A stretch of 64,000 nucleotides of DNA from Gluconobacter wancherniae NBRC 103581. GTDB lineage: Bacteria; Pseudomonadota; Alphaproteobacteria; Acetobacterales; Acetobacteraceae. Positions 1 to 64,000 of this stretch are shown here, piece by piece (the first letter of the stretch is position 1; each line of letters begins with the position of its first letter). The translations under genes and the position numbers were made by a program. The stretch spans positions 620,001 through 684,000 of the forward strand of contig NZ_BJUZ01000002.1 of the NCBI RefSeq assembly GCF_007988885.1. The letters are read 5' to 3'. The notes beneath the pieces are model-generated. The model saw only the letters and a program-made list of their open reading frames with translations. It was not told the DNA's origin and made no database searches.

Positions 1-1
1 G

Positions 2-250
2 ATCGTTGAGTTCGCCAAGACGAACGACAAGCTGGTTGTTCTTGGTGGTGCACTTGGTAATCAGACGCTTGATGCGGATGGTGTCAAGGTGCTCGCCGAG
101 CTGCCGTCTCTGGATGAGCTGCGTGCAAAGCTGGTTGGTATGATCAATACCCCGGCAACGCGTATCGCAGGTATCACCCAGGCTCCGGCAGGACAGCTTG
201 CTCGCGTCTTTGGTGCCTATGCCAAGACCGGCGAAGCAGAAGCCGCCTGA
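2..250 (+). CDS. rplJ: 50S ribosomal protein L10, 3' end only
   Basis: The frame is open from the first bases to TGA at 248-250, giving the last 82 residues. It ends in an Ala/Glu-rich tail and is followed directly by rplL, the usual rplJL order. L10 is the base of the ribosomal stalk, and its C-terminal helix binds L7/L12 dimers. The segment with TPATRIAG and the LARVFGAYA tail matches the L10 C-terminal helix region. The start lies outside the window. Confidence 0.93.
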
Positions 251-254
251 GAGT

Positions 255-270
255 TTACGCTGCGGCGTAA
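255..270 (+). other. Small hairpin between rplJ and rplL
   Basis: Arms TTACGC (255-260) and GCGTAA (265-270) pair perfectly around a TGCG loop, just after the rplJ stop. There is no T-run. In other bacteria the rplJ-rplL junction helps set the excess of L7/L12 over L10; here the hairpin may be a processing or stability element (inference). Confidence 0.4.
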
Positions 271-311
271 TCTTGAATCCCATCTAACAGTGCATCACTT
301 AGGATAATATC

Positions 312-683
312 ATGGCCGACCTGGCAAAGATTGTTGAAGAGCTGTCCGCTCTTACCGTTCTCGAAGCTGCTGAGCTTTCCAAGCTTCTCGAAGAGAAGTG
401 GGGCGTTTCTGCTGCTGCTCCTGTAGCTGCTGCTGCTGCTCCGGCTGCTGCTGCTGCTGCTGCTGAAGAGCAGACCGAGTTCACTGTTGTTCTTGCCGCT
501 GCTGGCGACAAGAAGATCAACGTGATCAAGGAAATCCGTGGCATCACGGGCCTGGGTCTGAAGGAAGCTAAGGACCTGGTTGAGGGTGCACCGAAGACCG
601 TCAAGGAAGGTGTTTCCAAGGACGAAGCTGCCAAGATCAAGAAGACCCTTGAAGACAACGGCGCATCCGTCGAAATCAAGTAA
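312..683 (+). CDS. rplL: 50S ribosomal protein L7/L12
   Basis: This 123-residue protein forms the flexible ribosomal stalk that recruits translation GTPases. The N-terminal dimerisation helix (about 1-32) is followed by an Ala/Pro hinge (about 33-53) and the globular C-terminal domain starting near TEFTVVL and ending VEIK. The hinge is coded largely by GCT triplets, including seven in a row at 444-464. An AGGAT motif precedes the ATG. The gene lies 61 bases after rplJ and is probably cotranscribed with it. Confidence 0.97.
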
Positions 684-696
684 TCACTTGATTTCA

Positions 697-724
697 GGTT
701 GCTATTCCTTAAGGGGTAGCAATC
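697..724 (+). other. Hairpin after rplL (attenuator or processing candidate)
   Basis: A 12-pair stem (697-708 with 713-724, allowing G-U pairs) encloses a TTAA loop 13 bases after the rplL stop. No T-tract follows, so it is not a classical terminator. In E. coli the rplL-rpoB gap holds an attenuator and an RNase III site that lower rpoBC expression relative to the ribosomal genes; the same role is plausible here. Confidence 0.5.
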
Positions 725-775
725 TCTGCCGAGCAGACAGATTAGGGCGGGGATCGCATGCGGTTCCCGCCCGAT

Positions 776-813
776 TTGCCGTTGGTAGATATAAGAGTAT
801 ACTGCGCGGCTCG
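776..813 (+). promoter_or_regulatory. Candidate sigma-70 promoter for rpoBC
   Basis: TTGCCG (776-781), 16 bases, TATACT (798-803), then a G+C-rich discriminator GCGCGGCTCG (804-813). The -10 and discriminator closely resemble those before rpsM (TATATT, then GCGCGCCCTCG). If used, it would give rpoBC its own transcript with a leader of about 120 bases. The -35 match is only moderate, so this is a prediction. Confidence 0.45.
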
Positions 814-929
814 CTACGTAGTGAAATATTTGAAAAGCCGGTCGTTCCGGTCGCCCGAGGAGTTCGGAAGCCTTATTCCGGTCACGCTCTACGGACGACT
901 CGAAGGTCTGGTGCAGAGGGCAGGGATAG

Positions 930-3900
930 ATGAACGCGATCACGAAATCGTTCACGGGACGCAAGAGGATCCGCAAAAGCTTCGGGCGCATTCCCGAAAT
1001 TGCGCCGATGCCCAATCTGATTGATGTGCAGCGCGCCTCTTATGAGGCGTTTCTGCAGATGAACGTCAGCCCTGATAGCCGCCAGCAGGCGGGTCTTCAG
1101 GAGGTCTTTCGGTCGGTTTTCCCGATTAATGACTTCGCCGGCCGCGGTCGTCTGGACTTTCAGTCCTACGAATTCGAAGAGCCGAAATATGACGTTGAAG
1201 AGTGCATTCAGCGAGGCCTGACGTATGCAGCGCCCCTGAAGGTCATTCTTCGTCTCACGACGTGGGACATCGATGAAGATACGGGCTCGCGCTCAATTCA
1301 CGATCTGAAGGAGCAGCCGGTTTACATGGGCGATATGCCGCTCATGACCGATAACGGTACCTTTATTATTAATGGTACAGAGCGCGTCATCGTTTCCCAG
1401 ATGCATCGCAGCCCTGGTGTTTTCTTTGATCACGACAAGGGCAAGACGCATTCCTCAGGTAAATATCTTTTTGCCGCGCGTGTTATTCCATACCGTGGAT
1501 CTTGGCTCGACTTTGAGTTCGATGCCAAGGATCTGATTTACGTTCGTATTGATCGTAAGCGCAAGCTGCCTGTCACGACACTGCTATATGCGCTTGAAGG
1601 CGCCAACTTTATTGCTGCTCGTGAAGCGAAGCTGGCAGAAGGGGGCGATGTAGAGAGCTTGGATATTCAGGGAATGGATCAGGACGAAATCCTGAACTAT
1701 TTCTATGACACCGTTACCTTTACCCGGATGGGCGAAGAGTGGGCGCGTTCCTTCGACGCGGATGCATTCCGTGGCAAGAAGCTCCTCAGTCCTCTTGTTG
1801 ATGCCGACACCGGTGAAGTCGTTGCAGAAGCAGACGCCAAGCTGACCGCACGTATGGTGCGGAAGATTGCTGAAAACACGCGTGTGGTTCAGGTCGGTCG
1901 TCCAGACGTCCTCGGTTGCTTCCTTGCTCATGATCTCGTCAATGAGAACACGGGCGAAATTTATGGTGAAGCTGGCGAAGAGCTGACTGAGGACCGTCTC
2001 GTCGCTCTCGAAGAAATTGGCATTACAGAACTTCCGACGTTGTCCGTCGATGGTGCTCACGGCCCCTGGATACGTAACACACTTGCTGTCGACAAGAATG
2101 CGTCCCGTGACGAGGCCTTGATCGATATCTATCGTATTATGCGCCCTGGTGAGCCGCCGACCAAAGAGACGGCTGAGACCATGTTCCGTGGCCTGTTCTT
2201 TGATCAGGACCGCTATGACCTCTCCTCCGTTGGTCGCGTGAAGATGAACATGCGTCTTGATGTTGACGCTCCGGATACTTTGCGCGTTCTGCGTAAGGAA
2301 GATATCCTGCGTACCATCAAGATCATGTGCGATCTGAAGGATGGCCGCGGTCAGATCGACGACATTGATAACCTCGGTAACCGTCGCGTTCGCTCAGTTG
2401 GCGAATTGATGGAAAATCAATATCGCATTGGTCTGCTGCGCATGGAGCGCGCCATTCGTGAGCGCATGGGATCGGTTGATATTGATACGGTCATGCCTCA
2501 TGACCTCATTAACGCCAAGCCTGCTGCCGCTGCTGTGCGCGAGTTCTTCGGATCGTCGCAGCTCAGCCAGTTCATGGATCAGACAAACCCTCTTTCCGAA
2601 GTTACGCATAAGCGCCGTCTCTCGGCGCTTGGCCCAGGGGGGCTGACGCGTGAGCGTGCAGGCTTCGAAGTCCGTGACGTTCATCCGACGCATTACGGTC
2701 GTATCTGTCCGATTGAGACGCCGGAAGGTCCAAACATTGGTCTGATCAATTCCCTTTCGACCTATGCTAAGGTGAATAAATACGGTTTCATCGAAACGCC
2801 GTATCGCCTCGTCAAGGACGGTATCCTGCAGGATGGCTGGAAGTATCTCTCCGCGATGGAAGAGGACAAGCTGGTCGTCGCGCAGGCTGACGCAAAGCAG
2901 GATCCGGCTACTCATGCTCTGACGGATGAGTTGGTTTCAGTGCGTCGTGCAGGCGATTTCCGTCTTGTTCCGCCTGAGCAGGTCACGGCATGTGACGTTT
3001 CTCCGAAGCAGCTTGTTTCTGTTGCTGCAGCGCTCATTCCATTCCTTGAAAACGATGACGCTAACCGTGCGCTGATGGGCTCGAACATGCAGCGTCAGGC
3101 GGTGCCGTTGGTGAAAGCCGATGCGCCGCTGGTTGGGACGGGAATGGAAGCCGCAGTTGCGCACGATTCAGGTGCGACAATTGTTGCGAAGCGCCGCGGT
3201 GTCGTTGATCAGATCGATGGCGCGCGTATCGTGGTCCGTTCGACTGATGAGGACGGTGCAACGCAAGGCGTAGATATCTATCGTCTCCGCAAGTACATGC
3301 GTTCCAACCAGTCAACCTGCATTAATCAGCGTCCGCTGGTGAAGGTGGGCGACACGGTTCACGCCGGCGACATCATTGCTGACGGTCCGTCCACTGAGCT
3401 TGGCGAACTGGCTCTTGGCCGTAACGTGCTTGTCGCGTTCATGCCTTGGAACGGTTACAACTTTGAAGATTCGATTCTGATTTCCGAGCGCATTGCTCGC
3501 GATGACGTCTTCACTTCGATTCACATCGAAGAGTTTGAAGTTATGGCGCGTGATACGAAGCTAGGTCAGGAAGAAATCACCCGCGATATTCCGAATGTTG
3601 GTGAGGAATCTCTTCGTAATCTTGACGAAGCAGGCATTGTCTATGTCGGAGCTGAAGTGAACCCTGGCGACATTCTGGTCGGCAAGGTTACTCCGAAGGG
3701 TGAGAGCCCGATGACGCCTGAAGAGAAGCTTCTTCGTGCGATCTTCGGTGAGAAGGCATCAGACGTTCGTGATACCTCTCTGAAGTTGCCTCCTGGAACA
3801 AGTGGTACGATCGTCGATGTCCGCGTTTTCTCACGGCGCGGCGTGGATAAAGATGAACGCGCGATGGCTATCGAGCGTTCGGAAATTGAGCGTCTTACGA

Positions 3901-5105
3901 AGGATCGTGATGACGAACGTTCTATCCAGGAGCGTAGCTTCCATAACCGTCTGCGTGAGCGTTTGGTTGGTCAGGTAGCTGGTGCGGGCTTCAAGGGTAT
4001 TCGCTCTGGCACGCCCATCACTGTTGAAGTTCTTGATGAGCATCCAAGGGGAGCCTGGCGCAATATTACCGTCAGCTCAGATGAACTGACTGCAGAGCTG
4101 GAAACGCTTCGTCGTGAGTTTGATGAGGCTGTCCGTCGGATCAATGCGCGTTTCGACAGTAAGGTTGAAAAGCTGCAGCGTGGTGACGAGCTTCCTCCCG
4201 GTGTGATGAAGATGGTTAAGGTTTTTGTCGCGGTGAAGCGTAAGCTTCAGCCGGGTGATAAAATGGCTGGCCGTCACGGTAACAAGGGTGTCGTTTCTCG
4301 GGTTGTACCTGTTGAGGATATGCCCTTCCTTGAGAACGGTCAGCCTGTCGACCTTCTGCTGAATCCGCTGGGTGTGCCGTCCCGAATGAATGTCGGACAG
4401 ATCCTTGAAACCCATCTCGGCTGGGCATGTGCCAATATTGGTGCTGGCATTGGCGAAATGGTGGACGAGTATCAGCGTAACGGGGAGCGCAAGCAGGAAC
4501 TCTTGGATCGTCTGAAGGAAATTTATGGTGACGAAATCTATGACATGGATATCGCCACACTTCCGAACGAACAGCTGATCGAACTCGCAAATAACCTGCG
4601 TAAAGGTGTTCCGATTGCTACCCCTGTGTTCGATGGTGCTTCCATTCCGGACATTGAGGATATGTTGCTCAAGGCGGGTGTTAATAAGTCGGGTCAATCC
4701 CAGCTTATTGATGGTCGTACAGGTGAGAAGTTCGAGCGTCAGACGACTGTTGGCTACATCTATATGCTGAAGCTGCATCATCTCGTCGACGACAAGATCC
4801 ATGCCCGATCCATTGGTCCTTACTCTCTTGTTACCCAGCAGCCGCTGGGTGGTAAGGCTCAGTTTGGCGGTCAGCGCTTCGGTGAGATGGAAGTTTGGGC
4901 TCTCGAGGCATATGGCGCAGCGTACACCTTGCAGGAAATGCTGACGGTGAAGTCGGATGACGTTTCCGGCCGCACCAAGGTCTATGAGGCGATTGTACGT
5001 GAACAGGATGACTTCGAAGCAGGTATTCCCGAGAGCTTCAACGTTCTTATCAAGGAACTGAAGTCGCTTGGCTTGAATGTCGACCTCGAGCAGGGCGCCG
5101 CGTAA
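930..5105 (+). CDS. rpoB: DNA-directed RNA polymerase subunit beta
   Basis: RpoB forms, with RpoC, the catalytic cleft of RNA polymerase. The 1391-residue product starts [13 protein letters not shown] after an AGGGAT site at 922-927. The rifampicin-pocket segment is present with the usual drug-sensitive residues: Asp in FMDQ, His in THKRR and Ser in LSALGPG. The beta motif [12 protein letters not shown] and the C-terminal clamp segment with [25 protein letters not shown] are intact. It is followed 80 bases later by rpoC. A candidate promoter and an upstream hairpin may set its level relative to rplJL. Confidence 0.99.
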
Positions 5106-5145
5106 GCGGTGCTCATGTCTCTCTCTTCGCGATTCATTTTTGACG

Positions 5146-5171
5146 TGCCGGCGGGACGCCGCCTGGCATTT
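5146..5171 (+). other. Hairpin with short T-run between rpoB and rpoC
   Basis: TGCCGGCGG (5146-5154) pairs with CCGCCTGGCA (5159-5168), leaving one bulged base, around a GACG loop. TTTT follows at 5169-5172, about 14 bases before the rpoC ATG. It resembles a weak terminator or attenuator, but rpoB and rpoC must be cotranscribed, so it can at most be partial. Transcript stabilisation is an equal possibility. Confidence 0.35.
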
Positions 5172-5185
5172 TGGGGTTTCGGCGC

Positions 5186-9502
<4,317 letters not shown>

Positions 9503-9525
9503 CGATTGCTAACGAAGAATGCCTA

Positions 9526-9570
9526 AGCCCGATTCTGTGATGATTCATCAGAATCGGGCTCATTTTAGGC
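9526..9570 (+). terminator. Terminator-like hairpin after rpoC
   Basis: AGCCCGATTCTG (9526-9537) pairs perfectly with CAGAATCGGGCT (9549-9560) around an 11-base loop, and outer arms GCCTAA/TTAGGC (9521-9526 and 9565-9570) can add pairs. The T-run is weak (ATTTTA). It most likely ends or attenuates the rpoBC transcript. Confidence 0.7.
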
Positions 9571-9577
9571 AGAACAC

Positions 9578-9617
9578 TTGACTTAAAGCGGAAGCCCTCG
9601 TAGGGTCCGCGCCCTCG
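9578..9617 (+). promoter_or_regulatory. Candidate promoter of the str operon (rpsL-rpsG-tuf)
   Basis: TTGACT (9578-9583), 17 bases, TAGGGT (9601-9606), one base, then CGCGCCCTCG (9608-9617). The same ten bases occur at the same distance after the -10 of the rpsM promoter, which supports the otherwise poor -10. A G+C-rich discriminator is typical of stringently controlled ribosomal promoters; that control is inferred. Confidence 0.6.
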
Positions 9618-9858
9618 GCTACAACTGCCTTAACAGGCGAAAAAGCTGATGTAGAATATAGAATCGCGCGTAGTACTGCTTCGGTCGTTATCGACATAAA
9701 GCTAAGGCTACGGGCCATGATCCGAGGAAATGGCTTCTGCTGTTTCCTCGGAAGTTGTGCGAAGACAGGCGGTTCAGCCGCGTGTCGGTTTGGACGAATG
9801 TCGTGGCGGCTACTTTTGTGGTGGCTGCCTGGAATTGGACAAGGATTGGGAAGGGCGC
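9607..9858 (+). promoter_or_regulatory. Long structured leader before rpsL
   Basis: The stretch from the rpoC stop (9502) to the rpsL start (9859) has no gene. It holds the terminator and promoter described above and then about 250 bases of leader. The leader contains a perfect 10-pair hairpin (9721-9730 with 9743-9752, 12-base loop) and a weaker pair AGCCGC/GCGGCT (9776-9781, 9806-9811). Ribosomal-protein feedback on this leader is plausible but unproven. An in-frame ATG at 9730 would extend rpsL by 43 residues and is not credible as S12. Confidence 0.5.
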
Positions 9859-10230
9859 ATGCCGACCATCAACCAGTTGATCGCGAACGGCCGTGAGCCG
9901 GCCGCAAAGCGGAATAAGGTCCCCGCGCTGCAGGGCTGCCCGCAGAAGCGTGGCGTCTGCACGCGCGTTTATACTGTAACGCCGAAGAAGCCGAACTCCG
10001 CTCTGCGTAAGGTCGCCAAGGTGCGTCTGACCAACGGGTATGAAGTCGTGAGCTACATTCCGGGTGAAGGTCATAACCTTCAGGAGCACAGCGTTGTTCT
10101 TATCCGTGGTGGCCGCGTGAAGGATCTTCCCGGTGTGCGTTATCACATCCTGCGCGGCGTGCTTGACACGCAGGGCATCGCTAAGCGTCGTCAGCGTCGT
10201 TCGCTGTATGGCGCGAAGCGGCCGAAGTAA
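9859..10230 (+). CDS. rpsL: 30S ribosomal protein S12
   Basis: The 123-residue product starts MPTINQLI after a GGGAAGGG ribosome binding site and has the normal S12 length. S12 monitors decoding at the A site. The streptomycin-relevant lysines are the wild-type ones: Lys43 within [10 protein letters not shown] and Lys88 within GGRVKDLPG. It is the first gene of the str operon, with rpsG following after 12 bases. Confidence 0.98.
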
Positions 10231-10242
10231 GAGGTATTTGGA

Positions 10243-10719
10243 ATGAGTCGCCGTCACCGCGCTGTAAAGCGTGAGATCCTTCCTGATCCGAAATTCGGAG
10301 ACGTTGTCATTACGCGCTTTATGAATGCGCTGATGTATGACGGAAAAAAATCCACCGCTGAAGGCATCGTTTACGGTGCTCTTGAGGTTCTGCGTCGTCG
10401 AGGCGGTTCTGCCGCTGATCCGGTTGCGATGTTCCACTCGGCTCTGGATAACGTGAAGCCAGCCGTTGAGGTTCGTTCCCGTCGAGTTGGTGGTGCAACG
10501 TACCAGGTGCCGGTTGAGGTGCGTGCAGAGCGTCGTCAGGCGCTCGCAATTCGCTGGCTGATCGACGCCTCGCGCAAGCGCGGTGAGAACACCATGCAGG
10601 ATCGCCTTTCTAACGAGCTGATGGACGCGGTGAACAATCGTGGTTCGGCTGTTAAGAAGCGCGAAGACACGCACCGTATGGCTGAAGCTAATAAGGCATT
10701 CAGCCACTATCGCTGGTAA
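10243..10719 (+). CDS. rpsG: 30S ribosomal protein S7
   Basis: S7 is 158 residues here, begins [12 protein letters not shown] and nucleates assembly of the 30S head on 16S rRNA. The motif [14 protein letters not shown] is typical. In most bacteria fusA follows rpsG; here the next gene is tuf, 117 bases on, so EF-G must be coded elsewhere. In E. coli S7 is the translational repressor of this operon. Confidence 0.98.
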
Positions 10720-10724
10720 TCAGA

Positions 10725-10825
10725 ACCGGCTAATGGGCTTCCGATAGGGCTTCAGGCTCTATTCTGGACGCCCTAACCGGCATGAACTTTCAGTCTTATC
10801 CCCAGCTCAGGTGAGTTGGGGTTTT
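10725..10825 (+). promoter_or_regulatory. Structured rpsG-tuf junction with hairpin abutting the tuf ribosome binding site
   Basis: Two structures are visible. In the first half, inverted segments around 10726-10780 (CCGG...CCGG enclosing ATAGGGC/GCTCTAT) can form a branched hairpin. The second is clean: CCCCAGCTCA (10800-10809) pairs with TGAGTTGGGG (10812-10821), followed by TTTT (10822-10825) and directly by the Shine-Dalgarno GGAG (10826-10829). It looks like an attenuator or a translation-control hairpin for EF-Tu. No clear promoter was seen here. Confidence 0.45.
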
Positions 10826-10836
10826 GGAGAGAGACG

Positions 10837-12027
10837 ATGGCAAAGGCTAAATTCGAGCGGACGAAGCCGCACTGCAACATCGGCACCATCGGTCACGTCG
10901 ACCACGGCAAGACCTCGCTGACTGCTGCAATCACAAAGACGCTGGCAAAGACCGGCGGCGCTGTTTTCAGTGCATACGATCAGATCGACAAGGCGCCTGA
11001 AGAGCGCGCACGTGGTATCACCATCTCCACGGCTCACGTTGAGTACGAGACCGCGAAGCGTCACTACGCTCACGTTGATTGCCCGGGTCATGCTGACTAC
11101 GTCAAGAACATGATCACTGGTGCCGCTCAGATGGACGGTGCTATTCTGGTCGTTTCTGCTGCAGACGGTCCGATGCCCCAGACGCGTGAGCACATTCTGC
11201 TCGCTCGCCAGGTTGGTGTCCCTGCTCTGGTTGTGTTCCTGAACAAAGTTGATCAGGTTGATGATCCCGAGCTTCTTGAGCTCGTTGAAATGGAAGTGCG
11301 CGAGCTTCTTTCATCTTACCAGTTCCCAGGAGACGATATCCCCATCGTTAAGGGTTCCGCTCTGGTAACTCTTGAAGATGGTGATCCGGAGCTCGGTGAG
11401 AAGCGCGTTCTTGACCTGATGGAAGCAGTGGATGACTACATCCCGCAGCCAGAGCGTCCGGTTGATCGCCCGTTCCTGATGCCGATCGAAGACGTGTTCT
11501 CGATTTCCGGCCGTGGTACGGTTGTGACGGGCCGCGTTGAGCGTGGTGTAGTTAATGTTGGTGACGAAATTGAGATCATTGGTCTCAAGGATACCATCAA
11601 GACGACAGTCACGGGCGTTGAAATGTTCCGCAAGCTGCTTGATCGCGGTGAAGCTGGTGACAACATCGGTGCGCTGGTTCGTGGCACGAAGCGTGAAGAC
11701 GTTGAGCGTGGTCAGGTTCTTGCAAAGCCGGGTTCCATTACTCCGCACAAGAAGTTCAAGGCCGAGGCATACATCCTGACGAAGGAAGAGGGTGGTCGTC
11801 ATACGCCATTCTTTACCAACTATCGTCCGCAGTTCTACTTCCGTACGACTGACGTCACGGGTGTTGTTCAGCTGCCGGATGGCGTTGAGATGGTCATGCC
11901 TGGCGACAACGTTGCTATGGATGTCGAGCTGATTGCTCCGATCGCCATGGACGAAGGCCTGCGTTTCGCTATTCGCGAAGGCGGCCGTACGGTGGGTGCA
12001 GGCGTGGTTGCTTCAATCAGCGCCTAA
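10837..12027 (+). CDS. tuf: Elongation factor Tu
   Basis: EF-Tu delivers aminoacyl-tRNA to the ribosome as a GTPase. The 396-residue product has the standard length, with G1 GHVDHGKT (19-26), G3 DCPGHADY and G4 NKVD, followed by the two beta-barrel domains. ATG 10837 follows GGAGAGAG; an in-frame upstream start at 10816 is unlikely. Only one tuf copy is in this window. A terminator follows, so S10 genes may be transcribed partly by read-through or from their own unrecognised promoter. Confidence 0.99.
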
Positions 12028-12048
12028 GTCCTGACTAGCCGTTGGAAT

Positions 12049-12090
12049 GGAAGCCCCGGTCAGATTAAGTTCTGGCCGGGGTTCCCTTTC
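12049..12090 (+). terminator. Terminator-like hairpin after tuf
   Basis: GGAAGCCCCGGTCAG (12049-12063) pairs with CTGGCCGGGGTTCC (12072-12085), one bulge and one G-U pair, around an 8-base loop; CTTTC follows. It is a stable G+C-rich stem with a poor T-run, likely a partial terminator between the str and S10 genes. Confidence 0.65.
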
Positions 12091-12145
12091 AGATGCAATG
12101 GCGGTAGGACGAGACCCGAATTTTTGAGTTGGACGAATTAAGACT

Positions 12146-12454
12146 ATGGACAACCAGAACATCCGCATTCGCCTTAAGGCGTACGATCATCGCGTGCTAG
12201 ACAATAGCACCAAAGAGATCGTAAACACTGCGAAGCGTACGGGTGCGCGGGTTCGGGGTCCGATCCCGCTGCCGACGCATATCGAACGGTTCACGGTGAA
12301 CCGTTCGCCACACGTGGATAAGAAAAGCCGCGAGCAGTTCGAAATTCGAACCCATCGCCGGCTGCTCGACATTGTCGAGCCGACCCCGCAGACCGTGGAC
12401 GCCCTCATGAAGCTCGACCTCGCCGCTGGCGTTGATGTCGAGATCAAACTCTAA
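12146..12454 (+). CDS. rpsJ: 30S ribosomal protein S10
   Basis: S10 is a 30S head protein and also the NusE partner in antitermination complexes. The 102-residue product begins [15 protein letters not shown] and carries [29 protein letters not shown]-type loop sequence (12257 onward). The Shine-Dalgarno is poor. It heads the S10 gene group, with rplC following after 10 bases. Confidence 0.97.
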
Positions 12455-12464
12455 GGTCCAGACG

Positions 12465-13148
12465 ATGCGTACCGGATTGATTGCAAAAAAGCTGGGGATG
12501 ACCCGGCTGTTTAAGGAAGATGGCACCCATGTGCCTGTGACGGTGCTGCACCTCGATAATCTCGAGGTTGTTGATACCCGCACGAATGAACGCGATGGCT
12601 ACACCGCTGTTCAGCTCGGTCTTGGAACTGCCAAGGTGAAGAATGTCACCAAGGCCAACCGTGGCCACTTTGCCCGTACCAAGGTCGAGCCGAAGAACAA
12701 GCTTGTCGAATTCCGCGTAGCGGAAGATGCCCTGCTTGAGGCTGGAACCAAGATCTCGTCCAACCACTTTGTGGTAGGGCAGAAGGTCGACGTGACCGGT
12801 CAGAGCAAAGGTAAGGGATTTGCGGGTGTTATGAAGCGTCATAACTTCGCTGGTCTTGAAGCTTCTCACGGTGTTTCTGTAAGTCATCGTTCTCACGGCT
12901 CTACAGGCCAGCGCCAGGATCCTGGTAAGGTCTTTAAAGGCAAGAAGATGGCGGGTCACATGGGTGACGAACGCGTCACCACGCTCAACCTGGAGGTTGC
13001 TGCGGTGGATGAAGAGCGTAACCTGATTATGGTGCGCGGCGCTATTCCTGGTGCGAAGAACGGCTATGTGCTGATTCGCGATGCAATCAAGAAGGCCCGC
13101 CATGCGGACGCGCCATATCCGGCAGCGACGCTGGCGGCCGCCGGTTGA
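12465..13148 (+). CDS. rplC: 50S ribosomal protein L3
   Basis: L3 is an early assembly protein near the peptidyl-transferase centre. The product is 227 residues from ATG 12465 ([16 protein letters not shown]), after AAGG. Typical features are the [21 protein letters not shown] loop segment, within which the methylatable Gln of L3 lies, and the GKKMAGHMG motif. rplD follows closely. Confidence 0.97.
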
Positions 13149-13159
13149 GGGCGAGGGGC

Positions 13160-13774
13160 ATGGAACACGATATCAAAACCCTCGATAATGGCAGCGCTGG
13201 CTCAGTCGCGCTCCCAGAAGAGATTTTCGCCGTCGCGCCTCGCGCTGACATCATGGCTCGCGTCGTACACTGGCAGTTGGCCAAGCGTCGCGCAGGGACT
13301 CACCGTACCAAGGGTATGGGCGAAGTATCTGGCACGACCAAGAAGCCATACAAGCAGAAGGGTACGGGCTCCGCTCGTCAAGGTTCTCTTCGCGCTCCGC
13401 AGTTCCGTACTGGTGGCGTTGTCCATGGTCCTGTTGTGCGTGATCACGGATACGATCTTCCTAAAAAGGTGCGTCGCCTCGGCTTGATTTCTGCGCTTTC
13501 GCAGAAGGCTGCTGAAGGTAAGCTGGTCGTTCTTGATGCTGCTACCGGTATCAGCAAGACCCGTGAAGCAGCTGCGAAGGTAAAGGCTCTGGGCTGGTCC
13601 TCCGCTCTGATCGTCGACGGTGCTGTGGATGAGCAGTTTGCTCGCGCGATTGCCAATCTGCCGAAGATCGACGTTCTGCCGACGATCGGTGCCAATGTTT
13701 ACGACATCCTCAACCATGACGTGTTGGTTATTACCCGCGCTGGTCTTGAGGGGCTTAAGGAGCGTCTGGCATGA
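13160..13774 (+). CDS. rplD: 50S ribosomal protein L4
   Basis: L4 lines the peptide exit tunnel, and in gammaproteobacteria it represses its own operon. The chosen ATG 13160 ([10 protein letters not shown]) follows GAGGGGC and gives 204 residues; a TTG at 13145 overlapping the rplC stop is also in frame but lacks such a site. The loop region with [15 protein letters not shown] is typical. The stop overlaps the rplW start (ATGA). Confidence 0.96.
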
Positions 13775-14112
13775 CCACGAACATCGTCATGAATGCGCAG
13801 AAGACTGCTGCAAATATGTCGCAGGAAGCTCTGTACGACGTCGTTCGCGCACCGTTGATCACCGAAAAGGCTACGCTTCTTTCTGAGCGTAACCAGTTGG
13901 TCTTCAAGGTCGCGCCGACTGCTACGAAGCCACAGATCAAGGCCGCTGTCGAAAAGCTCTTCAACGTTAAGGTTACTGGCGTTAATACGCTGGTCCAGAA
14001 GGGTAAGGCGAAGCGTGTCAAGGGACGTCCGGGTCGTCGTTCCGACATCAAGAAGGCGTATGTTCAGCTTGCCGAGGGTCAGTCAATCGACCTGACGGCG
14101 AAGCTGGGCTGA
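13771..14112 (+). CDS. rplW: 50S ribosomal protein L23
   Basis: L23 sits at the tunnel exit and docks trigger factor and SRP. The 113-residue form starts at ATG 13771, which overlaps the rplD stop and has AAGGAG at the right distance. The family core begins at [13 protein letters not shown], so the first 20 or so residues are an extension; ATG at 13816 is an alternative start giving a more usual length. Confidence 0.94.
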
Positions 14113-14130
14113 CGCGCGGGGTAAGATACC

Positions 14131-14961
14131 ATGGCACTAAAGCACTTTAATCCCACGACGCCGAGCACCCGCGGCACCGTGCTGATTGATCGCAGCGAGC
14201 TCTGGAAGGGCAAGCCGGTCAAGCAGCTTACGGAAGGTAAGAACAAATCGGGCGGCCGTAACAACCACGGTCGTACCACTGTTCGTTTCCGTGGCGGCGG
14301 GCACAAGCAGTCGTATCGTTATGTCGATTTCAAGCGTCGTAAGTTTGATATCGGCGCTACGGTCGAGCGTCTTGAATATGATCCGAACCGTACGGCATTC
14401 ATTGCTCTCATTAAGTATGATGATGGTGAACTGTCTTACATTCTGGCTCCGCAGCGCATTAAGGCCGGTGATCGCGTGATCTCTGGACTTCACACTGACG
14501 TGAAGCCAGGAAATGCGATGCCGCTTGGTGCAATGCCAGTTGGAACGATCGTTCATAACATTGAGCTGAAGCAGGGCGCAGGTGGAAAGCTTTCCCGTTC
14601 TGCTGGCACATATGCTCAGCTCGTTGGCAAGGACGGCGGCTACGCTCAGGTTAAGCTACAGTCCGGTGAGCTACGTCTCGTCCGTGGCGAATGCATGGCA
14701 ACAGTTGGTGCGGTGTCCAATCCGGACAACATGAACCAGCACATGGGCAAGGCAGGTCGTTCCCGTTGGCTCGGACGTCGTCCACATAACCGTGGCGTTG
14801 TCATGAACCCGGTCGACCATCCGCATGGTGGTGGTGAAGGTCGTACTTCTGGTGGCCGTCATCCGGTTACGCCTTGGGGTATTCCGACCAAGGGATATAA
14901 GACACGCGTTAACAAAAAGACGGATAGCCTAATTATCCGTCGCCGTAAGTCCGGCAAGTAA
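14131..14961 (+). CDS. rplB: 50S ribosomal protein L2
   Basis: L2 is needed for subunit association and peptidyl transfer. The 276-residue product has the expected length, the GGRNNHGR motif, and the conserved C-terminal [14 protein letters not shown] stretch with its essential histidine. The start [15 protein letters not shown] is canonical for Alphaproteobacteria. Confidence 0.98.
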
Positions 14962-14977
14962 GAGGGGGCAAACAGAG

Positions 14978-15256
14978 ATGGCACGTTCCGTCTGGAAGGG
15001 CCCGTTCGTTGACGGGTATCTGTTCGGCAAGGCAGAAGCATCACGTGCTTCTGGTCGTAGCGAAGTGATCAAGATTTGGTCGCGTCGTTCGACAATCCTT
15101 CCGCAGTTCGTCGGACTTACGTTCGGCGTCTACAATGGTCACAAGTTCCTGCCAGTGCAGGTGTCTGAGAACATGGTTGGGCACAAGTTTGGTGAATTCT
15201 CGCCGACGCGTACCTACACAGGCCATGGCTCTGACAAGAAGTCGAAGCGGGGCTAA
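14978..15256 (+). CDS. rpsS: 30S ribosomal protein S19
   Basis: S19 is a 92-residue head protein near the A and P sites. It begins [15 protein letters not shown] and contains the family segment from TWSRRST-like [14 protein letters not shown] to the [10 protein letters not shown] motif. It is separated by one base from rplV. Confidence 0.97.
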
Positions 15257-15257
15257 A

Positions 15258-15686
15258 ATGAGCAAGCCGAAGCATATCCGCACGCTCGCTGACACGGAAG
15301 CGCAGGCAGTTGCCCGCAACATCCGCGTAAGCCCCCGTAAGCTGAACCTGGTTGCGGCAATGATCCGCAATCAGCCAGCCGACAAGGCTATTGCAGCGCT
15401 GACATTTTCGCGTCGTCGTATCGCCCAGCAGGTCAAGAAAACACTTGAGAGTGCTGTCGCGAATGCGGAGAATAATCATCAGCTTGATGTGGATCAGCTG
15501 GTGGTCAAGACCGCTGAAGTCGGCAAGTCAATCGTCATGAAGCGTTTCCATGCACGTGGTCGTGGTCGTTCCGCTCGTGTTGAGAAGTTCTTCAGCCACC
15601 TGAAGATTGTTGTCGCTGAGCGTGCAGAAGCACCAGAAGAGACTAAGCCGTCTCGCGCGAACAACAAAGAACAGAAGGCAGCCTGA
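15258..15686 (+). CDS. rplV: 50S ribosomal protein L22
   Basis: L22 lines the exit tunnel and is a site of macrolide resistance mutations. ATG 15258 is one base after the rpsS stop ([16 protein letters not shown]), giving 142 residues. That is longer than the usual 110-130 because of an acidic-then-basic tail ([19 protein letters not shown]). The core [12 protein letters not shown]-type motif ([12 protein letters not shown]) is present. Confidence 0.95.
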
Positions 15687-15689
15687 CCC

Positions 15690-16367
15690 ATGGGACATAA
15701 GGTCAATCCGATCGGGCTCCGGCTCGGTGTAAACCGCACCTGGGATAGCCGCTGGTACGCTGGTGCAGATTATGCCCGTCTTCTGCACGAAGATCTGAAG
15801 CTACGCGCATTCCTGCGTCGCAAGCTTTCAGGTGCTGGCGTATCTCGCGTAGTTATCGAACGTCCGGCGAAGAAGCCGCGTGTTACGATCTATGCAGCGC
15901 GTCCCGGTGTTGTCATCGGCAAGAAGGGGCAGGATATTGATGCTCTGCGTAAAGAGCTTAGCCGTATGGCTAAGGCTGACGTGGCGCTGAATATTGTTGA
16001 AATCCGCAAGCCGGAAATCGACGCAACTTTGGTTGCTGAGAACATCGCTCAGCAGCTTGAGCGCCGTGTTGCTTTCCGTCGTGCCATGAAGCGTGCAATC
16101 CAGTCTGCTATGCGTCTCGGTGCCCAGGGTATCCGCATCAATTGCGGTGGCCGTCTGGGTGGCGCTGAAATCGCTCGTGCCGAAAAGTATCGTGAAGGCC
16201 GTGTGCCATTGCATACTCTCCGTGCAGACATCGATTATGGCACAGCAACCGCAAAGACGACATATGGCACCTGCGGCGTCAAAGTCTGGATTTTCAAAGG
16301 TGAAATCCTGGCGCATGACCCGTTGGCTCAGGATCGTCGTGCAGCGGAGCAGGCTCCCCAACGCTGA
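15690..16367 (+). CDS. rpsC: 30S ribosomal protein S3
   Basis: S3 lies at the mRNA entry channel. The 225-residue product begins [13 protein letters not shown], contains the KH-domain GxxG motif in the [13 protein letters not shown] segment, and the [13 protein letters not shown]-terminal domain signature. Three bases separate it from rplV. Confidence 0.98.
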
Positions 16368-16369
16368 GT

Positions 16370-16397
16370 ACTATGGGCGAAAGCCCATAGTCCTTTC
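16370..16397 (+). other. GAAA-tetraloop hairpin inside the S10 gene group
   Basis: ACTATGGGC (16370-16378) and GCCCATAGT (16383-16391) pair perfectly over a GAAA tetraloop, followed by CCTTTC. It begins three bases after the rpsC stop. It could be a partial terminator, or an end that stabilises the upstream mRNA against 3' decay. Confidence 0.6.
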
Positions 16398-16427
16398 ATT
16401 GTGGTGCTGATTTGAGGATTTAACATC

Positions 16428-16847
16428 ATGCTTTCTCCAAAGCGGACAAAGTTTCGTAAGGCCCACAAGGGCCGCATTCATGGTCTGGCGAAGAGTGGCA
16501 CGCAGCTGAACTTCGGTGCTTTCGGTCTCAAGGCTCTTGAGCCGGAGCGTATTACTGCGCGCCAGATCGAAGCTTCCCGTCGTGCCATTACTCGTGCGAT
16601 GAAGCGTGCAGGTCGTGTATGGATTCGTATCTTTCCTGATACTCCGGTCTCGACAAAGCCTGCAGAAGTGCGTATGGGCTCCGGAAAAGGATCTCCTGAG
16701 TACTGGGCAGCTCGCGTCAGGCCTGGACGTATTCTTTTTGAGATCGAAGGCGTTCCGCCTGAGGTCGCTCGTTTGGCCTTGAGCCTGGGCGCTGCAAAGC
16801 TTCCTATCAAGACCAAGTTCGTTCAGCGTATCGGGGATGCTTCCTAA
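16428..16847 (+). CDS. rplP: 50S ribosomal protein L16
   Basis: L16 contacts the A-site tRNA elbow. The 139-residue product begins [16 protein letters not shown] and contains the [19 protein letters not shown]-type signature. It is preceded by a 60-base gap holding a hairpin and a GAGGAT site, and its stop overlaps rpmC (TAATG). Confidence 0.98.
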
Positions 16848-17080
16848 TGGCAGACACGTATAAGCCAGCCGATTTGCGTGCGAAGAGTGAAGATGAGCTG
16901 AACGCTCTTCTTCTCGACCTCAAGCGCGAGCAGATCAACCAGAGATTCTCCGCGGCTACTGGTCAGTCGGAGAACACGAGCCGTGTTAAGGTCGTTCGTC
17001 GTGCAGTTGCACGCATCAAGACCCTGGCACAGCAGTCGAAGAACAGTGCGGGCGCAAAAACGTCCGCCTCTAAGTCCTGA
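16847..17080 (+). CDS. rpmC: 50S ribosomal protein L29
   Basis: L29 is a small helical-hairpin protein at the tunnel exit. The 77-residue product has the helical core ([22 protein letters not shown] region) and the [11 protein letters not shown]-terminal helix, plus a short Ala/Lys/Ser tail. It overlaps rplP by one base. Confidence 0.95.
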
Positions 17081-17093
17081 GAGGAGACGGACG

Positions 17094-17366
17094 ATGCCAA
17101 GGCGCGTCCTGACGGGTAGGGTCACGAGCGACAAAATGGACAAGACAGTTACTGTTCTTGTTGATCGTCGCATCATGCATCCGCTCTATAAAAAATTCAT
17201 CCGCCGTTCCAAAAAATACGCGGCACATGATGAAGCTAACGAATGCCAGGTCGGCGATTTGGTTCGCATTGAAGAATGCGCACCGATCTCCAAGCGCAAG
17301 ACGTGGGCGGTTGTTTCGCGTAACGGTGCAGATGTTGGCGTTGCCGCATCCGCCGCTACTGCATAA
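17094..17366 (+). CDS. rpsQ: 30S ribosomal protein S17
   Basis: S17 is a primary 16S-binding protein with an OB fold. The start at ATG 17094 ([18 protein letters not shown]) follows GAGGAGACGG and gives 90 residues. [14 protein letters not shown] is the family signature. It is the last gene of the S10 set. Confidence 0.97.
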
Positions 17367-17377
17367 GGGGAAGATAA

Positions 17378-17746
17378 ATGATTCATCCCGAGACCAACCT
17401 TGAGGTCGCCGATAATTCCGGCGCGCGTCAGGTGCAGTGCATTAAAGTGCTGGGCGGTTCCAAGCGTAAGACTGCCTCGGTCGGCGACGTCATTGTCGTT
17501 TCCGTCAAGGAAGCCATTCCCCGCGGCAAAGTGAAAAAGGGTGATGTTCATCAGGCGGTTATCGTCCGGACGTCATACCCGGTTCGTCGCGCCGATGGTT
17601 CGGCCATCCGTTTCGATAAGAACGCTGCTGTGCTGATCAACAAGCAGCAAGAGCCTATCGGTACGCGTATTTTTGGTCCGGTGGTCCGTGAACTGCGTGC
17701 TCGCAAGTTCATGAAGATCATCTCGCTGGCACCGGAGGTGCTGTAA
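17378..17746 (+). CDS. rplN: 50S ribosomal protein L14
   Basis: L14 sits at the subunit interface. It is 122 residues, starting [17 protein letters not shown], and ends with the [12 protein letters not shown] family tail. It begins the spc gene order, and no promoter is visible in the 11-base gap, so it is probably transcribed with S10. Confidence 0.98.
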
Positions 17747-18066
17747 TGGCTGCTCGTATTAAAAAGGGCGATCAGGTTCTGGTGCTTTCGGGTAAATCCC
17801 GTGGTGCCCGTGGCGAAGTCCTTTCCGTTTTTCCGAAAGCGGAAAAGGCAGTTGTTCGCGGCGTGGCTATTGCCAAGCGTCATACGAAGCCTAACCGCGC
17901 GGGTGGAGAAGGTGGCATTATTGAAAAAGAAATGCCAATCCACCTTTCCAATCTGAAGCTGGTTGACCCGAAAAGCGGTAAGCCAACTGGTGTTGGTTTT
18001 CGTGTTCTCGAGGACGGTCGCAAAGTTCGTGTCGCTAAGGTGACCGGCGAAGTGATCGAAGGCTGA
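17746..18066 (+). CDS. rplX: 50S ribosomal protein L24
   Basis: L24 nucleates 50S assembly. The 106-residue product has an N-terminal KOW motif ([20 protein letters not shown]) and the [11 protein letters not shown]-like segment. It overlaps the rplN stop by one base. Confidence 0.97.
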
Positions 18067-18077
18067 GGAGCATAACG

Positions 18078-18644
18078 ATGAGCGATAACAAGAACGCCGT
18101 TCTGCCCCGTATGCAGCAGCGCTACCAGGATGAGCTGAGAACGCTTCTTCTTGAACAGTTCGGCTACAAAAATCCCATGCAGGTTCCCAAGCTCGAGAAA
18201 ATCGTGCTTAACATGGGTGTCGGTGAAGCTGCAGGCGACCAGAAGAAGCTTGATGCAGCTGTAGCCGAAATGACGGCGATTGCCGGTCAGAAGCCAGTCA
18301 AGACACTTGCACGTAAGGCGATTGCAGGTTTCAAGATTCGTGAAGGTCTGCCCATTGGCTGTAAGGTAACTCTTCGTGGTACGCGTATGTATGAGTTTCT
18401 TGACCGTCTGGTGACGGTTGCGATGCCTCGTATTCGTGACTTCCGTGGTCTTCCGGCGAACAAGGGCTTTGACGGTCGTGGTAATTTTGCCATGGGCATC
18501 AAGGAACAGATTGTTTTCCCCGAAATCGAGTATGATAAGGTTGATGCCGTACGCGGTATGGACATTATTTTCGTGACTTCTGCGAAGACTGATGCAGAGG
18601 CAAAAGCTCTGCTTAAGGCATTTGATCTGCCGTTTACGGCTTGA
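18078..18644 (+). CDS. rplE: 50S ribosomal protein L5
   Basis: L5 binds 5S rRNA and contacts the P-site tRNA. The 188-residue product contains [31 protein letters not shown] and [20 protein letters not shown], all family hallmarks. The start follows GAGGAG. Confidence 0.98.
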
Positions 18645-18684
18645 TCGACATTTTTCAGACCGATCACGGATAAAATATGGGATT

Positions 18685-18716
18685 CGGCCTTCCATTGGGA
18701 GGCCGCTTTCCTTTAT
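18685..18716 (+). other. Hairpin and pyrimidine tract between rplE and rpsN
   Basis: CGGCCT (18685-18690) pairs with AGGCCG (18700-18705) and is followed by CTTTCCTTTAT. The rplE-rpsN gap is unusually long (132 bases) for this operon, and this resembles a leaky attenuator. In E. coli the L5/S14/S8 region is where S8 represses the spc operon. Confidence 0.4.
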
Positions 18717-18776
18717 AGACACGTTGATTGGAAAACCGTCGGGATTGGCCTGACAGGTTCCGGGAGAAAATTCGAG

Positions 18777-19082
18777 ATGGCGAAGATCTCTGCGGTTAAC
18801 CGTAATAACCATCGCGCTGCTCTGGCAAAGCGCGATAAGGCGAAACGGACCGCACTTAAAAATATCATCAAGGATCGCTCGCTTCCGGTTGAAGACCGGT
18901 TTGAAGCGACCATGAAACTCGCTCAGCTTCCCCGTAATGGTTCCGCTACTCGCGTGCGCCTTCGTTGCAAGCTTTCTGGCCGTCCCCGTGCCAACTATCG
19001 CAAGTTTGAGCTGAGCCGTATCGCTCTGCGTGATCTTGCGTCTGCCGGCCAGATTCCTGGCATGGTTAAGTCGAGCTGGTAA
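18777..19082 (+). CDS. rpsN: 30S ribosomal protein S14 (zinc-free form)
   Basis: S14 is an essential head protein. At 101 residues it is the long form that lacks the CxxC zinc pair: only one Cys is present, in [17 protein letters not shown]. It ends GMVKSSW as usual. Confidence 0.97.
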
Positions 19083-19094
19083 GGGATAGTCTGA

Positions 19095-19493
19095 ATGTCT
19101 TTGTCTGATCCGCTGGGTGATATGCTTACCCGGATCCGCAACGCTCAGCGTGCCCGTCATGCTGCATGCGTAGCGCCTGCCTCTAAGCTCCGCGTCAATG
19201 TTCTTGAAGCTCTCAAGCGCGAAGGTTACATCCGCGGCTTTTCCTCCGAAGAGCTTCGTAAGGGTGTTTCGCAGCTTCGTATCGAGCTGAAGTACACTGA
19301 AGGCCAGCCTGTCATTAAGGAGATTCATCGTGTCTCCAAGCCAGGTCGTCGCGTTTATTCGAAGATCAAGGAACTGCCGCGCGTTTATGCCGGTCTAGGT
19401 GTCTCGATCCTCTCCACCCCGCGTGGCGTTCTTTCGGACGTCGAGGCCCGCGCTGCCAATGTTGGTGGCGAGGTTCTCTGCCGCGTCTTCTAA
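19095..19493 (+). CDS. rpsH: 30S ribosomal protein S8
   Basis: S8 binds the central domain of 16S rRNA and in E. coli represses the spc operon. The 132-residue product starts [18 protein letters not shown] and contains the [13 protein letters not shown]-terminal signature. The stop is next to the strong AAGGAGG site of rplF. Confidence 0.98.
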
Positions 19494-19503
19494 GGAGGGA
19501 TGC

Positions 19504-20040
19504 ATGTCTCGCGTAGGTAAATATCCCGTCGAAGTGCCCGCAGGTGTTCAGGTCGTGGTTGCTAATGGCGTTCTGACCGCTAAAGGCAAGCGTGGCGAAC
19601 TGAGTGTTCCTCTCTCGCGCTACGTCGAAGTGAAGATCGAAGACGGTAAAATTGCCGTTGCTCCTGTCGGTGCGCGTTCTCGCGACAACTGGACGATGTG
19701 GGGGACAACTCGTGCTGTTGTCGCTAACGTTGTCAAGGGTGTCTCCGAGGGCTTCACTAAGGCACTTGAAATCCAGGGTACTGGTTTTCGTGCTGCTGTG
19801 CAGGGGTCCAATTTGGTGATGAACCTCGGCTTTTCGCATGATGTCGTTTATCCGATCCCGGCTGATATCAAGATCACCACGCCCCGTCCTACCGCGATTG
19901 TCGTCGAAGGTAACGATAAGCAGCGCGTTGGTCAGGTAGCTCTCGATATTCGTAGTTTTCGTAAGCCTGAGCCTTACAAGGGCAAGGGTGTCCGCTACGA
20001 GACAGAGGTTCTGCGTCGCAAGGAAGGTAAGAAGAAGTAA
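19504..20040 (+). CDS. rplF: 50S ribosomal protein L6
   Basis: L6 supports the factor-binding site. ATG 19504 ([12 protein letters not shown]) follows AAGGAGG (19492-19498), and the product is 178 residues. The C-terminal signature [12 protein letters not shown] is present. The stop overlaps the rplR start by one base. Confidence 0.97.
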
Positions 20041-20402
20041 TGGCATCGCAGCAAGGATTGCAGGAGCGTCGTCGTCAGCGACTGCGTTTCCAGCTTCGTC
20101 GCAAGAGCGGCGGCCGGCCGCGTTTGTCGGTCTTCCGCTCCAGCAAGCACATTCACGCACAGATCATCGACGACGCGCAGGGTATTACGCTTGCATCTGC
20201 CTCGTCGCTTGAAAAGTCTATTCGTGAAGCAGGCAAGACGGGCGCCAATGTTGACGCCGCTACGGCTATCGGTAAGCTCGTTGCAGAGCGCGCTGTTGCT
20301 GCGGGCGTCACCACGGTCGTTTTCGACCGCGGATCGTATCTGTATCACGGCCGGGTCAAGGCCCTGGCAGAGGCTGCCCGTGAGGGCGGACTCTCGTTCT
20401 AA
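20040..20402 (+). CDS. rplR: 50S ribosomal protein L18
   Basis: L18 is a 5S rRNA-binding protein. The 120-residue product has the basic N-terminus ([27 protein letters not shown]) and the C-terminal [25 protein letters not shown] signature. Confidence 0.97.
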
Positions 20403-20414
20403 GGAGGATCACAC

Positions 20415-20984
20415 ATGGCACGAGAGCCAAGAGAAGGCGGCCGTGGTGGTCGTGAGCGGGAGCAGGGCGACGACCTGGTCGACAAGCTCGTAACCATCAA
20501 CCGCGTAGCCAAGGTTGTTAAGGGTGGACGTCGTTTTGCCTTTGCTGCTCTGGTAGTTGTCGGTGACCAGAAAGGTCGCGTCGGGTACGGTGCCGGTAAG
20601 GCGCGTGAAGTTCCCGAAGCTATTCGTAAGGCGACCGAGCGTGCGAAGCGCACCATGATCCGCGTGCCCATGAAGGAGGGTCGTACCCTTCATCATGACA
20701 TGTTTGGTCATTATGGTGCGGGTAAGGTTATCGTTCGTGCCGCTGAAGCTGGTACCGGTATCATTGCTGGTGGCCCTATGCGTGCTGTTTTCGAAAGCCT
20801 TGGCGTCAATGACGTTGTTGCCAAGAGCCTCGGAACCAGAAACCCGCATAACATGATCAAGGCTACATTTGCCGCTCTCGAGCGTGCCAGCAGCCCACGT
20901 CATGTTGCGTCTCGCCGCGGCAAGAAGGCTTCCGAGCTTTTTGGTAAGCGCGAGCAGGCCGAAGTGGAGGCAACCAATGTCTGA
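20415..20984 (+). CDS. rpsE: 30S ribosomal protein S5
   Basis: S5 supports translational accuracy. The 189-residue product has a Gly/Arg/Glu-rich N-terminus and the [23 protein letters not shown] dsRNA-binding-like motif. AAGGAGG precedes the ATG. The last eight bases overlap rpmD. Confidence 0.98.
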
Positions 20985-21168
20985 AGCTTCTGGTAAGACT
21001 GTCCGCGTGACGCAAATTTCTTCTGTGATCGGTCGTAAACCAGGTCAGTCTCAGACTATTGTTGGTCTGGGTCTTCGTGGGATCGGTACGTCACGTACGC
21101 TGGAAGATACGCCTGCCGTTCGTGGGATGATCCGCAAGGTTGCCCACCTCATTACGGTGGAGGGTTGA
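20977..21168 (+). CDS. rpmD: 50S ribosomal protein L30
   Basis: This 63-residue protein starts at ATG 20977 ([16 protein letters not shown]), preceded by GTGGAGG within rpsE. The core [20 protein letters not shown] identifies L30. Overlap with rpsE suggests translational coupling. Confidence 0.95.
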
Positions 21169-21169
21169 A

Positions 21170-21658
21170 ATGAACCTAAACGAACTGCGTGACAACGAGG
21201 GATCTCGTTATCGCAAGAAGCGTCTTGGCCGTGGCATTGGTTCCGGTAAAGGCAAGACTTCCGGTAAGGGTCATAAGGGACAGAAGGCTCGTGAGGGCGT
21301 TTCCCTTAATGGCTTCGAAGGTGGTCAGCTCCCACTTTATCGTCGTATGCCGAAGCGTGGATTCGTGAACATTTTCCGCAAGGAATATGCTCCGATCAAC
21401 CTTGGTGCACTCGATAAGGCTGTAGCTGAGGGTAAGCTCGACAAGTCGGTTGCTGTAACAGAAGAAGTTCTGCGCAATGCTGGGCTTGTCAACGGTAGCA
21501 AGGTCGTTGGTGTTCGCCTTCTTGCGAAGGGTGAGCTTTCTCATGCTCTGACCATTGAGGTTGCTGGCGCATCTGCTGCTGCTGTTGCTGCTGTAGAAAA
21601 AGCCGGTGGAAGCATTAAGCTTCTGGCATCTAAGAAGGAAGAACAGGCTGCGGCTTGA
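21170..21658 (+). CDS. rplO: 50S ribosomal protein L15
   Basis: L15 is a late assembly protein. ATG 21170 ([22 protein letters not shown]) lies one base after the rpmD stop and gives 162 residues. The Gly/Lys-rich N-terminus ([18 protein letters not shown]) and [17 protein letters not shown] are family signatures. Confidence 0.97.
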
Positions 21659-21667
21659 TTCTTCATC

Positions 21668-21737
21668 TCCCAGGCTTGTCTGGGATGTGGTTATCTAGTG
21701 AACAGCGTCCCGTACCTTGTGCGGTGACGCTGTTTTC
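21668..21737 (+). other. Two hairpins between rplO and secY
   Basis: TCCCAG/CTGGGA (21668-21673, 21680-21685) forms a small stem. AACAGCGTC/GACGCTGTT (21701-21709, 21726-21734) forms a perfect 9-pair stem followed by TTTTC, resembling a weak terminator. It probably lowers secY-adk expression relative to the ribosomal genes. Confidence 0.5.
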
Positions 21738-21753
21738 ATGAAAGGACAGGTGG

Positions 21754-23130
21754 ATGGCTTCCGCAGCAGAGCAGCTTGCCGCCAATCTGAATATGAGTTC
21801 TTTTGCTAAGGCAACCGAACTTAAGAAGCGTATTTGGTTTACGCTCCTTGCTCTCGTTGTCTACCGTCTTGGTACTTATATTCCGGTGCCTGGAGTAGAT
21901 GCGACGGTAATGGGCCAGCTTCTCGCTCAGCATCAGGGCGGGATTCTGGGTATGTTCGATATGTTCACGGGAGGTGCTCTTGGGCGCATGACTGTGTTCG
22001 CTTTGAACATTATGCCATATATCAGTGCGTCGATTATTATTCAGCTTCTCTCAACGGCTCTTCCCTCACTGGAAGCCATGAAGAAGGAAGGTGAGGCAGG
22101 TCGTAAAAAGCTTAATCAGTACACTCGGTATCTCACCGTGTTTATTGCGCTTTTCCAAGCCTATGGCATTGCTGTTGGACTTGAAAACATGACGTCACAC
22201 GGTGCCGGTGCAGTGGTAACGCCAGGACCATTTTTTCTAACTTCCTGCGTGGTCACGCTGGTTGGTGGAACGATGTTTCTGATGTGGCTTGGTGAGCAGA
22301 TTACCTCTCGTGGTGTTGGTAACGGAATTTCGCTGATTATTTTTGCCGGTATCGTGGCAAATCTTCCACACGCCTTAGCCAGTCTTTTTGAACTGGGGCG
22401 TACCGGGGCACTTTCTCCGATATTCGTCATTATCCTGCTTGTCCTTGCGATTGCGGTTATTGGTTTCATCGTATTCATGGAGCAGGCTCAGCGGCGTGTG
22501 GTAATTCAGTATCCTAAGCGTCAGGTCGGTAACCGGATTTTTGGGGGTGATTCGACGCATATGCCCCTTAAGGTGAATACTGCTGGTGTTATCCCACCGA
22601 TTTTTGCTTCTTCAGTGCTTCTCATTCCGGTGACGATTTCTGGATTTATGAGCAGTCATTCCATGCCGGGGTGGTTGTCCGTTTTGGGGCAGCAACTGGG
22701 GCAGGGGCAGCCGCTTTATATGCTCTTCTACGCAGCAATGATTTTGTTCTTTTCGTATTTTTATGCTGCAGTGACCTTCAACCCTGAAGAGACTGCCGAA
22801 AATTTACGTAAACAGGGCGGATTTATTCCAGGGATTCGCCCCGGAGCAAGCACGGCTTCCTATTTCGACAAAATACTTTCGCGCCTGACGACAATTGGAG
22901 CGATTTATCTCGTTCTTGTGTGTCTGCTGCCGCAGATTTTGATCAGTAAATACAATGTTCCATTTTATTTTGGTGGGACGAGTTTGATCATCATTGTGTC
23001 AGTGACGATTGATACCGTTACACAAATTCAGTCGCATCTTGTGGCTCATCAATACCAAGGTCTTATTCGCAAGCAGCGCGGTCGTTCATCAGCGCGTGGA
23101 CTGCCTCAAAAGGGAGGACGTCGTAAGTGA
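21754..23130 (+). CDS. secY: Protein translocase subunit SecY
   Basis: SecY is the channel of the Sec translocon in the inner membrane. The 458-residue product shows about ten hydrophobic segments and family motifs such as GTYIPVPGVD, the cytoplasmic loop with ERRVVIQY-like QRRVVIQYPKRQ, and FNPEETAENLRKQGGFIPGIRPG. Its stop overlaps the adk GTG start, the common spc-operon end. Confidence 0.98.
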   Translation: MASAAEQLAANLNMSSFAKATELKKRIWFTLLALVVYRLGTYIPVPGVDATVMGQLLAQHQGGILGMFDMFTGGALGRMTVFALNIMPYISASIIIQLLSTALPSLEAMKKEGEAGRKKLNQYTRYLTVFIALFQAYGIAVGLENMTSHGAGAVVTPGPFFLTSCVVTLVGGTMFLMWLGEQITSRGVGNGISLIIFAGIVANLPHALASLFELGRTGALSPIFVIILLVLAIAVIGFIVFMEQAQRRVVIQYPKRQVGNRIFGGDSTHMPLKVNTAGVIPPIFASSVLLIPVTISGFMSSHSMPGWLSVLGQQLGQGQPLYMLFYAAMILFFSYFYAAVTFNPEETAENLRKQGGFIPGIRPGASTASYFDKILSRLTTIGAIYLVLVCLLPQILISKYNVPFYFGGTSLIIIVSVTIDTVTQIQSHLVAHQYQGLIRKQRGRSSARGLPQKGGRRK

Positions 23131-23702
23131 ATATCATTCTTCTGGGGCCACCTGGCGCCGGTAAAGGCACGCAGGCCAAGCGGCTCGAGACCATGAGAGG
23201 CATGCGGCAGATCTCCACCGGGGATATGCTGCGTGCAGAGGTTGCCGCGGAGACCCCTATTGGTCTGGACGCAAAAGCCATTATGGCGAAGGGGCAGTTC
23301 GTTCCTGATCCAATTATGGTCCAGATGATTGAAAACAGGATTTCTCAGCCCGACTGTACACAGGGATTCATTCTGGATGGCTTTCCGCGTACGGAGAGTC
23401 AGGCTGAGGCGCTTGATGTCATGCTCCGAAAAAAGGACATGAATATTGCTGCGGTGATTCTGCTTGATGTTGCTGAAGATCAACTGGTTGAGCGCATTGC
23501 TAGTCGTCGTGATGAAGCAGGTATGCGTCGTCCAGATGATGAACCGGACGTAGTACGTGCGCGTCTGAAGGTTTATCGCGATCAGACGGCTCCGATTCTT
23601 CCTTACTATGAGAAGGGCGGCCGCCTGGAGCGCGTTGATGGTATGAAGTCTGTTGAAGACGTTGGTCTTGCCATCGACGCAATTTTGCAGAGAGTGTCTT
23701 AG
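23127..23702 (+). CDS. adk: Adenylate kinase (short-lid form)
   Basis: Adenylate kinase interconverts ATP + AMP and 2 ADP. The product of 191 residues starts at a GTG that overlaps the secY stop (GTGA), with AGGGAGG 12 bases upstream. The P-loop GPPGAGKGT is at 7-15, the NMP-binding region includes STGDMLRAEV, and the short lid between RIASRRDEAG and RPDDEPDVVRARL has no zinc cysteines, as in other alphaproteobacterial enzymes. Confidence 0.97.
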   Translation: MNIILLGPPGAGKGTQAKRLETMRGMRQISTGDMLRAEVAAETPIGLDAKAIMAKGQFVPDPIMVQMIENRISQPDCTQGFILDGFPRTESQAEALDVMLRKKDMNIAAVILLDVAEDQLVERIASRRDEAGMRRPDDEPDVVRARLKVYRDQTAPILPYYEKGGRLERVDGMKSVEDVGLAIDAILQRVS

Positions 23703-23748
23703 AAAGGATATTCTTGATTATCTATCACGAAAAAGTGATCGGTAATAT

Positions 23749-23787
23749 TTGACTCGGGGGGGCGTCACGGTATATTGCGCGCCCTCG
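23749..23787 (+). promoter_or_regulatory. Promoter of the alpha operon (rpsM-rpsK-rpoA-rplQ)
   Basis: TTGACT (23749-23754), 16 bases, TATATT (23771-23776), one base, then CGCGCCCTCG (23778-23787). Both hexamers match sigma-70 consensus at five of six positions. The downstream ten bases equal those after the str-operon -10. Confidence 0.75.
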
Positions 23788-23893
23788 ACACAGGTGCAGC
23801 CTGACCGCGTGCCCGGAAGCAAGAATCGCTCCGGGAAATGTCCGATCAGCTGCGATGCAATCGATCCGGTTTCGGCCGGACAGGAAACAGGCT

Positions 23894-23914
23894 GACGCGA
23901 CGAGATGTCGCGTC
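23894..23914 (+). promoter_or_regulatory. Hairpin next to the rpsM ribosome binding site
   Basis: GACGCGAC (23894-23901) and GTCGCGTC (23907-23914) form a perfect 8-pair stem with a GAGAT loop. It ends three bases before the GGGAG Shine-Dalgarno (23918-23922) of rpsM. Further weaker stems lie upstream in the leader (for example TCCGG/CCGGA near 23870). Feedback control is plausible. Confidence 0.5.
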
Positions 23915-23930
23915 GATGGGAGTAAGTGGC

Positions 23931-24308
23931 GTGGCGCGTATTGCCGGCGTAAACATTCCGACCAACAAGCGGGTGGTCATCAGCCTGCGTTATGTCTACG
24001 GCATTGGCCCGTCGACAGCGCAGGCAATTTGCAACAAGCTCGAGATTCCTGATGCGAAGCGCGTCAATGAGCTTTCTGATGATGAGATCGTAAAGATCCG
24101 TGAACTGATCGATGCAGATTTCCGCGTCGAGGGTGATCTTCGTCGTGAAACTGCGATGAACATCAAGCGTCTGATGGATCTTGGTTGCTACCGCGGACTG
24201 CGTCATCGTCGCGGTCTTCCGGTTCGCGGCCAGCGCACTCACACCAATGCCCGTACCCGTAAGGGTAAGGCTGTTGCGATTGCAGGTAAGAAGAAGGTGG
24301 CGCGCTAA
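23931..24308 (+). CDS. rpsM: 30S ribosomal protein S13
   Basis: S13 contacts the P-site tRNA and the 50S subunit. The start is taken as GTG 23931, which gives the canonical (M)[15 protein letters not shown]-terminus, 125 residues, with GGGAG eight bases upstream. An in-frame ATG at 23916 adds only five residues (MGVSG) and has no good site. The C-terminus has [19 protein letters not shown]. Confidence 0.96.
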
Positions 24309-24365
24309 TCTAGCGCTCCATTCTCTTTCCCGCTGCTATCTGCGAATATTTAGGACGAGTTCACT

Positions 24366-24758
24366 ATGGCCAAGGCCGCCACTCCGCGCATCCGCAAAAA
24401 AGAGCGCAAGAACATTATCTCTGGTGTCGCGCACGTTCTTTCGACGTTCAACAACACCATGATCACCATCTCCGATGCGCAGGGTAATTCCATTGCCTGG
24501 TCGTCTTCGGGTGCGCAGGGCTTCAAAGGCTCTCGTAAATCGACGCCATACGCTGCGCAGGTCGCTGCAGAAGATGCAGGCCGTAAGGCACGTGAGCACG
24601 GTATGGAGACGCTGGAAATCGAAGTTTCCGGTCCTGGGTCGGGTCGTGAGAGCGCACTTCGTGCCCTTCAGGCTGTTGGATTCTCGATTACGTCGATCCG
24701 CGATATGACGCCGGTGCCGCATAACGGCTGCCGTCCGCGCAAGCGTCGTCGTGTCTGA
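24366..24758 (+). CDS. rpsK: 30S ribosomal protein S11
   Basis: S11 forms part of the platform near the E-site mRNA. The 130-residue product contains [19 protein letters not shown] and the C-terminal [13 protein letters not shown] signature. Confidence 0.98.
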
Positions 24759-24767
24759 TTGACCTTT

Positions 24768-24860
24768 GGTCCTGTTGGCTCGAAACCTGACGGGACCAGC
24801 GTTGATAGAATTCTCCACCGCACTTCACGTGCGGGCCAGGCGCCGCCAATTCCTTGGCGG
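24768..24860 (+). other. Two hairpins between rpsK and rpoA
   Basis: GGTCCTGT (24768-24775) pairs with ACGGGACC (24790-24797), and CCGCCAA (24843-24849) pairs with TTGGCGG (24854-24860) over a TTCC loop. The second stem ends 12 bases before the GAAAGG site of rpoA. They may tune alpha-subunit output or mRNA processing. Confidence 0.4.
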
Positions 24861-24886
24861 GCTTCGTTGTTTGAAAGGCCACGACC

Positions 24887-25906
24887 TTGGTTCTCCAGAA
24901 AAACTGGCAGTCCCTCATCAAGCCGGAGAAGCTTGAAGTCGAGCCCGGCCCGGTCGCTTCGCGCATCGCCACAGTAGTGGCAGAGCCGCTGGAGCGCGGT
25001 TTCGGTATGACGCTGGGTAATGCCCTGCGCCGTATTCTGCTCTCGTCTCTTCAGGGCGCTGCTGTAACGGCTATCCAGATTGATGGCGTTCTGCACGAAT
25101 TCTCTTCCGTGGCGGGTGTGCGCGAAGACGTTACGGACATTGTCCTGAATGTTAAGCAGCTTGCACTGCGCATGCACGGCGAAGGCCCGAAGCGCATGAT
25201 CCTCACGGCAACAGGCCCTGGTGAGGTGAAGGCTGGGCAGATTCAGGCAGGTCATGATATTGAAGTCATGAATCCTGACTTGGTGATCTGCACGCTCGAC
25301 GATGGCGTAAAGCTGGGCATGGAATTTACCGTGAACATGGGTAAGGGTTATGTTGCTGCGGCAGCAAACCGTCCCGAGGACGCGCCTATCGGAATGATTC
25401 CGATTGATGCGATCTATTCCCCTGTTCGCCGTGTTTCTTACAAAGTTGAGCCAACGCGTGTTGGTCAGGTCACGGACTATGACAAGCTTTTGCTGACCGT
25501 TGAAACCAACGGTTCGGTCACGCCGGAAGACAGTCTGGCTCTGGCGGCTCGTATTCTTCAGGATCAGCTTCAGCTCTTCATCAATTTTGATGAGCCCCGT
25601 CCGGTTCGTCATGAAGAGCCGCAGGACGACCTGCCGTTCAACCGTCATCTTCTTCGCAAGGTTGATGAACTCGAGCTCTCGGTGCGTAGCGCCAATTGCC
25701 TCAAGAACGACAACATTGTTTACATTGGCGATCTGGTGCAGAAGTCCGAACAGGAAATGCTCCGTACGCCTAATTTCGGGCGCAAGTCGCTCAACGAGAT
25801 CAAGGAAGTTCTCACCGGTATGGGGCTGTCGCTCGGCATGAGCGTTCCAGCCTGGCCGCCCGAGAACATCGAGGATCTGGCCAAGCGTCTCGACGAGACG
25901 TTCTGA
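24887..25906 (+). CDS. rpoA: DNA-directed RNA polymerase subunit alpha
   Basis: The alpha dimer scaffolds RNA polymerase assembly, and its C-terminal domain contacts UP elements and activators. The 339-residue frame begins at TTG 24887 (translated as [16 protein letters not shown]) with GAAAGG eight bases upstream; no ATG start is available before the conserved N-terminus. The N-terminal domain has [19 protein letters not shown], and the C-terminal domain has [18 protein letters not shown]-type sequence. Use of TTG may limit its translation. Confidence 0.97.
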
Positions 25907-25933
25907 GAACTTTCAAGGTAAGGAAAACTAGCA

Positions 25934-26356
25934 ATGCGTCATGGTGTGAGCGGGCGTAAGCTCAATGTCACCTCTTCTCACCGCGCTGCCATGTTCCGCA
26001 ACATGGCCGTGGCTCTCATCAAGCACGAGCAGATCACAACGACACTGCCCAAGGCGAAAGAACTTCGTCCGGTCGTTGAAAAGCTGATCACGCTTGGCAA
26101 GCGCGGTGACCTGCACGCTCGTCGTCAGGCATTTGCGCAGCTTCGTGACGAGGCTGTTGTTAGCAAGCTCTTCAGTGCTGTTGCTGAGCGCTACAAGGCC
26201 CGCGCAGGCGGTTATTCCCGCGTGCTCAAGGCTGGCGTTCGTTACGGTGACAACGCCGACATGGCAGTCATCGAGCTGATGGATCGCGATGCAGGTGCCA
26301 AGGGCCTTGATAGCGGACCGAAGCAGAATGTTGCTGAAGAACAAGAAGCTGCATAA
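25934..26356 (+). CDS. rplQ: 50S ribosomal protein L17
   Basis: L17 is 140 residues and begins [25 protein letters not shown]. It contains the family [10 protein letters not shown] motif and an acidic tail. It is the last gene of the ribosomal block and is closed by a strong terminator. Confidence 0.98.
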
Positions 26357-26380
26357 GCTTTTTGAAGGCTTCTAAACGTT

Positions 26381-26416
26381 AAAAGGTCGATCTCCTTGGG
26401 AGATCGGCCTTTTTTT
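26381..26416 (+). terminator. Intrinsic terminator after rplQ
   Basis: AAAAGGTCGATCTCC (26381-26395) pairs with GGAGATCGGCCTTTT from 26399 on, with one G-U pair and a 3-base loop, and runs into a T-tract (26410-26416). This is the best intrinsic terminator in the ribosomal block. Confidence 0.93.
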
Positions 26417-26704
26417 ATGTAAAAAAGCGGTTCACATGAATCTGTGGCCCGTGATAGACATAATTATCTCTTGCAGGATAAATTTCGTCTTCTACGACGG
26501 AAAAGCAGACTTCTGAGCCTTCGGGGGCTTTTCAGAGACATCGCTTTGACCTGACCGGCACTTGATCGGTCTCTCGTGTCACCTGCATCATTCTGAGAAA
26601 CGGGTTCGAGCACTCTCGTAGGACCCGCAACGACGCATCCCATATCACCTTCGGTAATGATGCCGGGGCAGGTTCGTGATGCGCCTATGTCTGGAGAGCT
26701 TTCA
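26417..26704. other. Non-coding gap before the MFS gene
   Basis: No gene is supported between the rplQ terminator and the transporter. In-frame ATGs at 26657 and 26687 lie upstream of the chosen GTG start but lack ribosome binding sites. A lone TTGACC (26546-26551) has no convincing -10. The transporter's promoter must lie here but I cannot place it. Confidence 0.5.
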
Positions 26705-28015
26705 GTGTCCGAAATTACCGCCGCCAAACGGGGCATTGCGGAAATACTTGGTATCCCACGTCCTCTTTTTTGGGCTTTTGTTGGTCAGCTGCTGTTCATG
26801 GTGGGTGATGGTGTTGAGGCTGGATACCTTGATACTTACATGCTGCATCATGGACACACGCAAGGTTTCGTAAACGAACTGTTCACGTTCTATGGCATCA
26901 CTGTCATGATCGCAGCATGGTTCTCGGGGCCACTTTCCGACCTGCTGGGCCCTAAAAAGGTCATGTGGATTGGCCTTGTACTCTGGGCCGTGCTTGAGGT
27001 TGGTTTCCTTGCGCTGGGGCTTGGACCAAACAACAGTTTCATGATTTTGCTGTTTTATGCGCTTCGTGGTTTTGCATATCCCTTATTCGCTTACGGTTTC
27101 CTTGTTTGGATTGCTGCTGCGACCCCCACTGCGATGTTAGGATCTGCGGCTGGCTGGTTCTGGTTCTCATTCTCTGCTGGACTGCCAACGCTCGGTTCCC
27201 AGTTCGCTCGTTTTGCCATTCCTGAGATTGGTGAACTCAAGACGTTCTGGTGTTCTTTGATTCTGGTGATTATCGGTGGTCTGATTGCACTGCTCTTCAC
27301 AAATGAACCTACTGGTAAGAAGCGGCTCCTGCCGGCGCATATACCTACCAAGGAGATTTTCTTTGGTTCGTTGAGCATTATGTGGCGTGAACCGAAGACG
27401 CTGGTTGCGGGCATTGTCCGGATTATCGACACGTCGTCCGAGTACGCTTTTCTGGCAATCATGCCTGCCTTTTTTGTGGATCACCTTGGCTTCACGTTAG
27501 GGCAGTGGCTGAACCTTCTGTCGCTTGTTTTCCTGAGCAACATTTTGTTCAACCTTGTTTCCGGAATGGTGGCTGATACGCTTGGACATCGTTTCGTTGT
27601 TTCTGTTTTTGGCGGTATCGGTGGCTTCATCGCGATCCCACTGTTCTACTATGTACCGCTTTGGTACCCGGGAAATTTCTGGGCAGCGGCGGTCGTTGGG
27701 ATTTTCTATGGTGCGACGGTTGCGGCGTTTGTTCCGCTTTCCGGTTTGATGCCTCAGATTTGCCCACGTGAGAAAGCTGCGGCACTTTCCGTCCTTGGTC
27801 TGGGGGCGGGTGCTTCCACCTGGGTTGGCCCTGCGATTGTGACGTTGTGTGAAGCAGTTTTTGGTCCGGGTTTGCAATATGTGATCTGGACGTTTGCGGG
27901 CATCTATCTCGCATCTGCTGGGATGACCATGTACCTGACTATTTCGCCTGAAGCGCGTAAATATACGGAAGAAGCTGACCGGCGAGGTGAGACGAGTGCG
28001 GTGATCGGTCACTGA
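26705..28015 (+). CDS. MFS transporter, RbtT/DalT/CsbX type (polyol uptake)
   Basis: This is a major facilitator protein of 436 residues with about 12 membrane segments. The N-terminal half, including the MVGDGVEAGYLDTYML region and the YGITVMIAAWFSGPLSDLLGPKKVM loop (the GxLaDrxGrkkv-like motif between helices 2 and 3), resembles ribitol and D-arabinitol transporters RbtT/DalT and Bacillus CsbX. The start GTG 26705 is chosen because GGAGAG lies seven bases upstream; longer starts at 26687 or 26657 are possible. A polyol substrate is inferred. No dehydrogenase or regulator lies next to it. Confidence 0.85.
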   Translation: MSEITAAKRGIAEILGIPRPLFWAFVGQLLFMVGDGVEAGYLDTYMLHHGHTQGFVNELFTFYGITVMIAAWFSGPLSDLLGPKKVMWIGLVLWAVLEVGFLALGLGPNNSFMILLFYALRGFAYPLFAYGFLVWIAAATPTAMLGSAAGWFWFSFSAGLPTLGSQFARFAIPEIGELKTFWCSLILVIIGGLIALLFTNEPTGKKRLLPAHIPTKEIFFGSLSIMWREPKTLVAGIVRIIDTSSEYAFLAIMPAFFVDHLGFTLGQWLNLLSLVFLSNILFNLVSGMVADTLGHRFVVSVFGGIGGFIAIPLFYYVPLWYPGNFWAAAVVGIFYGATVAAFVPLSGLMPQICPREKAAALSVLGLGAGASTWVGPAIVTLCEAVFGPGLQYVIWTFAGIYLASAGMTMYLTISPEARKYTEEADRRGETSAVIGH

Positions 28016-28062
28016 GACTGACTCCTGTTGATCTCTCGCGGCATTAACGCATCTTTCGAAAG

Positions 28063-28093
28063 GAGCCAGTCTGGAAGCGGACTGGCTCTTTTT
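28063..28093 (+). terminator. Intrinsic terminator after the MFS gene
   Basis: GAGCCAGTC (28063-28071) pairs perfectly with GACTGGCTC (28080-28088) over an 8-base loop, followed by TTTTT. Confidence 0.92.
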
Positions 28094-28134
28094 GCGTTAG
28101 GTTGGGGGAACAACAGAAAACAGGATTGTGCAGA

Positions 28135-28374
28135 ATGAACGATGACCTTTCACCTTATCTCGATGCCGGAATTGAGCGACTTCAGGATGGAGCGAACACT
28201 GTTTTTGGTCAGGCTTTTGCCAGGCTATTTCGGACACTATTAAGAGAAATTGCGGATTTTTTGGCTGACCTCATGTCTGATCAGCCTGCTTTATGGATGA
28301 CAGTTGCCTTTGTTGCAGGTTTATTTTTTGGAAAAACACTAACGCGACCAAAGAAACCTTTTTCTATTCGCTGA
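28135..28374 (+). CDS. Small membrane-anchored protein, ElaB/YqjD-like layout
   Basis: This is a 79-residue protein (ATG 28135, AGGA nine bases upstream; an in-frame TTG at 28102 is a weaker alternative). An amphipathic helical N-terminal part of about 50 residues is followed by one membrane segment near the C-terminus (PALWMTVAFVAGLFFGKTL) and a basic tail. That layout resembles DUF883 (ElaB/YqjD) ribosome-tethering proteins, but sequence identity cannot be judged by eye. Function unknown. Confidence 0.65.
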   Translation: MNDDLSPYLDAGIERLQDGANTVFGQAFARLFRTLLREIADFLADLMSDQPALWMTVAFVAGLFFGKTLTRPKKPFSIR

Positions 28375-28417
28375 CGTTACGCTGTGACCACGACTTATAC
28401 GCAAGGAAACATTGGTC

Positions 28418-28588
28418 ATGCTGCACTACGCTATCGTGTTCTTCATCATTTCCATCATTGCTGGCGTTTTCGGGTTCACGGGAATTTCGGCTGCCACGGC
28501 AGGCATCGCCAAGCTATTCTTCGTGATTTTCCTGGTTCTGGCAGTTCTTGCAATCCTGGCTGGCGTTGCAGGTCTTCACGCTCTCTAA
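28418..28588 (+). CDS. DUF1328/YtjA-family small membrane protein
   Basis: A 56-residue protein starting [18 protein letters not shown] and made of two hydrophobic helices separated by [14 protein letters not shown]. This is the pattern of the YtjA (UPF0391/DUF1328) family, inner-membrane proteins of unknown function often seen among stress-induced genes. CAAGGA lies upstream of the ATG at a spacing longer than usual. A bidirectional terminator follows. Confidence 0.88.
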
Positions 28589-28607
28589 GCCAGTATATCG
28601 CACCCAC

Positions 28608-28645
28608 AAAAAAGGGCGGGGCCATCTGGCACCCGCCCTTTTTTT
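28608..28645. terminator. Bidirectional intrinsic terminator
   Basis: Six A (28608-28613), GGGCGGG (28614-28620), an 11-base loop, CCCGCCC (28632-28638) and seven T (28639-28645). It can terminate the DUF1328 gene on + and the efflux operon, whose last stop is at 28648, on minus. Confidence 0.94.
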
Positions 28646-28647
28646 GT

Positions 28648-30177
28648 TCAGTTCTTGTCTTTTTGGATGAATGAAGGGAGCAGTGGATTGTCCGTCTGGA
28701 GCGAGGCCTTTGTAGGCAGTTCGCTAGAGTTCCAGCCGCCGCCCAGATCTGCGATCAGTTTTACTTCTGCAACCAGTCTCTGCTCTCGAATGGAAAGCTG
28801 GTTTTGTTCGTATTGAAGGGCGTTCTGCTGTGCTGTGATGACGGTTGTGTAGATTGCGGTACCAGCCAGATACTCGTTCATGGAGACCGTTACGGCCTGG
28901 TCAGCGCTCTGGACAGCCGCGTTTTGAAGGGCAAGCTGATCCTCAAGATATCGCAGATTGGACATCTGATCTTCGGTATCCTGCATGGCGCTCAGGACTG
29001 TCTGACGATATGTGGCGACAGCGTTGTCGTAGTCAGCTTCAGCTTCCCGGACAGCGGCGCTTCGTGCTCCACCGTTGAAGATCGTTTCTGAGGCACCGGC
29101 GCCGAGAGACCATGTGCGCGTGGCAGCCTGAATGAGTTGGCTCAGTGGGTTGCCGCTATAGCCATATGATGCGTCCAAAGTAAATTGTGGATAGAAAGCA
29201 CCGATCTCGTATCCAATCTCGGCGTTGTAGCTTGCCATGTTGCGCTCTGCCTGCGCGACATCCGGGCGGCGTTCAAGCAGCATGGAAGGTACAGCGACTG
29301 GAGCAGGGGGGAGGCTTACCGGAAGCTTCGTGGCAGGAATCGTCAGAGCTGAAGGCGGGCGCCCTGTCAGAACAGCAATGGCGTGTTCGTATTGTGCACG
29401 TGCAATATGGGCGTTTGCTAGGCTTGCCTGAGTAGATTGCAGGAGGTAGCGCGCCTGTAGAACGCTGGTCGGATCTGCGACACCTGCGTCAAGTTGGTTT
29501 TGCAGTATTTTGAGATTGCGCTGATACAGGTTCACATTGCGTGCGTAGAGGTCGATCAGGCTATCCTGATAGAGTAGGCTGAAATAATCCGTTGCCAGTT
29601 CCGACTGATACGACAGGCGCATGTTTGCCACGATTGCGGCGCTGGCCTGTGCGGAGGTGACCTGCTCCTGAATCTGCCTGCGGATCATACCCCAGACGTC
29701 GACGGTCCAGCTTACTGAGGGGCCTGTAGTCCAAGTATTGGAGGTGTAGGAATGGCTGGTGGAATAGGTGAAGCCATTGGTGCTGTTCTGTGCGCTGCCT
29801 CCCTGGGCATTACGGGCAAAATCAAATTTTCCGCTCAGGGTGGGGAACAGCTGGGCACGCACGGAATCAATCATCGCACGTGATTTGCGGTATTGGGCTT
29901 CGTATTCTTTCAGGCTCTGATTTGATGTTGCTACCTGTTCCTCAAGACCGTTGAGGAACGGGTCATTGAAGATTTTCCACCAGTCGCCTTTGGGCATTGC
30001 AGCCACATCCGGACGCGCCTTCTGCCAACCAGGAGGCGGTGGAGCCTCTTTGAACTGTGGCGATATGATCGCTTGAGGGCGATGGTAATTCGGTCCGACC
30101 ATGCAGCCCGACAGGAAGGGCAGGGCCGCCGCACCCAGCAGGAGAGTGCGCAGAGAAGTGTTGCGAAGGGCGGTCAT
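28648..30177 (-). CDS. RND efflux outer-membrane lipoprotein, NodT/OprM family
   Basis: This is the outer-membrane channel of a tripartite efflux pump, 509 residues. The start at 30177 (MTALRNTSLRTLL) overlaps the mdtC stop and gives a lipoprotein signal peptide ending LSGC-MVGPNY, with the lipidated Cys near residue 25. Two OEP repeats with long alpha-helical stretches follow, with typical NPLSQ- and RRPDVAQAERN-type motifs. A longer frame to 30360 runs antisense-like through mdtC and lacks a signal peptide. It is translationally coupled to mdtC. Confidence 0.94.
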   Translation of the reverse strand: MTALRNTSLRTLLLGAAALPFLSGCMVGPNYHRPQAIISPQFKEAPPPPGWQKARPDVAAMPKGDWWKIFNDPFLNGLEEQVATSNQSLKEYEAQYRKSRAMIDSVRAQLFPTLSGKFDFARNAQGGSAQNSTNGFTYSTSHSYTSNTWTTGPSVSWTVDVWGMIRRQIQEQVTSAQASAAIVANMRLSYQSELATDYFSLLYQDSLIDLYARNVNLYQRNLKILQNQLDAGVADPTSVLQARYLLQSTQASLANAHIARAQYEHAIAVLTGRPPSALTIPATKLPVSLPPAPVAVPSMLLERRPDVAQAERNMASYNAEIGYEIGAFYPQFTLDASYGYSGNPLSQLIQAATRTWSLGAGASETIFNGGARSAAVREAEADYDNAVATYRQTVLSAMQDTEDQMSNLRYLEDQLALQNAAVQSADQAVTVSMNEYLAGTAIYTTVITAQQNALQYEQNQLSIREQRLVAEVKLIADLGGGWNSSELPTKASLQTDNPLLPSFIQKDKN

Positions 30178-33100
30178 CAGATTTCCGTTTCCCGGGGAGA
30201 AAGGTGAAGAGCGATGGCGAATTGTTGGCGGAGACGTTGAAGTGCCTTGCCGAAGCGATCGAGGTACAGGAACACGACTGGTGTGCTGTAGAGGGTCAGA
30301 AGCTGACTGACGATTAGTCCACCAAGGATCGAAATGCCGAGCGGACGACGCAGTTCGCAACCGTAGCCGTTGCCAATGATAAGCGGTACGGCGCCGAAAG
30401 CGGCGGCAAGAGACGTCATGAGGATCGGGCGGAAGCGCAGACGACTGGCCTCACGGATAGCTTCCGTTGCGGTTGCACCGTTGCGCTGTGCGACCATAGC
30501 GAAGTCGATCAGCATGATGGCGTTCTTCTTGACGATACCGATCAGCAGGATGACACCGATCATGGCAATGAGTGAGAATTCTTCACCGCAGACCTGAAGA
30601 GCCAGTAATGCCCCGACACCTGCTGAGGGCAGAGTAGAGAGGATTGTCAGGGGGTGGATCAGACTCTCATACAGGACGCCAAGTACAATGTAGACGGCGG
30701 CGAGGGCCGCAAGGATCAGGATGGGTTCGTCCCCCACAGATTTCTGGAATGCGGCAGCGTTGCCCGCGAACCCACCTTGAATGGTCCGCGGAACGTGCAG
30801 CTTGAGCAGAGCCTCCTGAACAGCACTGACGGCCGGGCCAAGGGCGGCGCCAGGGGCCAGGTTGAACGAAACCGTGGTGGCAACGAACTGTCCTTGATGG
30901 TTCACGGCCAGCGCAGCATTCGTTTTGTGCTGGAGTGAAACCACCGAGAGCGGGACCATAGTCTCCGCACTTGTTGTCACTGCCGCGCCGCTGGATGCGG
31001 ATTTTCCGCCAGCCAGCGAGTTGGCGACCGAATTCTGATATGAGAGTTCGCTCTGAGAGAGTGTGGTGGCCGTGGTTGATGTGCGAACACGAATATTATT
31101 TGATGCGGTCCCACCTGCTGCCGTGCCACCTGAAACGCTGACCCACATCTGTTTCAGGGTCTCTGGATTGCTCCAGAACCGTGGGGCGGCTTCCATCACC
31201 ACGCGATACTGGTTCAGGTTCCCATAGATGATGGACGCGGCACGCTGGCCAAAAGCATCATAGAGGGAATTGCTGACCAGCTGCGGGGTGACCAGATAAC
31301 GGGCCTCCGTGTCCCGATCCAGACGAATGTCGACCATTTGGCCGCCCTCTTCGATATCCGACGTAACGTCCATCAATTGAGGCAAATGGGAGAGCGCGGT
31401 GACGATTTTGGGGGTCCACTCATAAAGCTCTTCAGCTGACGCCCCCTGAAGGGAGTACTGATATGCCCCATCGGAAGACCGTGCGCCCGTTCGAACGCTT
31501 CCCGGCGCCATGAGGCGCAGCTGTGCGCCCGGCACGTGGGAGAACTTCTGTGTAATTCGGCGAATTGTTGTTTCCAGGCTGTCCGTGCGCTCAGATTTTG
31601 GCTTCAGCGACACGAACATGTTCGCGGAGTTCGCTGCGCGGCCACCCAGTCCCCCCATTACACCGCGTACGTCAGGGTCGCTCGCGATGACTTTCTGTGC
31701 GCGGCTCGCGAGGTCTTGCAATGCATGGAATGAAATCGACTGATCTGTGACCAGTCGTCCCATGATCTGACCTGTATCCTCGGATGGGAAGAAGCCCTTG
31801 GGAAGCTTCACGAACAGAAAACCGGCGAGGACGAGCGTAGCGGGCAGGGAGAGTGCCACGAGGAAGCGGTGCTGCAATGACCAGTCCAGCGAACTTTCGT
31901 ATCCCCTTGCAACGGCATCAATTGCCGCCTCAAGCTTGCGCCCAGTGCGGCTCCAGAAAGTATTGCTTTCTTCATCTGCATGTTTGAGCAGGTGTGCGCT
32001 GATCATTGGGGTCAATGTCAGGGAGAGCAGCATCGAAATGGCGAGGGTAATGACCATCGTGATTGCAAATTCGTGGAAGAGCCTGCCTGCAATACCGCCC
32101 ATGAGGAGGATCGGGGTGAAGACCACGACGAGCGAAACGGTAATGGACACCACGGTGAATGCCACTTCGCTGGCTCCACGGATTGAGGCTTCCTCTCTCG
32201 AGTAACCCATCTCCATGTATCGTGTGATGTTTTCGAGAACGACGATTGCGTCATCCACAACGAAGCCCGTGGAGATTGTCAGGGCCATCAGTGACATGTT
32301 GTCGAGCTGGTAACCAAGAACAGCCATTGCCCCGAAAGTGCCTATGATTGAGACTGGGACAACGATGGCGGGCACGATGATAGCCCGCAGGCTCCGCAGG
32401 AAAAGAAGCACCACACCCACGACCAGTGCCACGGCAATGATAAGCGTCTGCTTGGTGTCATCGAGTGAGGCACGGATCGTAACCGAACGGTCGATCAGAA
32501 CGCTCATATCCGTGTTGCCGGGAAGGGCTTCTTTTAACATCGGAAAGCGCGCGCGGATGCCATCAATCGTTTTGATGATATTGGCTCCGCCTTGCGAGAA
32601 CACGGTACAGATAATGGCGCGCTGACCGTTGAGGAAGCCCGCCTGACGAAGGTCTTCAACGCTGTCATTGACTTCCGCCACGTCAGAAAGCCGCACGGGC
32701 TGGTTGTTGCGGTAGGCAATGATCAGATCACGGTAAGAAGCCGCTTTTGTAGCTTGATCGTTGGTCGAGAGTGTGAGGCGTGTGCCCTGTGCTTCGATAA
32801 AGCCCTTGGGCGTATGTGCGTTGGCTGAGGCGAGTGCTGCGCGGATGTCTTCGAAACCAATACCGTAGCGGAAGATACGCAGAGGATTAATCTCCACCCG
32901 CACGGCCGGGAGCGATGAGCCACGGATATCGACCTCACCCACGCCCTGAATCTGGCTCAGCTGTTGCACCAGCACGTTACTCGCGAAGTCGTAGAGCTGT
33001 TGAGGGGTGCGGGTTTTGGAGGTGAGAGTGACGGCGAGGATCGGTGGGCCGTTCGAGTTGGCTTTTTGATAGGTCGGATTAGCGCGGAGTGTAGTTGGCA

Positions 33101-33455
33101 GATCCTGACGTGCCGCCTGAAGAGCTGCTTCGACGTCTCGGGCAGCGCCATTGATGTCACGCGAAAGCTCGAACTGGAGCGTGATCCGCGTCTGGTTGAC
33201 GGTAGACTGGGAGGTCATCTCCGTCAGGCCGGAAATAGCGCCCAGGTGACGTTCCAGAGGTTCGGCAATCGTGGCCGCGATCTCGGAAGGAGAACCACCG
33301 GGTTGGGTGGCCGTGACCACTATGACGGGAAAGTCCACGTTTGGAAGATCGGCAACAGGCAGGCTGAAATAGCCAAGAATGCCGCCGATCAATAACGCGA
33401 CTGCCAGCAGGGTGGTGCCGACAGGGCGCAGGACGAAGAAGCGGATGGGGTTCAC
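30177..33455 (-). CDS. mdtC: RND multidrug efflux permease, MdtC-like
   Basis: This inner-membrane proton-driven transporter of 1092 residues has the RND topology: one N-terminal membrane helix (MNPIRFFVLRPVGTTLLAVAL), a large periplasmic loop, helices 2-6, a second loop, then helices 7-12. The paired aspartates of the proton relay lie in GFVVDDAIVVLENITRY. The start overlaps the mdtB stop (ATGA). MdtB and MdtC are known to act as a heterotrimer in E. coli. The periplasmic loop has a Ser/Thr/Gly-rich insertion near residues 760-830, probably a species-specific linker. Confidence 0.95.
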   Translation of the reverse strand: MNPIRFFVLRPVGTTLLAVALLIGGILGYFSLPVADLPNVDFPVIVVTATQPGGSPSEIAATIAEPLERHLGAISGLTEMTSQSTVNQTRITLQFELSRDINGAARDVEAALQAARQDLPTTLRANPTYQKANSNGPPILAVTLTSKTRTPQQLYDFASNVLVQQLSQIQGVGEVDIRGSSLPAVRVEINPLRIFRYGIGFEDIRAALASANAHTPKGFIEAQGTRLTLSTNDQATKAASYRDLIIAYRNNQPVRLSDVAEVNDSVEDLRQAGFLNGQRAIICTVFSQGGANIIKTIDGIRARFPMLKEALPGNTDMSVLIDRSVTIRASLDDTKQTLIIAVALVVGVVLLFLRSLRAIIVPAIVVPVSIIGTFGAMAVLGYQLDNMSLMALTISTGFVVDDAIVVLENITRYMEMGYSREEASIRGASEVAFTVVSITVSLVVVFTPILLMGGIAGRLFHEFAITMVITLAISMLLSLTLTPMISAHLLKHADEESNTFWSRTGRKLEAAIDAVARGYESSLDWSLQHRFLVALSLPATLVLAGFLFVKLPKGFFPSEDTGQIMGRLVTDQSISFHALQDLASRAQKVIASDPDVRGVMGGLGGRAANSANMFVSLKPKSERTDSLETTIRRITQKFSHVPGAQLRLMAPGSVRTGARSSDGAYQYSLQGASAEELYEWTPKIVTALSHLPQLMDVTSDIEEGGQMVDIRLDRDTEARYLVTPQLVSNSLYDAFGQRAASIIYGNLNQYRVVMEAAPRFWSNPETLKQMWVSVSGGTAAGGTASNNIRVRTSTTATTLSQSELSYQNSVANSLAGGKSASSGAAVTTSAETMVPLSVVSLQHKTNAALAVNHQGQFVATTVSFNLAPGAALGPAVSAVQEALLKLHVPRTIQGGFAGNAAAFQKSVGDEPILILAALAAVYIVLGVLYESLIHPLTILSTLPSAGVGALLALQVCGEEFSLIAMIGVILLIGIVKKNAIMLIDFAMVAQRNGATATEAIREASRLRFRPILMTSLAAAFGAVPLIIGNGYGCELRRPLGISILGGLIVSQLLTLYSTPVVFLYLDRFGKALQRLRQQFAIALHLSPRETEI

Positions 33456-36400
33456 GGGGCTGTATGCTGTTCGCTGGAGACGCTGCTGTCGTTGCGGACA
33501 CCCACGATGCCACGAACCTTTTTACCAACTTGATCCATGAAGAGGTAAATGACGGGTGTCGTGAACAGAGTCAGAAGCTGCGAGAGCAGCAGACCGAACA
33601 CGATTGCCACACCAAGTGGACGGCGTAGTTCTGAACCCACACCATGACTGAGCATCAGGGGAAGGGCGCCGAAAAGTGCCGCAAGCGTTGTCATGAGGAT
33701 TGGGCGAAAGCGTAGCAATGCTGCCTGTCTGATGGCCTCGAGCGGTGTATGTCCTTCAAGACGTTCGGCTTCGAGCGCGAAGTCGATCATCATGATGGCG
33801 TTCTTTTTCACGATACCGATCAGCAGGACGATGCCGATGATTCCCATGATGTCGAGGTCCATCCCGAAGAGATAGAGGCCGACGAGGGCTCCGATCGCTG
33901 CAGAAGGCAGGGTCGAGAGGATCGTGATCGGATGGATGAAGCTCTCATAGAGAATACCCAGCACGATATAGACGGCCACCACAGCAGCCAGGACCAGCCA
34001 GACTTCGTTGCCCAGTGACGAGCGGAAAGCCGCGGCTGTGCCCTGGAATGCGGTCTGGAATGCAGGCGGAAGATTTATCTGCTTTTCGACGCGTTCAATG
34101 GCATCCGTAGCCGCTCCCAGTGAGTAGCCGGGGCTTACGTTGAAGGAGACCGTTGTCGCCGGGAACTGACCAAAATGCGTGATCAGCAATGGTGACAGAC
34201 TATGTGTTACAGTTGTGACCTGCTTTAGCGGAACCAGTCCGGATGTTGGCTGACGGGTCGGGCCCGACGTACTTCCGCCTGCAGATGATGAAATGCCAGG
34301 CAGGTAAAGCTGATCGAGCGCATTCAGGTTTGTCTGAAGTTTCGGATCTGCTTCTAGAATGACGCGGTACTGATTGGACTGTGTGTAAACAGTGGTGATC
34401 TGACGCTGGCCAAAGCTGTCATAGAGCAGGTTGTCCACGGTTTGCGGCGTGATGGAATACCGCGCGCCATTCGTGCGATCCAGAGATAGCATCGCCACCA
34501 TGCCAGCAGCCTGTAGATCGGATGTAACATCCGAAAGGGCCGGCTCTTTGCGGAGCTCGTCTACAAACTTCGGAACCCAGGTCTTGAAGGTGTCATAATC
34601 CGGGTTTTCCAGCATGAACTGGTACTGCGTGGCCGCGATCGAGGAATCGAGCGACAGGTCTTGAATGGGCTGCACATAAAGATGTGCGCCAACCACCTGC
34701 TGCCCCTCGTCTGACAGGCGACGCAGGATGGTTGAAAGATCTGCAGAGCGCTGTGCGCGGGGCTTCAGATTGATCAGGAAACGGCCGACATTGAGTGTCA
34801 TGTTCTGACCGTCAATGCCTACGAACGACGAAATACTGGCGACGTCCGGGTCCTTGAGGATGGCATCGCCAAGAGCTGCCTGTCGGTCCTTCATGCCTTC
34901 AAAAGAGATTGCCTGAGACATGACCGAAATGCCTTGAACCACGCCTGTATCCTGCGTTGGGAAAAAGCCTTTCGGAATGGTGATGGCGAGGACGGCAGTC
35001 AGTACGATTGTTGCCAGAGTTACCAGAAGCGTCAGGCCACGGAAGCGGAGCACGACATCAAGCCAGCGTCCGTAACCTGCAATCAGACCGTTTATCGCAG
35101 CTTCGGTAGCGTTGGAGAAGTGGCCCCAGAAGCCGTTCTTTTTTGATGGTGCATGCGTGTCCGTCAGCATACGGGCGCACATCATCGGAACCAGAGTGAT
35201 TGACACGATGGCGGAAAGAACGATCGTGATGGCCAGTGTCATCGCGAATTCGTGGAACAGGCGCCCGACGACATCCTTCATGAACAGCAGCGGGATGAGA
35301 ACAGCAATGAGCGAGACAGTCAGCGAGATAATCGTGAACCCGATCTCGCCAGCGCCCTTCAATGCTGCCGTGTAACGATCCTCACCAGCTTCCACGTAAC
35401 GGGCAATGTTCTCAATGACCACGATTGCGTCATCGACGACAAAGCCTGTCGCGATGGTCAGGGACATGAGCGAGAGGTTATCGAGCGAGAAGCCCAGCAG
35501 ATACATCGCCGCCAGTGTGCCGATCAGGGAAAGCGGAACAGACAGGCTTGGAATGATCGTGGCGGGCACATTGCGCAGGAATACGAAAATGACGCCCACG
35601 ACCAGCAGCATGGCCAGTCCGAGTTCGAATTCGACATCCTCGACTGACGCGCGAATGGTTGTCGTACGATCCGTGAGGGGGGTGATGTCGATCCCAGGAG
35701 GCAGGTCGCGGCGCAGTTGCGGAAGGACGGCGAGGACGTTGTCCACAACGCCGATGACGTTTGCGCCGGGCTGGCGTTGTACATTCAGGATCAGCGCGGG
35801 CGTTCTGTTGGACCATGCCGCGAGTTGTGCGTTCTCAGCGCCCTCCACCACAACAGCCACATCGCGCAGGCGGATTGGGCCGTTGTTCTGGTAGGCGATG
35901 ACCTGATTCATCAACTGGTCAACGGACTGGATCTGGCCATCAATGCGTAGTGAGGTCGAGCGCTTGGGGCCGTCGAATGTACCAGTCGGGGAGTTGACGT
36001 TAACGGTACCGATGATGGTTCGCAGCGTGTCGATTGCGATGCCGTATGAGGTCAGCTTCGGGATGTTGACCTGAATACGGTACGCCTTGCGATTTCCACC
36101 TGAGAGCGTGACGAGACCGACACCGGAAATCTGACTGATCTTCTGCTCAAGGCGTGTGTTGACGTAGTCTTCGACTTCCGGAAGCGGAAGGGTTTTGGAC
36201 GTGATGCCAAGTGTCAGAACCGGTGTGTCAGCAGGGTTCACCTTGGCGTAGATTGGAGGCGCGGGCAGATCCGTTGGAAGCAGGGAGTTGGCGTTGTTGA
36301 TCGCAGCCTGAACCTCTTGCTCGGCCACGTCCATGGACATGTCCAGACCAAAGCGCAGCGTGACCACCGAAGCGCCGCCCGATGACTGGGACGTCATCTG

Positions 36401-36634
36401 GTCGAGGCCAGCCATCTGCCCAAGCTGCGTTTCCAGGGGGGCTGTGACGGACGTTGTCATCACGTCCGGACCCGCTCCCGGGTAAAAGGTGGAGACGGTA
36501 ATCGTCGGGTATTCGACCTGCGGCAAAGCCGAGATCGGCAGGAAATGATAGCCGAGCAGACCACTCAGCAGGATGGCGAGCATCAGGAGGCTGGTAGCCA
36601 CCGGACGCTCGATGAACAGGCGGGACGGATTCAC
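33452..36634 (-). CDS. mdtB: RND multidrug efflux permease, MdtB-like
   Basis: At 1060 residues this is the partner permease. Long stretches match E. coli MdtB closely by eye: PRVATSLLM-like start, YPTITVSTFYPGAGPDVMTTSVTAPLE, SSGGASVVTLRF, KISQISGVGLVTLSGG. The proton-relay motif GFVVDDAIVVIENIARY is intact. It starts 24 bases after mdtA and overlaps mdtC by four bases. Confidence 0.96.
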   Translation of the reverse strand: MNPSRLFIERPVATSLLMLAILLSGLLGYHFLPISALPQVEYPTITVSTFYPGAGPDVMTTSVTAPLETQLGQMAGLDQMTSQSSGGASVVTLRFGLDMSMDVAEQEVQAAINNANSLLPTDLPAPPIYAKVNPADTPVLTLGITSKTLPLPEVEDYVNTRLEQKISQISGVGLVTLSGGNRKAYRIQVNIPKLTSYGIAIDTLRTIIGTVNVNSPTGTFDGPKRSTSLRIDGQIQSVDQLMNQVIAYQNNGPIRLRDVAVVVEGAENAQLAAWSNRTPALILNVQRQPGANVIGVVDNVLAVLPQLRRDLPPGIDITPLTDRTTTIRASVEDVEFELGLAMLLVVGVIFVFLRNVPATIIPSLSVPLSLIGTLAAMYLLGFSLDNLSLMSLTIATGFVVDDAIVVIENIARYVEAGEDRYTAALKGAGEIGFTIISLTVSLIAVLIPLLFMKDVVGRLFHEFAMTLAITIVLSAIVSITLVPMMCARMLTDTHAPSKKNGFWGHFSNATEAAINGLIAGYGRWLDVVLRFRGLTLLVTLATIVLTAVLAITIPKGFFPTQDTGVVQGISVMSQAISFEGMKDRQAALGDAILKDPDVASISSFVGIDGQNMTLNVGRFLINLKPRAQRSADLSTILRRLSDEGQQVVGAHLYVQPIQDLSLDSSIAATQYQFMLENPDYDTFKTWVPKFVDELRKEPALSDVTSDLQAAGMVAMLSLDRTNGARYSITPQTVDNLLYDSFGQRQITTVYTQSNQYRVILEADPKLQTNLNALDQLYLPGISSSAGGSTSGPTRQPTSGLVPLKQVTTVTHSLSPLLITHFGQFPATTVSFNVSPGYSLGAATDAIERVEKQINLPPAFQTAFQGTAAAFRSSLGNEVWLVLAAVVAVYIVLGILYESFIHPITILSTLPSAAIGALVGLYLFGMDLDIMGIIGIVLLIGIVKKNAIMMIDFALEAERLEGHTPLEAIRQAALLRFRPILMTTLAALFGALPLMLSHGVGSELRRPLGVAIVFGLLLSQLLTLFTTPVIYLFMDQVGKKVRGIVGVRNDSSVSSEQHTAP

Positions 36635-36658
36635 GGTCTTGCTGTTCCCTGTGGGCGA

Positions 36659-38008
36659 TCAGTGTTTATCGGAAGTTGAGGCAGGGTCGTTGCTCTTGGC
36701 CGTTGCATCTGCGCTTTGCTGACCATTACGGTCCTTGCGATGCTGGCGGCCTGTGGCAGCGCTCTGCTCGGATGTGCTTGCAGCGGCGTTTGTATCGGGG
36801 ATCGATACCTTCGCGCCGGGCCGCAGATGGCTGACGCCATCGGTCACGACGCGGTCACCGAGGCTGACACCAGAAAGAATTACAGCATCTGAATCGTTGG
36901 TGGCGCCAACCTTCACGGGAACGTCCGCAACTGTCATGTCTGGCTTCACAACATACAGGAACTGCCCGTCCGGGCCGGTTTGCAATGCATTGCCAGGTAC
37001 CAGAAGGACGTTTTGCAGTGTGTTGACCAGCAGATGCGCGTTTACAAACTGGTTCGGGAAGAGCGTCTCGTCTTCGTTGGTGAAGATAGCACGCATACGG
37101 ACGGTACCGGTGGCTGTATCAATCTGGCTGTCCAGTGCCTTGACGGTGCCGCTTGCGATCTTCTGTGTGTCCTCACTGTTCCAGGCTTCGACGTTCAGGC
37201 TGCCGCTTGCGCGGAGGTGCTCTGCAACAGAGCCAAGCTGGTTCTGCGGGACGGTGAAGATAACCGAAATCGGTTGCATCTGGGTGAGTGTCGTCAGACC
37301 ACCGGACTGTCCAGCCGTTACGTAGTTGCCCATATCCAGCGCGCGGATGCCGACGCGGCCTTCCACGGGTGCGATAATATGGCAGTACATGACGTTCAGC
37401 TGGGCATTGCGAACGTTGGCTTCGTCAAATTTCACCTGGCCTTCAAGCTGCTGAACCGTGAATTCCTGATCCCGCGCGGTCATGGCGGATGTGGAATCCT
37501 GGCGAATCAGGCGTTGATAGCGAGCGTTGTCCACCCGAGCTTTTTCAAGCTGTGCACGATCAGCGGCCAGCGTACCTTCATACTGTGCGAGCGTTGCTTC
37601 GTATGGGCGGGGATCGATGAGTTCAAGCTCGTCTCCGGCATGCACGTGCTGACCTTCCTGATAATAAACTTTCAGGATGTGGCCGCTGACGCGCGGCGTA
37701 ACCGTTACGTTCGTTACAGGAACGACGGTGCCGATCAGATGGAGAATGACCGGCATATCGCCCGTACGGACCGTGGCGACCGCTACAGGCTGGACGTCGC
37801 CTGCGCCAGCAGTCTGCGCATGCCGACGGCCAGTGCCTTTGTTCTGACCTGAATGAGGGCGCAGAATGGCAAAGGCGATCAGCAATGCCACGAGGGCAGC
37901 AATGCCGATGACAATCCATTTTCCACGGGATCGCCGGGGAGGAGGCGCTCCTGTCGTATGAGTGTTGCCATCAAGGCGGTCGTTTGAGCCGGCCGTCTGA
38001 TCGTTCAT
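36659..38008 (-). CDS. mdtA: RND efflux periplasmic adaptor, MdtA-like
   Basis: This membrane-fusion protein links MdtBC to the outer-membrane channel. From ATG 38008 it has 449 residues: a short cytoplasmic N-terminus with basic residues, one membrane helix (IVIGIAALVALLIAFAIL), then the lipoyl-like half motifs (GHILKVYYQEGQHVHAGDEL and MYCHIIAPVEGRVG), a helical hairpin between them, beta-barrel and proximal domains, and a long Ser/Ala/Lys tail. A TTG at 38035 is in frame but less likely. No BaeSR-type or TetR regulator is adjacent. Confidence 0.94.
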   Translation of the reverse strand: MNDQTAGSNDRLDGNTHTTGAPPPRRSRGKWIVIGIAALVALLIAFAILRPHSGQNKGTGRRHAQTAGAGDVQPVAVATVRTGDMPVILHLIGTVVPVTNVTVTPRVSGHILKVYYQEGQHVHAGDELELIDPRPYEATLAQYEGTLAADRAQLEKARVDNARYQRLIRQDSTSAMTARDQEFTVQQLEGQVKFDEANVRNAQLNVMYCHIIAPVEGRVGIRALDMGNYVTAGQSGGLTTLTQMQPISVIFTVPQNQLGSVAEHLRASGSLNVEAWNSEDTQKIASGTVKALDSQIDTATGTVRMRAIFTNEDETLFPNQFVNAHLLVNTLQNVLLVPGNALQTGPDGQFLYVVKPDMTVADVPVKVGATNDSDAVILSGVSLGDRVVTDGVSHLRPGAKVSIPDTNAAASTSEQSAATGRQHRKDRNGQQSADATAKSNDPASTSDKH

Positions 38009-38041
38009 GTTCGTTCCGTCTTTCCCGTGCACCAATGTGGC

Positions 38042-38059
38042 GCGTATCCCGCGATGCGC
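38042..38059. promoter_or_regulatory. Imperfect palindrome before mdtA (possible operator)
   Basis: GCGTATC (38042-38048), CCGC, GATGCGC (38053-38059) form 7-base half-sites with one mismatch, about 35-50 bases before the mdtA ATG. A TATAGAAT-like -10 on the minus strand lies just upstream (near 38072-38079), but its -35 is poor. A repressor site is possible only. Confidence 0.3.
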
Positions 38060-38222
38060 CCTTTTAACCTTATTCTATAAGCGAGGGATTTCGTTCTCGC
38101 CATGACGGGACCTTAAATCCTGTTCAGTTTTAGCAACGAATGACAGCAGATTTCATTTTGAGACGTGCTGTTACGTTGATTCAGCCCCTTGCGGGGGCGG
38201 TCAGGAAATATCATATCGCCTT

Positions 38223-38247
38223 GGAACTAGGCACCTGTCGTTCCGTT
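38223..38247 (+). promoter_or_regulatory. Match to the EcfG general-stress promoter
   Basis: GGAAC (38223-38227), exactly 16 bases, CGTT (38244-38247). This equals the alphaproteobacterial EcfG/RpoE2 consensus GGAAC-N16/17-CGTT. It would start transcription about 35 bases before the CsbD-family gene. Whether this genome encodes EcfG, PhyR and NepR cannot be seen here. Confidence 0.6.
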
Positions 38248-38289
38248 AGGGATCAGACAGAGGCACAAAGAGATTGCAGGAGAATTATC

Positions 38290-38580
38290 ATGGCCGACAC
38301 AACCACCATCAAGGCTGAAGGTCTCCTCGACGAAGCCAAGGGTAAACTGAAAGATGGTTTCGGTGGCCTGACTGGCGACGCGTCGACTCAGGCTGAAGGA
38401 AAATTTGACCAGCTTTCCGGCATGGCTCAGCAGGAATTCGCTGATCTTTATGATGAAAGCGAAACAAAGCTCGAGGCAGCAACGGCATTCGTTCAGGACC
38501 GCCCCCTGATTTCTCTTGCGATCGCGACGTTTGTCGGTGCTCTGATTGGCGCATTGTTCTTCGGACGCCGCAGTTCCTGA
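38290..38580 (+). CDS. CsbD-family stress protein with C-terminal membrane anchor
   Basis: A 96-residue protein (ATG 38290; AGGAGA six bases upstream). Residues about 6-42 are a CsbD domain (KAEGLLDEAKGKLKDGFGGLTG...QAEGKFDQLSG). An amphipathic helix and a C-terminal membrane segment with a small-residue face (LAIATFVGALIGALFFG) followed by RRSS are added, resembling the DUF883 anchor. CsbD proteins are induced by general stress in many bacteria; their molecular role is unknown. The EcfG-like promoter upstream fits that. Confidence 0.88.
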   Translation: MADTTTIKAEGLLDEAKGKLKDGFGGLTGDASTQAEGKFDQLSGMAQQEFADLYDESETKLEAATAFVQDRPLISLAIATFVGALIGALFFGRRSS

Positions 38581-38613
38581 TCCATCGCACCTAACAGCGA
38601 TGATGTGCTAAGA

Positions 38614-38645
38614 AGCCTCCTGGGATACTCCGGGAGGCTTTTTTT
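38614..38645 (+). terminator. Terminator whose 3' arm contains the next gene's ribosome binding site
   Basis: AGCCTCCTGG (38614-38623) pairs with CCGGGAGGCT (38630-38639, one G-U pair) over a GATACT loop, followed by seven T. GGGAGG (38632-38637) in the 3' arm is also the only Shine-Dalgarno for the ATG at 38646, eight bases away. Confidence 0.88.
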
Positions 38646-39278
38646 ATGGAATGGTTCTACGAGGATAACGGTCGGCAGGCAGGCCCTGTGTCACGTGCCG
38701 AGATCCTGCGTCTGATCCTTCAGAAACGGATAAATCCGGAGACGCTTGTCTGGACTGCGGCGTTCGGTAATGAGTGGAAGCAGGCATCTCAGGCAGGGCT
38801 GGTCTCGACCGTGACCGGGCTTGTGCGCCCGTCAGCAGGAATTGGCTCTCACTGGGCCTGGGTTGCTCTGGCTGCGCCATTCGCCATCGACTGGCTGACG
38901 CTAGCTATACTTGAATTTCGCCATCTGCCTGCAGATAAGTGGGGCGCTCCCCTGAACACTGTCATGTTGCTGCACATGGGTGTGTTTTTTACAGCATTGC
39001 TTCTGGATCGAAACGCGGTTCGTGAGGGCGGGGTTAAGCCGCCAAGCTTCTGGTGGTGGCTGTTCATGCCGGGTTATTTCTGGGTGCGTATGCGTCGGAC
39101 CGGGCATGGGAAAGTGCTTTTTGCCATGAGTATCGCGTTGCGCCTCCTCGATATCGGCATAGGCATTGTTGAGATGCCAAAAATTCGTCAGGAAATTTCC
39201 CATTCAGTACATTCGCAGCAGGAGCCGCAGAAGAGTGGGGGAAACGACTCTCAAGAAAGCGATAACGAAGAAATCTAA
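38646..39278 (+). CDS. GYF_2 (DUF4339) domain membrane protein
   Basis: This 210-residue protein starts at ATG 38646 directly after a terminator T-run. Residues 1-45 match a GYF_2 domain (WFYEDNGRQAGPVSRAEILRLI...TLVWT.....EWKQA), thought to bind proline-rich peptides. Three to four hydrophobic segments follow (about 70-90, 105-120, 135-150, 158-175), including a Trp-rich FWWWLFMPGYFW stretch, then an acidic, Gln/Ser-rich cytoplasmic tail. Function unknown; it may sense or anchor partners at the membrane. Confidence 0.8.
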   Translation: MEWFYEDNGRQAGPVSRAEILRLILQKRINPETLVWTAAFGNEWKQASQAGLVSTVTGLVRPSAGIGSHWAWVALAAPFAIDWLTLAILEFRHLPADKWGAPLNTVMLLHMGVFFTALLLDRNAVREGGVKPPSFWWWLFMPGYFWVRMRRTGHGKVLFAMSIALRLLDIGIGIVEMPKIRQEISHSVHSQQEPQKSGGNDSQESDNEEI

Positions 39279-39285
39279 ACGCTTC

Positions 39286-39314
39286 TTGACAACGTAATTC
39301 GACCTAAATGTCAT
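39286..39314 (+). promoter_or_regulatory. Candidate promoter of rnhB-ccrM
   Basis: A perfect TTGACA (39286-39291) is followed after 17 bases by TGTCAT (39309-39314, four of six matches). It lies eight bases after the upstream stop codon. Transcription would start just before the three GANTC sites. Confidence 0.45.
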
Positions 39315-39331
39315 TTTTGGGCTTCCCTTTC

Positions 39332-39357
39332 GAGTCGCGTTGATTCAAAACCGATTC
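39332..39357. promoter_or_regulatory. Cluster of three GANTC methylation sites in the rnhB-ccrM leader
   Basis: GAGTC (39332-39336), GATTC (39342-39346) and GATTC (39353-39357) fall within 26 bases. A GANTC is expected about once in 256 bases. The downstream ccrM product is predicted to methylate this sequence. In Caulobacter, GANTC sites in the ccrM promoter region couple its expression to methylation state. Confidence 0.6.
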
Positions 39358-39401
39358 GGCCACCATCACGTGGGCCAGATCGGCCAGGGAGCGAACTGAA
39401 A

Positions 39402-40025
39402 ATGCCAGACTATGCTCTCGAAGCCGCACATGGTGGTCTCGTTGCAGGAATCGACGAAGTGGGGCGTGGTCCGCTGGCAGGGCCGGTTGTCGCGGCAGCT
39501 GTCGCTTTCACCAAACCGCCTTCAGAATTACTTGCAGCGTTGCTTGATGATTCCAAGAAACTTACAGCTCGTCGCCGTAAGGTCGCATTCGCGGCGTTGA
39601 TGAACGCGCCAGATATTCTGATCGGTATCGGAGCAGCTTCCGTTTCGGAAATAGAACAAATAAATATCTCACAGGCCTGCTATCTGGCGATGAGGCGGGC
39701 GCTCGAAAGGCTCGATCCCCAGCCGGATCTGGCTCTGGTCGATGGCAAGCACGCCCCAAGGCTCCCATGCCCGCTGAAAATGGTGATTGGCGGGGACGGC
39801 GTGAGCCTCTCGATTGCGGCGGCTTCCATCGTGGCAAAAGTGACCCGTGACCGTCTCATGGAGCGTCTTGCCGTTCGGCATGCCGCATACGGATGGGAGC
39901 GCAACGCTGGATATGGCACCGCGGCACATTTTCAGGGCCTGAGAACACAGGGCGTTACGCCTCATCATCGACGTGCATTCGCACCCATTAAAAATATGAT
40001 CGCAGCAGAGGCACACGCAGCATGA
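39402..40025 (+). CDS. rnhB: Ribonuclease HII
   Basis: RNase HII removes ribonucleotides misincorporated in DNA and RNA-DNA hybrids. The 207-residue product has the [14 protein letters not shown] motif with acidic residues Asp18 and Glu19, the LVDGKHAP aspartate and the [14 protein letters not shown] segment. Its stop overlaps the ccrM start (ATGA), so the two are cotranscribed; this pairing is common in Alphaproteobacteria. Confidence 0.97.
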
Positions 40026-41107
40026 TTGGCGCACTTCCCATCGACCAGATTCTGCGTGGTGAATGCATCGAGACCATGAAAACACTGCCAGACGGCAGTG
40101 TGGACTGTATTTTCGCTGATCCTCCGTACAATCTTCAGTTGCGTGGAGAACTCCGCCGGCCGGATGAAACTGTCGTCGATGGCGTTGATGACGCCTGGGA
40201 CAAGTTTGACGACTATGCGACGTATGACAATTTTACGCGTGAATGGCTGACAGAAGCACGCCGGATCCTGCACAAAGACGGCACGATCTGGGTGATCGGC
40301 TCTTACCATAACGTGTTCCGTCTGGGCGCGATCATGCAGGATCTTGGGTTCTGGATCCTTAATGACATCGTGTGGCGTAAATCCAACCCGATGCCGAATT
40401 TCAGGGGCCGTCGTTTTACGAATGCTCATGAAACGCTGATCTGGGCGTCACGTAGCCCTCAGAGCCGTTATCGTTTCAATTATCAGGCCATGAAGGCGCT
40501 GAACGACGATCTTCAGATGCGTTCCGACTGGTACCTGCCGCTATGCACGGGCAACGAACGTCTGCGAAACGAGCATGGTTTAAAGCTGCACCCGACACAG
40601 AAGCCTGAAAGTCTGTTGCATCGCGTTCTAGTGGCTTCGACCAATGCAGAAGATCTTGTTCTGGATCCTTTCTGTGGAAGCGGCACCACAGCTGCGATGG
40701 CGAAACGGCTTGGACGCAGGTTTATAGCGATTGAGCGCCATCCTGATTATGTGGATGCAGCGCGTGCGCGTGTTGAGAGGGAGGTGCGTCTTTCCTCGGA
40801 TGAACTGGCCATCACCCCTGCAAAGCGTGAACTGCCGCGCATTCCTTTCGGCAGCTTTGTCGAAACGGGGGCATTGCCGGCGGGTACAAAGCTGTTTGAT
40901 CGCCAGAAACGTCTGAGTGCAACGGTCACGCCTGATGGAACGCTGGTTTCCGGCAAGCAGCGGGGATCCATTCATAAGCTTGGTGCACTGTTGACGAATG
41001 CGCCGTCCTGTAATGGCTGGACGTTCTGGTATTTTGAGCGTGATGGTGAAGTTGTGCCGTTGGATGTGCTGCGTCAGGAAAATGTCGCCCTGCGTAACGC
41101 AGGATAA
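40022..41107 (+). CDS. ccrM: CcrM-type adenine DNA methyltransferase (GANTC)
   Basis: This solitary cell-cycle methyltransferase of 361 residues has the beta-class order: catalytic DPPY (33-36) before the cofactor motif DPFCGSG (215-221). It carries the extra C-terminal domain typical of CcrM (about 270-361, ending with the [18 protein letters not shown] region) that recognises DNA. No cognate restriction enzyme is adjacent. In Caulobacter and Brucella CcrM methylates GANTC after replication and controls transcription; the specificity here is inferred from the family. Confidence 0.96.
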
Positions 41108-41150
41108 TACGGGCTGCTCTCGGCCCAGACGCTACTGTGAAATCTTGGTG

Positions 41151-41193
41151 AAAAAGCGTGTCTCTGTCTGATCCAGAGGCACGCTTTTCTTTT
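41151..41193. terminator. Bidirectional terminator between ccrM and the ankyrin gene
   Basis: AGCGTGTCTCTG (41155-41166) pairs with CAGAGGCACGCT (41174-41185, one G-U pair), loop TCTGATC, followed by TTTTCTTTT and preceded by AAAAA. It serves the convergent genes and reaches the ankyrin stop codon. Confidence 0.9.
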
Positions 41194-41809
41194 AATGCGC
41201 TGCGAATCCGAGGAAACCCTCGGCCGTGTTGGCTGTGCCGCCATGTGTATCGAATTTTGCCGCAGGCTTCGTTGCTTTGGTGGCAGCGTGACCGCCAATG
41301 GTCAGATGGCCGCTGCCGTTCTTCATTTCGACACCGCTATCTGAAACGTTGGCGCTGTCGAGGCGGCCATCAGAATTGTATGTGCGCATGGAGAGCAGCA
41401 GAAACATGATGTCGCTGCGGTTGAGGTCGATCGCCATGTCGAGCGGGGTCTGATCGAGAACGTTATGGGCGTTCATGTCTGCGCCGCGGTTCAGGGATTC
41501 TCTGGCTGCGTTAAGTGACCCCCGGTTGATCGCGTCAAAAAGTGCGACTGTCGGGTTTACGTCCACGCGGGAGTGACCTGTATCGTCTTCGCTGGACTGC
41601 GCGCCTGGAAGCGCTGTTGGTGCCGCTGCACGTTGTGCTGCTTTGCGGGCTTCTGCTTTTTTCTGGGCCTCTTCGGCTTCCTGTTCAGCCTCTGCGTCAT
41701 CAGCATCCTGCGCATGAGCAGCATGCCAGGGCATGAGAACGAGTGGTGTCGCTGCAAGTGCAGCGATCAGCATCAGGCGGGGCAGGTGCAGGGAGGGGAG
41801 CAGTCGCAT
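41192..41809 (-). CDS. Secreted ankyrin-repeat protein
   Basis: A 205-residue protein with a Sec signal peptide (cleavage predicted after AHA, residue 33). An Ala/Glu/Lys-rich, probably coiled, segment (about 36-62) is followed by an ankyrin-repeat pair (about 86-140; ALFDAINRGSLNAARESLNRGADMN, DQTPLDMAIDLNR). The remaining tail has no recognised domain. It is the last gene after the vWA cluster, 39 bases from it and in the same direction, suggesting a periplasmic partner. Function unknown. Confidence 0.78.
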   Translation of the reverse strand: MRLLPSLHLPRLMLIAALAATPLVLMPWHAAHAQDADDAEAEQEAEEAQKKAEARKAAQRAAAPTALPGAQSSEDDTGHSRVDVNPTVALFDAINRGSLNAARESLNRGADMNAHNVLDQTPLDMAIDLNRSDIMFLLLSMRTYNSDGRLDSANVSDSGVEMKNGSGHLTIGGHAATKATKPAAKFDTHGGTANTAEGFLGFAAH

Positions 41810-41848
41810 TCAGACAATATAATGCGATCTGCGTCCGTGTGCGAGTCT

Positions 41849-43888
41849 CTACCGGCCCTCGCGCCACCATCCGAGCGCAAGAAATGCAAGAGCGAGCACA
41901 AGCGCGAACCACGCCGGCACCAGATCGCTTGTTCTTGTCTCTCCTGAGACGGCAGCGTGCGTGATTGGCAGGCCGATCCAGTCGCTGCCTGAGAGAACAT
42001 TACCAGCTTCCACCTGACGCAGGTGCGGCGTGTTCTGTGCGATCCAGTCGGTGGCACCTCCCGATGCCTGAGCCAGTCCGGACATGACTGTTGCCGTCGC
42101 GCGAAGATCCTGTCGCTCCAGGGCGTCGCGTGTGACGGGACTTGCAAATGCGACCAGACCATCTTGTCGTATGGTCCAGATTCCACCAGCAGGAGCTGTC
42201 ATCTCTCCGTGCCAGAGTCCATTACCGCCACGCATGGTAAGTGGAATTCTGGAGCCGTCTGGTGAAGTGACCATTGCCTGAGCAGAGGCTGTCTGGCCTG
42301 CGGCATGTCGTTCAACGGTCAATTGTCCGTCTTCTATACGTGCTGTCAGGCGGTTTTCCTCCAGCTCTGGTTCTTTCATGAGCCAGTGTGAGAGGCGGCG
42401 TAAGAGTTCAGCCTGTGGGCCTCCGCCGCCCTCGCCACGAGACCAGAGCCAGAGCTGATCAGACAGTAACATGGCAACGCGGCCATGCTGCACATGATCC
42501 AGAAGCAGAAGAGGCGATCCGTCTGGTCCATTCATCAGGTCTTCGCCATGTGACTGATCAGTGTGCAAAGCACGATACCAAGGGCCCCAGTCTGTGTTGA
42601 GTCCAGCCGTGACGGGATGTGTTTTGCCGAGAGCTGTAAGCGTGGGACGGAATGCCTGAACCATGACGCCATTTTCCGGGACATGTGCCGGAAATACCTG
42701 CGAAAGGGGTGTATCCTGAAGTGTACCGTCCTTGACGAATTCTGGTCCGGCAGTGAGCAGCAGACCGCCGCCGTTGCGAACGTAATCAGCAATATTGGTT
42801 AGATATTCTTCAGGTAGAATATTGCTGTTCTGGAAGCCGTCCAAAATGATCAGATCGAAGCTGCGAATTTTCTCCTGAAAAAGCTCTCGGATTGGAAAGG
42901 GGATCAGCGCCAGATCTGATAGTGGGGTGTTGTCGTCCGTATTGGGTGAACGAAGAATTGTGAAATGGACCAGATCAACGGACGGATCGGCCTTTAGCAG
43001 GCGCCGCCATACGCGTTCACCCTGATTGGGCACACCTGAGACAAGCAGAACACGGAGCCGGTCCCGCACGCCACGGATGCGGACAACAGCGGAGTTGTTC
43101 AGGTCCGATGATTCGCCACTCAGCGGTGATACGGACAGGCCGAGCAGCGTTTCACCTGGCTGACGAACAGTAACTTTGATGTCCTGCGGCTGCCCCGTGA
43201 TAATTTCTTTTGTTGTGGGTGTTGACTCGCCGGAACGGACGGTCAGGGTTGCGTGTTCACCGGCGGCAGCGCCGAGGTCATCAACCTGCACGCGAACAGT
43301 CGCATCCTGTCCTACGATTGCGTAGGGAGGGGTGCTGAGGATTTTCAGGCGGCGGTCATGTTCTTCGCCCCGTGCTCCGAGAAGCAGATGCAAAGGCAGG
43401 GGTTTGCCGTCGGCGCTATGGAAGCGTGCAGGCAGACTTGCTGGTGTATCATGGTCCATGCCGTCCGTGAGAACGATCGCTCCGGCAAAACGCCCCTGAG
43501 GAATGTCAGCCTGATTTATGGCATTAAACAGACGTGTGCCATGACCGTCACCGCCGGGCACATCCACACGATGAAGGGTCAGACCAGGAAGACGCTCTGC
43601 TTCGGCGGTCAGACTCTTTGCGGCACGCTCCACAATGGCAGCGCGGTCTTGTACCTCCATAGACGATGAATGGTCGACGACGAGGAGTGCGTCCTGTGGA
43701 ACGGGGCGCATCACCGGATGAACGCTTCTGGGGCCGGATAGCCATGCAATCATGACGAGGACTGCGAGGCCGCGCCACAGAAGTCCTCGTGCTCCGCGGA
43801 TCATTCCATAGACCGTGCCAAGGAAAACGATGGCGGTGATTATGCCCAGAATCCAAAGCGGGAGGGCGGGCGCAAAATCAATGCTCAT
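41849..43888 (-). CDS. vWA / glutamine-amidotransferase-like membrane protein
   Basis: 679 residues. Two N-terminal membrane helices (about 8-30 and 37-52) precede a von Willebrand A-type domain with an intact metal site (DHSSS starting at Asp72; LTDGMDHD later). A central region from LRVLLVSGVPNQGERVW to GGGLLLTAGPEF resembles the class I glutamine-amidotransferase-like fold found in this family. A final membrane helix lies at the C-terminus (FALVLALAFLALGWW). It overlaps the upstream gene by four bases (ATGA). The role, probably in envelope complex assembly with MoxR, is inferred from context. Confidence 0.82.
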   Translation of the reverse strand: MSIDFAPALPLWILGIITAIVFLGTVYGMIRGARGLLWRGLAVLVMIAWLSGPRSVHPVMRPVPQDALLVVDHSSSMEVQDRAAIVERAAKSLTAEAERLPGLTLHRVDVPGGDGHGTRLFNAINQADIPQGRFAGAIVLTDGMDHDTPASLPARFHSADGKPLPLHLLLGARGEEHDRRLKILSTPPYAIVGQDATVRVQVDDLGAAAGEHATLTVRSGESTPTTKEIITGQPQDIKVTVRQPGETLLGLSVSPLSGESSDLNNSAVVRIRGVRDRLRVLLVSGVPNQGERVWRRLLKADPSVDLVHFTILRSPNTDDNTPLSDLALIPFPIRELFQEKIRSFDLIILDGFQNSNILPEEYLTNIADYVRNGGGLLLTAGPEFVKDGTLQDTPLSQVFPAHVPENGVMVQAFRPTLTALGKTHPVTAGLNTDWGPWYRALHTDQSHGEDLMNGPDGSPLLLLDHVQHGRVAMLLSDQLWLWSRGEGGGGPQAELLRRLSHWLMKEPELEENRLTARIEDGQLTVERHAAGQTASAQAMVTSPDGSRIPLTMRGGNGLWHGEMTAPAGGIWTIRQDGLVAFASPVTRDALERQDLRATATVMSGLAQASGGATDWIAQNTPHLRQVEAGNVLSGSDWIGLPITHAAVSGETRTSDLVPAWFALVLALAFLALGWWREGR

Positions 43889-46626
43889 GGTGCGTCCTCC
43901 TCATCCTGATCGGTCGTTGGACCGGAGCTTTCAGGTGTTGCCCCTCCGCCGAGACGCCGGAGCATTTCCGGGTAATGAGCCTGATCGCTCTTGTAGTTCC
44001 CAGTCAGGGCATAAAGGACCATGTTCATGCCAAAGCGGTATGCCTGCGTGCGTTGGTCTTCACCTCCGGGCACAACGGCAAAAGGCGTGCCGCCTGAGGA
44101 GTCCACCGCCCAAGCATGTGCCCAGTCGGAGCTTCCGATAATGACTGGGCTCACATCATCGTTGGATTCGTCCCCATTGCGGGCGACGTAGACAGGTTGC
44201 CCGGCAAGGCGTCCCTGGAAGCCGTGGAGCAGGTAGAATGTATGTGCCAGAACGTGTTTGTCCGTCAGTTTTGCGAGGGGCGGGATGGTCAGGCCGTCGG
44301 TAACACGCTGAAGGGCTGCCTTGACGGCTGCCCCCGATCCGCCGTCGATATCACTGCCTGCGCCCTGTTCGTCGATCAGGATGATCCCGCCATGTTCCAT
44401 GTAAGCGTTGAGGGCTTTAGTCCGAACGGGATCGGCCTGCGCATCTGCTGTGATGGGCCAGTACAGGAACGGGTAGAATGCAAGATCGTCTTTGCCCGGC
44501 ACAACGCCATCTGGCTTTCCGAGCAGGGCTGAGCTGCGAGCACTGACATAGTCTGATAAACCCTGAAGGCCTTCGCGAGACACATTATCCACATCCTCAT
44601 GTCCTGTAAGGACATAGGCCAGTCGTGTTTCAAGGGCGGCCTGCGGGACTTTGGACGTAGGGGTGCTCTGTGCTGATGCGCCTGCAATCGACGTGGCGCC
44701 AATTATCAGAACTGCGGCTATTGGGCCGAGTAGCCCACGCCTTTTGAGAGAGAGCAGTAGGTCCAGCATCAGGAGCAGGAGACCTGCTGCCATGAGCCAT
44801 GGGCCAAACGGATGATCGGTCTGGGCACCATTCGGGTTTAGCAATTTTCCGAGCAGCCGTTCTTCTTTGAGTGGCGCCATGGTTTGAGCAAGATTCAGGG
44901 CCCGTGTGCCATGTGCGGGACCGTATAGTCCTGCCGGATGAGTGACGTTAACCATCGTGTTGGCAAGTGCATCGGCTCGTATCGCGCGGGCGGCCTGAGG
45001 TGGAGGCGCGAGTGTTCCGTCAATGGAAAGTGCCCGCCATGGTGCGAGTTCCGCTGGGCCATTGCCAGAAACACCTGCAGAACGCTCGATCAGTCGTTCC
45101 AGCATTTGCGGGAACAGTCCTGAGAGGGGCAGGTTGGACCAGTCAGGGGAGGCCGTTATGTGGAACAGAACGATTTCACCATTGCCCTCACTCCGAGCGG
45201 TGACCAGTGGGGTTCCGTCAGTCAGGGCAGCCCAGACGTGTTCGTCGAGACCCGTTTCCGGACGCGCCAGAACCTGACGGGACACCGTAACTTCAGCAGG
45301 TGGAGTGAGACCTGCAAAGGGGGACTGGTCTGCAAAGGGGGCAAGCTTCTGTGGTGCTCCCCAAGACATGGGGCCGCCGAGCTGGCGCATTCCGCTCATC
45401 AGCTTGACGGGCAGTAGTGGGTCGGGTGCAGCGTCAGGAGCGTTGGTTGCTTCAGGCGACTGGGCGGCCGCAAGACCCGCTCCCGCGAAGCGCACAAGCA
45501 TACCACCATGTCGAACCCATGCCAGAACGCGAGCACGGGTTTGATCGCCCGAGAGTGCGCCGTCTGGAGCAATGAGCACTGAGAGGGGAGCTCCCAGCAG
45601 TGCTGGGGCATCGCCTGAATGAAGTTCGGCAATGGGGCTGAGAGCACGATTCAGAAAGAAAGCCGATCCGACCAGCGGCGTGCTGTCACCGGGTGTCTGT
45701 AATACGCCAACTGGCCGACGCTGGTCGGCTTCACCCATAAGGTGTGTAGTGGCGGGGCCGGGCAGCCCTTCGATTGAAAGGCGATCCAACTGGTTGCGTA
45801 AAAGAGCTGGTAGCGAAACAGGCTGTTCCTTGCCGACCGTAAATGGATAGGCTGCGAGGGTGCCGCCATTTGCTGACACGGCTCTGAGCATAACATTTCG
45901 TCCATTACAGCCAAGGCTGTCCACGCGGGCATGGAGTGCTCCGTCAGCGCCGTTACTGGCGTTCAGAAGTAGGACGTCACAGCCGTTCCAGCGCATGTCC
46001 TGCGTGATGGCTGCTTTCGTGACGACATTTTGCAGGTCATCATCGGACTGGGTGGCAAGGCCGTCAGACAATATAAGGAGCCTGCTCCGGGATAATTCGG
46101 GCAGGTTGCGAAGGAGGTTTGCAAGTGCAGTACGATCAACAGGCCAAGGTTGTGGTCTGAGGCGCGCTATATGCTCTGAAAGGGCATGGGGATCATGGGT
46201 TGTGAAAGGCTCGGGCATCGAACCGTCAGGCGCACGTGCCGCATGGAGTAAGGTTACATTACTCCCGTTACGGAGAGTGGGTTGTGCAGATGCCAGAGCG
46301 GCTGAAATCCGTTCATTCCAATGGGGCATTGCGGCCCAGCCATCGTCCAGCACCAGGACAAGAGGCAAGTTGCCCGTTTCGGGATCTCGCGCAATCAGGA
46401 CAGGCCGTGCCAGACCGATAATGAGGAGGGCCACCGCGGCTACTCTGAGTAGGAGGAGCCATAGGGGGGAACGTGCAGCATCTTCCTGACGGGCCGTCAG
46501 ACGCTTCAGAATGATCAGGGACGGGAAGCTGCGTTCCTGCGGAGAGGGTGGCGTAGCGCGTACCAGCCACCAGATGGCAGGCAGAGCCAGAAGACCAAGA
46601 AGTAAAATCGGGGCGAGCAGGATCAT
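43885..46626 (-). CDS. BatA-like N-terminal / DUF4159 membrane protein
   Basis: 913 residues. The N-terminus has the aerotolerance-regulator (BatA) layout of two membrane helices, with LLLLRVAAVALLIIGLARPVL as the second. A vWA-like domain follows, but its metal site is degenerate: LDDGWAAM at 93-100 replaces DxSxS. The middle contains an amidotransferase-like segment. Another helix lies near 600-620, and the C-terminal third is DUF4159 (RLAYVLTGHEDVDNVS, FLYWPITA, GGIILIDEQGAG, HVLAHTFYLLHGFQGR). It overlaps the DUF58 gene by four bases. Confidence 0.85.
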   Translation of the reverse strand: MILLAPILLLGLLALPAIWWLVRATPPSPQERSFPSLIILKRLTARQEDAARSPLWLLLLRVAAVALLIIGLARPVLIARDPETGNLPLVLVLDDGWAAMPHWNERISAALASAQPTLRNGSNVTLLHAARAPDGSMPEPFTTHDPHALSEHIARLRPQPWPVDRTALANLLRNLPELSRSRLLILSDGLATQSDDDLQNVVTKAAITQDMRWNGCDVLLLNASNGADGALHARVDSLGCNGRNVMLRAVSANGGTLAAYPFTVGKEQPVSLPALLRNQLDRLSIEGLPGPATTHLMGEADQRRPVGVLQTPGDSTPLVGSAFFLNRALSPIAELHSGDAPALLGAPLSVLIAPDGALSGDQTRARVLAWVRHGGMLVRFAGAGLAAAQSPEATNAPDAAPDPLLPVKLMSGMRQLGGPMSWGAPQKLAPFADQSPFAGLTPPAEVTVSRQVLARPETGLDEHVWAALTDGTPLVTARSEGNGEIVLFHITASPDWSNLPLSGLFPQMLERLIERSAGVSGNGPAELAPWRALSIDGTLAPPPQAARAIRADALANTMVNVTHPAGLYGPAHGTRALNLAQTMAPLKEERLLGKLLNPNGAQTDHPFGPWLMAAGLLLLMLDLLLSLKRRGLLGPIAAVLIIGATSIAGASAQSTPTSKVPQAALETRLAYVLTGHEDVDNVSREGLQGLSDYVSARSSALLGKPDGVVPGKDDLAFYPFLYWPITADAQADPVRTKALNAYMEHGGIILIDEQGAGSDIDGGSGAAVKAALQRVTDGLTIPPLAKLTDKHVLAHTFYLLHGFQGRLAGQPVYVARNGDESNDDVSPVIIGSSDWAHAWAVDSSGGTPFAVVPGGEDQRTQAYRFGMNMVLYALTGNYKSDQAHYPEMLRRLGGGATPESSGPTTDQDEEDAP

Positions 46627-47549
46627 CGGCGGCTTCCCATCGCCATGACGAGAGCAAGAAGGGCGGGTAGTGGGTCCTGCCCGGTGGTGTGGATAATGCA
46701 GTCTGCCTGAACGGATGCAGCATTTCCGATCAGGGAATCGAGATGGTTTTGCATGATACGATCGTAGTGGGCGTCGAGCGTCTCAACGGCAGGAAGGGTC
46801 AGGACACCGCCTTCAAGCCCTTCGAAGCGGATACGTCCTGCGTAGGGGAGTGCTCGCTCTGCAGGATCTAGGATGCACAGCATATGCACGCGAACGGGCC
46901 GCCCTGCGCATTGCTTCAGGAGTGCGTCAATACGCTTTTCTTCCCACAGAAAATCCGAGACGATGACCAGATCTGCGTTGTTCGGTACGCGGAGAATATC
47001 TGGAAGCTCGTCATCGTGTTCTGATGGATGCAGAAGAGCTTCCCCAAGACGTGGCAAAACATGCCGCCCAGCGAAAGTACGACCGGCTTCAGGGCCTGTG
47101 AGCAGCCCAACCCGCTCTCCGCCACGAAGGGCGGACGATGCCAGCGCTAACGTAGAGAGCTGCGCCTGCTCACGTTTAGTCGGAAGGGAAGTGGAGGAGC
47201 GCCAGTTCATTGAGGCGGAGGGGTCACACCATAGCAGAAGCGACTGTGCGTTTTCGCGCTCGCGCTCCCGGACCCAGTATGTCTGGTCGATTGGTGCCCG
47301 GGCAGATTGACGCCAGTCAATCGACGTAGCCGGCTCACCGGCGCGATATTGCCGGAACTGCCAGAAATCCTCACCCGCGCCAGAACGTCTGCGGCCATGC
47401 ACGCCTGCATACAGGCCTGTCGCGATTTTCTCGGCGGCAAGCAGTAGGTCGGGCAATGGCAGCGTCTCTGCTGGCGCAACCATGGCATCTGCAACAGTGT
47501 CGTTGCGACGGCCAAACAGGCCACGAAGCGTCTCGGTTGGGCTTTTCAC
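46623..47549 (-). CDS. DUF58 / vWA-like protein of a MoxR cluster
   Basis: 308 residues with no clear membrane segment. The DUF58 signature EDFWQFRQYRAGEPATSIDWRQSAR is at about 60-84, and a vWA-like strand with an intact DPSAS (109-113) follows. DUF58 proteins are almost always encoded next to MoxR ATPases and are thought to be their adaptor or client. It starts five bases after moxR. Confidence 0.9.
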   Translation of the reverse strand: MKSPTETLRGLFGRRNDTVADAMVAPAETLPLPDLLLAAEKIATGLYAGVHGRRRSGAGEDFWQFRQYRAGEPATSIDWRQSARAPIDQTYWVRERERENAQSLLLWCDPSASMNWRSSTSLPTKREQAQLSTLALASSALRGGERVGLLTGPEAGRTFAGRHVLPRLGEALLHPSEHDDELPDILRVPNNADLVIVSDFLWEEKRIDALLKQCAGRPVRVHMLCILDPAERALPYAGRIRFEGLEGGVLTLPAVETLDAHYDRIMQNHLDSLIGNAASVQADCIIHTTGQDPLPALLALVMAMGSRR

Positions 47550-47554
47550 GATGA

Positions 47555-48583
47555 TCAGAGAATCACTGATGCCTGAGCGCGGATCAGGCCTGCGATATCC
47601 GTTCCGGAGGCGCGGGCACCAAAGCCCAGCCCTATGCGGTGAGACAGTACAGGTTCTGCGAGAGCTGCGACGTCATCAAGGCTTGGAGCGAGGCGACCGT
47701 CAAGCAATGCACGGGCTCGTGTCGCGATCATCAGGGCCTGTGCAGCGCGTGGGCCGGGACCGAAAGAGACTGCGTCCCGCACGGCGGCGGAAGCTGATGG
47801 ATCTTCAGGCCGCAAGGAGCGTGTCAGGTTGAGGATTGCATCCACGACCTGATCTCCGACCGGGAGGCGTCGCACGAGGGACTGTGCAGCAAGAAGGGCA
47901 TCTGCATTGAGAAGAACGGGTGCCTGAGCCTCGGCCGCACCTGTCGTTTGGATCAGCATGCGACGCTCTGCATTACGATCAGGGAAATCCAGGTTGATGC
48001 GTAGCATGAACCGATCAAGCTGTGCTTCAGGCAGCGGATAAGTGCCTTCCTGCTCGATTGGGTTCTGGGTCGCGAGAACGTGAAATGGGCGGGGTAGGGA
48101 ATAATCCTTGCCGCCCTGGGTTACCCGATGTTCCGCCATGGCCTGAAGTAGTGCGGATTGCGTTCGAGGACTCGCGCGGTTGATTTCGTCAGCAAGCACC
48201 AGTTGTCCGAAAATTGGGCCGGGCAGAAAGCGGAAAGCGCGATGGCCTTCTGCGTTCTGGTCCAGAATTTCGGCACCCGTGATGTCAGATGGCATGAGAT
48301 CTGGTGTGAACTGGATGCGTGTGGCTTCCAGACCGAGCACTTTTGATGCCGTATTGACCAGAAGCGTCTTGCCCAGGCCTGGCGCGCCGATCAAAAGGGC
48401 ATGCCCACCGGAAAGTACGGTGACGAGAACCTGTTCGATCACCGCATCCTGACCCAGGACGATATTGCCAATCGCCTGACGGATCTGTTGAAGAACGGGT
48501 GTCAGGCGGTCGGCTTCTGCCACGTCCGCTTCGCCCCGGAGGGTTCCGGCATTATTGTCGGAGGAGATATGCTGATCGCTCAT
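47555..48583 (-). CDS. MoxR-family AAA+ ATPase
   Basis: A 342-residue ATPase starting at ATG 48583 (MSDQHISSDNN); the frame extends upstream without a good start. Walker A GAPGLGKT (66-73), Walker B LVLADEINR, and the sensor segment ATQNPIEQEGTYPLPEAQLDRF are clear. MoxR proteins are chaperone-like ATPases acting with vWA proteins on metal insertion or complex assembly. It leads the minus-strand cluster and is divergent from the DUF1285 gene. Confidence 0.93.
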   Translation of the reverse strand: MSDQHISSDNNAGTLRGEADVAEADRLTPVLQQIRQAIGNIVLGQDAVIEQVLVTVLSGGHALLIGAPGLGKTLLVNTASKVLGLEATRIQFTPDLMPSDITGAEILDQNAEGHRAFRFLPGPIFGQLVLADEINRASPRTQSALLQAMAEHRVTQGGKDYSLPRPFHVLATQNPIEQEGTYPLPEAQLDRFMLRINLDFPDRNAERRMLIQTTGAAEAQAPVLLNADALLAAQSLVRRLPVGDQVVDAILNLTRSLRPEDPSASAAVRDAVSFGPGPRAAQALMIATRARALLDGRLAPSLDDVAALAEPVLSHRIGLGFGARASGTDIAGLIRAQASVIL

Positions 48584-48679
48584 AGGACCCAATCTGACAG
48601 GTGTGGGGGTTTCATCAAGGCTCGATCGCACCCAACTTGGTGTGAGAAGAAAATTTTTCATCAGATACGGAGGGGAGAA

Positions 48680-49267
48680 GTGAGCGACTACCACTGCCGG
48701 GATATATCCGGATCCGGCGTGTCTGCGGTTTGCAGTCAGCCTGAACAGGATATGGCTGAAACATCTGCACCCCGGCTTCTTCCTTTTCTCATCCGTCGAG
48801 ACGGCGTGTGGCTTTATCGTGGTTCCCCTGTTCAGCGCAAAGCGATGCTGTGCCTGTTCGGTTCCATGCTGACCCGTGATTCAGAAGGCCAATACTGGCT
48901 TAAGACACCGATGGAGAGCGGCATCATTCAGGTTGAAGATGCCCCTTTTGTGGCGGTTGAGCTGGATTTCCGGGGTGGTTGCGGGCGTCATCAGACGCTC
49001 TGTCTGCGGACGAATATGGATGAACTGATCTGCGTTGGGCCGAAGCATCCAATCATCTGTGAATGGGATCGTCCTTCAGACGAGGCCGCCTCAATTCCCT
49101 ATGTGCACATGCGTGATGGCGAGGGAGATCTGCCCATCCGCGCCAGAATCAGCAGGCCAGTTCACTTCGAACTCGCAGCACTGGCGGTGCCGGGACAGGT
49201 TGAAGGTCGCCCTTGTCTTGGTGTCTGGAGTCAGGATTGCTTTTTCCCTCTTTCGCGTCAGTCATGA
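48680..49267 (+). CDS. DUF1285 protein
   Basis: The start GTG 48680 directly follows GGAGGGGAGAA and gives 195 residues; ATG 48752 (MAETSAPRLLPF) gives 171 and a more typical family start but a weaker site. The core contains FLIRRDGVWLYRGSPVQRKAMLCLFGSMLTRD and the RTNMDELICVGPKHPI region, as in DUF1285. Function unknown. Its stop overlaps the cca start (ATGA). DUF1285 beside moxR and cca is a common alphaproteobacterial arrangement. Confidence 0.85.
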   Translation: MSDYHCRDISGSGVSAVCSQPEQDMAETSAPRLLPFLIRRDGVWLYRGSPVQRKAMLCLFGSMLTRDSEGQYWLKTPMESGIIQVEDAPFVAVELDFRGGCGRHQTLCLRTNMDELICVGPKHPIICEWDRPSDEAASIPYVHMRDGEGDLPIRARISRPVHFELAALAVPGQVEGRPCLGVWSQDCFFPLSRQS

Positions 49268-50460
49268 CGGCACAGAGCGGTCTGCTTTCCAGACTTCCTG
49301 ATATTTCCGGCCTCGAAAAAATATGGACCATCCTGCCGGAAGCTCGGCTGGTCGGAGGATCTGTCCGGGATCTTCTGCGTGGCCTCGCTGTGAATGATCT
49401 GGATATTGCGACACCTGAGCCACCTGAGGTGGTTTTGGAGCGTCTGAAGAGTGCAGCGATTCGCGCCATTCCTACCGGCCTCTCACACGGCACGATCACG
49501 GCGCTCATCAATCATATCCCCCACGAAATCACGACCCTTCGCCGGGATGAAGAGACCGACGGGAGGCATGCGGTCGTGGTCTGGACGAAAAGCTGGCAAG
49601 AAGATGCCGCCAGGCGGGATTTTACGATTAACGCCATGTCTCTGGACCGCCATGACAAGCTTCATGATTATTTTCACGGCGTGCAGGATCTGAAGGCGCG
49701 TCGTGTCCGTTTTGTCGGACATGCGGCCCGGCGGATCGAAGAAGATGCGCTGCGTGCACTGAGGTTTTTCAGGTTCGACGCGCGTTATGGCGAGGGCGAA
49801 CCGGATTGCGAAGCCTGTGAGGCAATCGCAGATAATCTCAAGCTTTTTGGTAAGTTGTCTGCCGAACGTGTTGCATCTGAGTTTCTGAGAATTTTAACCG
49901 GTCCGCGCCTTCCGGAAACGCTGGCTGCTATGGAAAAAACCGGCCTTTTGAATGTTTTGATCCCGGGTGCACAGCGAGGAAGCCTTCAGAAATTGCTGGA
50001 TTGCGCCGGGCCACCTGACGCTCTCCTGAGACTCTTTGCGCTCTCTGGGGAAAATGCTGTTTTGATGGGCGCGAAGCTCAAACTTTCGAATGCGGACAAA
50101 ACTGCTCTCGGGGTTTTTGGAAACACTTTCCCGGATCTGGCCCCTTCATCATCGGACGATGATCTTCGTCGTGGCCGGGTTGCCCAGTCACTGGAACTTC
50201 TGATTTCAAGAAGCTGGCTTGCGCAGGCGCGCATTCTGGCACGGCCCGACCGTCAGTGGGATCACCTACGCATACGGCTGAAAAAGCTTCCTCAGCCCGT
50301 TTTTCCGTTAGGTGGGAAGGACGCTCAGGCGTTTGGTGTCCCCCCGGGACCAGCCATGGGAGCGTGGCTTAGGGTGGCGCGGGAATGGTGGTTGGAGCAT
50401 GGGTGCAGGCCAGACAGGGAAGCATGTCTCGTTCATATGGGCTGCTCAACCCGCTCGTGA
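49264..50460 (+). CDS. cca: CCA tRNA nucleotidyltransferase / poly(A) polymerase family
   Basis: This class II nucleotidyltransferase has 398 residues from ATG 49264. The catalytic head has GGSVRDLLRG (31-40) and the DLD pair at 45-47, followed by RRDFTINAM and the EEDALRALRFFRFDARYG nucleotide-recognition segment. It adds or repairs the 3' CCA of tRNA, although some family members are poly(A) polymerases and sequence by eye cannot settle this. Confidence 0.92.
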   Translation: MTAQSGLLSRLPDISGLEKIWTILPEARLVGGSVRDLLRGLAVNDLDIATPEPPEVVLERLKSAAIRAIPTGLSHGTITALINHIPHEITTLRRDEETDGRHAVVVWTKSWQEDAARRDFTINAMSLDRHDKLHDYFHGVQDLKARRVRFVGHAARRIEEDALRALRFFRFDARYGEGEPDCEACEAIADNLKLFGKLSAERVASEFLRILTGPRLPETLAAMEKTGLLNVLIPGAQRGSLQKLLDCAGPPDALLRLFALSGENAVLMGAKLKLSNADKTALGVFGNTFPDLAPSSSDDDLRRGRVAQSLELLISRSWLAQARILARPDRQWDHLRIRLKKLPQPVFPLGGKDAQAFGVPPGPAMGAWLRVAREWWLEHGCRPDREACLVHMGCSTRS

Positions 50461-50499
50461 AGTTTCGCTCTTTGCAAACACCCTGCTAAACCCCCTCAC

Positions 50500-52254
50500 A
50501 TGACCAAAGAGAACGCCTTGGATATCGACAGTCGCTCCCTGATAGGGCGGATCTGGCGGGAAGAAATGCGCCAGCACGTTGGACAAATCGTGTCCGTTAT
50601 CGTGTTGACCGTCCTGATGGCAGGACTGACTGCCCTTTATCCGTATGTGATCAAGCGCGCGGTAGATATGTTTGCTGCTCAGGATCCACGGATCCTGTAT
50701 CAGGTTCCGGCCCTGGTGGTCATGGTGACGGGCGCCAAGGCACTCTCGCAATATGGGCAGACAATTGCCGTCCAGACGCTTGTGCTTTCGGTTATCCGCG
50801 GCCTGCAGTCGCGTATGTTTTCACATGCCCTGCGCGCCGATATTTCCCGTATCGAGCAGGACGCGCCAGCGCAGTGGGCGGCTCGCTTTACCACGGACGC
50901 AGTGTCTATTCGTGAGGCCATGATTCGCGTGGTCAATGCCCTTGGGGATGCTGTGACCGTGTTGGGTCTGGTGGTTTCCATGGTTTTGACAGACTGGGAA
51001 CTGAGTTTGATTGCGCTCGTTCTCTATCCTGTTGCAGCCGTGCCGATCCAGAAGTTGGGCAAGAAGATTCGTCGTGCCTCTGGCGGTATGCAGGAGCAGA
51101 TTGGTGAGACATCTGCACTTCTGAACGAAAGCTTTGCGCTGGCCCGGCAGGTTCGGATTTATCGCCTTGAGGATAGTGAGAGTGGCCGTATCGACCACTC
51201 CCTGGACCATCTGCATAATGCGTTCCTGAAAATTGCCAAAGGGCGTGCGCGCGTTGATCCGGTATTGGAAGTATTGGGTGGTGCGGCCATCGCTGCGGTT
51301 CTTGGTTTTGCAGGCTGGCGGGCAGCAATGGGCGGTGCAACGCTTGGCGACTTTACATCTTTCATTACGTCTCTCCTGATTGCCGCGCGACCTGTTCGTG
51401 CACTTGGTTCCATGAATGCTGCGTTGCAGGAGGGGCTTGCTGGAATGTCGCGGGTGTTCAACGTCATTGATGAACCACCTGCCGTGTCAGATCGTCCCGG
51501 CGCGCAGGACCTTCCCCTCGGGAAGGGGCATCTCGCATTTCGCGCAGCATCCTATGACTACGAAGATGGCCGCACGGGTCTGGCCGGGCTTACTCTCGAT
51601 GTGTTGCCAGGTCAGACCGTTGCGCTGGTGGGACCCAGCGGAGCCGGAAAGTCCACGGCACTTTCCCTTATTCCGCGCCTTCATGATGTCAGCGCCGGGC
51701 AGATCCTGCTGGAGGGCGTTGATCTGCGGGAACTGAAGCTCACAAGCCTTCGCGATGCCATCGCCTATGTCAGTCAGGATACAACGCTCTTTGATATGTC
51801 AGTTCTGGAGAATATTCGGATCGGGCGTCCTACTGCCACGCGTGATGAGATCGAAGATGTCTGTCGTATGGCTGCGGTAGATTTTGTTGAGACGCTTCCT
51901 GCGGGGCTTGATACGCGCGTCGGCCCGGGTGGTCGGCGCCTGTCGGGGGGGCAAAGACAACGTGTGGCTCTGGCCCGCGCATTGTTGCGCGACCCGCGGG
52001 TATTGCTGCTGGACGAGGCTACCAGTGCTCTCGATTCAGAAAGCGAGGCACGGGTCCAGACTGCGCTGACTGCGCTTCGCTCAGGGCGGACGACTGTTAT
52101 TGTTGCGCACCGTCTTTCAACGGTTCAGTCGGCAGATCTGATTGTGGTGATGAACGAAGGGCGTGCTGTGGAAGCCGGGACGCATGCAGACCTGCTCCGT
52201 CAGGACGGGCTTTATGCCCGCCTCGTCAGGACTCAATCGCTTGAGGCCGCCTGA
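50500..52254 (+). CDS. ABC exporter (MsbA-like half transporter)
   Basis: A 584-residue fusion of an N-terminal six-helix membrane domain (about 25-310) and a nucleotide-binding domain. Walker A GPSGAGKST is near 377, the signature LSGGQRQRVALARAL near 480, and Walker B VLLLDEATSALD near 503. It acts as a dimer in the inner membrane. It resembles lipid A or drug exporters; substrate unknown. There is no good Shine-Dalgarno before the ATG. Its 3' end overlaps the convergent rppH gene by 22 bases. Confidence 0.92.
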   Translation: MTKENALDIDSRSLIGRIWREEMRQHVGQIVSVIVLTVLMAGLTALYPYVIKRAVDMFAAQDPRILYQVPALVVMVTGAKALSQYGQTIAVQTLVLSVIRGLQSRMFSHALRADISRIEQDAPAQWAARFTTDAVSIREAMIRVVNALGDAVTVLGLVVSMVLTDWELSLIALVLYPVAAVPIQKLGKKIRRASGGMQEQIGETSALLNESFALARQVRIYRLEDSESGRIDHSLDHLHNAFLKIAKGRARVDPVLEVLGGAAIAAVLGFAGWRAAMGGATLGDFTSFITSLLIAARPVRALGSMNAALQEGLAGMSRVFNVIDEPPAVSDRPGAQDLPLGKGHLAFRAASYDYEDGRTGLAGLTLDVLPGQTVALVGPSGAGKSTALSLIPRLHDVSAGQILLEGVDLRELKLTSLRDAIAYVSQDTTLFDMSVLENIRIGRPTATRDEIEDVCRMAAVDFVETLPAGLDTRVGPGGRRLSGGQRQRVALARALLRDPRVLLLDEATSALDSESEARVQTALTALRSGRTTVIVAHRLSTVQSADLIVVMNEGRAVEAGTHADLLRQDGLYARLVRTQSLEAA

Positions 52255-52724
52255 TAGAGAGCGACCAGTTCAGGGAGCAGTACTTCATATAGCGGGCGTT
52301 TGAAGCCAAGTTCCCGCTTAAGGAGGGCTTCGGGGCGAACCCACTCCCAAGCATCAAACTCTGCCGGGAAATGCGTATCGAGCTTGATGTCCATGTCCGA
52401 GCCATCGAAGCCGAGGATGAACCACTTCTGGGTTTGACCGCGATATTTTCCGCCCAGAGCGCGCCCAATGAGGTGTTCGGGCAAATCATACGCGAACCAT
52501 TCTTCGCGTTCTGCGAGAAAACGTGCATTTCGGGTGCCGATTTCTTCTTCCATTTCCCGGAAAGCGGCGTCTTTCGGCTGCTCTCCATCGTCAATGCCGC
52601 CCTGCGGGCACTGCCAGATTCCCCCAGGAAGGTCGGCGCGTCTTGCAATAAAAAGCTCTCCCTTCCTGTTGAAAAGCGCGACGCCGACATTTGGACGGTA
52701 GGGCAGGTTTGCGAAGAGTGTCAT
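52233..52724 (-). CDS. rppH: RNA pyrophosphohydrolase (Nudix)
   Basis: RppH removes pyrophosphate from mRNA 5' ends and starts decay. The 163-residue product has PYRPNVGVALFN, WQCPQGGIDDGE and the Nudix box G..(X5)E..(X7)REMEEEIG (about 42-63), plus the GQTQKWF motif. It is the last gene of the gpmI operon, its start overlaps the yibQ stop, and its 3' end overlaps the ABC gene antisense. Confidence 0.95.
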   Translation of the reverse strand: MTLFANLPYRPNVGVALFNRKGELFIARRADLPGGIWQCPQGGIDDGEQPKDAAFREMEEEIGTRNARFLAEREEWFAYDLPEHLIGRALGGKYRGQTQKWFILGFDGSDMDIKLDTHFPAEFDAWEWVRPEALLKRELGFKRPLYEVLLPELVALYQAASSD

Positions 52725-53830
52725 AGAGATTTTGCTCCTGAAATCTGAGCAGCCTCGGCCTGCTTGTTTGTCGTCTGGCCATCATCAGTGAATGTGGACG
52801 GAGGGACGAGCGTGAAGGCTTTTGCGGCGGGACCTTTCAGCCAGTCTGACAGGTGCTGGATCGCAACGGGGGTAAGGGGGCCAACCATCAGTAATATGCG
52901 GGGAGCAGGGTTCGACGCGCTCGGTAGAAGCGCGGCCAGGTTCGCGTCCAGCGTTGCGGCATCTGTATCGCCATTCAGCCAGTTCGTGGCCGTCATGCCT
53001 TTGGTCTGGCGGCCATCGTCGGGTGAGCCCGCAAGGTAGAGAAGATTATGGCTGGCCATGATTTCGGCAATTGGCGCAAAATCCAGTGTGGTGGCGTAAC
53101 CGCCGTTGGACTGGTCGTCACCGTTTTCGGAAACATCCGTTAGGCCTGTGGCACCCGCCGCCCGATCTAGGCACCATTGCAGCTCCTGCCGATCCTGCAT
53201 TTCGGTATTGCCATATCCCAGAGCATGAGGGCCCTCGTCTACATGTTCGGGGTGGGCACTTTGCATGGGTAACGTGACGAAGACTTCCCGGCCCTGCGAT
53301 CGTGCACGTTGAATGAGATCTGAGATGTCATCGACATACGGGGAAATGCCCAGAGCAACGGGCGCTGGAAGTTTTGCCAGCGCAATCTGTGTCAGCGTGT
53401 CTGAATACCCGATGCCCTGCATGACCACCGCGAGGGCCGGGCGATCTGTCGGAGGCGCAGCGGCGCTGTTGGGTTGCGGTAGCGCCATTGCCGTTGCAGG
53501 AGTATTCGGTGCGCCAATTTTCGGCAGAGAAGTCTCAGTGATTCCTGATGCTGTAATATGTGAAATGGGTTCCGGCTGAGCTTGAGAGATATCCCGGGCA
53601 GGCTGTGGCGTAATTGTTGTTTTGGCGCTTTCCGGTGCGGAAATGGGAGCTGTGGGGCGGTTTTTGATGCCGCCAACAGCAGGATGTGCAGCGCGGTGTC
53701 GGCCATAAAGCCCGACACCGGCAAGGGCTGTCAGGCTGACGGCCCAGAACATGATCAGGAGACGCCCGGCGGAGGGAAGGCGGCTCCAGATCCCTGAAGA
53801 ACGATCATTAGAGGAAGAACTGTTCTGCAC
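52721..53830 (-). CDS. yibQ: Divergent polysaccharide deacetylase (YibQ/DUF610)
   Basis: 369 residues: an N-terminal membrane anchor (about 22-43), a long Pro/Ala/Thr-rich periplasmic linker, and a deacetylase-like NodB-fold domain from RPALAVVMQGIGYS onward, with QSAHPEHVDEGPHALG-type and LDFAPIAE segments. The usual metal-binding His/Asp triad is not evident, as in other members of this divergent family. Position next to ctpA and envC suggests a cell-wall role. Confidence 0.88.
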   Translation of the reverse strand: MQNSSSSNDRSSGIWSRLPSAGRLLIMFWAVSLTALAGVGLYGRHRAAHPAVGGIKNRPTAPISAPESAKTTITPQPARDISQAQPEPISHITASGITETSLPKIGAPNTPATAMALPQPNSAAAPPTDRPALAVVMQGIGYSDTLTQIALAKLPAPVALGISPYVDDISDLIQRARSQGREVFVTLPMQSAHPEHVDEGPHALGYGNTEMQDRQELQWCLDRAAGATGLTDVSENGDDQSNGGYATTLDFAPIAEIMASHNLLYLAGSPDDGRQTKGMTATNWLNGDTDAATLDANLAALLPSASNPAPRILLMVGPLTPVAIQHLSDWLKGPAAKAFTLVPPSTFTDDGQTTNKQAEAAQISGAKSL

Positions 53831-53847
53831 TGTCAGCCTGTATTTTC

Positions 53848-55320
53848 TTAATGATGTTCAGCGGGAGGCTTTGTCGGGGCAACGGCTGGAGCCGATGGCT
53901 TGGTAGCCTTGACCTCAGTTGCCTGTGCGATAGCTGGCGCGGGGTTTGAAATGCCAGCCATTGCATTCACGACCTTAATAGCCTGCTGTAGCTGGAAGTC
54001 TGTTGCAGGCTTTGTCAGATCAAATGTGGGCCAGTCTGCAGGCGGCTTCTTGGGAATGGAGCTTGCAATGGCAGGAAGGTCTGTACGAGGCGTTTCGGCC
54101 GTCCGGTTTCCGCCGATATTCGTCAGGATATGCGTGAGGTCTGCCTCACGATAGCCATAGGAATCGTCGTCCTTGGTTTCCTGCACTGCGATGTCTGGCA
54201 CAATTCCGCGCCCCTGAATGGAGCGGCCTGACGGCGTGTAATAACGTGCCGTCGTAAGACGTACGGCGCCTTGGTCCCCGATGGGAATGAGGGTCTGCAC
54301 CGAACCCTTTCCAAAGGTCTTTTCGCCGAGAATAACGGCGCGTCTGTGATCCTTGAGCGCACCTGCTACAATTTCACTGGCAGAAGCAGAACCACCGTTT
54401 GTCAGCACGACAATGGGCAGGCCGTCTGTAATATCCGTTCCTCGCGCATCCCAGCGCTGATTGTTTTCAGGGTGCCTCCCGCGGATTGATACGATTTCGC
54501 CATCCTTGATGAAGTCATCGGAAACCGCGATGGCCTGATCAAGCTTTCCACCGGGATTGGAGCGAAGGTCCAGAATAAGACCGGTTAGTTTGCCACCGTG
54601 TGCCTTGGCCGCATCGGCATGAAGCTTTTCGAAAGCGGCTTTCATGTCGCTTTCAAGGGCATCATCAAATTCGGTTAGGCGGATATAGCCGGTGCTGCCG
54701 TAAAGCGCAGACCGCACGATCTGAACGTGAACAATCTCGCGGGTAAGGTCGAATGTGAGGGTCTTGCCGGTTTTTGGACGAACGATTGTGAGGCTGATTT
54801 TTGTCCCCGGGTCACCACGCATCTTGCGCACGGCTTCATCCAGCGTCATGCCATCGATACTCTTGTGATCGACCATCGTGATGAAATCGCCGGGCTGGAT
54901 TCCGGCGCGTGCGCCAGGCGTTCCGTCGATAGGGGAAACGACGCGTACATGTCCGGATTCTTCCTGAACCTGCAGACCCAGCCCACCGAACTTGCCCGAA
55001 ATTTCGGTTTGCATGTCATGGAACTGTTTTGCGGTCATATAGGAAGAATGGGGATCGAGATTGCCCACCATTCCGTCCAGAGCGTTGTTGATGAGGTCCT
55101 TGTCCGTTACCGGCTGGACATATTCAGCACGAACCACGTCCATGACTGTTCCCAGAAGGGTTAGCAGGCGGACGGTTTCAGCGCTGTTGTCATGGGAAGA
55201 CACTTCGCGTGCGATGGCACTGGTGAAGGTTCCAGATCCCGTCAGACGCAGGGTGGCCGGGCCTACAACCACGCCAACGACGAAGGCGGTGCCCAGCAGT
55301 AGGCCAGTTCGGAACTTCAT
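53848..55320 (-). CDS. ctpA: C-terminal processing protease, S41 family
   Basis: This is a periplasmic serine protease of 490 residues with an N-terminal signal or anchor, a PDZ domain (about 108-185; FGGLGLQVQEE, GIQPGDFITMVD) and the S41 core. The catalytic pair is readable as Ser313 in SASASEI and Lys338 in FGKGS. A Pro/Ala/Lys-rich tail follows. It probably trims envelope or cell-wall hydrolase proteins. Confidence 0.95.
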   Translation of the reverse strand: MKFRTGLLLGTAFVVGVVVGPATLRLTGSGTFTSAIAREVSSHDNSAETVRLLTLLGTVMDVVRAEYVQPVTDKDLINNALDGMVGNLDPHSSYMTAKQFHDMQTEISGKFGGLGLQVQEESGHVRVVSPIDGTPGARAGIQPGDFITMVDHKSIDGMTLDEAVRKMRGDPGTKISLTIVRPKTGKTLTFDLTREIVHVQIVRSALYGSTGYIRLTEFDDALESDMKAAFEKLHADAAKAHGGKLTGLILDLRSNPGGKLDQAIAVSDDFIKDGEIVSIRGRHPENNQRWDARGTDITDGLPIVVLTNGGSASASEIVAGALKDHRRAVILGEKTFGKGSVQTLIPIGDQGAVRLTTARYYTPSGRSIQGRGIVPDIAVQETKDDDSYGYREADLTHILTNIGGNRTAETPRTDLPAIASSIPKKPPADWPTFDLTKPATDFQLQQAIKVVNAMAGISNPAPAIAQATEVKATKPSAPAVAPTKPPAEHH

Positions 55321-55377
55321 GTGATCTCCATCCTCGGGAACGGGGCTTGAGGTCTGTTATGGGCAGACTACGCCACA

Positions 55378-55415
55378 GTAGATAACCGGTTCGTTAATCT
55401 ACAATCTTACATTGT
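55378..55415. repeat. Two adjacent inverted repeats upstream of ctpA
   Basis: GTAGATAAC (55378-55386) and GTTAATCTAC (55393-55402) form a 9-pair inverted repeat with one bulge. Next to it ACAAT (55401-55405) and ATTGT (55411-55415) form another. They lie in the 139-base envC-ctpA gap, about 60-95 bases before the ctpA start on the minus strand. They may be an operator, an mRNA hairpin or both. Confidence 0.35.
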
Positions 55416-55459
55416 CCTGCGTCCGGCGGAAACCGGCGGCAAGCACCAAGGACACGTAG

Positions 55460-56737
55460 TTAGAGAAACGGTGCCGGATTAACGGTTTGTGCGCCATGTC
55501 TGAGCTGCACAAACAGCATTCCATTTGATGTTGGCATGGAGCCCAGTGCCGCCGAATGCCCAATATTCTGACCGGTGGTAACACCTAGCGTCTGTAGGCC
55601 GGACAATACGAAGCGGTAATTCCGCCCGCAATCCAGAATGAGCATCTGACCAAAGGAACGAAAGGGCCCGGCAAATTCGATTCGGCCCTTACATGGAGCA
55701 TTGACCGTAGCGCCGGAAACGGTGGCGTAGGTGATGCCCGTTGCAGGACCAGCCTCAGTGTCCTGGCTCCAGCGGACAGCGACGCGCCCAGATACGGGTG
55801 CATGGCCGTTGCTGCCTGAGACACCTGTTCCATTGCTGGAAAGCGCTTTTGCCTTTGATGACGCGCGTTGTGCATCCTGAAGGCGATGGGCGCGGATGAG
55901 CGCACGAGCTTCTGCTTCGAGTGCCGCGCGGGCCTGAGCTTCCTGTTTTTCCAGTCTGGTAATTTCCTCCGACAGATCTGCGGCATCCTGCATGGCCTGA
56001 GCCACGGCGTGTCGGGCGTTGAGCGCTGCCTGATCAGCAACTGCCTCCTGTCGCGCGGACTGGTGTGTTCTGGCTGCCGCCGCATCGCGGACGTTCAGCT
56101 GCGATTGGCGAAGTGTCGTCAATTCTTTTTCATGCGATGCCAAAGATGCGCTGATCGTGCGCAACTCTTCCTGACGGGCCTGAAGTTGCTGGGCGCGCTG
56201 TTGTGTCAGGCGGGAAAAGCCCCCGATAATGGAAAGCGCCTCCACGCTCTCTGAAGCGGTTCCGGGGGAGGCAAACAGAGCAGCATTTGGTGCGACCGAA
56301 AGTCTCTCGGCAATTGGGAGAAGGGGTTGTAATGCAGCGTTCTGCTGGGCGATTTCCCTGGAAGCTTCGATCCGCCTGAGTTGGAGGGCGTCGATTGCCG
56401 CAGTGAGATCCAGAATTCGTTTCTGTGTATCGTTTAGCGCAGTTTGCGCGTGCTGTGTTTGATGGCTGAAAGTTGCAGTTTGCGCAGTTTGCAATTTGGC
56501 TCGTTGCTGCGCCTGTAAAGCCGCAGCCTGACGCGCACGGATTGTCGCCGCCTGCTGTACCTGCTTGGCGATGAGTGCCTTGCGGGCAGCCTCTGCACGA
56601 TCAAGAGCGCGCTGCCCAGCGCTGGATGCTGGGGGTGCATGATGGGTGGTGTGGCTGCTTTTATGGGGGGGCGCTGCTCCTGCTGCCGTCACGCAGATGA
56701 GGGGCAGGAGCAGCCAGAAAGCCTTAGTGGCTTTCAA
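55460..56737 (-). CDS. envC: EnvC-like murein hydrolase activator
   Basis: 425 residues: a signal peptide (cleavage near AGAA), a long Ala/Gln-rich coiled coil (about 40-280) and a C-terminal LytM/M23-like domain. The zinc ligands of active M23 peptidases (HxGxD and HxH) are missing: the equivalents read GITYATV and FVQLRHG. So it is probably a non-catalytic amidase activator, as E. coli EnvC. Its start overlaps the gpmI end by 14 bases. Confidence 0.92.
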   Translation of the reverse strand: MKATKAFWLLLPLICVTAAGAAPPHKSSHTTHHAPPASSAGQRALDRAEAARKALIAKQVQQAATIRARQAAALQAQQRAKLQTAQTATFSHQTQHAQTALNDTQKRILDLTAAIDALQLRRIEASREIAQQNAALQPLLPIAERLSVAPNAALFASPGTASESVEALSIIGGFSRLTQQRAQQLQARQEELRTISASLASHEKELTTLRQSQLNVRDAAAARTHQSARQEAVADQAALNARHAVAQAMQDAADLSEEITRLEKQEAQARAALEAEARALIRAHRLQDAQRASSKAKALSSNGTGVSGSNGHAPVSGRVAVRWSQDTEAGPATGITYATVSGATVNAPCKGRIEFAGPFRSFGQMLILDCGRNYRFVLSGLQTLGVTTGQNIGHSAALGSMPTSNGMLFVQLRHGAQTVNPAPFL

Positions 56738-58262
56738 GCAGTGATACGCCCGTCATTGCAGGAGGCTGTGTCAGACCCAGAAGGGCGAGAATGGTTGGTG
56801 CAAGATCTGCGAGCCTGCCGTCATGGACCGTCTGGCCATCGGCGTGAGCCAGCAGGAATGGCACGGTATTGAGGGTATGTGCGGTGTGCACGCCGCCTGT
56901 CTGTGGATCGCGCATGGTTTCACAGTTTCCATGATCAGCCGTCACGAGCAGGATGCCACCGGCTTTGACGATCGCGTCGTTGATACGGCCCAGGCCCTGA
57001 TCAACAGCTTCACAGGCCTTGATGGCAGCAGGAAGAGAGCCAGTGTGCCCGACCATGTCCGGGTTTGCGAAGTTCAGTATGATCATGTCGAAACGGCCCG
57101 ATTCAATGCCTTCGACGGCTCGGTCGGTCAGTTCGGGAGCCGACATTTCCGGCTGAAGATCATATGTGGCCACTTTGGGTGACGCCACCATGATCCGTTC
57201 TTCTCCGGGTAGCTGCACTTCTCGGCCACCATTAAGGAAGTATGTGACATGAGGGTATTTTTCGGTTTCAGCCATACGAAGCTGTGTCATGCCCGCATGG
57301 GAAACGACTTCTCCGAGCAGATCCTCAAGCGGAATCTTCGGAAAAAGAACGGTCATGTATGGTGCCAGAACGTCCGAATAACGCGCCATGCCGCATGCAG
57401 CAGCAAAATTTATGAGACGACCGCGCTCGAAGCCCTCAAATTCCGGGATCAGAAGTGCATCCAGTAATTGACGAATGCGATCGGCGCGGAAATTGCATGA
57501 CAGGATACCGTCACCATCTTCCATGCCACCGTAGTTGCCCAGTACCGTAGGAATGATGAACTCGTCGCCTTTGTCTTCGGCATAGTGCGCCTTGATAACA
57601 TCAAGAGCGCTTTCAGAATGTGGGCCTACCCCGTCTCGCACGGCATAAAGTGCCAGACCCGTTCGTTCCCAACGGTGGTCGCGATCCATGGCGTAGTAGC
57701 GTCCACTGATCGTAGCAACCGTAACGGAAGCTGGCAGGTCGTGGAGCAGAGCTCCGATATAGTCTTCGCCTGAACGGGGAGGTGTGTCGCGGCCATCGCT
57801 GAAAATATGTAATGCAACGGGAACGCCGGAAGCGCTGACAATCTTTGCGAGCGCAAGGACATGATCCTGATGTGCATGTACACCGCCGGGCGATATGAGG
57901 CCCATCAGGTGACAGGTCCCACCTGATGCCTTGAGCGCATCAATAAAAGAGACAAGGACCGGATTCTCTGCAAGCGATCCATCGCGAACGCTGCGGGAAA
58001 TACGCGGCAAGTCCTGCATGACGACGCGGCCTGCGCCGATGTTTAGGTGTCCGACTTCGGAGTTGCCCATCTGACCTTCTGGCAGGCCGACATCTTCTCC
58101 GCAGGTTTTCAGGAAAGCATGCGGGCTGGCAGTCCAAAGGGCATCAAACGTGGGAGTGTTGGCCAGCCTTACGGCATTGTCAGATTCATCTTCACGCCAG
58201 CCAAATCCATCGAGGATGGCAAGCATAACGGGGCGGCGAGATGGAGAGGAAGGCTGGGACAC
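56724..58262 (-). CDS. gpmI: 2,3-bisphosphoglycerate-independent phosphoglycerate mutase
   Basis: This enzyme interconverts 3- and 2-phosphoglycerate using two metal ions and a phosphoserine. The 512-residue product starts at GTG 58262, with AGGAG eight bases upstream. The metal ligand Asp18 (LDGFG) and the catalytic Ser68 (GNSEVGHLNIGAGR) are present, as are TADHGNCE and the HTLNTVPF end. It is the first gene of the gpmI-envC-ctpA-yibQ-rppH operon. Confidence 0.97.
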   Translation of the reverse strand: MSQPSSPSRRPVMLAILDGFGWREDESDNAVRLANTPTFDALWTASPHAFLKTCGEDVGLPEGQMGNSEVGHLNIGAGRVVMQDLPRISRSVRDGSLAENPVLVSFIDALKASGGTCHLMGLISPGGVHAHQDHVLALAKIVSASGVPVALHIFSDGRDTPPRSGEDYIGALLHDLPASVTVATISGRYYAMDRDHRWERTGLALYAVRDGVGPHSESALDVIKAHYAEDKGDEFIIPTVLGNYGGMEDGDGILSCNFRADRIRQLLDALLIPEFEGFERGRLINFAAACGMARYSDVLAPYMTVLFPKIPLEDLLGEVVSHAGMTQLRMAETEKYPHVTYFLNGGREVQLPGEERIMVASPKVATYDLQPEMSAPELTDRAVEGIESGRFDMIILNFANPDMVGHTGSLPAAIKACEAVDQGLGRINDAIVKAGGILLVTADHGNCETMRDPQTGGVHTAHTLNTVPFLLAHADGQTVHDGRLADLAPTILALLGLTQPPAMTGVSLLESH

Positions 58263-58369
58263 TGGAAAGCTCCTGGTCGGGAGGCGGAAATAGCACTCCT
58301 CCTGTTATGCCACTTTTCCAGCGTCATGCGAACGCTCCCCAGCATAGATGCGCGAGAGCGTGATGAGTG

Positions 58370-60625
58370 TCAGTGTCGTGTCACCTTTCGTGTCCCATAA
58401 ATGATTACGGCTTGCAGTGTTTTCCATAGCCCTTTTTCGCGTAGGAACTTCCAGAATTTTTGCCGAAGAGTACGGTTTCGCAATGCCCCCGATAGCACCT
58501 GCTTGAAGAAGCGAGGCTTTAGCAGGTCGCTCCAGGTGAAGTAATCAGGGTTGAAAGGCGTGCTTTGATGCAGTTGTCCTTGCTGGAAAGCTCCCCTCAT
58601 TTCAAGAGACAGATGCAGCGCGTAGGCAAGGGCGCTGCCCATCTGTCCCAGAGTATTCTGAACATATGGTCGGATATTGCGGCTATGATCGCGCTCGACT
58701 TCACCGCTCAGAAGCATACCGCTGTCGCTTGCCCGATAAAGAAAGAGGCTTTCTGGAACAACCTGAAGATTTCCACCATGCAAAACCGCGGCGGCAAAAA
58801 ACTCCCAGTCCTCGTGGCCGATGCCGTAATCTTCAGTGAAGCCGCCAATCTTTTCAAACAAAGAACGACGTATGAGCGCGTTGGCGTCTCCGAAGCAGTT
58901 GTAGAATACCCCCAGGGACGGACAGGCTCCCAGTGGAAGCCAGCGGTATTCTGCCTTTTCCTTCTCATGGGCTGAAATGTCGCGGTGATAAATATCAAAT
59001 GGGCAAGTTAGTATATCGGCATCAACCTGACGTGCACAGCGAGCGTATGTTTCTAACTCATGTGGAAGAGCGATATTGTCATCATCCATGAACATCAGGT
59101 ATTCGCCTGTCGCGTGACTGGCAGCGAGATTTCTGGCAGCTCCAAGATATCGGTTCGTAGAGCGGATAAATTTCCACTCCAGTTCTTCATAATGTTTTGA
59201 TAACCGATTGAGGCATTCTTTACTTGATTGTTTTACACTTCCGTCGTCCACAACGATGACTTCGAAGTTTTTGTAGGATTGCTGAAAAAGAGAATTGAGA
59301 GCTTCACCAAGCAGGTGCGGACGCTCGTAATGTGTGAGGCACACGCTAATGCGTGGCAATTCGGCTTTGGATAAGGCTTCAGGAGCGCTTAAATCAATCT
59401 TCTGGATCAGCTCAGACCATTTTTTTGCTATATCGTCGGGGCTAAACGAGAGCTTTGCGGGCTTGAAAGAAAAGCGCGTTTCAAAGCATTTTGTGAGGCA
59501 TTCCGCCAAGGACTGTGGTTGTGGCTCAAACAGGACTCTGCTTTGATCTTGGTGAGCAATCAGTTCGGGAATGCCACCAATATTGGATGCGATGAATGCC
59601 GTTTCTTGTAATAAACACTCCATTACGGAATACGGTGAATTTTCTGATAGCGAGGCAATGACCGCCAAGCGACCAGGCTGCGACAGATATGTATTTGCTT
59701 GAGTGCGATCCATATTCGTAATTATACGAATCTCGACCGGCCAATTATTATTGGTTTTTTTCTCTATTAGCTTCTTAAATGCTAGCTCGTGAGAACTTTT
59801 CCCGAGGAATGTGACTTGACGGATATTGGTCCATGTTGCTGGGTCAAGGCGATCCAGAGCTTTGCAGAGGAGTGTTAAGCCTTTACGTTCTTCGAGGCGC
59901 CCAAAAAAGACAATTTCGTTAAGAGCGGTTGGAAATTTTCTAGACCCAATCGCGCTTTTCAGTCCGGCCGGTGCACAATTAGGGAGAGCTTCATAGGTCT
60001 CTGGAAGAACCCAGTTTCTTCGCTTCATCCAGTTGATAAGATAGACGCTTGGGCTGACCATGTGATCAGCTAACGCGATACATTGCCGCTCAAGAAACTC
60101 GGTTTCCAGGTCTTCCGGGCTACTGGGGAGCTTGTTGTTGCCTTCCTGGGCCCAGACGCTCGGACTATGCGTAACAACAATAAATGCTGTGTTTTGGAAA
60201 TGTAGACCCATTTTGCGTGCTAGTAGCGCGTAGTAAGTTTCTCCGCGCCATTCTGGATAATAAATGACATCAAAAATCTCGTTGCAGCTTTTTAGCCATT
60301 CATAAACTAGCCAAGAGTTTATGCGCGGCATCGGAGCTGTGAGAGAAGGGCCGTCATTATCCGGGCGGGGAATGAAACGAATGCCATCTCTTTTGTATTG
60401 GCGCACCCAACCATCCATTGTGCCCTGCTCAATGTATGTACCGAGGGTATACAAGATAGTTACATCATGCCCTTGGCTCTTCAAGGCTCGTGCAAGTGCT
60501 GTAAAAGCCGTTCCAATGCCGCCGTTTCGGACTGGGCCTTCGATATCAGGACTTATGAGAAGGACGCGTCTTTTGTCTGTAATTTCTGCGTGCAGCGCGG
60601 ACGATAGCGGGGCGATTGACGTCAT
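58370..60625 (-). CDS. Glycosyltransferase GT4-GT2 fusion
   Basis: 751 residues with two catalytic units. Residues about 20-405 are a GT-B (GT4) enzyme: RVLLISPDIEGPVRNGGIGTA, FFGRLEERKGL, and the EX7E pair Glu328/Glu336 in SENSPYSVMEC. Residues about 424-635 are a GT-A (GT2) enzyme: ISVCLTHYERP, VVDDGS, and the metal motif DDD at 514-516. A C-terminal helical tail follows. It may add two successive sugars to a surface glycan. Donor and acceptor are unknown. The Shine-Dalgarno is poor. Confidence 0.88.
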   Translation of the reverse strand: MTSIAPLSSALHAEITDKRRVLLISPDIEGPVRNGGIGTAFTALARALKSQGHDVTILYTLGTYIEQGTMDGWVRQYKRDGIRFIPRPDNDGPSLTAPMPRINSWLVYEWLKSCNEIFDVIYYPEWRGETYYALLARKMGLHFQNTAFIVVTHSPSVWAQEGNNKLPSSPEDLETEFLERQCIALADHMVSPSVYLINWMKRRNWVLPETYEALPNCAPAGLKSAIGSRKFPTALNEIVFFGRLEERKGLTLLCKALDRLDPATWTNIRQVTFLGKSSHELAFKKLIEKKTNNNWPVEIRIITNMDRTQANTYLSQPGRLAVIASLSENSPYSVMECLLQETAFIASNIGGIPELIAHQDQSRVLFEPQPQSLAECLTKCFETRFSFKPAKLSFSPDDIAKKWSELIQKIDLSAPEALSKAELPRISVCLTHYERPHLLGEALNSLFQQSYKNFEVIVVDDGSVKQSSKECLNRLSKHYEELEWKFIRSTNRYLGAARNLAASHATGEYLMFMDDDNIALPHELETYARCARQVDADILTCPFDIYHRDISAHEKEKAEYRWLPLGACPSLGVFYNCFGDANALIRRSLFEKIGGFTEDYGIGHEDWEFFAAAVLHGGNLQVVPESLFLYRASDSGMLLSGEVERDHSRNIRPYVQNTLGQMGSALAYALHLSLEMRGAFQQGQLHQSTPFNPDYFTWSDLLKPRFFKQVLSGALRNRTLRQKFWKFLREKGLWKTLQAVIIYGTRKVTRH

Positions 60626-60806
60626 TTAAAGCAGGTCCAGAGTTACAGAGTGCACAGATGTGCGTGAAGCCGAGGTGCTACAGCGCGTTAGCTGGTTACT
60701 CTTTTTAATAGTCCTATAACTTAGTGCAATACGGTCAGAAGAGAATATGAATCTCTAAGAAGTGGGTAATGGGCGATATTGGCAAGGAGCCGGGGGCGAG
60801 GAGGTT
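60626..60806. other. Gap between the GT fusion and GT2 genes, with an 11-base direct repeat
   Basis: No gene is supported. AGCCGGGGGCG occurs at 60788-60798 and again at 60819-60829, the second copy inside the 3' end of the GT2 gene. No terminator is obvious; a promoter for the fusion gene (minus strand) may lie in the AT-rich part around 60690-60740. Confidence 0.4.
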
Positions 60807-62252
60807 TTACTCTCTGGAAGCCGGGGGCGTGCCATTAGATAGGAGAATGCGCATAGTCATTTTTATTTCTTCCTGTTGTTTAAGAGTTTCGTGCGATGTT
60901 GATCTGAGCGCATTTAAAAATTCAAGTTCTCGAAGTTTTTCATGGTCTTTGAGATTCCTTAAAGAATAATAAAAGCATTGATTGTTAAATATTATATGAA
61001 ATTTTTCATAAATATTATATGAAAATTCTGCGGGGAAAAAGTGTAATTTTGTGGTTGTTGATTGATTTTGAAGGATTTTAATTATTATAATATCTCGATC
61101 TTTATAATCTATTCCTGGTGTTAGGCTTTCGAAATTAATGATGGTTATGCCGGGATAATACTTACGAATTTTTTCAACGTTTAATTCATCCTCAAGTGTA
61201 AAAAAAGCGACTTTTGTGCTCTGATTAGTTTGAAAAAAAACGTCGAAAAAATCATAAGGAAAATTAATGCATGATAAGAAAAAAATGTCATTAAAATTTT
61301 TATTGTTTTTGATGCGGCAAATTTTAGCATAAGCATGCCCAGTTATTCCGGTGGTAGCATTGTTAAATGCACCAGTACTATAATGATAAAAATTATAAGG
61401 AAGAATAGCAGGGTCTATACTGTTTGCACGTCCCATCAATTCCATTTGGAAAGAATTATTTAGTACTTCTCTTCCTATTCCTGTTGGTAAAGAAGCTATT
61501 TTTCTAGTAATTTCATATTCTCTAAGAAAAATTTTATAGTCAAAAAAAGCTGATTTTGGAATTTGTTTAGTCGTTTTTTCTATGGTCTGTCGGAAGAGGC
61601 TATGCGTGCGAACCCGATAATACCATGCTGTTTCATCGACTGCTTGGAAACGATAACCTGATGCGAGTGCTTCGGTGGCTATAAGCCAGTCTTCGAATGC
61701 ATAACCGGACTGGAACGGTATATCAAAATATGGATTATTTTCAAAAAAGCTGCGATGAGAGAATAGGCGTGCATTATATAAGTTCTGGCAAACCATATCG
61801 CCGATATTGATAAGATCTGAAGAAAAATACTCAACAATGAAGTAGGAAAGATCAAACCCAAATTTAAAGCGTGGGGTGAAAATTGTTTTAATTGGTGAAT
61901 TTATAGCTGAACAATATAATTTTCTTAAAATTGAAAATGAAATTAAATCATCTGCATCCAATATGAATATATAATCTCCTTTGCTCTGTATTATGCCATG
62001 GTTTCTACTAAGGCTTACGGATTGATAATCTACTTCTATGATTTGAATTACGTCAACGCCGTTTAATTTTTTTTGTTTTATAATATTTCGAGTCTTCCCT
62101 TCGGAACTATCAAACACGAAGACGCATTCTACGGATAATCCCGCGTGGCAGGCATCAGTAGCTGCTTCGGAGATAGAAAGAAGGGTTCGCGGCAAGTACT
62201 GCCATTCATTATGAATGGTGACGATGACGCTGATATCGGGAGTGGAGGTCAT
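60807..62252 (-). CDS. GT2-family glycosyltransferase with extra C-terminal domain
   Basis: 481 residues. The GT-A domain (about 5-220) has ISVIVTIHNEWQYLPRTL and the metal motif DAD at 99-101. The C-terminal part (about 303-425) looks related to a non-catalytic domain in the neighbouring GT4 protein. The gene is far more AT-rich than its surroundings: 19 G+C in 60 bases at 61021-61080 and 13 in 60 at 61261-61320. That suggests transfer from an AT-rich source. Its start overlaps the upstream GT4 stop by four bases. Substrate unknown. Confidence 0.85.
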   Translation of the reverse strand: MTSTPDISVIVTIHNEWQYLPRTLLSISEAATDACHAGLSVECVFVFDSSEGKTRNIIKQKKLNGVDVIQIIEVDYQSVSLSRNHGIIQSKGDYIFILDADDLISFSILRKLYCSAINSPIKTIFTPRFKFGFDLSYFIVEYFSSDLINIGDMVCQNLYNARLFSHRSFFENNPYFDIPFQSGYAFEDWLIATEALASGYRFQAVDETAWYYRVRTHSLFRQTIEKTTKQIPKSAFFDYKIFLREYEITRKIASLPTGIGREVLNNSFQMELMGRANSIDPAILPYNFYHYSTGAFNNATTGITGHAYAKICRIKNNKNFNDIFFLSCINFPYDFFDVFFQTNQSTKVAFFTLEDELNVEKIRKYYPGITIINFESLTPGIDYKDRDIIIIKILQNQSTTTKLHFFPAEFSYNIYEKFHIIFNNQCFYYSLRNLKDHEKLRELEFLNALRSTSHETLKQQEEIKMTMRILLSNGTPPASRE

Positions 62253-64000
62253 TGGTGAATTGGCATTTTATCTGCGAATAGGAAATTTATCTGTTGCTGG
62301 TAATAACTGGGGGCGTGCTGTTTTTCCAGAAGTATCTGTGCCTCTTTGCAGAGATTAAGGCGTAGTTTTTTGTCTTTGAGAAGGATATTTATGGCTTGTA
62401 TGTATAGTTCTGCGTCTTCGTCGTCCTGTCCTGAGCAGTCGAGAAGCATTCCAGTGTGGCTGTCTTTTACAAATTCACTCACGCCACCGACGTTTGGGGC
62501 AATCAGTGGTATTCCTGATGCGGCTGCTTCTAGCAATACATTTGGTAGCCCATCGAAACTGCTCGTGTAGAGAAAACAAAAGCTGTGCGTAGCATCTAAT
62601 TTCTGGAAATTTTGGAATCCACCATGAAATTTAATATTTGGTTCCGAGACGATTTCCTCACGTAGGCCATCATTATCCATAATGAAATTTCCGTACACAT
62701 CGATATACATGTCAGGGAGATATTTTTGTAGAAGTCGTGCAATTTTCAATAATAGCGATGGACGCTTCTGTTGATCTATTCTCGAGGCCCATATAATGCG
62801 TCGAGATTTCCCAGATGCTTTTATTTCTTTGTGCGTGACTTGTTTGGTAGTAGGCATGCGGGCGTAAAGTACCTGCCATTGTTCAGGAGATGCCCCAATG
62901 CGCTGCTGATCGAAGGCAGCAATATGAGCATTATCGCAGATCAGGGTCTGGATGTTCGGAATTGCAGTGGAAATAAAAGCAAACTGCCCAGCATCAATGA
63001 AGGTTCGGCCACCATGCTCAATCCTTCCATCGCAGAACCGGTATACAATCGGAGACATGTGTTTCAGAAGGTCGCCGAAGCGCAGAAAAAAGCGTTCGGA
63101 AAAGATGCTGCCTTTGATATGAAGGCGCCCATGAGGCGCCATATTTTGTATTATGCGGAGTGTCAGGATCTGCCGTTGATCTTCGGTGAAGTCAGGGAAG
63201 CGGTTGCATAAATCGACATGATTGGCACCAGTAGGTAAGCGCTCCATCCAAGCATATTTGGTGAAGAATTCCCCGAAAAGCACGAGAGTTTTGCAGCGTG
63301 GGTTCAGGGTGTGAAGGCTATTTATAACATCAAGAATGTATTTATCGGCTCCTCCTGTTGTCAGGAATGGGAGGAGGAAGACTTCGTCGTATGAGCTGTT
63401 GTTCAGCTCAGAACAAAGTTCAGCATAAGCACGACCGATCACAGGGGCAGGCTCATTTTCCGTTTTGACTGGAAGGTCAATTATCAGTTCTGGCACGACG
63501 AGTTGGGTAATGGCCTGAGCTGGGGGCAAAATTTTATAAAGGGTATTTTGAGGTAGACTATGTAGCGGCTGTGGGCCTGAGGTGTGTGAATGCGCGGTAG
63601 GATCTTGGGTAACGAGCAGTCGACGATAAAACTCTGGACGCAAAAGCAGAGAGTCCGGGAGAGGGGGAAAGCCAGACAGGTTCGACGAGGCGGCATGTTC
63701 AAAAATAGCCGTTTCGTTGCATCTCTCGACTATGCTTCCAACGGCGATCGCATCCGCCAGCATTCGTGCACTGTCGAAAGACGGCAGGCCACCAGCTGCC
63801 ATAATTTTGGTCATTAAGCACGATTGACAGCTGAATACGGGCGGAAACGGTATATTTTCTACCAATACGTACGGTGAAATATTTTGCAGCTCGGGTATGC
63901 GTAATATCTCTGCTTCCAAGCCGTACTTTATTAGAAATTCTGGAACGAGCAGCGTATCTTGAGGCTTTTGTTGTAGAGTAACGAAAATTTCTCGTAAGTA
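62249..64000 (-). CDS. GT4-family glycosyltransferase, 5' end outside the window
   Basis: The frame is open to the last base of the window, so the start is not seen; a TTG at 63919 is internal. At least 583 residues are visible. The C-terminal half is a GT-B donor-binding domain (RRIIWASRIDQQKRPSLLL; SSFDGLPNVLLEAAASG). Before it, an accessory domain with GRAYAELCSELNN and LTTGGADKYILDVINSL lies at about 63065-63439. The sequence upstream of that may belong to another transferase domain. It is the most upstream visible gene of this glycan locus. Confidence 0.85.
   Translation of the reverse strand, partial: YLREIFVTLQQKPQDTLLVPEFLIKYGLEAEILRIPELQNISPYVLVENIPFPPVFSCQSCLMTKIMAAGGLPSFDSARMLADAIAVGSIVERCNETAIFEHAASSNLSGFPPLPDSLLLRPEFYRRLLVTQDPTAHSHTSGPQPLHSLPQNTLYKILPPAQAITQLVVPELIIDLPVKTENEPAPVIGRAYAELCSELNNSSYDEVFLLPFLTTGGADKYILDVINSLHTLNPRCKTLVLFGEFFTKYAWMERLPTGANHVDLCNRFPDFTEDQRQILTLRIIQNMAPHGRLHIKGSIFSERFFLRFGDLLKHMSPIVYRFCDGRIEHGGRTFIDAGQFAFISTAIPNIQTLICDNAHIAAFDQQRIGASPEQWQVLYARMPTTKQVTHKEIKASGKSRRIIWASRIDQQKRPSLLLKIARLLQKYLPDMYIDVYGNFIMDNDGLREEIVSEPNIKFHGGFQNFQKLDATHSFCFLYTSSFDGLPNVLLEAAASGIPLIAPNVGGVSEFVKDSHTGMLLDCSGQDDEDAELYIQAINILLKDKKLRLNLCKEAQILLEKQHAPSYYQQQINFLFADKMPIHQ

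Follow-up and report, generated by a model that had tools for sequence, protein, structure and literature searches.

Two adjacent glycosyltransferase genes in a 64,000-nucleotide stretch of Gluconobacter wancherniae NBRC 103581 DNA (hereafter the window) probably encode members of one GT2-GT4 family that have lost opposite halves, and it is likely that the pair jointly does the work of the fused protein, with the dead halves retained in folded form. We refer to the GT2 protein of the window as GT2p and to its GT4 protein as GT4p. The features on which this reading draws are:

60807..62252, minus strand: GT2p, 481 aa, with a live GT2 domain, a linker, a vestigial GT4 N-terminal half and a helical tail (ORF, Pfam, fusion profile, AF2)
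61503..62252, minus strand: GT2 (GT-A) domain of GT2p, residues 1-250, with DADD, EDW and YYR kept (structural alignment)
61947..61958, minus strand: DADD motif of GT2p, residues 99-102 (alignments)
61686..61694, minus strand: EDW motif of GT2p, residues 187-189 (alignments)
60963..61346, minus strand: vestigial GT4 N-terminal Rossmann half of GT2p, residues 303-430 (profile)
60810..60962, minus strand: helical tail of GT2p, residues 431-481 (AF2 model; pLDDT <50 from residue 453)
62249..62252, minus strand: ATGA overlap of the GT4p stop and the GT2p start (sequence)
62249..64000, minus strand: GT4p, residues 117-699 in the window (fusion profile, PF00534; the gene is L003:4249-6348)
63563..64000, minus strand: decayed GT2 domain of GT4p, as far as it lies in the window (1/6 scored GT2 motif residues)
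63065..63439, minus strand: GT4 N-domain segment of GT4p that had been flagged earlier, residues 304-428 (segment alignment)
63338..63361, minus strand: glycine loop TTGGADKY of GT4p, residues 330-337 (TTGGAD without counterpart in GT2p)
62339..62836, minus strand: GT4 C-terminal Rossmann domain of GT4p, residues 505-670 (PF00534)
58370..60625, minus strand: third cassette gene, 751 aa, GT4 then GT2, the opposite domain order (Pfam, both above cut-off)
58263..58369, no strand: gpmI-side edge of the cassette (blastn against 12 genus mates)

Results

The initial annotation had described a duplicated domain at nt 61346-60978 and nt 63439-63065, coordinates that correspond correctly to residues 303-425 of the 481-aa GT2p and residues 304-428 of GT4p. 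The two segments are homologous, with 25 identities in 120 aligned columns and a score of 84 (Z 11.8); shuffles averaged 27.4 (sd 4.8), and none of 2000 reached that score. Controls in which GT2p residues 251-430 were aligned with the first 400 residues of the third glycosyltransferase gene (Z -0.4) or with the C-domain of GT4p itself (Z -0.8) remained at noise. The glycine loop (TTGGAD) described as lacking from the GT2 copy is indeed absent, its six missing residues mapping there, and a profile comparison gave a match of GT2p residues 251-481 alone to a GT4 N-domain profile built on 39 intact fusions (E 1.3e-19); 400 shuffled sequences gave E 4.7 at best.

The likeness runs far beyond the flagged domain, since GT2p residues 3-421 align with the complete GT4p (E 3.2e-9). 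GT4p was matched at 4-433 by an N-part profile that included GT2p and excluded GT4p (E 1.6e-46), and the GT2 domains of the two proteins are also alike (Z 13.4), with about 20% identity between GT2p and GT4p. Judged by sequence, the proteins are alike almost from their first residues because the start of GT4p, which lies outside the window, is a decayed GT2 domain. That an independent accessory (adaptor) domain was added to two unrelated glycosyltransferases, a reading raised in the initial annotation, would fit the likeness of the flagged segments taken alone, but this likeness through the GT2 domain and linker, together with the position that the segment takes in relatives, as N-terminal half of their GT4 part, makes it hardly credible. 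The segment instead represents a GT4 enzyme's N-terminal Rossmann half, and its description as an accessory domain was rejected because the likeness spans nearly all of GT2p; a role as a common module for partner or acceptor binding is possible.

GT2p matched PF00535 with 57.9 bits (cut-off 23.3) and no GT4 model in Pfam at E 1 or better, placing it in the GT2 family and not in the GT4 family. Its AF2 model (mean pLDDT 86.6, pTM 0.86) aligned by VIA-align with solved glycosyltransferases such as 6p61_C (Z 20.1, rmsd 2.4, 185 aligned) and 9omm_A, WrtF (Z 19.8, rmsd 2.8, 222 aligned), the matches listed being taken up by the GT-A domain (residues 3-318). By its motifs GT2p is a predicted working GT2 enzyme, followed by what is left of a GT4 N-domain. 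In this remnant the glycine loop is deleted, the GT4 C-domain is gone, and a search of all six frames of 60560-61100 gave no C-domain remnant (best E 0.48).

The vestigial half remains open and foldable. The reading frame of GT2p residues 251-430 was stop-free in none of 20000 mononucleotide shuffles and none of 20000 Markov draws, with a mean of 13.7 (shuffled) or 11.7 (Markov) stops expected over these 180 codons, and its DNA keeps a codon-position bias (GC 0.35/0.31/0.21). Residues 301-430 form a compact Rossmann half in the AF2 model, with pLDDT block means of 82-92. Plain decay, in which the dead halves are idle and GT2p is becoming a pseudogene, would accord with the long branch of GT2p in trees and with its AT-richness (34% GC and 29% GC3 against 54.5% GC for the window), most marked in the dead half (GC 0.289), but the open frame, the retained codon bias, the compact model and the complete set of GT2 motif residues make it improbable. 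The low GC may still mark GT2p as an ageing gene, which counts against the two proteins working as a pair.

GT4p shows the opposite defect. Its start codon lies at window-equivalent 64348, 348 bases outside the window, and the complete 699-aa protein opens with a decayed GT2 domain (residues about 19-262) in which alignments reveal DSSIFIS for DADDLVS, PSFDSA for YAYEDW and deletion of the SLGxxRN loop, the DSS-for-DxDD site lying outside the window. Five of the six scored GT2 motif residues are lost while all six scored GT4 residues are present, and PF00535 gave no match at E 1 or better, so that GT4p falls outside the GT2 family. Membership in the GT4 family follows from PF00534 (60.2 bits, cut-off 26.4) and PF13692 (53.7 bits, cut-off 27), the C-terminal domain retains SRxxxQKRP, GLPNVLLEA and VGG, and the top Foldseek matches were GT4-type enzymes (best E 9.2e-18, BshA). 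Judged by motifs, GT4p is a predicted working GT4 enzyme that is preceded by a GT2 remnant.

Both proteins fit one family of bimodular enzymes. A profile of seven fusions (703 positions), including neither GT2p nor GT4p, matched each co-linearly, GT2p at positions 5-441 (E 6.3e-78) and GT4p at positions 5-691 (E 1.2e-117), although neither has both catalytic halves intact (GT2p 6/6 GT2 and 0/6 GT4 scored motif residues, GT4p 1/6 and 6/6). Of nine full-length fusions (~700 aa) compared, the six best matches to GT2p shared 25-29% identity with it (E 9e-47 to 2e-38), their first 438-504 residues pairing with its residues from 1-6 to 417-480; one of the six, L048, itself has a decayed GT4 half. 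GT2p is much closer to these six than to GT4p (E 4e-8); GT4p showed 23-28% identity to the nine. This co-linearity supports the proposal that the GT2 gene may be the remnant of a GT2-GT4 fusion. As an account of the locus the proposal is incomplete, as GT4p belongs to the same family and has the opposite defect.

Elsewhere in the family, all 12 scored motif residues were present in 39 of 49 other fusions and one half was decayed in seven, a count that should not be read as a population rate. Only at this locus did the fusion sample show neighbouring genes with opposite defects; GT2-dead members, GT4p-like ones included, are under-counted in that sample because the genome scan used a single peptide pattern that needs the GT2 motif (Y/F-A-Y/F-E-D-W/Y...). 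Profile matches of at least 100 bits numbered 89, 80 of them distinct; the tree set held 53 rows and the motif count 51, a coverage filter having removed L072, for which the ORF was called with a late start, and the A. estunensis fragment L050/L103. Six loci (L047, L049, L051-L054) carry GT2 and GT4 genes of the family as separate neighbours, and therefore the two activities go together. Single half-decayed fusions with no other family glycosyltransferase nearby also occur (L041 and L092, and L048 and L067 on short contigs), and therefore a partner does not follow from a dead half by itself. Among the 45 of 51 non-window fusions with enough flank, another GT4 gene lay nearby in all three GT4-dead fusions versus 18 of 42 others (p 0.094). 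At L107, an intact fusion is overlapped by two GT2 proteins whose C-terminal parts are like its GT4 N-domain (Z 15.6 and 10.2), an apparently comparable layout to that of GT2p and GT4p; by the family profile alone one C-terminal part reached E 0.26 and the other had no match at E 1, and neither resembled the C-terminal part of GT2p (Z -0.5 and 0.5).

The GT4p and GT2p genes overlap by 4 bases within a three-gene cassette. The third gene could likewise supply a lost activity because it has its own Pfam-detectable GT4 and GT2 domains, which would count against the pair reading. In blastn comparisons, likeness to genus mates stops at 58236-58252 in the 11 of 12 mates that match on the gpmI side, with one extra 38-base match in L152 at 58305-58342, and resumes at 64404-64421 (10 mates) or 64794 (2 mates), placing the far edge near window-equivalent 64400, before a 63-aa ORF and msrB (flanking genes by Pfam). 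The cassette was absent from this site in all 20 genus mates compared (20 of 25; G001, G003, G007, G008 and G019 were left out), and GT2p had no orthologue in 25 other species of the genus; this genus-wide search used GT2p, GT4p being searched in the family sample, which holds part of the genus. At E 1e-40, GT2p-like proteins were found in one of 385 genomes of the class, its own, with at most four candidates scored per genome among the matches listed, so that misses are likely. Plasmid records gave generic GT2 matches to GT2p in 8, none covering 80%, while 19 plasmids of enterobacteria, 17 of them from Klebsiella, share a 66-base match within the third gene. Scans of the cassette for consensus promoters (7, shuffle mean 11.4) and terminators (6 versus 6.9) showed no excess, and repeat and tRNA scans gave no usable insertion mark and 0 tRNA genes. 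Elsewhere in the window, six ORFs at 12-26 kb were considered as a prophage and dropped, having no PHROGs match.

Two histories could have produced this arrangement. Duplication in place, a tandem duplication of one intact fusion gene followed by loss of opposite halves from its two copies (subfunctionalisation), is a reasonable possibility to which we give somewhat less than even weight. It is consistent with the adjacency of GT2p and GT4p on the same strand, their co-linear homology, intact tandem duplicates in a relative (L056), a single GT2p-GT4p clade that was not rejected (p-AU 0.387) and a direct DNA repeat on the homologous GHAYAKIC/GRAYAELC stretch (L003:3318-3340 and 5414-5436; 83%). 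However, the other six direct-repeat families are out of register with the protein alignment as reckoned by hand, and the ~20% identity between GT2p and GT4p is below that of each to fusions (25-29% and 23-28%). DNA repeats as proof of tandem duplication were rejected, with one of seven direct-repeat families in register and the rest judged by hand to be chance. Placed by their own live halves, GT2p and GT4p take disagreeing positions with weak to moderate support: GT2p groups not with GT4p but with a truncated Microvirga fusion, L057 (bootstrap 95, SH-aLRT 79; SH-aLRT 99 on columns 1-450), and the GT4 half of GT4p groups weakly with an Asticcacaulis fusion (85).

These placements also bear on assembly, in which two separately decayed family members were joined in one cassette, GT2p coming from an older GT2-plus-vestige lineage shared with Microvirga; this history, too, we hold tentatively, as plausible without being favored. 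The grouping of GT2p with L057 recurred in three trees (SH-aLRT 89 in the third), L057 likewise has neither the GT4 C-domain nor the GT4 motifs and lies just upstream of a separate GT4 gene, and the cassette was seen in one species of the genus. On the other hand, GT2p is a long branch of odd composition, for which tree placement is unsure, and the lineage has only two known members, matching up to different profile points (441 and 497).

Discussion

Multi-domain glycosyltransferases build bacterial surface sugars, and the opposite retained halves of GT2p and GT4p, each with remains of the lost half, suggest that here two such proteins would work as a pair. We propose that both are bimodular GT2-GT4 family members that probably lost opposite halves, and that they would be expressed as one unit, as the 4-base gene overlap suggests. 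Together they would supply both transferase steps for which relatives use a single fused protein. These steps would probably add residues to one surface polysaccharide, a role suggested by gene context in relatives; most likely the pair does jointly in surface-glycan synthesis what the fusion does alone. The dead halves would be kept folded, most likely holding both proteins together or holding the acceptor, and we infer a putative physical complex of GT2p and GT4p. A rather doubtful extension of this proposal is that the two form an obligate heterodimer, the dead domain of either protein docking on the live domain of the other at the position held by the live partner in fused relatives. Such a design, which possibly recurs at L107, would if true amount to a bifunctional glycosyltransferase divided between two half-dead proteins that interlock. 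With intact, half-dead and separate-gene relatives beside the opposite-loss pair, the role of dead halves is directly testable by removal.

A literature search by title and start of abstract found, for the terms used, no complementary half-dead glycosyltransferase pairs. GtfA-GtfB (the accessory Sec O-glycosyltransferase), EXT1-EXT2 and ChSy-ChPF each combine a live transferase with a dead or partly dead relative; to our knowledge, none is a pair whose members each combine a dead domain with a live one, opposite in kind. Ruler proteins of ABC-dependent O-antigens are marked by a long coiled coil that separates polymerase from terminator modules; the tail of GT2p models as a helix, with pLDDT below 50 from residue 453. 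For the O-antigen polymerases of Klebsiella pneumoniae O4 and O7 and E. coli O9, PMC11231755 describes modules distributed variably among single- and multi-module proteins, which assemble into complexes through protein-protein contact, and calls unclear what sets fused versus separate glycosyltransferase modules. As described there, these polymerases differ from the pair in that modules are placed apart, rather than being homologous pairs with opposite dead halves (PMC11231755).

Closer parallels come from the family itself. The truncated fusion of Microvirga pudoricolor (L057:8986-10785, 599 aa), the nearest row to GT2p in trees, resembles it in keeping the GT2 motifs and a GT4 N-half without motif, with no GT4 C-domain match; unlike GT2p, it has an ordinary GT4 gene directly downstream and comes after a pair of ABC-transporter genes. 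The GT2-GT4 fusion of Acetobacter cerevisiae LMG 1625 (L084:8986-11097), identical in protein to L045:7962-10073, represents the intact form, and the L045 locus resembles the window in the proximity of upp and of a GT4-GT2 gene with 22% likeness to the third cassette gene. Proteobacterial GT2-GT4 fusions share domain order, linker and co-linear homology with GT2p and GT4p, but comprise one protein with both halves intact, whereas the window encodes two proteins with opposite halves dead.

Relationship of the neighbouring proteins to a fusion family

Three genes on the reverse strand make up the cassette.
58370–60625, minus strand, third glycosyltransferase gene (751 aa), a GT4-GT2 protein with reversed domain order
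60807–62252, minus strand, 481-aa GT2 protein (GT2p)
62249–64000, minus strand, continuing beyond the window, 699-aa GT4 protein (GT4p)

The initial annotation held that the C-terminal part of GT2p (nt 60978–61346) resembles a domain of GT4p (nt 63065–63439), and that GT2p may be the remnant of a GT2-GT4 fusion. Both segments were correctly placed, and their likeness was confirmed, 25 of 120 residues being identical; the score was 84, whereas 2000 shuffles averaged 27.4 (sd 4.8) and none did as well. Residues 251–430 of GT2p showed no likeness to the C-domain of GT4p itself (Z −0.8) or to the first 400 residues of the third glycosyltransferase (Z −0.4). The GT4p gene is cut by the window edge; with the adjoining genome sequence added, the gene opens with TTG at window-equivalent position 64348 and spans 699 codons. 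A search of the organism's own genome with GT2p aligned it with full-length GT4p from residue 3 to 421 (E 3.2e-9); the N-terminal domain of GT4p is therefore related to the GT2 domain of GT2p.

Full-length GT4p was searched against 397 genomes from the bacterial family, among them part of the genus, and nine full-length relatives (691–761 aa, 23–28% identity) emerged in nine genomes, none from the own genus; one of these proteins is identical in sequence to one from Acetobacter cerevisiae LMG 1625, which places the window in the family of Acetobacter. GT2p matched the first part of all nine fusions (E 9e-47 to 2e-38 for the top six, 1.4e-20 for the weakest). Scanning 84,980 species genomes by alignment of the N-terminal part and a single GT2-motif pattern yielded 52 loci, mostly Proteobacteria by their titles. 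A profile of seven Acetobacteraceae fusions (703 positions), built without either window protein, matched GT4p over positions 5–691 (E 1.2e-117) and GT2p over positions 5–441 (E 6.3e-78), the latter supporting the proposal that GT2p is a fusion remnant. Separate adjoining genes for the GT2 and GT4 units, in either order, also exist in this family (L047, L049, L051–L054).

One locus (L056:8968–13292) carries a tandem pair of closely related fusions, 2 bases apart, with all scored motif residues present. The fusion of genome G400 (L050:7893–9206), identical in protein to that of Acetobacter estunensis LMG 1626 (L103), looks broken, by either an assembly break or pseudogene formation: its start lies in another frame and a C-terminal part on another contig. 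In strain AV380 (L093) the copy is intact, at 689 aa. A viral contig, IMGVR_UViG_3300012940_000430, encodes a complete GT2-GT4 fusion (L159:4959–8199; 48% identity to the Chelatococcus fusion, over 689 aa) that follows a tail-protein gene and overlaps a methyltransferase gene, a pairing also seen in bacterial locus L068; farther on, another gene matches a family of DNA repair exonucleases. This could possibly be a phage altering the surface sugars of its host.

Opposite defects in the two proteins

Six residues of each kind, chosen for their roles in these families, were scored on the profile alignment: DxDD, ED and FYR for GT2, and the GG loop with R, K, G and E for GT4. GT2p retained six of six GT2 residues and none of the GT4 residues; GT4p retained one of six and six of six, respectively. 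In GT4p, DADDLVS is changed to DSSIFIS and YAYEDW to PSFDSA, and the SLGxxRN loop is deleted. GT2p has lost the glycine loop by deletion, as well as the entire C-terminal GT4 domain, no trace of which was found downstream in six frames. All twelve residues were present in 39 of the 49 other fusions having both regions. One half was decayed in seven (GT4 in L048, L057, L061, L067 and L085; GT2 in L041 and L092), GT2-dead members being under-counted because the 84,980-genome scan required the GT2 motif, and three (L058, L065, L078) scored as borderline. No other locus examined had an adjacent pair with opposite defects. The remnant proposal is supported and extended: the pair are related fusion genes, each dead in the half that the other keeps, and the cassette carrying them was seen in one species of the genus.

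Base composition in the dead GT4 half of GT2p is strongly AT-biased (GC 0.289), yet the DNA of residues 251–430 keeps a codon-position GC bias (0.35, 0.31, 0.21) and is open in its one frame; none of 20,000 shuffles or 20,000 Markov draws was stop-free (mean stops 13.7 and 11.7). No relatives close enough for dN/dS were found. An AlphaFold2 model of GT2p (mean pLDDT 86.6) showed a GT-A domain joined by a helical linker to a Rossmann half of five strands (residues 303–430), and VIA-align matched the GT-A domain to 6p61_C (Z 20.1, rmsd 2.4, 185 aligned) and WrtF (Z 19.8, rmsd 2.8, 222 aligned). For the model of the in-window part of GT4p (mean pLDDT 86.7), the top Foldseek matches were GT4-type enzymes, the best being BshA (E 9.2e-18). 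The GT2p gene is the most AT-rich among window ORFs of at least 150 aa (GC 0.34 vs 0.545 overall).

Origin and genomic site

The pair could have arisen by duplication in place or by assembly of two decayed members. GT2p grouped with a Microvirga protein (L057; bootstrap 95, SH-aLRT 79) that is itself GT4-dead by motif score, and the GT4 half of GT4p joined a fusion from Asticcacaulis with weak support (SH-aLRT 85); constraining GT2p and GT4p as sisters was not rejected (p-AU 0.387). Both are long branches in trees using their dead parts.

The cassette is flanked by gpmI on one side and, on the other, by a 63-aa, possibly CsbD-like ORF followed by msrB and upp (gpmI, msrB and upp by Pfam). The upp-envC distance is 8.4 kb here vs 0.6–2.4 kb in all 20 genus mates fetched (of 25), in none of which did ORFs between these genes match the three cassette genes; in one genome (G015) gpmI was also not found at this site. 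By blastn against twelve mates, likeness stops towards gpmI (11 mates have a match there) and restarts towards msrB. No GT2p orthologue was found in the genus, with weak matches in five of 25 others (E 7.5e-6 or worse). Gain of the cassette here would take fewer events than loss in the other species. Of three Acetobacter loci compared, two have the fusion close to upp and all have a distant relative (21–22%) of the third gene, so genes of this type may long have occupied this site. In L045, the fusion is flanked by UDP-galactopyranose mutase and pyruvyl transferase genes. The best match seen for the third gene (32% over 650 aa) lies in L039, a locus that also carries an intact GT2-GT4 fusion, identical in protein to that of Neoroseomonas alkaliterrae (L073).

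Proposed function and comparison with known systems

The association of GT2 and GT4 units across the family, whether fused, neighbouring or as a half-dead pair, suggests two steps of one glycan. GT2p and GT4p, whose genes overlap by four bases, would share one task, with the dead halves perhaps retained for contact or acceptor binding. A shared task must be weighed against half-dead single fusions with no other family glycosyltransferase found nearby (L041, L092), and the third cassette gene could provide either missing step. Another GT4 gene lay near GT4-dead fusions in 3/3 cases vs 18/42 (p 0.094). The ABC-2 permease, ABC ATPase and nucleotidyl transferase genes of the L057 locus point to export of a surface polysaccharide through an ABC system in that relative; no exporter gene lies within the three-gene window cassette.

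A comparable array occurs in a locus titled as a Melainabacteria MAG (L107, 806–6288), where three overlapping genes encode two GT2 proteins (529 and 551 aa) and a fusion of 757 aa with both halves intact. The C-parts of its GT2 proteins are alike (Z 15.8) and also match the GT4 N-domain of the fusion (Z 15.6 and 10.2), with no likeness to the fusion's C-domain (Z 1.4 and −0.5) or to the C-part of GT2p (Z −0.5 and 0.5). Together they matched the GT4 N-domain profile (hhalign probability 78%, E 1.9e-5); the family profile by itself missed both (E 0.26 for one, no match at E 1 for the other). Two loci therefore show a GT2 domain trailed by a decayed GT4 N-half next to a GT4-competent relative, although the L107 partner retains both halves. 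Work on Klebsiella O-antigens shows that such modules may be distributed among proteins with one or several modules, which come together in complexes (PMC11231755). Modular glycosyltransferases, and dead partner domains, are already known.
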